Shown piece by piece: positions 1-30,111 of a stretch of DNA of 30,111 nucleotides. The position numbers and the translations under genes were made by a program. The notes under the pieces were generated by a model. That model worked only from the letters and a program-made list of their open reading frames with translations, searched no databases and had not been told where the DNA came from. Each line of letters begins with the position of its first letter. Within the stretch, counting starts at the first letter, position 1. Location of the stretch: the IMG/VR virus record IMGVR_UViG_3300042691_040569, positions 1 through 30,111 of that record. One strand, given 5' to 3'. This DNA is from a virus.

Positions 1-2489
1 TCTCCCTGCATAGACATTAAAGCTGTTCCGCTGCTTGGTCTTGAAGGTAGAATTTCAGGTTTACTTTCAACGGAAGAGTATCTTCTATTCCATGCTTCCT
101 TGAATTTCCTTGCATCTTCTCTGGAATTAAATGCAATATGAATATGTGCACCTGTCCATTTAGCTGTTGATTTTTTATATGATTGTTGGGGTTGTGTTTC
201 ATCAAATATTAAGAAATCAATACCTAATTCTTTTCTTATTTGATATAAGCGAGCAAGTATTTTTGGATATAGACTTCGATCTGAAACTGAAATATCTAGT
301 GCCAAACCTTCCTCATGTTTAGAACCTCTACCTTGATGTTCTCTATCGTTAAAAGTTAGAACACTCCCAGAAGGAACTAGCCCTTCGCTTCTCAAAGTTC
401 CTGCAATGAGATCCAAAGCTTCCTCATTTCCACCACCAGCTTTGTCTTGTCTTACCCCACCTGTTGTTCTATTGGTTCCCGGTTCAGCGTAATCACTTGG
501 GCTATAACTTTGGGGTGCCATTCCGGCTGAAACAGGCTCTCTTGTTGCCATTGGTTGTCTTGAAGAAGAACCATCTTCTCTTCTTCTCTTACCATAACCA
601 TACTTTTTATAGCATAATTCAATACCTTTCCATATCAAAGCATCAGAGAAATAATCAACTGTTTTACCATCTCTTTTTATTTTTTTGCCAGCTTCATAAT
701 CGCTAATAGCTCTCAATAATATAAATAAAACTTGATCATTGTAAATATCAATGATCTGGTCTTCTCTCACTCCTAATTTTTTAGCTACATTTTGAATGTA
801 GGCTTTTGTGTTGTTGTCTTCTGAAGGGGCATATAACTGTAAAATAGATTTTACGGTCTTTCTTCCCTTATTTTCGTAATATTCAAATAAAAGTCTTGCT
901 AATTCGCAAAACCCTTCTTCTGCTGTTGCATATCTAAGAGTTCCTGTTTCTTTATACTTATCAGATAAAGCATCTCTTACGTAATCAATGCCTCCTCTGT
1001 TTTCTACTACACTCTGTCCACCTCTAATTGCTCCGGGATTGTTTGTTCTCCATGTAAGAGGGTCTCCTCTTTCTCTAGATGGAATATAATCTTGATTCGG
1101 AAATGTTTGTACGTTTGAACTTGGACGAGTTCCACCACCACCATTATATCCTACCGGAGGAGGTGCACCTGAAATATCTCCTTTTTTAGTGTTTGTTGGT
1201 CTTGATGGTGGCACAGGGCCGTTTCCTGACATATCGGCATTTGAACCGGGTCTGCTTGGAACATCATCGTTTGCACTTGCACTTGAAACTAAACTAAAAT
1301 CATTTACAACTCTCTTAGCGAAAGCAGAGATGGCACTGTATCCCTCTTCTGCTTTTTGTAGTACGAATTTTTTAATGTTATTTGCAATTTTTTCTAGACC
1401 AGATGTGTCTTTTCTATCAGAAGCAAACCATCTGTAGAGTGCCCTAGCAATTTCTTCTCCTGTTATCATACCATAGTAACCAGCAAAACCAGCAGCAACT
1501 ACTCCAATTAAACTAATAGCAAAACCAACTGGACCACCAGCAAGTGTAGCAAGAGCCGTGAATATCGCACCAGCAACTGCACCACCAGCCCAACCACCTA
1601 CAAGCTTACCGATTGCTCTTGCCCATGCATTTTCTGCTTCTTCTTTGTTGCCACCAATGTAGTTTGCATAATAAACTGTAAAAATGGCATCAAACCACAC
1701 TGCTGCACCTAAGAACCTTTTTACATAACTCATATATTTAAAAACGTTACTGATAGTAGTTTTTGCAGCAGTGTTTAATGTTTCTCTCAAACCACTTAAA
1801 ATTCCACTTGTTCCTTTTGTGATATCTGTGGTTGACTTCGCAGCTTGACCCAAGGCAGACATTGCAGCACTTCCTCCTGCACCAATACCACTGTAAGTGG
1901 TTATCAAAGAAGAAGATGATTTGACAAACTGCAAAAATCCCATTATTACAGGAGCCTGATCCAGAACCTGTCCAACTATTCCTGCAAATACAGGAATGGC
2001 TAAAAGCATGTTATTTGAAAATTTTATTTCCGGTTGCTCACCTTGAAATTTTTCTTTTTCCATCAACATAGGCTTGGCTGTTTTTTCTAAATCTTCTTCT
2101 TTTCTTCTTTGTTCTTCATCATTCTCAAATTTTTTCCGTTCATTGTTCATTTCCTGAAGAGTTTTTTGTAGAGCATCTACTTTTTCATCAATAGTCTTGC
2201 TCTTTTCCAAGCTTTCTTTTATGATTTCTATGGTAAAGTCTTGTTTCTTTTCAATGTCTGAAACAACTCGTTTCATAAACCAAATACTTTCCAGAGTTTT
2301 TTTGAACTCTGCGTCTATTTGGCTCTTGAAGTCTTTGATTGAAATATTAGGATTACTTGCAACTGTAGATATGTTTGAAGAGGGTGTTAAAGGATTGGAT
2401 GTGCCCACCATATGAACAATACCAGTTGTACCAGACCCTTGATTTGGTCCACTGTTTTCTGAAGAAGAAACGTTATCAATAGTTGGCAT
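1..2489 (-). CDS. Tail tape-measure/baseplate-hub candidate with two cell-wall hydrolase-like domains (C-terminus cut by window edge)
   Basis: About 829 codons are visible from an ATG at 2489 and the frame is still open at base 1. In order: a low-complexity start, a charged coiled-coil stretch (about residues 40-150), hydrophobic Gly/Ala-rich segments (about 157-190 and 296-345), a linker rich in Pro/Gly/Ser, then two enzyme-like regions. The first (about 470-610) has TNNPGAIR at 482-489 and YAPSEDNNT at 553-561, the pattern of phage virion lysozyme-like domains. The second (about 700-800) has SKHEEGLALD with H725 and D732 plus HIH at 782-784, the zinc-ligand layout of M15/VanY-type peptidases. 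It starts 14 nt inside the end of the frameshifted chaperone, the classical tape-measure position. The role as tape measure is inferred from position and the hydrolase activities from motifs. Its full length is unknown. Confidence 0.65.
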   Translation of the reverse strand, partial: MPTIDNVSSSENSGPNQGSGTTGIVHMVGTSNPLTPSSNISTVASNPNISIKDFKSQIDAEFKKTLESIWFMKRVVSDIEKKQDFTIEIIKESLEKSKTIDEKVDALQKTLQEMNNERKKFENDEEQRRKEEDLEKTAKPMLMEKEKFQGEQPEIKFSNNMLLAIPVFAGIVGQVLDQAPVIMGFLQFVKSSSSLITTYSGIGAGGSAAMSALGQAAKSTTDITKGTSGILSGLRETLNTAAKTTISNVFKYMSYVKRFLGAAVWFDAIFTVYYANYIGGNKEEAENAWARAIGKLVGGWAGGAVAGAIFTALATLAGGPVGFAISLIGVVAAGFAGYYGMITGEEIARALYRWFASDRKDTSGLEKIANNIKKFVLQKAEEGYSAISAFAKRVVNDFSLVSSASANDDVPSRPGSNADMSGNGPVPPSRPTNTKKGDISGAPPPVGYNGGGGTRPSSNVQTFPNQDYIPSRERGDPLTWRTNNPGAIRGGQSVVENRGGIDYVRDALSDKYKETGTLRYATAEEGFCELARLLFEYYENKGRKTVKSILQLYAPSEDNNTKAYIQNVAKKLGVREDQIIDIYNDQVLFILLRAISDYEAGKKIKRDGKTVDYFSDALIWKGIELCYKKYGYGKRRREDGSSSRQPMATREPVSAGMAPQSYSPSDYAEPGTNRTTGGVRQDKAGGGNEEALDLIAGTLRSEGLVPSGSVLTFNDREHQGRGSKHEEGLALDISVSDRSLYPKILARLYQIRKELGIDFLIFDETQPQQSYKKSTAKWTGAHIHIAFNSREDARKFKEAWNRRYSSVESKPEILPSRPSSGTALMSMQG

Positions 2490-3359
2490 TGGCTTGTTCT
2501 TTTTGTTGTTTTTCCATATAATCTTTTAGCAAATCGACATACAAGTCTCTCTCAAAAGGAAACATATGTTCAACATCATATAAAGAATATTTATGATGCT
2601 GAATTAAACTAAAAACAACGAAATAATAATTCGTTAATGTATTGTGACTTAAGCTAACGTAAAAAAATCATTTAACGTTTCAAGAACGATTTTTTGTTCA
2701 TGTCCCAATGAATTTGTGTAAGAAACAGTATGTGAAAGTTTTGGCATGGTTTCAAAAAACTTCTTGATTTTATCAAAAGAAGATGGAGTTAAAGAATTAA
2801 GAAATTCTTCTTTTTGCTGATCTGAATATTCAGAGAACAGAAACATCTCGTCTTGAATCATAAGCTTGTCCAGACAGAATTTTACCATTTCAAAAAATGA
2901 AGTTGAAACATCAGGTGCATTTATGATTTTTTCATCTAATTCGAGACCGGGATATCTTAGCTGAAGTATCATGTCTTCTGATAGTTGAATTCTGTTTGTA
3001 TGTTCAGAATCGAATTTTACCTCTACCTCATCCAAATTTAACTGAACAGTATACTTTTTCTGATCTTCGTTGTCAAGATATGTTAAATTTATCACATTAT
3101 TGACAGAAATGGCCCTTAGTTTTAAAAAGATGTATTCAACGTCAAAGGTCATAAGTTTATTGACATTGAAACCATCTGAAACCACACAGTTGACTATGAC
3201 TTGTTTCATAGCAGTAATGATTTCATTAATATTTCCAGATTGTTGTGCCATGAGAAGAAGTTTTTCTTCCTTGACAAAATAGGGTCTATGTCTTATTTTT
3301 TGTTTTGTTGAGGGTACAGTCAATTCAAACGTAGGATATTCAATTTTAGGTAAAGTCAT
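2476..3359 (-). CDS. Tail assembly chaperone, gp26/gp51-like, with -1 programmed frameshift
   Basis: The zero-frame product is 236 aa (3359 to 2649) and resembles T4 gp26-type baseplate hub assembly proteins. Just before its stop codon the codons GAT TTT TTT form a T-TTT-TTT slippery heptamer. A -1 slip there opens a frame to a TGA at 2476-2478, giving about 294 aa. The added tail contains QHHKYSLYDVEHMFPFERDL, which reads like the conserved gp51/GT-type chaperone C-terminus (HH.s..d.e.M.PfErdlY), so the second frame is clearly coding. The gene lies directly upstream of the tape-measure candidate, as lambda G/GT-type chaperones do. In T4, genes 26 and 51 are separate, so the fused arrangement is the notable part. 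The frames are seen in the sequence; frameshifting in vivo is inferred. Confidence 0.8.
2661..2667 (-). promoter_or_regulatory. Slippery heptamer T TTT TTT for -1 frameshift
   Basis: Seven T residues on the minus strand are in the right register (X XXY YYZ), four codons before the zero-frame TAA (counting TTT as the slip codon). One base downstream, CGTTA can pair with TAACG across an 18-nt loop. That is a weak and unusually close structure, so a stimulatory hairpin is not convincing. Confidence 0.65.
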
Positions 3360-3377
3360 TATTTAAAGTTCTCCTTC

Positions 3378-4241
3378 TTAAATTCCAAAAAGACCACCTA
3401 GTCTTTTTATTCCAGATACTGTGTTATTTATTGCATTTGTTACATCATTTACGTTTCTTATTCTTTGTCCTGCATTGAGAATACTTTGAACTCCAGAGGC
3501 ACCAGAATAGATTTGTTCCATGACGGAAAGTGTTTGTATTGCAGCTTGTTGTCCTTTTACAAAATCTCCCTCTTGCCCAAAAATCAAATCAAAGAAAGAA
3601 AATCTTACAGGAATATATGTAATTAGATCACTGTTTGACCATGAGAAAAAGAGTGATGAAACGTCTGCCGGAAAGGCTTTTGAAAGCGATACTTTATATA
3701 CTTGATCACCAGATGGATTATAAAGAACAATTGTAACTTGTGTTTCTATCTTTTTCTTGTAGTTTACATGAAAAGGTTTCATTCCCGGTTGAACTCTATT
3801 TTCCTGTGTGTCTCCTTTTACAGATTGATATTCAACTATTCCTCTCATCCAATTTCTAAAAAACTTTAGAATGTGTCCATCTGCGTCTCCTAGAATGTTC
3901 ATGTCACAGTTGTTAACCACAACTCCTGTTGGCATGTCTTCCTGTGGACCCATTCCATATCTTTGAACTGGATGTGTTGTTAATCTAACACCGGGAAATG
4001 CAACAGAAGCCACCAAAAAAGAAAGAGTTCCAGTATCGATTTTTCCAGAGTGAGGTTTCACTATATCAGGAACTTGAATCTCTACTCTAAATAGAGTCGA
4101 TCTTCCGGGACCACCAAGAGAATCTAACTTGGAACGAAACTCATTTACATTGAAAGTTCCGTATAACCTAGAACCAACACCTTCTTCTTTTTGTACATCA
4201 GTTCTTGTTGCTGTTCCATCTGGATTTACTATTAATGCCAT
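3378..4241 (-). CDS. Baseplate tail-tube initiator, gp54-like
   Basis: 287 aa. After an N-terminal leader the protein has the beta-rich layout of tail-tube-fold proteins: STLFRVEIQVP, then FLVASVAFPGVRL, a central FFRNWMRGIVEY helix, and a C-terminal strand set ending IPVRFSFFDLIF, followed by a helical tail. The pattern 'fixed strand, then a W-containing helix, then VTIVLYN strands' is that of T4 gp19/gp54 family members. The position between gp2/gp4 and the chaperone and tape-measure genes favours a baseplate-proximal tube protein (gp54) over the major tube protein. A tail-tube (gp19) paralogue is the alternative. Its ATG follows the upstream stop codon without a gap, which implies translational coupling. 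Confidence 0.55.
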   Translation of the reverse strand: MALIVNPDGTATRTDVQKEEGVGSRLYGTFNVNEFRSKLDSLGGPGRSTLFRVEIQVPDIVKPHSGKIDTGTLSFLVASVAFPGVRLTTHPVQRYGMGPQEDMPTGVVVNNCDMNILGDADGHILKFFRNWMRGIVEYQSVKGDTQENRVQPGMKPFHVNYKKKIETQVTIVLYNPSGDQVYKVSLSKAFPADVSSLFFSWSNSDLITYIPVRFSFFDLIFGQEGDFVKGQQAAIQTLSVMEQIYSGASGVQSILNAGQRIRNVNDVTNAINNTVSGIKRLGGLFGI

Positions 4242-4850
4242 TTAGCTTCTTACCTTATCCATAGAATCTTTGTAGACTTCTGTTGCAGTTGCCCCTTCCC
4301 ACTTTGCGATGGGGAGAAAAACAGCAAAAGGCCATTCGTTTGGCGTAATATACATGTATTTAGAACGTACATGATTGAAAAGATATCTTTTGACGCAGGG
4401 TTTAAATAATTTTAATTGTGATGCCGATTTCAATAGTTTATAAGAAATTCTTAACTTTGTCGTGTCATTATATTTTGTATTGTTAGCTAAACTATCTAAA
4501 GAATCAAGAAGCCTTGCTCTCTGTTGTGGAGGAAGATAGTGAAAATTGATTCCTAAAAATCCATCAGGATACATTTCTATTGGAAATATAACAGGAAACC
4601 TGTCCCAATAAGGTAGTTTTTTCTTATCGTTTTTATGTTTAGCATCGTAATAAAAGAGATACATTCTGCCTATGGAAGATTGATTGAAACGTGACTGTAA
4701 CCTGTTTTCGTCTTCTTTAATTAATTTTGTGGCATCTCTTGTTGCTTTTGATGCTTCACTTCTATACCAAGCAGTTGCCTCTCTCACTTTTTGTGAGATA
4801 CCTTCTCTTTTTGCTTTTTCAAAAATTGATTCAAACGTCCCAACAACCAT
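4242..4850 (-). CDS. DNA end protector/head-completion protein, gp2-like
   Basis: 202 aa. An N-terminal charged helix is followed by GRMYLFYYDAKHKN, YWDRFPVIFPIEMYPDGFLG and INFHYLPPQQRARLL, a block I recognise as conserved in T4-like phages of marine and soil bacteria and usually annotated as gp2 (DNA end protector) or a virion structural protein. In T4, gp2 sits next to gp4 and both act at the portal and neck when packaged DNA is sealed. Here the start codon overlaps the stop of the gp4 gene (TAATG), matching that pairing. It is shorter than T4 gp2 (about 270 aa). The gp2 name rests on memory of the family plus synteny. Confidence 0.55.
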   Translation of the reverse strand: MVVGTFESIFEKAKREGISQKVREATAWYRSEASKATRDATKLIKEDENRLQSRFNQSSIGRMYLFYYDAKHKNDKKKLPYWDRFPVIFPIEMYPDGFLGINFHYLPPQQRARLLDSLDSLANNTKYNDTTKLRISYKLLKSASQLKLFKPCVKRYLFNHVRSKYMYITPNEWPFAVFLPIAKWEGATATEVYKDSMDKVRS

Positions 4851-5284
4851 TACTTGTTCTTTCTTCTATCTGAAAATAGTTCGTCTTCTGTTAGTATTTT
4901 CCAATCGTGATTGTTCTTTTTACACCACGCTTCAGCAGCAGTCCATTTTGCTTGATTGTTGCCCCATGTCAAGACATCTCTCACATATTTTTTTGTTGCT
5001 TTTTTCTTGACTTCTGGTTGATTTACTTGATACTTTGGTTTTATTTCAATGAGTTCCTGCTTACCATTCTTATATCTCACCCAAAAATCTGGAAAATATC
5101 TTCTTCTCTTTCCTGAAACAGGATCGACGTAAGGTATTATGATTTCTTCTGAAGACCACTTTTCAACTTCTTCTGATAAATCCAGATTTGACATAACTTT
5201 TAATTCCCATCTACTTCTCCAAATTATGGAAGTAGGGTCTCCTTTGTATTTTTCTGGATTTTTTGGTTTGAATTTGCCTTTCAT
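4850..5284 (-). CDS. Head completion nuclease, gp4-like
   Basis: 144 aa, close to the length of T4 gp4 (150 aa). It has the TnsA-N/PD-(D/E)XK-like arrangement: SRWELKV with E27, RRRYFPDFWVRY with D66, and ELIEIKPK with E80 and K82. Such residues form the metal-binding nuclease site. In T4, gp4 (also called gp50/gp65) is needed to finish the filled head before the tail attaches, presumably trimming DNA. The Shine-Dalgarno AAGGA lies upstream of the ATG. It is the first gene of the minus-strand late operon, and NATAAATA motifs precede it by about 30 nt. Confidence 0.85.
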   Translation of the reverse strand: MKGKFKPKNPEKYKGDPTSIIWRSRWELKVMSNLDLSEEVEKWSSEEIIIPYVDPVSGKRRRYFPDFWVRYKNGKQELIEIKPKYQVNQPEVKKKATKKYVRDVLTWGNNQAKWTAAEAWCKKNNHDWKILTEDELFSDRRKNK

Positions 5285-5312
5285 TATTTTCCTTACTAAA
5301 TAATAGGATTAC

Positions 5313-5324
5313 TATTTATTTATC
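5313..5324 (-). promoter_or_regulatory. Probable T4-type late promoter(s) for the gp4 operon
   Basis: On the minus strand GATAAATA (5324-5317) and AATAAATA (5320-5313) each differ from the T4 late consensus TATAAATA at one base. They lie 30-40 nt before the gp4 start in a 49-nt divergent gap. A plus-strand ACTAAATA (5295-5302), two mismatches, could serve gp48. Confidence 0.5.
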
Positions 5325-5333
5325 GGAGAAAAA

Positions 5334-6719
5334 ATGACAACATCCATAGGACTTGTCCCGGCAATTCAAGATTTACAACAAAAAGTGGTTCAAGCAGCAA
5401 CTCAAGTTGCAAAAACGGCTGATTTAGCTAAATCTGTTACTTCTCCAAATGGAATGAAGGTTCCTTCTGCTACGTCTTTAAAAAAACTTTTAGGTGCACT
5501 GCCAACAGGCATAGCAACTATTGGATCTATTGCACAAACTTTTGAAAATGTTCAAAACACAAATTTATCACAGTTAAATGGTATAGGCAATTTCTTAAAT
5601 TCTGCTGTAGGAACAGCACAAAATGTTGCAGGAGCGATACAGTCTATCACAGGTGCAGCTTCTTCTTTAGGAATCAATATAGATGCTTTGGGTGGTTTAT
5701 CTGAAGCTTTAACTGGTATTTCTACCTCTGCAAGGCAGGGAGCAACAAATAAATTTTCTTTGACTCCACGTTTTCAATGGGAAATTGAAACTGAATCTGA
5801 AGGAGCCACTTTTCCTCCAGATCTCGGAGATTATCCTAAATTGCAGATTTCAATATCAGAATATGAAAAAGGACAGGTAACACAGAAAGCAAAATACATA
5901 CAAAAGAATTCTGTATTTCTTCCTATGCCACTTAATTTAAGTGAAAATTATGGCATATCTTGGTCTGCATATTCTCCCGGACCAAAGAGAGCTTTGTATA
6001 ATACTATTCTTCAAAATATAAAAACTCTTCTTTCAGAAGATGATCCTATTCAAGCAGTTTACGATGCAGCTTCAAAAAGCCTTACGGATTCTTATAACAA
6101 TTTATCGACGGATGTTCAAGGCAGCACTGTAGAAGAAAAAAATGCCAATCTTGCTGGCATTGGTGTCGTTGGTCTTTATTTAATGGGACAGACTGAAAAT
6201 GATGAATATAGAACTTTAAGTAACTTTGCTGGGAGAACTGTAAATCCATACACTACAGTTGCTTTCAATGGTCCCATGTTAAGAAGTCATAATTTTACTT
6301 GGTTTTTTGCACCGAAAAGTGAAGAAGAATCAAGATTAGTTTTAAAAATACTAAACATTTTTAGAAAAGCCGCCCTTCCAAGAAAAATTCAGGGCGCATT
6401 TCTTGAATATCCAAGAGTTTTGGATCTAAGATTTGTTCCGCAGGATAAAGACATATATAATTTCAAAAAATGCGTAATAACAAATCTTAATATCAATCAT
6501 GCTGCTTCAGGTCAAGTATCTTTTTTTAATGATACTAATCTTCCCACGGTTTATGCAATGACTCTTTCTCTTCAGGAAATAGAACTTTATACACACGAAG
6601 ATGTGGGTGTTTCGAGTGATGAGATGGTAAAATTAGGAGAGTCAGGACCAACAGACATGACTCTACAGAACATTGTAAATTTCAAGCTAGACGACGAAAA
6701 TCTTTTTGGTTTCGATTAA
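5334..6719 (+). CDS. 48: Baseplate tail-tube cap, gp48-like
   Basis: 461 aa. Residues 1-140 are an Ala/Ser/Thr-rich helical extension. From about residue 142 (FSLTPRFQWEIE) the protein follows the gp48 plan, most clearly in NPYTTVAFNGPMLRSHNFTW followed by FFAPKSEEESRLVLKILNIF and a LEYPRVLDLRF strand, which matches the 'P..F....lR.f.f.w.f.P....E' core of T4 gp48. T4 gp48 (364 aa) starts tail-tube polymerisation on the baseplate with gp54. The extra length is all N-terminal. GGAG lies upstream of the ATG. It heads the first plus-strand late operon. Confidence 0.8.
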   Translation: MTTSIGLVPAIQDLQQKVVQAATQVAKTADLAKSVTSPNGMKVPSATSLKKLLGALPTGIATIGSIAQTFENVQNTNLSQLNGIGNFLNSAVGTAQNVAGAIQSITGAASSLGINIDALGGLSEALTGISTSARQGATNKFSLTPRFQWEIETESEGATFPPDLGDYPKLQISISEYEKGQVTQKAKYIQKNSVFLPMPLNLSENYGISWSAYSPGPKRALYNTILQNIKTLLSEDDPIQAVYDAASKSLTDSYNNLSTDVQGSTVEEKNANLAGIGVVGLYLMGQTENDEYRTLSNFAGRTVNPYTTVAFNGPMLRSHNFTWFFAPKSEEESRLVLKILNIFRKAALPRKIQGAFLEYPRVLDLRFVPQDKDIYNFKKCVITNLNINHAASGQVSFFNDTNLPTVYAMTLSLQEIELYTHEDVGVSSDEMVKLGESGPTDMTLQNIVNFKLDDENLFGFD

Positions 6720-6734
6720 GGTACGTAAAAAATC

Positions 6735-7577
6735 ATGGAACACTATTTTTTAAACTTTCCAGTTCTTAACTATGAAGGATATGTTTCCACAAATATCCTT
6801 GCAAGACCATACATAAGACAAGTATTTAAAGATAACTATGAGTTGTTTTATCAGTATAAAGTTCCACAGGGGCATAGACCTGATAAAGTCGCATATGATC
6901 TCTATGGAAAGTCCGAATATCTTTGGGTAATTTACCTTTTTAATGATATTATAGACCCTTTTTATGATTGGGTTCTCTCTGAAGATGATTTTAATGAAAT
7001 GATAAGAGAAAAGTATGGTACAATAGAAAACTCACAAAGATTTATCATGCATTATAGAAATAACTGGTATACGGATGATTCGAAACTCGATTCTTCTGGT
7101 TATAATGCTCTACCAAAAGACCTGAAAGTTTATTGGAGACCAAGAATTGTTGGAACTAATATTGTTGAATATGAAAGAAAACCTTTGGACAAGATAAAAA
7201 ATACCAATCAAATTCTCACGATGAATGTAAGTTTCTCAAATGCTTCTGTTACATTCACGACAGGAGAATATGCCAATCAAGGAACTAACGGTTCTCAGGT
7301 TGCCTTTTCTAATTCATCAACTCTTGTTCTAAAACATATTGTTGGATCATTCTCAAATACGTCTTCGATTGTAGGTGCAACATCAAATGCCACAGTAACA
7401 GTAACGTCTTCTATTGTCACGCAAAATGTTATTTCTACAGAAGAGACTTCCTACTTTTCTCCTGTTTATGCCTATGATTTTGAACAGGAAAATAATGAAA
7501 ACAGATCAAGAATCAACTTAGTAAAACCTGAGTATGTTCCTTATATTGAAGAAAAACTTGCGGATGCTTTAAGGTAA
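6735..7577 (+). CDS. 53: Baseplate wedge protein gp53 with an inserted beta-repeat module
   Basis: 280 aa against 196 aa in T4. The first 125 residues are typical gp53: YEGYVSTNILARPYIRQV, YQYKVPQGHRPDKVAYDLYG, SEYLWVIYLFNDIIDPFYDW. Residues about 160-227 are an Asn/Ser/Thr-rich insert (FTTGEYANQGTNGSQ ... GSFSNTSSIVGATSNAT) that looks like one copy of the repeat that fills the 1301-aa protein at 22743. The C-terminus (NENRSRINLVKPEYVPYIEE) returns to the gp53 pattern. gp53 joins wedges in the baseplate. No strong Shine-Dalgarno is visible (AAGG is 13 nt away). Confidence 0.85.
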   Translation: MEHYFLNFPVLNYEGYVSTNILARPYIRQVFKDNYELFYQYKVPQGHRPDKVAYDLYGKSEYLWVIYLFNDIIDPFYDWVLSEDDFNEMIREKYGTIENSQRFIMHYRNNWYTDDSKLDSSGYNALPKDLKVYWRPRIVGTNIVEYERKPLDKIKNTNQILTMNVSFSNASVTFTTGEYANQGTNGSQVAFSNSSTLVLKHIVGSFSNTSSIVGATSNATVTVTSSIVTQNVISTEETSYFSPVYAYDFEQENNENRSRINLVKPEYVPYIEEKLADALR

Positions 7578-7581
7578 TTTC

Positions 7582-8835
7582 ATGGCAGATAGTAAATCAA
7601 ACTCCTATCAATTAGGAGATGTTCTTGTAAACAAATTGAATCTCATTGGTGAGGGGAAAACAAGAGACATCATTCCACAGGTTATTGAACTTTCTTTGTT
7701 TGAAGACATCATGACTCCATACATGAATCTAATTCTTCAAATCAATGATGCAATCGGTCTTTTAAGAACTTTTCCCATCATTGGAGATGAAATGATTGAG
7801 TTGGAGTTTGAAACTCCGGGAAGAGATGTTTATAAAGCAAAGTTTAGAGTCTATGAAGTTGTTGTTGGATCTGCAACAGACAATCAAAGTGCAATCGGTT
7901 ACACTTTAAATTGTGTTTCAGAAGAAGCTTTTAAGAACTCTGTCTTTAACGTTGACAAAGGATACAAGGATACAATTGATAACATCATTCATGATATCGT
8001 GCATGATTCTTTAAAGTCAAAGAAAAAAATCTTCTTTGAACCATCAAAAGGCGTTCAGGAAATAACATTCACAAGAAGAAAACCCTTTGAGGGAATTAAT
8101 ATGCTTAGAAGAAGAGCAGTTTCTCAAAAGTACACTTCATCCACGTATTTTTTCTTTGAAAATAAGTATGGTTACAATTTCAACACACTTGAAGGATTGA
8201 TGGATCAAAACAAAGGAAAAAAAGGCGACAAGATTTTTACTCGTCATCAAGTGACAAATGATGAAAATCAAAATCCACAGAACTTTAGACAGATAATTTC
8301 CTATAACGTTGGTAGACAGTTCAACATGTTATCTTCTCTTTCTTTAGGGGCACTCAACGGAATACATCAAACTTTTGATATTTTTAGAAAAGAATTCAAG
8401 GAAAAAAAATATACAATCAAGGATTTTCCTGAATTCAAGAACGCAGAAGAGAAGGGAGCAGTGTCTCCATTTGATACAAGAACAATAACAGAGTTCTCAA
8501 AGGATACCTCTACCTATTATTTTAATATCTCAAATTCCTCTGCACCAGATACATATCTCAATGATGCTCTAATGAAGAAGATAGCTTTCACCTCAATTCA
8601 ATTAAATGGTTCAATTGATATTCAAGCGCATGGCGATTCTTCCATGACGATTGGAGATGTTATAGAACTTAAAATGCCAAGAAGTGACGGTACAACAAAA
8701 AGAAACGTATCACAAGAACCTCTTCAGAATGGAAACTACATTCTTACAAAGATGCATCACTTCATTCAGTTTTCTTCTGGAAGACCTAAATATACAATGG
8801 TGTTCTCAGCCATTCGAGGTATATACAAACAGTAA
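7582..8835 (+). CDS. Baseplate hub protein, gp27-like
   Basis: 417 aa. It begins with a beta domain (DIIPQVIELSLFEDIMTPYM, NLILQINDAIGLLRTFPIIG, DEMIELEFETPG), a start typical of tail hub proteins of the gp27/gpD superfamily. A middle region holds a second hub-like domain (ITFTRRKPFEGINMLRRRAV, YFFFENKYGYNFNTLEGL). The C-terminal barrel has the MTIGDVIELKMP and GNYILTKMHHFI strands. In T4 the gp27 trimer carries the gp5 spike. Here the spike gene follows after 27 nt, which supports the call. AAGG within the end of gp53 provides the ribosome site 7 nt from ATG. Confidence 0.65.
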   Translation: MADSKSNSYQLGDVLVNKLNLIGEGKTRDIIPQVIELSLFEDIMTPYMNLILQINDAIGLLRTFPIIGDEMIELEFETPGRDVYKAKFRVYEVVVGSATDNQSAIGYTLNCVSEEAFKNSVFNVDKGYKDTIDNIIHDIVHDSLKSKKKIFFEPSKGVQEITFTRRKPFEGINMLRRRAVSQKYTSSTYFFFENKYGYNFNTLEGLMDQNKGKKGDKIFTRHQVTNDENQNPQNFRQIISYNVGRQFNMLSSLSLGALNGIHQTFDIFRKEFKEKKYTIKDFPEFKNAEEKGAVSPFDTRTITEFSKDTSTYYFNISNSSAPDTYLNDALMKKIAFTSIQLNGSIDIQAHGDSSMTIGDVIELKMPRSDGTTKRNVSQEPLQNGNYILTKMHHFIQFSSGRPKYTMVFSAIRGIYKQ

Positions 8836-8862
8836 ATTTAGATATAACAGAGTTTATGAAAT

Positions 8863-9753
8863 ATGACAATAAAGCAAGCGGGAAAAGAAAAAGATTTTGT
8901 TTGGTTTTTTGCCAAAGTTGAAGATAGAGATGATCCTCTAAAGCTTGGTAGAGTAAGAATAAGATGCTTTAATCTTCATACAGAAGATCCTGCAAAACTA
9001 TCAAAAGAGTATCTTCCATGGGCTACCCCCATTCAACCTGTGACTTCAGCAGCATCTGCTGAGATTGGAATTTCTCCAACAGGAATGGCTGTTGGATCTA
9101 TCGTTTGGGGATTCTTTGCTGATGGTGATGAATCTCAAATACCTTTGATTGTTGGAACTTTAGCAGGAATACCAAAAATTGGTGATAATGATGCACATGA
9201 TGTCTCACAAAGAGCAAGAGGTATTGATAATCTTAAAAATGAATATGTAGAAGATGTGGAACCGAAAATGGCTTTCAAAGCCAAGTATCCTTACAATAAA
9301 GCAATAACCACAGAATCAGAAGGTGGAAAGGGGCATCTTCTTGAGATAGATGATAGTCCCGGTGCAGAAAGACTTTTAGCTTGGCATAAAAAAGGAACCT
9401 ACGCTGAAATCGATAAAGATGGAAGACTTGTCATAAAGTCAGTTGATGATTCTTACTTTATCACCGTTGGTGACGGCATCATTCACTGTGGAGGAAACCT
9501 TACTATCGTCGTTGTCGGATCAGCAGGAATCGCTGTTGGAAATGATGCAACCATAGAAGTTGCAGGAAATCTTACTGCTAATATTGGTGGTGATCTCACA
9601 GTTAACAGTGTAGCAGGAAATACTTCTGTCGTTACTATGGGTTCTACCTCCGTAGAGTCAGACGGAAACATTTTAATTAAAAGTGAGAGTTCTATAAATA
9701 TAGAAGCATCCGATAAAATCCAGTTAAAAGCCACAAGAATCGATTTAAATTAG
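8863..9753 (+). CDS. 5: Central spike protein, gp5-like but without a lysozyme domain
   Basis: 296 aa. Residues 1-105 are the gp5 OB-fold: LGRVRIRCFNLH, LPWATPIQPVTSA, GISPTGMAVGSIVWGFFADG and PLIVGTLAGIP. Residues about 185-296 are a trimeric beta-helix needle with short Gly/Val repeats (AVGNDATIEVAGNLTANIGG, DLTVNSVAGNTSVV) ending IKSESSINIEASDKIQLKAT. The T4 gp5 lysozyme domain between these parts is missing; only a linker of about 80 residues is present. The protein would pierce the outer membrane during contraction. The PAAR protein encoded downstream probably caps the needle. Confidence 0.88.
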   Translation: MTIKQAGKEKDFVWFFAKVEDRDDPLKLGRVRIRCFNLHTEDPAKLSKEYLPWATPIQPVTSAASAEIGISPTGMAVGSIVWGFFADGDESQIPLIVGTLAGIPKIGDNDAHDVSQRARGIDNLKNEYVEDVEPKMAFKAKYPYNKAITTESEGGKGHLLEIDDSPGAERLLAWHKKGTYAEIDKDGRLVIKSVDDSYFITVGDGIIHCGGNLTIVVVGSAGIAVGNDATIEVAGNLTANIGGDLTVNSVAGNTSVVTMGSTSVESDGNILIKSESSINIEASDKIQLKATRIDLN

Positions 9754-9763
9754 GAGTTTTCAT

Positions 9764-11380
9764 ATGATTAGACCAAAATTACAAGATTCTCCAAAGTATA
9801 ACCCTGAATCTTATACTTGTCCTCATTGTAATAAGAAAGTAGGAAATCAGCAGCATCATTTTTGTCGTGAAATGTGGCATGCACCGGAAAAAGAATATAT
9901 TTCAAAAGATCATCAAGTTCTTGGTGAAGATTTGATATCTACTGATAGAAATGGAGGAGATGTTAAGTATCATGAAACTCATGGAGATATTTTTGATAAA
10001 TCAGGAAAACAAACACATTCTGCTTTTTTTGATGGAATGAGTGCTGCATATGAAACAATAAAAAAAATGGGATCTTTTGCAAAAAATAGAATTTTTTATT
10101 TATATGATAAGACGACTGGAAAAAAAAGAAAACTTCATGAAGAATTTTTTAACGAAGCAACAGAAGCACCAGAATACTATGAGCATATCGATGATATTGA
10201 TCATGAAAGAATTGTAAAGCACGCAGAAGATGTAATTAAAAGAATAGACTACATTCTTAAGATTTATGATAAACACGAACATAAACTTGATAATAAACAA
10301 TTTAAACAAGTTAGAAAACATAAAAATCAGTTGAATAAAATCAAAACTATGATAACATCTGAACTTGAAAGACACAGAAAGCAAGCATTAGATGAGGGGG
10401 TTATGGCAGCACACCTAAAACTTCATGAAGAAACACTTCTTCCGAATATTTTAAAACCATCAAGAAATACAGATGCTTCTGGTTATGCAAGATATATTTC
10501 TGAGCAAAACTCATCTAGTAACCTCAGATCAAAACCTATTAATGAAGGGGTTATTGATGAGGCTAAATTTATTAAATCAACAGAACATGACTATGAACCA
10601 TTCAATGATAAGAATGCATACAGAATCACAGATATTTTGAAATCAAAAAAGTTTAAACATGAAAGTTCTAGAGGCAACAGTCATATCTACGTTCATGGAA
10701 ACGGTTCAAAAGTATTACTAACTAAAAGTGGATCAGGAGCAATCACTGGTTTAACTCACATTGATAGCAATGGCAAGAGAACTCTCTTTGCTAGAAAAGC
10801 AGAGGGTGTAGGTCAAACTGAAATTGATGTAAAAAGATTTCAAAGGCATCTAAGTTCCTTGAATGAAGGTTATAAGTACACTAAAGTGACACCAGAAGGT
10901 TATGAAGAACACAAGGCAAAAATCTTAAATCTTCTTTCTAAGTATGGTAAAGCTTACCATCACGATTTAGGTGGCCTTGCAGGACCAGATGACCCAGAAA
11001 TACAAAGACATTACGAGCCGGGATTTTTTGGCAGAGCATTTGGTTTAGATAAAACTGACCCTAAGAAACACCTTTCAGCATTTTCTACTTTTAGATTGGA
11101 TCATCCAACAGATCCAAATCAACATATAGAAGTTGCTTATACTGTTGGAGGAGAAGATTTGTATGGATGGCAACCGTCCGCTAAAACTCCTCATCTTATT
11201 TCATTTTCACATCACATAAAAGGACACCCAAAAGGAGACTCTGATGGGGCAGTTTATTATTCTAATTCCCCTAGACATACTACAGCCAATTCAGATGGGT
11301 TTGATGAAATATTTCCACAATTAAAAAGTTATCTTAAAAATAACTTTTTAAGAAACAACCCAATTGTTAATGTAAGATAA
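9764..11380 (+). CDS. Multidomain protein of unknown function, zinc-ribbon N-terminus, several LxE(G/A) motifs
   Basis: 538 aa, not recognised as a known family. The N-terminus has CPHC (19-22) and H31/H32/C34, a likely zinc site. Residues 125-210 are a charged coiled coil. Four tetrapeptides of the T4 prohead-protease type lie in linkers between apparent domains: LDEG 209, INEG 259, IDEA 264, LNEG 366. The segment 285-345 (KKFKHESSRGNSHIYVHGNG followed by SKVLL) weakly recalls the small dsRNA-binding-like fold of HicA proteins. Residues 369-538 form a His-rich compact C-terminal domain. It sits between the spike and PAAR genes with TAGGAG before the ATG, so it is expressed late and is probably a virion component or cargo. 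Confidence 0.6.
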   Translation: MIRPKLQDSPKYNPESYTCPHCNKKVGNQQHHFCREMWHAPEKEYISKDHQVLGEDLISTDRNGGDVKYHETHGDIFDKSGKQTHSAFFDGMSAAYETIKKMGSFAKNRIFYLYDKTTGKKRKLHEEFFNEATEAPEYYEHIDDIDHERIVKHAEDVIKRIDYILKIYDKHEHKLDNKQFKQVRKHKNQLNKIKTMITSELERHRKQALDEGVMAAHLKLHEETLLPNILKPSRNTDASGYARYISEQNSSSNLRSKPINEGVIDEAKFIKSTEHDYEPFNDKNAYRITDILKSKKFKHESSRGNSHIYVHGNGSKVLLTKSGSGAITGLTHIDSNGKRTLFARKAEGVGQTEIDVKRFQRHLSSLNEGYKYTKVTPEGYEEHKAKILNLLSKYGKAYHHDLGGLAGPDDPEIQRHYEPGFFGRAFGLDKTDPKKHLSAFSTFRLDHPTDPNQHIEVAYTVGGEDLYGWQPSAKTPHLISFSHHIKGHPKGDSDGAVYYSNSPRHTTANSDGFDEIFPQLKSYLKNNFLRNNPIVNVR

Positions 11381-11647
11381 ATGCCCGGAATATCTAGAGT
11401 AAATCAAGATACAGCAGGAGGATTGATCATAGGTGATCTTTCTCCTGCTGTTCTTGTAGAAGGTAAACCAATAGCAGTAAAAGGTGCACAGATTCAATCT
11501 CATGGAGTAGGAACTCATGCATCTGCTGTTATGGTTGGTTCTTCCTCAACTGTTTTTGCATCTGGTATAGAAGTTTGTAGAGAAGGAGATGAAGCATCCT
11601 GTGGTGATACTGCCACAGGATCTTTCACAGTTTTTGCTGGTGACTAA
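11381..11647 (+). CDS. PAAR-domain spike tip protein (T4 gp5.4-like)
   Basis: 88 aa, full PAAR length. It starts MPGISRVNQDTAGG and has the conserved core strands with IQSHGVGTHASAVMVGSSST, GIEVCREGDEASCG and TGSFTVFAG; His and Cys residues sit at the metal-binding places. PAAR proteins form the sharpened metal-bound cone on top of gp5/VgrG spikes. The ATG directly follows the TAA of the 538-aa gene, so the two are translationally coupled, and it ends the first plus-strand late operon. Confidence 0.93.
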   Translation: MPGISRVNQDTAGGLIIGDLSPAVLVEGKPIAVKGAQIQSHGVGTHASAVMVGSSSTVFASGIEVCREGDEASCGDTATGSFTVFAGD

Positions 11648-12273
11648 TAAAAATATTTGTCTGTATCACCTAATCTAGAACTTTTATCTGATTTTTCAAC
11701 TCTAAAATATTTTGTTGAACATTTGAAATCAGGTGTCAAAACTTCTTTAGGTGTAAGAGAGGTGTCATATACTCTGCATCGATTGTTTGGATAAAGAGCG
11801 AATTGACCATTCTCTAAAGCAACAAGATTAGCTGACTTATGTTCTGCTGGAATTTCTGATGTGCAATAATCAACATAATCTATTTCTGAATGGTAATTGT
11901 CAAGAGTACAAATATATTCTCCTTTAAGATTACCATGATTTCTAGTTTTAATTGCCCAATCCATAGGAGCAATAAATCTTTTTACAGTACAAGTAACACC
12001 GTGACTCATACAATTCCAAAATTGTAATTCGTCTAGAGATAAATCCATTTTTGGAGTTGCTGGTGTTGAAACAAAGGCAGATATTGGAAGTTTGTCATAC
12101 ATTGCAGCATAATCAGGTAAAAAAGTTTCAAAATAAAAAGTTCTACCCGGAAGAGATTTTGCTGCAACAAAAACACCTCTCACAAATTCTCCATGACCAT
12201 CTTCAAGATCACGAAGATATTCTTTTCTAACCCACACATGGATTTGTGGTAAATTGCAAATGAGTGTTGACAT
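11644..12273 (-). CDS. Conserved phage protein of unknown function
   Basis: 209 aa. Readable landmarks are FYFETFLPDYAAMYDKLPIS, then KGEYICTLDNYHSE, PAEHKSANLVALENGQFALY and PNNRCRVYDTSLTP followed by TPDFKCSTKYFRVE. I recognise this pattern (a 'PEEHK..N...L.NGQFA..PNNR...D.aLTP' run) from hypothetical proteins of T4-like marine phages; no function is known to me. There are no membrane segments or catalytic motifs. It converges with the PAAR gene, overlapping its stop codon by 4 nt, and is the last gene of the minus-strand accessory operon. Confidence 0.8.
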   Translation of the reverse strand: MSTLICNLPQIHVWVRKEYLRDLEDGHGEFVRGVFVAAKSLPGRTFYFETFLPDYAAMYDKLPISAFVSTPATPKMDLSLDELQFWNCMSHGVTCTVKRFIAPMDWAIKTRNHGNLKGEYICTLDNYHSEIDYVDYCTSEIPAEHKSANLVALENGQFALYPNNRCRVYDTSLTPKEVLTPDFKCSTKYFRVEKSDKSSRLGDTDKYFY

Positions 12274-12276
12274 AAG

Positions 12277-12453
12277 TTAAATTTTATTCATTTCTTCATG
12301 ATAAGAATCATAAAAAATATTCCAGTATTCCATGTCTTTCATCTTCTCACTTCTCATGTTCATGTAAAATTCACCTTCATCTTTTTCATCATCAAGAGCA
12401 GCAAACTTGCCTTCCAAACGAGCATAAAACAACTCACTTTCACGAAAATTCAT
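12277..12453 (-). CDS. Small acidic protein, unknown
   Basis: 58 aa, starting MNFRESELFYARLEGKFAAL; rich in Glu/Asp/Met and predicted helical. AGAGGA lies 6 nt before the ATG and directly overlaps the end of the upstream gene, the typical spacing in this operon. Unrecognised family. Confidence 0.7.
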   Translation of the reverse strand: MNFRESELFYARLEGKFAALDDEKDEGEFYMNMRSEKMKDMEYWNIFYDSYHEEMNKI

Positions 12454-12464
12454 GTTATATCCTC

Positions 12465-12788
12465 TTAAGCTTGGTGAAAACGAATATCTTCTTCAAACAT
12501 AATCACTTCCAATCCATCATATTCTTCAATGAGAAATTTCTTTCCGACAGGAATCCAAATTATAGCCAATTCGTAAATAAACGCTGAGACATAATTATTC
12601 TTATACTTTTCGATTGCAAAATCAATTATATCCAACATGTTTTTCTTGTCAATAATCATTTGAGCAATTTCTGGATCAAACATGAGTTTTTCTGCTTCTT
12701 CTCTGCTGTTTGCCCATGAAGAAAACCCTGCATATCCTGTAGAAAGAATGACGGCAACATTACCGTCTTTGATTAGTTTATCAACCAT
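12465..12788 (-). CDS. Conserved small phage protein, 'KLIKDGNVAV' type
   Basis: 107 aa from the ATG at 12788, which has AAGGA upstream; the frame extends further but without a ribosome site. The start MVDKLIKDGNVAVILSTGYA and the following GFSSWANS match a hypothetical family widespread in phages (KLIKDGKVAVL.SpG.G.gWsTW). Residues near the end, KKFLIEEYDGLEVIMFEED, match its usual 'F.I.EYDG.E.i' close. Function unknown. Confidence 0.8.
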   Translation of the reverse strand: MVDKLIKDGNVAVILSTGYAGFSSWANSREEAEKLMFDPEIAQMIIDKKNMLDIIDFAIEKYKNNYVSAFIYELAIIWIPVGKKFLIEEYDGLEVIMFEEDIRFHQA

Positions 12789-12921
12789 GTATCGTTTCCT
12801 TTTTATGTTTTGTTTTTCTTGAATATAACTTTTTAGAGTGTACCGTTTTAGGTACAATTCTAGTTACTGCCTTAGCAACAGGATTCCTCCTGTTAATCTC
12901 GATTGTCGTAGTAATATTCAA
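12781..12921 (-). CDS. Small basic protein starting at TTG
   Basis: 46 aa in the gap between two longer genes. The protein contains RRNPVAKAVTRIVPKTVHSK followed by a Lys/Arg-rich end. The 'RNPVAKA....PK.V..KK.Y.RK' pattern resembles tiny basic proteins seen in many phages, which argues the frame is used. TTG at 12921 is the only plausible start and has a purine-rich AAAGAAAA before it. It overlaps the genes on both sides. An inverted repeat (12877-12894) lies within it. Confidence 0.5.
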   Translation of the reverse strand: MNITTTIEINRRNPVAKAVTRIVPKTVHSKKLYSRKTKHKKETIHG

Positions 12922-13192
12922 GATTTTCTTTCTTTTCATCTGCCTGATCCTCAGTTAACAGTTCATAAGAATGAATCCAATCTTCATGCTTTTTACACCA
13001 ACCATCTTCCCACACGATATTATATGCGTCAAGATCAATATGCTCATTGATATCATTGACATCATAATTACCATTTGCACTCAAAAACTCAATAACTTTT
13101 CCTTCAAAAACTCTACCCTTATGAACAAAATAAACAGTATCGTTCACGTTAAAACGAGGCGGGTGTTGAATAAGATCACGAACATCGAACAT
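12893..13192 (-). CDS. Small protein with an SH3-like 'VND.VYF' start
   Basis: 99 aa from ATG 13192 (GAGGAATTGAAA upstream). RFNVNDTVYFVHKGRVFEGK then VIEFLS suggests a small SH3/KOW-type barrel of the kind found in many phage accessory proteins. The second half is Asp/Glu-rich (DDxxxxWEDGWCKKHEDW type). No enzyme motif is present. Function unknown. Confidence 0.7.
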   Translation of the reverse strand: MFDVRDLIQHPPRFNVNDTVYFVHKGRVFEGKVIEFLSANGNYDVNDINEHIDLDAYNIVWEDGWCKKHEDWIHSYELLTEDQADEKKENLEYYYDNRD

Positions 13193-13202
13193 TTTCAATT
13201 CC

Positions 13203-13493
13203 TCAAAATGGAAGGTCAGTTGATGTGATAATTCTACGAGAAAGCATTTCTTCTGTCAAATTAAAAGTTTTACAGAATGAAGAATATTCTGGATCTTTTT
13301 CATCCAAAAATCTAATTTCATACTTTATCATATTAGTAAAAGGATAATAGGTTTCATTATACTGATTTGTAATACGAATAGTATTTTCGTAGATCGAATA
13401 TGTTGGAATGTTGTTCTTTATGGGATATTCAGAAACAAGATGAGTGTACTTCTTTCCATCCATACAGAATATATCGATTCTACAAATAGTCAT
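13203..13493 (-). CDS. Hypothetical small protein
   Basis: 96 aa from MTICRIDIF at 13493, chosen because ATGA overlaps the upstream stop, the habit of this operon; an ATG four codons earlier is possible. It alternates beta strands (KKYTHLVSEYPI, TIRITNQYNETYYPF) with a helical C-terminus. No family recognised. Confidence 0.65.
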   Translation of the reverse strand: MTICRIDIFCMDGKKYTHLVSEYPIKNNIPTYSIYENTIRITNQYNETYYPFTNMIKYEIRFLDEKDPEYSSFCKTFNLTEEMLSRRIITSTDLPF

Positions 13494-13729
13494 GTTCTTT
13501 TCCATTCATGGTTGCATTCAGGACAACGATAAGCTACCGTTCTATCTTCATCATATGAGTATATACCAATCTCCTTACCGAAGCAACCTTTTTCTCTTGT
13601 TGCTCCGTATAATGCAGCAGCTTTATCAGCATCTTCTTCTGAAGCTTTTATTTTATTAAAATAATCCCAAATATTTTCTCCGTCAAGATTCAAATTGCAT
13701 TTAGGACAGTAGCCGTGTTCATTCTCCAT
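13490..13729 (-). CDS. Small zinc-ribbon protein
   Basis: 79 aa from the ATG at 13729. Two Cys pairs frame the protein: CPKC at 8-11 and CPEC at 69-72, with an acidic helix between them. Together they would bind one zinc ion. The start overlaps the end of the upstream gene by 11 nt. Function unknown; possibly a nucleic-acid or protein adaptor. Confidence 0.7.
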   Translation of the reverse strand: MENEHGYCPKCNLNLDGENIWDYFNKIKASEEDADKAAALYGATREKGCFGKEIGIYSYDEDRTVAYRCPECNHEWKRT

Positions 13730-14027
13730 TGAAACTTTCTTTCTTCGGCGGAACAACATTAACAAGTTCTAAAACAGTTTTATTGCTCCAAACATCTCGA
13801 AGATAAGGTGTATCCTCAAAGAAAAGTTTTACAACTTCTTCATGTGTTATTTCACGCGAAGATAAGTGAATTTCAGATAGATGCCTTTGCCCAAGTTCTG
13901 CAACTTCCATATTTGTTTTTACTTCATTTTCTGCCTCTTCAATACTTTCCGCTTCAACAGCATAACGTGTTCGAAACACAGAAACATTTTCTACAAGATA
14001 TAATCTACTATTTTTATTTTTGATCAT
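13719..14027 (-). CDS. Hypothetical acidic protein
   Basis: 102 aa. The segment RTRYAVEAESIEEAENEVKT resembles the 'y.V.A.s.eEA...v' ferredoxin-like modules found in many small phage proteins. No catalytic motif. It overlaps neighbours on both sides by 11-14 nt, so its expression is tied to them. Confidence 0.65.
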   Translation of the reverse strand: MIKNKNSRLYLVENVSVFRTRYAVEAESIEEAENEVKTNMEVAELGQRHLSEIHLSSREITHEEVVKLFFEDTPYLRDVWSNKTVLELVNVVPPKKESFNGE

Positions 14028-14262
14028 CTTTTAACTCCATTAGTTTTCCGCTTTCTCTTTGGAAGTCTAGAATAGGACGAGTCAGTGCAGAAGTCAATAG
14101 TTGAAGATCTTCTTTTAACTCTTCAATTGTTGTTCCAAAAGGTGTTGCTGAACGATCCGCATAAGATATATTATTTTCGTTATAGTATACTTCTTTTATT
14201 GTAAAATACTCTTCGTCTGTGCCGCGATTGTGCCGCACAACACGATAGTTCCATTTAGTCAT
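14014..14262 (-). CDS. Hypothetical small protein
   Basis: 82 aa. MTKWNYRVVRHNRGTDEEYF then TIKEVYYNENN reads as a small beta-sheet protein ('W.YRVV...' followed by 'y.I.EVYY'), a layout common in phage and bacterial hypothetical proteins. Its helical C-terminus is PFGTTIEELKEDLQLL. It starts within the end of the preceding 53-aa gene. Confidence 0.65.
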   Translation of the reverse strand: MTKWNYRVVRHNRGTDEEYFTIKEVYYNENNISYADRSATPFGTTIEELKEDLQLLTSALTRPILDFQRESGKLMELKDDQK

Positions 14263-14416
14263 CTAAAATCTCCCATTTTTTAATATATTCGATTACTTCA
14301 TGTGCCCAAAGTAATTTAGCTGCCTCAAGACAGTCTTTTCCATGATCGGTGTAATTATTATCAATCATTTCATTGTTCTGTGCCCATTCAATGAGACGAT
14401 CAGCAAGTTTACTCAT
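14255..14416 (-). CDS. Small helical protein
   Basis: 53 aa (MSKLADRLIEWAQNNEMIDN ... LEAAKLLWAHEVIEYI). It overlaps the start of the next gene by 8 nt and the end of the previous gene by 8 nt, so it fills an apparent gap exactly. Function unknown. Confidence 0.65.
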   Translation of the reverse strand: MSKLADRLIEWAQNNEMIDNNYTDHGKDCLEAAKLLWAHEVIEYIKKWEILDD

Positions 14417-14660
14417 TTTTTATCGCCCTGTTAATTTTTTCAGTCAATTCACGTTTCTTTTTCTCTTCCCTCAGTACACTATCATCATATTCCTTATGAA
14501 GGCGTCTGCGTTCAATTAGATCTTCTACGGCATAATCTGTATACTCATCAGGCTTATCACGATATTTTCTCATTCGACATTCCTCTTCTAATCTTAAAAT
14601 CTCTTTTAGCATTAGCTGATATATTTGATCAAAACTCAGTTTTTGAGTTTCAATCATCAT
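14409..14660 (-). CDS. Charged coiled-coil protein
   Basis: 83 aa from ATG 14660 (a second ATG follows at once; GAGGCGG lies upstream). It is almost wholly helical and charged: MLKEILRLEEECRMRKYRDK, then DLIERRRLHKEYDDSVLREE. Probably an oligomerising small protein. No family recognised. Confidence 0.65.
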   Translation of the reverse strand: MMIETQKLSFDQIYQLMLKEILRLEEECRMRKYRDKPDEYTDYAVEDLIERRRLHKEYDDSVLREEKKKRELTEKINRAIKNE

Positions 14661-14665
14661 CCGCC

Positions 14666-15115
14666 TCAAGCAAACTTGATTGGCTTGCCACAAACATAGC
14701 AGGGAGTGTTTGTTGCAACAGCTTGCACGTGCGAGCCGTCACAGCGAATCCAAAAAACTTCATGATACAGCCCTGACTGCTTCAGGGTTAAATTGCTCCT
14801 CCAAACACACATTGTCTTTTCACCTCTTGCTAACCTTTGTTTACAAAGGAGTATGGCTCTGTTATGTTCTTTCATACGCGTGTTTTCTTCACTTAAAATC
14901 CGGTTGTCTTCGCGCAGTTTTTTAATTTCTTCTATTGCAGCTTCCATTGCATCTAGTGCTTCCAATGATATGCTCTCATTAATTGAATCTAATGCTTTTA
15001 CTACTCCGGTATTATCATGATCATAATAATCAAGAAGATCATTCAAAACTTTTTCAAAATTATCATTATAATTATTATCACAAAGATCGCGTAAAACTTT
15101 TACAATATCACTCAT
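14666..15115 (-). CDS. Coiled-coil protein with C-terminal Cys motif
   Basis: 149 aa. Helical N-terminal half with AAIEEIKKLREDNRILSEEN, then a Cys-rich end: CVWRS, RCDGSHVQ and PCYVCGKPIKFA. The last part matches the zinc-ribbon tail of the genes at 16513 and 27188. A 25-bp stretch encoding EEIKKLRE is identical to one in the gene at 15396, so parts were exchanged between neighbouring genes. Its ATGA start overlaps the upstream stop. Confidence 0.7.
   Translation of the reverse strand: MSDIVKVLRDLCDNNYNDNFEKVLNDLLDYYDHDNTGVVKALDSINESISLEALDAMEAAIEEIKKLREDNRILSEENTRMKEHNRAILLCKQRLARGEKTMCVWRSNLTLKQSGLYHEVFWIRCDGSHVQAVATNTPCYVCGKPIKFA
14909..14933. repeat. 25-bp direct repeat, copy 1
   Basis: Identical to 15417-15441. 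Both code for the EEIKKLRE segment in two neighbouring genes, pointing to recombination or segment duplication between them. Confidence 0.85.
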
Positions 15116-15399
15116 TCCTTGGCTTCCAGTGCTTTGCGTGCGATGTCATAAATCGACTTCACATCCCAATTCTGACTGCTGTCAGGCCCACGGTTCAGCA
15201 TGTCGGCAATCTCCTTAACCGCAGCCTTCAGACGGTCGCGCTCTTTGACCAGCTCCTCCACCTTATCCACCATCACCATCAGGGCGTTGGCTGTGTGGTG
15301 CAGGGTGACTGTGTGCTGCGTTTTGTGGCCCCACTCTCTTTCCATTCTATCCGCTCTGCGGCAGAGACCGGCTGCGAGTTCCTTGATGTCGTCACTCAT
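15112..15399 (-). CDS. 'MSDDIKEL' family small helical protein
   Basis: 95 aa. It starts MSDDIKELAAGLCRRADRME and has the usual ALMVMVDKVEELVKERDRLK coiled coil; the same start occurs in the gene at 26835. Such proteins are common, uncharacterised phage cargo. It is clearly richer in G+C than the flanking genes, which suggests recent arrival. It ends in EAKE with TGA overlapping the next ATG. Confidence 0.75.
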   Translation of the reverse strand: MSDDIKELAAGLCRRADRMEREWGHKTQHTVTLHHTANALMVMVDKVEELVKERDRLKAAVKEIADMLNRGPDSSQNWDVKSIYDIARKALEAKE

Positions 15400-15662
15400 T
15401 CCTTGGCCTCCAGTTGTTCGCGCAGTTTTTTAATTTCTTCTGATGCCTCTTTGGCTGCATTATAAATCCAGTCAATTGGAGTTTCGCCCGTGTGATCATC
15501 GTAGGGACGCCGCACCTCTTCATACCATTCATTAGTATGGTGAAATGCTTTTCCTGCACAGGCAACAGCCGATAAAATTTTATCGATTGGATCACAACCT
15601 GTAGATTCAAATTCATAATAATATGCTCTCATTCGACGGTTTATTTTTGTTGTTTCGCTCAT
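15396..15662 (-). CDS. Hypothetical protein, 'GKAFHHTNEW' type
   Basis: 88 aa. The centre ACAGKAFHHTNEWYEEV is followed by ETPIDWIYNAAKEASEEIKK and a C-terminal LREQLEAKE. Function unknown. It has four-base ATGA overlaps on both sides. The C-terminal repeat EAKE plus TGA is shared with three other genes of the window. Confidence 0.7.
   Translation of the reverse strand: MSETTKINRRMRAYYYEFESTGCDPIDKILSAVACAGKAFHHTNEWYEEVRRPYDDHTGETPIDWIYNAAKEASEEIKKLREQLEAKE
15417..15441. repeat. 25-bp direct repeat, copy 2
   Basis: Second copy of 14909-14933, located just before the conserved EAKE/TGA junction of the gene at 15396. Confidence 0.85.
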
Positions 15663-16453
15663 GTAATAATACCTTTCATTTTACCCATCTGAACAAGATA
15701 ATCAAGAATAATTTTTGTTTCAAGATACTTCGGATGAGTTTCATTCCAATATGTAAAAGCATCTTCAATTGTAAAATATCTGCAACCAGCTATAATTCTT
15801 GGGATATTATCAGAACAAGGAACTAAAATAAATTGATAAAAGTCTGATCTTATTGCTCCATTTACCCAAGCATCACCAGATACTTGAGCATTACCATGTA
15901 CCTTAGGATTACCAGTTACTATAGCATTACCAGATACTGCAGCATTATCAAATACTTGAGCATCACCAGTTACCTTAGCAAAATCAAATACTTGAGCATA
16001 ACCAGTTACTTGAGCATAACCAGATACTAGAGCATCAAATACCTTAGCCTTACCAAATACTTGAGCAGCATCAAATACCTTAGCATTACCAGATACCTTA
16101 GCAAAATCAAATACCATAGCATTACCAGATACTTTAGCATTACCAGATACTTGAGCATTATAAAATACCTTAGCATTACCAAATACTTCAGCATTATCAA
16201 ATACTTTAGCATCACCAGCTACTTCAGCATTATCAAATACTTGAGCATTATCAAATACTTGAGCATTATCAAATACTTGAGCATCACCAGCTACTGTAGC
16301 ATTACCATGTATCATAGCCTTACCAAATACCTTAGCATTTGGTCCAACATATGCTGTTGGATCAACCGTTGCTGTATCTGCGACCCATCCACCTCCATTA
16401 GGATGTTGATGTGCAGGTACTAATCCAAAACCAAAATCATATTCAGTTTTCAT
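15659..16453 (-). CDS. Left-handed beta-helix protein with about 29 hexapeptide repeats
   Basis: 264 aa from ATG 16453 (GGAG 10 nt upstream). Residues 30-201 are an almost perfect run of six-residue units of the type V-x-[GD]-N-A-x (VFDNAQ, VAGDAK, VSGNAK, VTGYAQ), which must form a triangular left-handed beta helix as in hexapeptide transferases and YdcK-like proteins. No transferase active-site loop is visible. One unit near the middle is a residue short (VFDAL before VSGYAQ). The C-terminal 60 residues (IRSDFYQFILVPCSDN ... FTIEDAFTYWNETHPKY) form a separate domain. Role unknown; possibly a binding scaffold. Confidence 0.85.
   Translation of the reverse strand: MKTEYDFGFGLVPAHQHPNGGGWVADTATVDPTAYVGPNAKVFGKAMIHGNATVAGDAQVFDNAQVFDNAQVFDNAEVAGDAKVFDNAEVFGNAKVFYNAQVSGNAKVSGNAMVFDFAKVSGNAKVFDAAQVFGKAKVFDALVSGYAQVTGYAQVFDFAKVTGDAQVFDNAAVSGNAIVTGNPKVHGNAQVSGDAWVNGAIRSDFYQFILVPCSDNIPRIIAGCRYFTIEDAFTYWNETHPKYLETKIILDYLVQMGKMKGIIT
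15851..16366 (-). repeat. 18-bp tandem repeats within the beta-helix gene
   Basis: About 29 diverged units of 18 bp in frame with the protein (one hexapeptide each). Three adjacent units coding VFDNAQ/VFDNAE are nearly identical, showing recent unit duplication; one unit has lost a codon. It is a coding repeat without spacers, not CRISPR. Confidence 0.9.
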
Positions 16454-16512
16454 AATCAAAATTCTCCGATCAACTTTCTTAAGTATAAATCAGGTTGAAA
16501 ATAAAGTCAAGC

Positions 16513-16818
16513 TCATTCCTTGGCCTCCGTGAGCTTGATGGGCTTGCCGCAGGATGGGCACTCTTCGTAAGCGCTAAAAAACCACTTGCAATTTTCATTG
16601 CAAGCGCCCTGATACCAGTCCGAAGGTGTCATTCGCCACTCACACACAGCGGACGTAGGATCGGTGGCGGATGTTTGGGGGAAGCTTTCGACCTCCCCCG
16701 GCACGCTTTCGGCATGCCCACCCGCCACCTTCTCGTTGCGCAGTCGCTCGTTTTCTGCGCGTAACTGTTTGTTCTCCGTGGATAGTATGTCAGTGGTCAT
16801 TTTCTTATCATTACTCAT
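16513..16818 (-). CDS. Coiled-coil plus zinc-ribbon protein
   Basis: 101 aa, GGAG 7 nt before ATG. An N-terminal coiled coil (LSTENKQLRAENERLRNEK), a flexible Gly/Pro/Ser linker, then CEWRM, CNENCKWFF and CPSCGKPIKL, a Cys pattern shared with genes at 14666 and 27188. It ends EAKE with the TGA inside an ATG, but here that ATG leads to only nine codons, so the partner gene is missing. G+C-rich compared with its surroundings. Confidence 0.75.
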   Translation of the reverse strand: MSNDKKMTTDILSTENKQLRAENERLRNEKVAGGHAESVPGEVESFPQTSATDPTSAVCEWRMTPSDWYQGACNENCKWFFSAYEECPSCGKPIKLTEAKE

Positions 16819-16836
16819 CGATATTCTCCTTCTATT

Positions 16837-17079
16837 TTAATCAATATAGGTCATAGCTATCCAAGTTCCAAAAGCACCACCTAAAGCCATTGGTATGATA
16901 GCATAATTGTTAGAGGTATATTGTAAAACAAGAACCGCAGAAAGTACAGGAATAATAGCAGCCCAAACACAAGCTTTTAACTTATTATTATTAGCAATAG
17001 ACTGTGTGTATTTTGTCCATGCTATATCTAAAACAACATATATAAAAAACACAATAACAAATAATATCAAATCATTCAT
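16837..17079 (-). CDS. Small inner-membrane protein, three helices
   Basis: 80 aa from MNDLILFVIVFFIYVV at 17079, in ATGA overlap with the C39-like gene. Three hydrophobic segments are visible: residues 1-20, about 31-48 (ACVWAAIIPVLSAVLVLQ) and about 55-75 (IIPMALGGAFGTWIAM). Similar small membrane proteins occur in many T4-like phages. Its coupling to the peptidase gene may mean the two act together. Confidence 0.75.
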   Translation of the reverse strand: MNDLILFVIVFFIYVVLDIAWTKYTQSIANNNKLKACVWAAIIPVLSAVLVLQYTSNNYAIIPMALGGAFGTWIAMTYID

Positions 17080-17591
17080 CTTGTCAACTTTCTTCTTGGT
17101 CCTATGGAAACTCCCCATCGATGATAGATTTTACCATCAGAGGATATGTCTCTCCATCTACCATAGAAGTCTTCCTTTTTCAATCCCTTTTTTTTCTTTT
17201 TAGATGATGGATCAGAGAGATAGATTTTGTTTTTGTCATATCCCATGACAACTGCATAATGACCATTATCCCATGTCTTATGATAGTTTGTCTCAGATGG
17301 TTTATAAGACCAATCTTGATAGGCTACTATTACAGGAAACCCTTTGTCAAGAAGTTTTTCCAAATCTTCTATCGTCATATCGTGTTTTTGTTTTATTCTA
17401 AAGCGTCTGTCTCTAAAATATTTCACAAGAATTTCTGGTGAAACTCCTTCATCAGGATCTGCACCTAGCCTTCTTATCATTACTTTTTCTCTTGCTTTAT
17501 AACCATAATACTTTAAAATCACAGTCGCACAGGCAGGACCACATGAATAATTTGTAGATTGTATTATACTAGGAACATCCAACAAAATCAT
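17076..17591 (-). CDS. C39-like cysteine peptidase
   Basis: 171 aa. It has the full C39/papain-like set: Q11 in IIQSTNYSCGPACATVIL (oxyanion hole), C17 nucleophile followed by GPA, H111 in GHYAVVMGYD and D127 in LSDPSS. In bacteria C39 domains cut double-glycine leaders of bacteriocins, usually fused to an ABC transporter. Here the domain stands alone with no signal peptide or membrane segment, and it is coupled to a small membrane protein. GGAGG lies before the ATG. The substrate is unknown; a host peptide, a phage leader or a polyglycine-type bond are possible. Early-type expression is inferred from the promoter at 17974. Confidence 0.85.
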   Translation of the reverse strand: MILLDVPSIIQSTNYSCGPACATVILKYYGYKAREKVMIRRLGADPDEGVSPEILVKYFRDRRFRIKQKHDMTIEDLEKLLDKGFPVIVAYQDWSYKPSETNYHKTWDNGHYAVVMGYDKNKIYLSDPSSKKKKKGLKKEDFYGRWRDISSDGKIYHRWGVSIGPRRKLTR

Positions 17592-17616
17592 GTGTAACCT
17601 CCAAAATCTCCTATAT

Positions 17617-17805
17617 TTAGTAGTTGAAAATCCATTTTATCTGGTGATATGCTACAGTTCTAAAGTCAATGGTCCCATCTTCTTTTTGCAGAGTAAGATC
17701 CACTCTTGATGTATCTTTTGGCAGATCCTCACGAACATACTCAAGAACACGATATGTTCTGTTCAAGTCTTCCCATTTATCGTTTTCTATTTGAATGTAC
17801 TTCAT
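17617..17805 (-). CDS. Hypothetical small protein
   Basis: 62 aa (MKYIQIENDKWEDLNRTYRV ... DLTLQKEDGTIDFRTVAYHQ). A single beta-rich domain without known motifs. It begins 2 nt after the stop of the small membrane protein gene. Confidence 0.65.
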   Translation of the reverse strand: MKYIQIENDKWEDLNRTYRVLEYVREDLPKDTSRVDLTLQKEDGTIDFRTVAYHQIKWIFNY

Positions 17806-17807
17806 TT

Positions 17808-17951
17808 TTAATTATGAATTCCCTTAAAAAAGAAGTCAAAAATCTGAAACATACCTAAAAACCATGGAAAAAGTATGGCAATTCCAATAGAAATAAGTGT
17901 GGTATAAGAGATGTAAAACTCTTTTTCCTGTAAAGTATCTTCATATTTCAT
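17808..17951 (-). CDS. Tiny membrane protein, first gene of the accessory operon
   Basis: 47 aa with one strong membrane segment (YTTLISIGIAILFPWFLGMF) and an aromatic C-terminus. AGGAG lies 8 nt upstream of the ATG and a sigma70-type promoter is directly in front. Function unknown. Confidence 0.75.
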   Translation of the reverse strand: MKYEDTLQEKEFYISYTTLISIGIAILFPWFLGMFQIFDFFFKGIHN

Positions 17952-17973
17952 ATGAACTTCTCCTTTTCATTTT

Positions 17974-18001
17974 AGATTAGCACTTATTTTTATCTTGTCA
18001 A
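17974..18001 (-). promoter_or_regulatory. Sigma70-type promoter for the 17951-11644 accessory operon
   Basis: TTGACA (18001-17996), 16-bp spacer, TAATCT (17979-17974) on the minus strand. It is positioned about 25 nt before the first small gene. It lies back to back with a late-type motif for the plus strand. Confidence 0.7.
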
Positions 18002-18010
18002 CAGTTGTTT

Positions 18011-18018
18011 CATAAATA
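18011..18018 (+). promoter_or_regulatory. Probable late promoter for the gp25-gp6 operon
   Basis: CATAAATA, one mismatch to the T4 late consensus. Predicted transcription start at about 18024, giving a 20-nt leader with AAAAAGG before the gp25 ATG. Confidence 0.6.
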
Positions 18019-18043
18019 AAATATCAGGATAAAAAGGTTAAAA

Positions 18044-18463
18044 ATGACACAAAGGTCTCAATATATATTAACTACACCAAAAAAAGCAAAGTATTCTGAT
18101 TTTACCATGAATCTGGATGCACATCCAGATACAAAACAAATATTTTTGTTCACAGATGTCAACTCCGTGAAAAGATCATTAAGAAATCTTATTTTTACGG
18201 ATAAATATGAGAGATTCTTTAATCCCAATCTTGGTTGTGGAATAAGATCTCTTCTGTTTGATAATATGACTCCAGAAACTTTGATTCGAGTCAAGGACGT
18301 AATAAAGGAAACTATAGAAAATTATGAGCCAAGAGTATCTATCGTTGAAATAGAAGTTTTAGGTCACGAAGATCAAAATGCTGTTACGATAAATCTTGTT
18401 TTTGAAATAATAAATATTCCAGAAAGACAATTCCTGCAAATCGATGTAAATAGGGCAAGATAA
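18044..18463 (+). CDS. 25: Baseplate wedge protein gp25 (sheath initiator-like)
   Basis: 139 aa. It has the gp25/TssE pattern: KRSLRNLIFTDKYERFFNPN, GCGIRSLLFDNMTPET, the hallmark ENYEPRVSI (EPR motif) and a final LVFEIINIPE strand. T4 gp25 is 132 aa and links the baseplate wedge to the first sheath ring. It is followed after 1 nt by the small capsid-targeting-like gene and then gp6, its partner in the wedge. Confidence 0.93.
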   Translation: MTQRSQYILTTPKKAKYSDFTMNLDAHPDTKQIFLFTDVNSVKRSLRNLIFTDKYERFFNPNLGCGIRSLLFDNMTPETLIRVKDVIKETIENYEPRVSIVEIEVLGHEDQNAVTINLVFEIINIPERQFLQIDVNRAR

Positions 18464-18464
18464 A

Positions 18465-18629
18465 ATGAAAACTTTTAAAGAATTTTTAAGCGACGAATCT
18501 CTAAATGAAGACGTAAAACCATTTGGGTGGATTTGGGGAGGATGGGATAAATTTAACAGAATGATTAAATCTTTTTATATTAGAAAACCAAAAGCTAGAC
18601 CACCAAGAGTTAGACCTTCTAAACGCTAA
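18465..18629 (+). CDS. Small basic peptide with T4-type capsid-targeting N-terminus (internal head protein candidate)
   Basis: 54 aa. The N-terminus MKTFKEFLSD matches the ten-residue capsid-targeting sequence of T4 internal proteins (MKTYQEFIAE) at five identical and several similar positions. It is followed by ESLNED, a near match to the LxE cut site of the prohead protease, after which a basic, Trp-rich tail remains (GWIWGGWDKF ... KARPPRVRPSKR). In T4 such proteins enter the prohead, are trimmed and are injected with the DNA. The gene stands between gp25 and gp6 in the late operon. The motif is seen; packaging is inferred. Confidence 0.7.
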   Translation: MKTFKEFLSDESLNEDVKPFGWIWGGWDKFNRMIKSFYIRKPKARPPRVRPSKR

Positions 18630-18644
18630 AAAAGGAAAACAAAT

Positions 18645-20396
18645 TTGTCAAACTCTTCATTATCAGTTGTAGCACTCGATTTTGCAACACTAAGAAACTC
18701 GCTTAAAACATATCTTCAGAATCAAGATAGATTCAGGGATTATGATTTTGAGGGATCAAACATGTCTGTTCTTTTAGACATTTTATCCTATAATACATTT
18801 CACAATGCATTCTATCTAAACATGATAGGAAACGAAATGTTTCTTGACTCTGCAATCATGAGAGATTCCATTATCTCTCACGCCAAAGAGTTGAACTATA
18901 CACCAAGATCAAATCTTTCGTCAAGAGCAAATGTAAATATTAAAATTACAACAACAAACGGTAGTAAGGGTGCAGTAATACCTCAGTACACAAGTTTTAC
19001 TGGTAGAATTGGCTCAAACACCTTTACATTCTCTACCAATACTGCTACAACAGCCGTTTCAAATACAAATGTAATCCTAGCAGAAAATGTAGAACTCTTT
19101 GAGGGTATTCTAAACTCAGATCAGTTTATTTACAACTCATCAAACACGGCACAGAAATTTATTTTATCAAACCCAGACGTTGACACTTCTTCTATTTCTG
19201 TTAATGTGGTAGAAGACGGCGGTTCAAGGTCATATCTCTATCAACAGACAACATCTCTTTTTGATCTTACATCAAACTCTCAGGTTTTCTTTATTCAGGG
19301 AGCATTTGACGGTAAATATGAACTTGTCTTTGGTGATGGAGTAAATGGAAGAACTCCAAAAGATGGTGCCGTTATCATTGCAACCTATAGAATATCATCT
19401 GGTGATCTTCCAAACAACATCTTTTCTTTTGCTTCAGATGGAAGCATAGACGGTCATGCTAATGTAATCATTACAGTAAACGATGCCTCATCTGGTGGTG
19501 CCTATGCAGAAACTACAGAGTCAATAAGATTTAATGCACCAAGACACTTTACAACTCAGGAAAGATGTGTTACCGCAGATGATTATGAAATTCTTCTTCT
19601 TGAAGAGTTTCCAGAAATTCTTGATGTTTCAGTTGTAGGTGGTGAGACTCTAGATCCTCCACAGTATGGAAAGGTTTCTGTAACAGTTGCTCTTGACAAC
19701 ATTACAGGAATACCAGAGAGTAAAAAGAAACAGTTCTATGACTTTCTTGCTCCTAGGTCTCCTCTATCCATAACACCAATCTTTAACAATGCAGATTATT
19801 TGTATGTTGGTGTTGACTGTATTGTCAACTACAATTTCAATGCAACATCTGTTGACTCTTCTTATATAAGAACTCTTGCCTATAACCAAATTGTTTCTTA
19901 TAATAATGCAGCCATAAATGGTTTCAAGAAAACTCTTAGATATTCACAGCTTGTGCGTGTAATAGATCTTGCAGATTCTTCTATTGTATCAAATTCAACT
20001 GATTTGAAAATGATAAAAAGAATCGAACCAACATTAAGATTAGGACAGAATTGGTCATTCTCATTTGACCAAGAACTATCAACAAATGTGGATAATATTG
20101 TTTCCTCTGATATTTTTGTTTACCAAAATCAATCAGTAAAATTAATGGATGATGGTAATGGTGTTATTAATCTTGTTACGACAACTGGTGCAATTCTATT
20201 TCCAATAGGTACTGTGAATTACACAACAGGGCGAGTGTCCTTAACTAATTTGACAGTAGATCTTTTGACTTCTGGATTGAATTACCTACAGATTTTTGCA
20301 GTTTCAAAGTCAAAAGACATTTCCTCAATTCAGAACGTGATTTTAAGAATAGATACGAATAATATAAATATTACAGTCAACGCATTAAGAATTTAA
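18645..20396 (+). CDS. 6: Baseplate wedge protein gp6 (baseplate J-like)
   Basis: 583 aa from a TTG start with AAAGGA upstream; no in-frame ATG exists before residue 40. Landmarks: FRDYDFEGSNMSVLLDILSY, NTFHNAFYLNMIGNEMFLDS, the central FGDGVNGRTPKDG of the baseplate-J core, and FTTQERCVTADDYEILLLEE followed by FPEI. These define gp6, the backbone of the baseplate inner ring with gp25 and gp53. T4 gp6 is 660 aa. Confidence 0.93.
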   Translation: MSNSSLSVVALDFATLRNSLKTYLQNQDRFRDYDFEGSNMSVLLDILSYNTFHNAFYLNMIGNEMFLDSAIMRDSIISHAKELNYTPRSNLSSRANVNIKITTTNGSKGAVIPQYTSFTGRIGSNTFTFSTNTATTAVSNTNVILAENVELFEGILNSDQFIYNSSNTAQKFILSNPDVDTSSISVNVVEDGGSRSYLYQQTTSLFDLTSNSQVFFIQGAFDGKYELVFGDGVNGRTPKDGAVIIATYRISSGDLPNNIFSFASDGSIDGHANVIITVNDASSGGAYAETTESIRFNAPRHFTTQERCVTADDYEILLLEEFPEILDVSVVGGETLDPPQYGKVSVTVALDNITGIPESKKKQFYDFLAPRSPLSITPIFNNADYLYVGVDCIVNYNFNATSVDSSYIRTLAYNQIVSYNNAAINGFKKTLRYSQLVRVIDLADSSIVSNSTDLKMIKRIEPTLRLGQNWSFSFDQELSTNVDNIVSSDIFVYQNQSVKLMDDGNGVINLVTTTGAILFPIGTVNYTTGRVSLTNLTVDLLTSGLNYLQIFAVSKSKDISSIQNVILRIDTNNINITVNALRI

Positions 20397-20405
20397 GGAG
20401 CATTC

Positions 20406-21944
20406 ATGCATATCATTAGGTTTGGTAGACCAACTCATAAAAACATGCACCATCAGACTTCAATATATCGTGCTCTTATGGGAAAAGATAATAACCTCTA
20501 TAATCTTCCACAGGCAACTGATAGATATGGACATACTTTTAGACATCAAGAAAAAGACGGTTATTATATTACAACAGGTGAGAGTGATCACGGTCCCTTT
20601 ACTGTAAGAACTCCAATAAATGCAAAAAGCCACTCTGAATCTGAAATTAGTTATCATGGAGTGACAGCTTTAAATGAAGATTCAGGAACCACTCCTGATG
20701 GCCACGAATATTCAATAAAAAAAGTAGGGTTTGGTAGATGGATGTTATCATTTTTGATGAGAGGCTCCAATAAACCAATTACAAGAGAGTTTAAATCAAA
20801 GGATCAAGCCAGAAACACACTTTCAACTCTTCTTAACAATACAAACAAAAAACCAGTTGAGCAACTTGACGAGAGATTTAGAATTCTTGCAAGAATAGGA
20901 AGAGCAGCAGCCGCGATGAGAGCAAAAAATGCTCAAAGGAAAAAGCAAAAGGAAGAAGAAGAAAAAAAGAAAAAAAGAAAGCATTTAGAGGATGATGAAC
21001 TAGAGAGCATGGAAGATGCTCGTGATGCTATGGATAAACAGAAAGAAGATGAAGAGGACGAAAAAGAAATGAAAAATTTAAGAGAAGTTGTTTCTAGAAG
21101 AAAAAAAACAGATGTTACAAAATATGGGCTAAATCCTCCAATGGGAGTTCTTGGGTCAGATCATGAAAACTTTGCGGCGGCGAAAAAGCATGAAGAAGAA
21201 GTAAAAAAACATGTACAACATTTTAATAATCACGGACATGAAACTACAACAGAGGTGATAAAAAGCCGTACTCATTTTATTACAAGAATTCATCATCCTA
21301 GCCATCCAAACAGTCCATATACGGATGTAAAACATGAAATTCCTCATCCTCCACAAGAAAGAATAAGAATTACAAACGAATCTCATATACCAAAAATCAA
21401 AACACCAAAAGTTACAAATCTTTATGAGACTTATGCAAAAGTCTATGCTAAGGATAAGTTTGGTCTTGACTTGCAAGAAGCTAATGACGAAAATAAATTA
21501 ATGTCTATTGATGAATTCTCTGATAAAATAAAAAAGATAACAAAAATGCACTTGAAAGAAGCAGGATTAGGTAGTTTATATTATGAAAACCCTATTGATA
21601 GAAATGCAGTAGACGGACAAGCCACGGCTAATATATGTGGAGCCAAATATGGTAAAAAAGTAGGAGACGAAACTCAATATGGGTTACACGTATCTCACGT
21701 ATGGGATAATAAAAAAAGGTGGTTTTCTGGAAACTCTTTGCATAGTATAGAAGTTGGGCATTGGGACAATCCAGAAAACGGATATGTTTCTCAAAGTTGG
21801 AATTCTTCTCCTCCAACAAATTGGAGATCTTTGAGTCATATTAGCGATATAATAGAAAATCATGTCAAAGAACTTAAAAATAAAATGATAAAAGGTGGTG
21901 TCCTGAAAGTTCAATCAACTCTTCAAGAAAAAAAAAAGTTTTAG
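20406..21944 (+). CDS. Multidomain late protein of unknown function; zero-frame part of a probable -1 frameshift pair
   Basis: 512 aa, AAGGAG upstream. Residues 90-150 form a compact domain preceded by LNED. Residues 160-230 are a very charged Lys/Glu helix with long coiled-coil potential. There is a His-rich middle, then LQEA (356) and LKEA (383), both T4 prohead-protease-like motifs, and a final domain 386-500 with several Trp. It ends at TAG right after a run of ten A. A slip of -1 there would join it to the frame carrying the glutaredoxin-like domain, giving 765 aa. Family not recognised. Confidence 0.6.
   Translation: MHIIRFGRPTHKNMHHQTSIYRALMGKDNNLYNLPQATDRYGHTFRHQEKDGYYITTGESDHGPFTVRTPINAKSHSESEISYHGVTALNEDSGTTPDGHEYSIKKVGFGRWMLSFLMRGSNKPITREFKSKDQARNTLSTLLNNTNKKPVEQLDERFRILARIGRAAAAMRAKNAQRKKQKEEEEKKKKRKHLEDDELESMEDARDAMDKQKEDEEDEKEMKNLREVVSRRKKTDVTKYGLNPPMGVLGSDHENFAAAKKHEEEVKKHVQHFNNHGHETTTEVIKSRTHFITRIHHPSHPNSPYTDVKHEIPHPPQERIRITNESHIPKIKTPKVTNLYETYAKVYAKDKFGLDLQEANDENKLMSIDEFSDKIKKITKMHLKEAGLGSLYYENPIDRNAVDGQATANICGAKYGKKVGDETQYGLHVSHVWDNKKRWFSGNSLHSIEVGHWDNPENGYVSQSWNSSPPTNWRSLSHISDIIENHVKELKNKMIKGGVLKVQSTLQEKKKF
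21932..21938 (+). promoter_or_regulatory. A AAA AAG slippery heptamer (dnaX-type) in an A10 run
   Basis: The heptamer is in correct register two codons before the zero-frame TAG. The -1 frame continues GTT TTA GAT GAA GGC without a stop to 22702. A possible stem AAAGCA/TGCTTT lies at 21965-21984, rather far downstream. A sequencing or phase-variable change of the A10 run would give the same join. Confidence 0.55.
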
Positions 21945-22702
21945 ATGAAGGCAGAAAAATCAATAAAGCAGTAAGTGGTGCTTTGAAAGGAGCAAGACAA
22001 GGTGCTATCCCAGCAGCAACTGGTTACGTAGGAGCCACTGTTATTGCTCCAGCAGTATTAGGAGTAACTCCCGCTGCACCAGTAGTCTTTGGTGGAATGT
22101 TGGCAAACATTGGTGTAAGAACTGCAATTGGTGCGAGAAAAGGATGGAAGGAAGAAAGAGCCAACGAGGCAGAAGAGCAATATAAAAAATATCAACAAGA
22201 CTTTCATTCAGGAAAAAATGATAAACACCTCGACAGACAATATGAACGCTATTTAAGACTACATAAAAAAGGCCATTCGGAGAATTTAATAGTTAGAACT
22301 GCAAGACGTAAGGGCATACCTTTACCTCCTGCACCACAGCCAAAACCAAAATTACATGGAGAAACAAGACAGGATGATAATATTACGATGAATCCATTTG
22401 ACACTGTAAATGTTCCATTACGCGAATCAAAATTTAAAGGGCATATTTCAATTTACACTCTTTCTGGTTGTGGTCCATGCAGAAGAGCAAAAGAAACGCT
22501 GAAAAAACATGATATTCCACACACAGAATATGATGTCACTGATTCTAAGAGTGACAATTTTAAAAAATTTGATGTAGAACAAAAAAAGTATAAGCATGGT
22601 CATTACGCTCCTCTTATTATTCATCACACTGAAAATGGAGATGTTTATATTGGTGGAAACGATAAACTTATCCCGTATCTCACGAAGCATTCTTTGGTCT
22701 AA
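21938..22702 (+). CDS. Glutaredoxin/thioredoxin-fold protein, read by -1 frameshift from the 512-aa gene
   Basis: The frame has no stop from 21938 on; the only in-frame start is a TTG at 21983 with no ribosome site, so entry from the upstream gene is most likely. Counting from that TTG: residues 8-50 are a Gly/Ala-rich hydrophobic stretch with membrane-insertion potential, 50-125 a basic helical linker, and 152-239 a glutaredoxin-like domain with GHISIYTLSGCGPCRRAKET (CGPC at 163-166), a cis-Pro at 210 (YAPLIIHH) and GGND near the end. CGPC is the thioredoxin active site. LDEG directly after the join and LRES before the redox domain could be cleavage points. Late expression is implied by the operon. 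Confidence 0.65.
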   Translation, partial: VLDEGRKINKAVSGALKGARQGAIPAATGYVGATVIAPAVLGVTPAAPVVFGGMLANIGVRTAIGARKGWKEERANEAEEQYKKYQQDFHSGKNDKHLDRQYERYLRLHKKGHSENLIVRTARRKGIPLPPAPQPKPKLHGETRQDDNITMNPFDTVNVPLRESKFKGHISIYTLSGCGPCRRAKETLKKHDIPHTEYDVTDSKSDNFKKFDVEQKKYKHGHYAPLIIHHTENGDVYIGGNDKLIPYLTKHSLV

Positions 22703-22708
22703 TAAATA
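22701..22708 (+). promoter_or_regulatory. Possible internal late promoter for the 1301-aa gene
   Basis: AATAAATA overlaps the preceding stop codon and lies 34 nt before the ATG at 22743; one mismatch to the T4 late consensus. Confidence 0.45.
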
Positions 22709-22742
22709 AAAATATAAGATTCACGTTACAGAATGAGTAAAC

Positions 22743-25700
22743 ATGTCAAATTTGTATGATTACGAGAACAAGATAGAAAATCTAATTGAAAACCAGTTTC
22801 CTCGCTTCTACCAAGAGTCAGGAACTGGTTTCATTGATTTTGTCAAGGCATATTATGCATGGCTAGAACTCGAAAACAACCCTATCAAAATGGCAAGGTC
22901 ACTTAGATCTTATCGTGATGTTGATACAACTCCAGATTCATTTCTTATCTTTTTCAAAAACAAATACCTTAATAACATACAGTTTACTACTGCGTCAAAT
23001 AAAAGATTATTCATAAAGAACTCTCTTGACTTCTACAGATCAAAGGGAACACCAAGAGCGGTTGACTTGTTCTTTAGGTTGATATATGGTGTAAACGCAG
23101 ATGTATATCTTCCCGGAGAAGATGTTTTTAGACTTTCAGATGCAGAGTGGGTAAAACCAAAATATCTGGAAGTGACTCATTCAGATAGAAATTTTGACTA
23201 TCTTGGAAAAACCATAACAGGTCTAGGGTCTGGTGCTACAGCTTTCGTTGATAGGCTGGTAAGAAGAAGAATAAACGGAAAATTCATTGACATCTTCTAC
23301 ATTTCTGCTATAGATGGAGATTTTATTCTCAATGAAACTCTTGCTTATGATGATGATGTTATCGATGCTCCTGTGGTCATTGGTTCTCTGACGTCAGCAG
23401 AAGTAATTGACGGTTCAAATTCTTTTTCTGTTGGTGACACTGTTCTTATTTCTTCTAACAACGGATTACAAGGTAAAGGAACAGTTACAGGCACAACAAA
23501 CACAACAGGTCAAGTGTCTTTTTCTCTTCTAGAGGGTGGTTGGGGGTACACAACAAACACAGAAATTTTAATTTCAAATTCAGTCTTTACTTTAGCCAAC
23601 GTTTCTGTTACAAATACAACCATCTCAAACTCTTTCATTCAATTTGAAAAAGTTTACCAGCCTCTTGCCAACATCTCTTATAATACTCTTGCGGGAGGAT
23701 CTCTTGCCAACGGAGATTTGATTGAAAAATATTATCCCAATGGCGCTATAGCTGGTACAGGAACGATTATCTCAACATCAGCTTCAAATTCTACAGCAGG
23801 AACATTTTTAGCACAGATTGGTCTATTATCTAACGGTTCAATATCAAATCTTAATTACACATCATCTTTTGCTAAACCCGGAAATGTGATAACTGGTGCA
23901 ACAGTAACTTACACTGATAGAACAGCATCAGCAAATGCTATTGCCATTGGGTCTAATACGTTTATTACTGTGAATAACGTTTCTGCACCTTTTACCATAG
24001 GCGAAACTGTTTATCAATCTTCAGGCAATGGCGTTCTAAAATCTTTTACCTCTAACTCAACCACTACAACTTTGCAACTCACAAATTTTCAGGGGATATT
24101 CTATACACCTAATTCAGTAACAGGTTCACTGAGCAATTCAACAGCAAACGTTATATCTTACACTTCAACGCTTGGTATTGTCAACGTAGGTAACACTTTT
24201 TACACCTATAATAATACTTATATCTATGGGCTATCTTCAAATACTTTTGCAAATTTAACAAATATCTCCAATGGTGTTTCTGCAAATGTCAAGTTTACAA
24301 ATCTTGCTTACACAGAAACAGTTTACTTGAATTCTGATTTCATTGGTGCTAATAACTCTGGCAATGTACCATTTCTTACTATTATTCTAGATGGATCTAA
24401 CTCTAACGTTGCCTCTAATGGTTACGGATTTGCAAAACTTCCAAGCGCAAACATCAATTCAAGAATATTTGACGCACTAACTTACTCCCAGATGAATGTT
24501 GGTGTTGTTGCCTCTTTAACAAATGTCAATCCCGGAAATGCATATTCACTTGCTCCATTTGTTATTTTTCATGAAAAAGTTTACAAGGGCCTTTACAAGT
24601 TATATTACAATGCAACAATAACAAATGCCTCAAAAGACTTTGAACAGAATGAAATTGTAGAACAGACCATAACTTTTTCTAATTCTGCAACTCTCACTGT
24701 AAATAATTCTGCAAACACATGGCAAGTTGGTGAATTTGTCTATCAATCAAACGGTACTTCTAACATAGCTACAGGTGTATTGCAATCTCAAAATGTGTTT
24801 TTAAATGTTGGAAGCCTTGTTATTTTTTCTGTTTCTGGTGCCTTCGTTACAAACTCAATAGCAACAATTAATGGTTTGACTTCAGGTGCAACAGCAAACA
24901 TAAACTCTGTAAATACCACAAGTTACTTTGCCAATGCAAGAGCAATTGTTCAGTCACAAGCAAATTCATCAACTCTGTTTCTAAAAAGAATTTCTACTCT
25001 TGACTTAGAAACAAATGGTGCTAATTTGGTTGGTTTATCTTCTGGTGCATCAGCAACCATTACGTCTTTAACCTCACAGTCTCCCCCACCATCAGGATTA
25101 AATGCAATAGTAACAGCAAACGTAACAGCATCAAATGGAACTGTTACAAATGTATCAATTCTTGATTCTGGATTTGGTTACGTTGACGGAGAGAGTGCAA
25201 CGTTTACATCTCTTGACTCTTTACGTTCTGGTTCTCTTACTCTAAACCTTTTGAATCAGGGACAATCTGAAGGGTTTTTCAAGTCAACAAAAAGCTTCTT
25301 GTCTTCCGACAAGAAGCTACAAGACGGCGACTTTTATCAAGAGTTTTCTTATCAAGTAAAATCTCCTCTTGCTTTTGAAAAATATGTTGACGTTCTCAAG
25401 AAGATTCTGCATCTTGCAGGAACAAAGCCTTTTGGTCAGGTTGTTCATGAATCAGTAACAAACTCATATGTCAATGCGGTTTCTTATACATCTAACATCG
25501 CAACAGCAAATTTATTCTTGAATGTTGCCAACACATCAAACGTTGCTATTTTCACAAATGGAGAAGTGATTTATCAAACCAATGGAACCGCAAACCTTGG
25601 TTTTGCTACAGTAAGAGCACCTCTAAAAACTCTTATACAAATCAATACAACAAATGTTAACTTTATTGTAGGTAGTGAGATACGGCAACCAAACACGACA

Positions 25701-26648
25701 ACAAACTCAGCTTTTGGTTATGTTGTATCTGTTACAGCAAACTCATCAGTAACAAATGTTTATGTTGTAAACAGTACAGCAGTCTTTAACTCCTCTGCAA
25801 ATGTGTTTGGACCAACAAAATATGTTGTTGCTCATGAGCCAAAAATAAGAATGGTTATATCATCTGTTACAAGTGGTTCAAATGCAACACAGTCTTTTAC
25901 CGTAGGAGAAAACATTTATCAGGGAACTGTTGGTTCTCAAACTGCAAACGGTACAGTGTTAAATGCCAATCTGTCAACAGTAGAAGTAAGATTGAACACA
26001 GGAACTTTTGCCAATGGAACAGCACTAACAGGACAAACTTCCAATTGTAACGCAACTCTTTCTTCTTATTCCAATAACACATTTACAGCAGGAGAAAATG
26101 TGTATGCAGAGAGAACCATACTTTACTTAAGAAATGTTGTCAATACATTTTCCAATGGTGAAATCGTCTATCAGTACAAGAGAAATCAGAACATATCTAA
26201 CATCTCTTTTGTCAATACTGCAATAGGACAAATCATAGATAAAAATTCATCCTCTGTCACCATTACAAATCAGTTTGGAAAATTTGCTAACAATAGCACA
26301 ATCTTTGGCTCAACGTCAACTGCAAATGCAGTTATTAATAAAATAATGGCCTTGACAAATACTTTTGCAACTGTTATAACATCCAATTCTTCTTCTGTTA
26401 CATTGTACAAGATAAATGGTGAATTCTCCAATTCACAGACTTTGGTTGGACTATCCTCCAACACTTATTCTAACATATCAACAATAACACCTAATAATGA
26501 ATCTTACGCCCCATCAAGTATTATTAACACTCTTGAAGTTCAAATAGTAAACGGCTTCTTTATTGTTAACTCATCAGTTAACAGCATCATAGGACTAACA
26601 TCCTCTGACACTGCTAACCTTGCTTCTATTGATTACGTACAACTCTAA
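22743..26648 (+). CDS. Large baseplate wedge/tail protein, gpI/gp7-like with beta-repeat array
   Basis: 1301 aa. Residues 1-130 match the tail protein I/gp7-type start: FPRFYQESGTGFIDFVKAYY and DFYRSKGTPRAVDLFFRLIY. A second conserved island at about 845-900 (KSTKSFLSSDKKLQDGDFYQ then EFSYQVKS and LKKILHLAGTKPFG) is found in the same protein of other T4-like phages. Between and after these lies an array of roughly ten diverged Asn/Ser/Thr-rich beta units with the signature F..GE.VYQ...G ... G.F .. L.G.....A.I. Such arrays probably form a long fibrous arm of the baseplate. It is the last gene of the operon and converges on two tRNAs. The T4 equivalent is uncertain. Confidence 0.75.
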   Translation: MSNLYDYENKIENLIENQFPRFYQESGTGFIDFVKAYYAWLELENNPIKMARSLRSYRDVDTTPDSFLIFFKNKYLNNIQFTTASNKRLFIKNSLDFYRSKGTPRAVDLFFRLIYGVNADVYLPGEDVFRLSDAEWVKPKYLEVTHSDRNFDYLGKTITGLGSGATAFVDRLVRRRINGKFIDIFYISAIDGDFILNETLAYDDDVIDAPVVIGSLTSAEVIDGSNSFSVGDTVLISSNNGLQGKGTVTGTTNTTGQVSFSLLEGGWGYTTNTEILISNSVFTLANVSVTNTTISNSFIQFEKVYQPLANISYNTLAGGSLANGDLIEKYYPNGAIAGTGTIISTSASNSTAGTFLAQIGLLSNGSISNLNYTSSFAKPGNVITGATVTYTDRTASANAIAIGSNTFITVNNVSAPFTIGETVYQSSGNGVLKSFTSNSTTTTLQLTNFQGIFYTPNSVTGSLSNSTANVISYTSTLGIVNVGNTFYTYNNTYIYGLSSNTFANLTNISNGVSANVKFTNLAYTETVYLNSDFIGANNSGNVPFLTIILDGSNSNVASNGYGFAKLPSANINSRIFDALTYSQMNVGVVASLTNVNPGNAYSLAPFVIFHEKVYKGLYKLYYNATITNASKDFEQNEIVEQTITFSNSATLTVNNSANTWQVGEFVYQSNGTSNIATGVLQSQNVFLNVGSLVIFSVSGAFVTNSIATINGLTSGATANINSVNTTSYFANARAIVQSQANSSTLFLKRISTLDLETNGANLVGLSSGASATITSLTSQSPPPSGLNAIVTANVTASNGTVTNVSILDSGFGYVDGESATFTSLDSLRSGSLTLNLLNQGQSEGFFKSTKSFLSSDKKLQDGDFYQEFSYQVKSPLAFEKYVDVLKKILHLAGTKPFGQVVHESVTNSYVNAVSYTSNIATANLFLNVANTSNVAIFTNGEVIYQTNGTANLGFATVRAPLKTLIQINTTNVNFIVGSEIRQPNTTTNSAFGYVVSVTANSSVTNVYVVNSTAVFNSSANVFGPTKYVVAHEPKIRMVISSVTSGSNATQSFTVGENIYQGTVGSQTANGTVLNANLSTVEVRLNTGTFANGTALTGQTSNCNATLSSYSNNTFTAGENVYAERTILYLRNVVNTFSNGEIVYQYKRNQNISNISFVNTAIGQIIDKNSSSVTITNQFGKFANNSTIFGSTSTANAVINKIMALTNTFATVITSNSSSVTLYKINGEFSNSQTLVGLSSNTYSNISTITPNNESYAPSSIINTLEVQIVNGFFIVNSSVNSIIGLTSSDTANLASIDYVQL

Positions 26649-26651
26649 GAA

Positions 26652-26737
26652 TGGTGCCTTCAGCGTGACTCGAACACGCATGATCTAAGATCGACAGATT
26701 TTGAGTCTGTTGTGTCTACCATTTCCACCATGAAGGC
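26652..26737 (-). tRNA. tRNA-Leu (anticodon CAA)
   Basis: Acceptor GCCTTCA pairs with TGAAGGC, discriminator A and encoded CCA. The anticodon loop is CTCAAAA in a five-pair stem. A long variable arm with GATC/GATC stem confirms a class II leucine tRNA. The T arm is GCGTG/CACGC with TTCGAGT loop. Confidence 0.95.
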
Positions 26738-26746
26738 TTTTATTAT

Positions 26747-26821
26747 TGGAGCGAGAGATGGGAATCGAACCCACGACGAACAGCTTGGAAGGCTGACACT
26801 CTACCTCTGAGTTACTCCCGC
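26747..26821 (-). tRNA. tRNA-Gly (anticodon TCC)
   Basis: Acceptor GCGGGAG pairs with CTCTCGC (one G-T), encoded CCA. The anticodon loop is CTTCCAA and the T loop TTCGATT. It reads GGA, the glycine codon used most in the late genes here. Confidence 0.95.
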
Positions 26822-26834
26822 GTTATATTTAATG

Positions 26835-27191
26835 TCAAATTTCCTTCTTTTCTTTTTCGAAGAGGTTTTTCATCACCTCTCTATTTCTATCACAATCAGA
26901 ACAATCAATCCAGTTGAAACTCATGTGATCTATTACTTCTCGAAGTGAGTCTCGCTCCTGAGCCTTCTTGCGTAGCTCGTCAATCCACCCACCCGGAGCG
27001 TTCTCCTGTACCCAGCCATGCAGTGCATAGTTCAAAGAATCCACCTTTTCCGCCAGCGCCTCCAGCGCGTCGGCTGCGTTCCAGTTTAGGGTGTCCGTGA
27101 CTTTGCACGGATCAGCCCACCCGCCGCCTCTGGCTTGAAGTTCCGCTGAAGCACGCAACCGCTCCACCAGTTCCTTGATGTCGTCACTCAT
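26835..27191 (-). CDS. 'MSDDIKEL' family helical protein, second copy
   Basis: 118 aa from ATG 27191, which overlaps the upstream stop as ATGA. It starts MSDDIKELVERLRASAELQA and continues with DTLNWNAADALEALAEKVDS, the usual layout of this uncharacterised phage family (also at 15112). The C-terminal CSDCDRNREV could bind a metal. Much richer in G+C than the adjacent late genes. Confidence 0.75.
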   Translation of the reverse strand: MSDDIKELVERLRASAELQARGGGWADPCKVTDTLNWNAADALEALAEKVDSLNYALHGWVQENAPGGWIDELRKKAQERDSLREVIDHMSFNWIDCSDCDRNREVMKNLFEKEKKEI

Positions 27192-27511
27192 TCCTTGTCC
27201 TCCGAAAACTTGATGGCCCCACCGCAGAATTGGCACTCAGTCTTGCCGATCTTTGTTGTATAGCCGTTGCACCGCTTTTCGCAGCCTGTAAGCCAGACGT
27301 TTCCAGCGGCAGCGTATTGCCACTCACATATCTCCTTCTCAATCAACGGGCATTCTTCAATGAAGTAATTCCAGACCTTTCGACGACCTTTTGCTCGTTC
27401 TTCCAAGGCTTTTAATTCAGCCATAGCATCCTCCTTGTCGATGTATGCCTCGAGAAGTGTTGCCATGTTGTCGGCGATATCCATACGGAACAAAACGTAG
27501 ATAGTGAGCAT
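27188..27511 (-). CDS. Small-domain plus zinc-ribbon fusion protein
   Basis: 107 aa. The first 55 residues (MLTIYVLFRMDIADNMATLL ... GRRKVWNYFIEE) are a paralogue of the gene at 27765. The rest is the recurrent Cys tail: CEWQY, CEKRC and CQFCGGAIKF, as at 14666 and 16513. It ends EDKE with TGA overlapping the next ATG. GGAG of a truncated upstream frame serves as ribosome site. Confidence 0.75.
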   Translation of the reverse strand: MLTIYVLFRMDIADNMATLLEAYIDKEDAMAELKALEERAKGRRKVWNYFIEECPLIEKEICEWQYAAAGNVWLTGCEKRCNGYTTKIGKTECQFCGGAIKFSEDKE

Positions 27512-27512
27512 A

Positions 27513-27578
27513 TCAAATCTCCAACTTGCCTCTTGTGAAGAGCAGCCGCGCCACCAATTCTTTTATATCTTTAGTCAC
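27513..27578 (-). pseudogene. Truncated 'DIKELV' gene remnant
   Basis: 21 codons from a GTG with GAGG upstream: VTKDIKELVARLLFTRGKLE then I and TGA. The first ten residues match the start of the genes at 15112 and 26835, but the rest of the family is gone. It now seems to serve only as the leader of the next gene. Confidence 0.6.
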
Positions 27579-27581
27579 AAT

Positions 27582-27722
27582 TTACCTCAAAAGCCAATTA
27601 AGAAAACTAAAAGCAACAACAACAACACAACCCATGGCCAAGCCCATAACAGCCCCAACAGTCAATTCATAACTTGCTCTACGAACAACATATCTCACAG
27701 TATCATAACTAAAAGGCTTCAT
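27582..27722 (-). CDS. Tiny membrane protein
   Basis: 46 aa with a basic amphipathic start and one membrane segment (LTVGAVMGLAMGCVVVVAFS). Its ATGA overlaps a 14-codon frame (27763-27719, starting MAVSTASDKEENKT) that has GGAGG before its ATG and may be a leader peptide. Function unknown. Confidence 0.6.
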   Translation of the reverse strand: MKPFSYDTVRYVVRRASYELTVGAVMGLAMGCVVVVAFSFLNWLLR

Positions 27723-27764
27723 GTCTTGTTTTCCTCTTTATCACTTGCCGTTGAAACAGCCATA

Positions 27765-27941
27765 TCAACCTCCAACCAATTCAGTTTCGGTAATAAAGTA
27801 ATTGAAGACCTTGCGACCCTTGGTCTTTTCCAAATTTTCCATCTCGGCCTTGGCCGTCTTTTCATCGGCGTAGGCTTTGAGAATGGTATCGGAATCATCA
27901 TCCATATTCCAACGAACCAAAATGTATACACGCTTTTCCAT
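27765..27941 (-). CDS. Small protein, paralogue of the 27188 N-terminal domain
   Basis: 58 aa from ATG 27941 with GGAGG 5 nt upstream: MEKRVYILVRWNMDDDSDTI ... GRKVFNYFITETELVGG. The pattern 'vYiL.R......A.tiL.AY.d...A.aEm..Le..kgrkv.NYFI' is shared with the gene at 27188. The leader before its ATG also matches the leader of that gene, so gene and leader were copied together. Function unknown. Confidence 0.75.
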   Translation of the reverse strand: MEKRVYILVRWNMDDDSDTILKAYADEKTAKAEMENLEKTKGRKVFNYFITETELVGG

Positions 27942-27986
27942 ATTAACCTCCAACCTGCATCTTGCGAAGAGCAACTTCGTTAAGAA

Positions 27987-28014
27987 GACACTAGGACATT
28001 TCTGCCCTAGTGTC
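27987..28014 (-). terminator. Hairpin terminator after the AAA+ gene
   Basis: Perfect nine-pair stem GACACTAGG/CCTAGTGTC with a ten-base loop, 11 nt after the AAA+ stop codon, followed on the minus strand by TTCTT. The T run is short, so termination may be partial and let the downstream genes be read. Confidence 0.6.
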
Positions 28015-28024
28015 AAGTGTTATT

Positions 28025-28894
28025 TTATCGACTAGACTTGAAGAGCGTTGCAGATGCAATGCGCTTCCACTCCGAATGGTTGCTCTTGTACAGGTCAGCA
28101 GCCTTGATAATCATACGGAGAGAGAGTTCACGAAACCTTTCGACGTTCTCGAAAACCCAATCCATTACCTCAGTCTGGCCTTCAGCAGAGATGTCACGCT
28201 TTGTAAGCATACCAGCTTCTACAACTTGCTTGATACGCACAATATAATCACGCTTGGAGTGCATACCAAGATTAATGTAGTGACTACGCGACATGAGAGC
28301 CTCAAGGTGCGGCGAAAGCTTGGAACCAGATGCAATCATCTGTTCAAAGTCAAGGTTGGTGATGAAAATAATTGCACCGTTGAACTCAAACTTACGCGGC
28401 AGCTTAGTACCGTCTGCGGCTTCCATGTTGGTTTCTGCACCATAAGAGATGCTGCGCGTGTCAAGAGTGTCACAAGCAGCCTTAAGAAGGTTAAGAGACA
28501 CCTCATCACTAAACACAGAGTCACAGTCATCGAACACGATAACATTACCCGCGTGCTGATATTCATGAAGAGCCTTGTAAAGGCCAGTTGGGCGAGTGAA
28601 CCCCTTGACATAACCACAAGACTCACCAAGCGGCTTAAGAACTTCTTCAACCGTAAAAGACTTGCCAAGACCGGGAGCACCCGACACGATAATAGCCTTG
28701 GCATTACCGTTAGAAGCAGCTTCAGTCATCAGCTTAAGAATGTCGAAAGTGTCATTAAGACGAGCAGCAATTTCCTCATCAGTCTCAGTGGTCTGAGAAT
28801 AATTGGTAACAGTAGAAGGATTGTTACCGTAGAACATGGAAGCATCGCGAGCCTTGCGAACGCGGAAACCAGCAGCAGGAATACCCTTGGGCAT
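28025..28894 (-). CDS. AAA+ ATPase
   Basis: 289 aa. Walker A GAPGLGKS at 72-79, Walker B NVIVFDDCDS with D122/D123, sensor 1 in AIIFITN (N180) and an arginine-finger candidate in LMSRSHYI (R203). The N-terminus is a short basic leader. There is no extra catalytic domain, so it is likely a ring-forming remodeller or clamp-loader-like helper for phage replication or host takeover; the substrate is unknown. AAAGGA precedes the ATG. It has its own promoter and terminator and a G+C content well above that of the tail genes, suggesting an early, highly expressed gene of different origin. Confidence 0.85.
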   Translation of the reverse strand: MPKGIPAAGFRVRKARDASMFYGNNPSTVTNYSQTTETDEEIAARLNDTFDILKLMTEAASNGNAKAIIVSGAPGLGKSFTVEEVLKPLGESCGYVKGFTRPTGLYKALHEYQHAGNVIVFDDCDSVFSDEVSLNLLKAACDTLDTRSISYGAETNMEAADGTKLPRKFEFNGAIIFITNLDFEQMIASGSKLSPHLEALMSRSHYINLGMHSKRDYIVRIKQVVEAGMLTKRDISAEGQTEVMDWVFENVERFRELSLRMIIKAADLYKSNHSEWKRIASATLFKSSR

Positions 28895-28947
28895 TTGAAA
28901 ATCCTTTCGATGTGAGGTGACAACACCGCGTCATCACCATGTTTAAG

Positions 28948-28976
28948 ACTATACTCTTTTAACTTCTAAAAGGCAA
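28948..28976 (-). promoter_or_regulatory. Promoter of the AAA+ gene (41-bp module copy 1)
   Basis: Minus strand TTGCCT (28976-28971), 17-bp spacer, TATAGT (28953-28948), leaving a leader of about 47 nt. The -35 box lies inside the repeated 41-bp module. Confidence 0.7.
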
Positions 28977-29007
28977 GAACTTTTTTATTAAAAGCTTTTA
29001 ATGTTTT
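28967..29007 (-). repeat. 41-bp upstream promoter module, copy 1
   Basis: Identical to 29230-29270 except for one base. It holds the -35 box TTGCCT, an A-tract and the 16-bp palindrome ATTAAAAGCTTTTAAT (28987-29002). It overlaps the stop codon of the gene at 28998. Confidence 0.9.
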
Positions 29008-29186
29008 ATAACTCTACGCAGCTTTTCTTCATACTTAAAAAGTTTCACACCATTTGGAAGTGTAATTTCATATTGAAACTTTTTAATATTATCCACAAAC
29101 TCCAGATTTGTAATCGTTCCGATTTCAAAAGGTGTTACCTTATCAACACACTTTACATTATCGCCTAACCAGAATTTAGATGACAT
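28998..29186 (-). CDS. Small SH3-like protein
   Basis: 62 aa from ATG 29186 (GGAG 7 nt upstream). FWLGDNVKCVDKVTPFEIGT then ITNLEF and a final LFKYEEKLRRV strand give the layout of small 'GD.V......G.I' beta-barrel proteins. It is transcribed from copy 2 of the 41-bp promoter module. Function unknown. Confidence 0.7.
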   Translation of the reverse strand: MSSKFWLGDNVKCVDKVTPFEIGTITNLEFVDNIKKFQYEITLPNGVKLFKYEEKLRRVIKH

Positions 29187-29210
29187 GTTCAATCTCCATT
29201 TGATTTACAG

Positions 29211-29239
29211 AGTATAGCAAATTCATTTTTAAAAGGCAA
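29211..29239 (-). promoter_or_regulatory. Promoter of the 29186 gene (41-bp module copy 2)
   Basis: Minus strand TTGCCT (29239-29234), 17-bp spacer, TATACT (29216-29211). Same geometry as copy 1. Confidence 0.7.
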
Positions 29240-29270
29240 GAAGTTTTTTATTAAAAGCTTTTAATGTTTT
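29230..29270 (-). repeat. 41-bp upstream promoter module, copy 2
   Basis: Copy of 28967-29007 with one G/C change. Its palindrome (29250-29265) lies between this minus-strand promoter and a divergent plus-strand promoter, where a dimeric regulator could control both. Confidence 0.9.
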
Positions 29271-29275
29271 TGTGA

Positions 29276-29303
29276 TTGACATTAACGTTTTTTCTGCTAT
29301 GAT
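29276..29303 (+). promoter_or_regulatory. Sigma70-type promoter for the 29345 operon
   Basis: Perfect -35 TTGACA (29276-29281), 16-bp spacer, TATGAT (29298-29303). The start at about 29310 gives a 35-nt leader with AAGGAG before the ATG at 29345. Confidence 0.75.
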
Positions 29304-29344
29304 GTGTATCGTTGATAACAACACATGGAAGGAGTTTCAAAAAA

Positions 29345-29722
29345 ATGGCTACATCAGATACACTCATTATTGTTGACGGTTCGAATGGAGTTTATGGGCC
29401 GAAGATTTTTATTGAGAAGTTGGAACAGTATCTTTCGGATGATTATCGTGAGGAGTATAAGAATGAACTTGACACAGTGAAGAAGGGGCCTTACTCTGAC
29501 ATTCAAGAAGATGTTGCACGAGAAGATTCTTTTGAGTATGATGAGCGAGATGATGCTTACTTTGAGGCATGGAATACCGTCTTTGATACGATGGAAATTA
29601 TTTTTGAGGATAAGAAGTATTATCCTTATGTTTCAGACGAAGGAGACATTTGGCTAGTTCTTTCCACTATGCTATTTAACGAACAGACAGGATGGTTTGA
29701 GCATCCCGGAGACAATTCATGA
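29345..29722 (+). CDS. Acidic protein of unknown function
   Basis: 125 aa from the ATG at 29345, behind AAGGAG. MATSDTLIIVDGSNGVYGPK then FIEKLEQYL; the rest is rich in Asp, Glu and Tyr and ends with GDIWLVLSTMLFNEQTGWFE. The net charge is strongly negative, a feature of DNA-mimic and host-takeover proteins, but no family is recognised. Early expression is inferred from the promoter. Confidence 0.7.
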   Translation: MATSDTLIIVDGSNGVYGPKIFIEKLEQYLSDDYREEYKNELDTVKKGPYSDIQEDVAREDSFEYDERDDAYFEAWNTVFDTMEIIFEDKKYYPYVSDEGDIWLVLSTMLFNEQTGWFEHPGDNS

Positions 29723-29937
29723 CATTCATTGATATGGCAACAGACGCTATTGTCAAGAATAGCAATGTTATTACAGAAATCAATAGTCTACTTCATGAAA
29801 TTGATTTAATCAATAAAAGGATTGACACTAGGCTAGACACTGTTACAATGAACGGAACTGAGTACACTGTTTACGTTCTGGAAAATCTAAGAGATGATCT
29901 TAAGAAAGCACTAAAAAATCTTAAGAAGGGTAGGTAG
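29719..29937 (+). CDS. Small coiled-coil protein
   Basis: 72 aa, ATGA overlap with the acidic gene. Helical: NSLLHEIDLINKRIDTRLDT and YVLENLRDDLKKALKNLKKG with a basic C-terminus. Function unknown. Read-through from here enters the hairpin at 29945. Confidence 0.7.
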   Translation: MTFIDMATDAIVKNSNVITEINSLLHEIDLINKRIDTRLDTVTMNGTEYTVYVLENLRDDLKKALKNLKKGR

Positions 29938-29944
29938 CAAGATA

Positions 29945-29988
29945 GTTCTCTCCATAAATACTTTGTAACTTGTTTTTATGGAGAGAAC
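29945..29988 (+). promoter_or_regulatory. Ribosome-site-sequestering hairpin (T4 gene e type)
   Basis: Perfect 14-bp inverted repeat: GTTCTCTCCATAAA (29945-29958) and TTTATGGAGAGAAC (29975-29988) with a 16-nt loop. The right arm contains the only Shine-Dalgarno, GGAGAG, of the gene that follows. A late promoter ends in the loop, so late RNA would lack the left arm. Confidence 0.75.
29953..29960 (+). promoter_or_regulatory. Late promoter inside the hairpin
   Basis: CATAAATA, one mismatch to TATAAATA. With T4 spacing the transcript begins near 29966, in the hairpin loop. Confidence 0.65.
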
Positions 29989-29989
29989 C

Positions 29990-30111
29990 TTGTTAAACTA
30001 TACTTACTTTATAAAAGAAGCCTGTTGGAAAGGCTACAGAGTACCACCTCACAAGAAAACAAAGATGAAAGGTGGTAGAAGAGTACCAAACTGTAAACCC
30101 ATAAAAGAAGA
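29990..30111 (+). CDS. Late virion protein, N-terminal part only (right edge)
   Basis: 40 codons visible. TTG at 29990 has GGAGAG 4 nt upstream and is preferred; an in-frame ATG at 29978 has no ribosome site and lies in the hairpin stem. The start LNYTYFIKEACWKGYR recalls capsid-targeting N-termini (MKTFKEFL.EACW.GY) and is followed by TKMKGGRRVPNCKPIKE, the 'K.K.GK.VPNC.P' motif that I know from internal or head-associated proteins of T4-like phages. The rest lies outside the window. Confidence 0.6.
   Translation, partial: MLNYTYFIKEACWKGYRVPPHKKTKMKGGRRVPNCKPIKE

Follow-up and report, generated by a model that had tools for sequence, protein, structure and literature searches.

A hairpin with an embedded T4-type late promoter as a probable timing switch in an uncultured phage distant from T4

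A candidate switch for late gene expression

Close to the right end of the window, the 30,111-base virus record that was analysed here as a whole, lies a hairpin (29945-29988) that quite probably serves as a timing switch in cis, of the type known from T4 gene e and I-TevI. RNA made early from a promoter at 29276, and perhaps from another at 29822, would cross two small early genes and enter the hairpin. In this early RNA, the left arm would pair with the Shine-Dalgarno (SD) sequence of the next gene, and ribosomes could not start. Late in infection, the polymerase would start at the promoter motif CATAAATA. As the start point of this motif lies in the loop, the late RNA would lack the left arm, so that the site would be exposed and the gene translated from the TTG codon at 29990. 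We infer the transcription starts, the timing, the repression and the late expression from the sequence. A switch like that of T4 gene e had already been proposed for this locus in a first-pass annotation, and the proposal is supported by the placement of the promoters, by the folding difference between the two RNAs and by a conserved early promoter that no credible terminator separates from the hairpin on the same strand.

The window contains T4-like tail and baseplate genes, and the best hit of its gp6-like baseplate protein in the phage collection is less than 40% identical. It belongs to an uncultured T4-like phage that is far from T4. A few other genes of the window deserve mention. The protein encoded at 15659-16459 (-) consists mostly of short repeats (DNAQVFDNAQVFGNAKV...) matching the YdcK-type beta-solenoid repeats, which is unusual for the small genes that surround it. 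Several small proteins (14666-15115, 16513-16818 and 27188-27511, all on the minus strand) have a common C-terminal ending, CxxCG(K/G)xIK(F/L), and are apparently paralogues that are spread over two small-gene clusters. A C39-type cysteine peptidase (Pfam 1e-17) is encoded among small genes at 17076-17591 (-), and a tail-region protein (21983-22702, +) carries a C-terminal glutaredoxin domain.

The hairpin and the gene behind it

The left arm (29945-29958, +) is the perfect complement of the right arm (29975-29988, +), which bears out the 14-bp inverted repeat that had been described. When one mismatch is allowed, the stem reaches 17 nt (94%) and leaves a loop of 10 nt (29962-29971, +). In the window, this is the only perfect repeat of at least 14 bp with a loop of up to 30 nt, and just 2 of 400 dinucleotide-preserving shuffles of the window contain any such repeat. 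The RNA from 29935 to 30000 folds at -27 kcal/mol as against -8.4 kcal/mol after shuffling (z = -7.8), and none of 200 shuffles was as good. Chance is a poor explanation of the 14-bp repeat. Among 393 late-promoter-like sites in viral loci whose downstream flanks were permuted (five permutations), no 13- or 14-bp stem arose; the observed stems of this length with which this is compared are the window site and loci that were picked by the hairpin pattern.

The gene that follows the hairpin (29990-30111, +) runs off the end of the contig and begins, from its TTG, with LLNYTYFIKEACWKGYRVPPHKKTKMKGGRRVPNCKPIKE. As had been claimed, its only SD sequence, GGAGA (29980-29984), lies within the right arm; the spacing to the TTG is 5 nt. 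The choice of a TTG just outside the stem as the start codon is favoured as well, even though TTG is a weak start codon and the first-pass annotation overlooked an in-frame ATG (29978-29980) inside the right arm. This ATG has no SD sequence of its own. In several related proteins, for example those of the contigs L152 (MQTFKQFLEACW) and L143 (MKSFKDMREACW), the same CW.GY motif follows about 10-12 residues after the N-terminal end, and the TTG is preferred since it fits this usual N-terminus better than the ATG does.

With the SD sequence of the next open frame in one of its arms, the hairpin is extremely unlikely to be a transcription terminator or an RNA-processing signal that closes the early unit. 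It does begin 7 nt past the stop codon of the preceding gene, where such a signal might be expected, but neither arm is followed by a T run, and a terminator scan of both strands gave no match here. A 96-nt tRNA-Trp called by ARAGORN on the minus strand (29968-30063), overlapping the right arm, is probably false because Rfam does not support a tRNA-Trp there; the only tRNAs found by Rfam in the window are two at 26655-26821.

The visible N-terminus of the gene product carries a CWKGY...VPNC motif, which is also found in proteins of T4-like phages and cyanophages, mostly of unknown function. Across 80 viral loci and several cyanophages, this short motif is promiscuous and usually lies within larger proteins, and a scan of those loci for stems detected no such hairpin. 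Nothing in the roughly 40 visible codons suggests a lysozyme or an endonuclease. We infer a virion-linked role for the product.

The symmetric sequence overlaps the late promoter, and the palindrome might therefore act as DNA, that is, as an operator that lies over the promoter and is bound by a repressor. A precedent exists in I-TevI, which is an autorepressor acting at its late promoter (PMC2988022). Such an operator is nevertheless very unlikely, as the SD sequence stands exactly opposite its complement, the loop measures 10 nt and the RNA fold is very stable. In addition, the N-terminus has no match to a DNA-binding domain in Pfam, though only about 40 codons are visible.

Predicted early transcription into the hairpin

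The early-type promoter that had been claimed at 29276 is indeed present and is co-directional with the hairpin. It is a sigma-70-like match (29276-29303, +; TTGACA-16-TATGAT, 11/12) with TGC before the -10 hexamer. The nearest relative contig, L008 (ATPase 81% identical), has TTGACA-16-TATAAT at the aligned place, so that the hexamers, the 16-nt spacing and the TGC before the -10 hexamer all recur. Downstream of this promoter, the read-through unit comprises gene 1 (29345-29722, +; 125 aa), which has no family match, and gene 2 (29719-29937, +; 72 aa), which has a homologue in L008 (53% over 53 aa). A second sigma-70-like match (29822-29849, +; 11/12) lies inside gene 2, and a long RNA starting from it would likewise carry both arms; it may be due to chance, as no counterpart was seen at the corresponding place of L008.

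Between the promoter at 29276 and the hairpin, the only terminator match on the same strand lies within gene 1 and is a weak stem of 5 bp. A ribosome that terminates on gene 2 does so 7 nt from the hairpin stem and could disturb its base.

The probable late promoter in the left arm

In T4, late transcription begins some 6 nt beyond the final A of the late promoter. By analogy with this geometry, a late transcript of the window phage would start at about 29965-29967, inside the loop. The motif from which this position is derived, CATAAATA (29953-29960, +), is of the T4 late type; the late promoters of T4 are TATAAATA (PMC3014915). Its first six bases are inside the left arm and the rest reaches just past it, in agreement with the overlap that had been claimed.

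The distribution of the core ATAAATA in the window bears on the nature of this motif. Within 100 nt upstream of 17 structural (tail and baseplate) genes, it occurs 8 times on the same strand, as against 0.37 expected, and 2 times on the opposite strand; no site precedes the 25 other small genes of the window. This concentration upstream of structural genes suggests that the motif class is very probably the late promoter of the window phage.

It is unlikely that the hairpin simply lowers translation from every transcript, with CATAAATA as a chance match that brings no late relief. ATAAATA is common in the AT-rich window as a whole, with 13 sites as against 9.9 expected by shuffling. Moreover, one and the same arm contains the promoter core and the complement of the SD sequence, and either may bring the other. 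Against a chance match stand the excess of the motif before tail genes, the predicted start, which falls in the loop, and the recurrence of the promoter-in-left-arm layout in T4 and in other contigs.

Elsewhere in the window, a late promoter at 5313-5324 (-) precedes the gene at 5284 (-), the SD sequence of which also scores as partly closed in a longer RNA (0.25 vs 0.92). This site is a weak second candidate switch.

Predicted access to the ribosome-binding site in the long and the late RNA

Folding supports the claim that the SD sequence is hidden in the read-through RNA. Its unpaired probability is 0.000, whichever upstream end is tried, and opening of the start region costs 24.0 kcal/mol, as compared with 6.0 kcal/mol in an RNA that starts in the loop. 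When the left arm is scrambled, the opening cost falls to a mean of 5.5 kcal/mol. With random upstream pieces, none of 2000 trials reached the real cost; the largest value was 23.9, from a piece that probably overlaps the real left arm. For the further claim of an open ribosome site in the loop-start RNA, the picture is mixed: the cost falls steeply, but across the ensemble the SD sequence reaches an unpaired share of only about 25-50%. Both the remaining cost of about 6 kcal/mol and this incomplete exposure are due to a weak alternative helix with 30007-30017.

A scan of the T4 genome following the same logic recovered e, I-TevI, I-TevII, soc and 26, all of which are hairpin-controlled according to the literature (PMC3014915, PMC2988022). 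The method therefore has a working positive control. In the long and the late RNA, respectively, the opening costs (kcal/mol) are 15.4 vs 4.6 and 1.9 for e, which has two promoters, 14.3 vs 4.9 for I-TevI, 13.2 vs 0.3 for I-TevII, 14.2 vs 4.8 for gene 26 and 7.6 vs 6.3 for soc. The cost gap between the two RNAs of the window is thus at least as large as in the documented cases of T4, and its late-RNA cost lies within the range spanned by these controls (0.3-6.3 kcal/mol). As a mild weakness, the window site is not listed under the thresholds of the T4 scan, presumably because the SD sequence of its late RNA falls below the strict late-accessibility cut-off (0.6 unpaired). The opening cost is a fairer comparison than a scan with this cut-off. 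Under the T4 criterion, phages Cr30, DLP6 and HTVC008M yielded no such switches, and phiM12 yielded one weak candidate.

Recurrence of the layout in other phages

No match was obtained when viral contigs were searched for the exact hairpin or, by a degenerate search, for the peptide of the 29990 gene; nor did a DNA similarity search in isolate phages give a match, and a search for relatives of gene 1 found none. In L008, a different gene comes next to the homologue of gene 2, on its downstream side, and there is no hairpin at that place. No orthologous hairpin was found that could reveal covariation at 29945-29988. The comparison of the two sequences indicates that the hairpin and the 29990 gene vary together between the window phage and L008, as one unit, consistent with the placing of a late gene behind an early operon.

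The pattern CTCCATAAATA...TTTATGGAG occurs in six viral contigs, and a version with one free position occurs in eleven. In several of them, the right arm lies 5-8 nt before an ATG. The genes following the hairpin encode GIY-YIG-type homing endonucleases in L002 and L188 and a phage integrase in L186; those in L003, L006, L183, L187 and L190 are of unknown function. The free position pairs in 7 of 9 distinct contig sites, where 1 in 4 would be expected, but this test is given little weight because two of the sites look like terminators (L184/L191 and L192). Some of the contigs, such as L186 with its integrase, are probably not T4-like. The latter case suggests that the pattern also exists outside T4-like phages, and the pattern alone is thus no proof of a late promoter.

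What looks like the same switch in another construction is found in L008 itself. At 4381-4420, within a 10-bp hairpin, CATAAATA is paired to the ATG that starts a gene for an HNH endonuclease, and the opening cost of this leader is 18.5 in the long and 4.4 in the late RNA. As in the window, CATAAATA lies in the left arm and the predicted start in the loop. Unlike in the window, it is the start codon that is hidden, while the SD sequence (AGGAG) lies in the loop; the stem is shorter, and both the gene and its place are different.

Taken together, the window and the other contigs suggest that a lock of this kind has been acquired repeatedly by late genes beside early operons. A bolder and rather doubtful reading is that evolution has repeatedly produced the CTCC(N)ATAAATA ... 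TTTAT(N)GGAG hairpin as a portable cassette for timing, one that gives newcomer genes late-only expression. If this were true, one lineage would guard with it an HNH homing endonuclease as well as a small gene behind an early operon, and a single short palindrome would be enough to provide phages with late-only expression of newcomer genes. The hairpin in any case offers a compact sequence pattern for finding further cases.

Comparison with known T4-type switches

In T4 gene e, the early read-through RNA hides the SD sequence, and the late promoters lie in the stretch of the 5' arm, so that the late RNA lacks this arm (PMC3014915). The window leader resembles it in the SD sequence hidden on read-through, in the placement of the late promoter and in the same kind of folding change. 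It differs in its longer stem (14 perfect bp), its one late promoter and its TTG start, and the gene is unlike any lysozyme in its visible part. For I-TevI, I-TevII and mobE of phage Aeh1, a hairpin has been described that masks the ribosome-binding site on early and middle transcripts and has a late promoter within it or beside it (PMC2988022). The window shares the late promoter at such a hairpin. Those leaders control homing endonucleases, whereas the N-terminus of the window gene presents the CWKGY...VPNC motif. The hairpin at 29945-29988 is a new example of an already known kind of switch and not a new kind: the timing trick of T4 e and I-TevI would here be at work far from T4, before a gene whose visible part is not that of a lysozyme and shows no recognisable endonuclease either.
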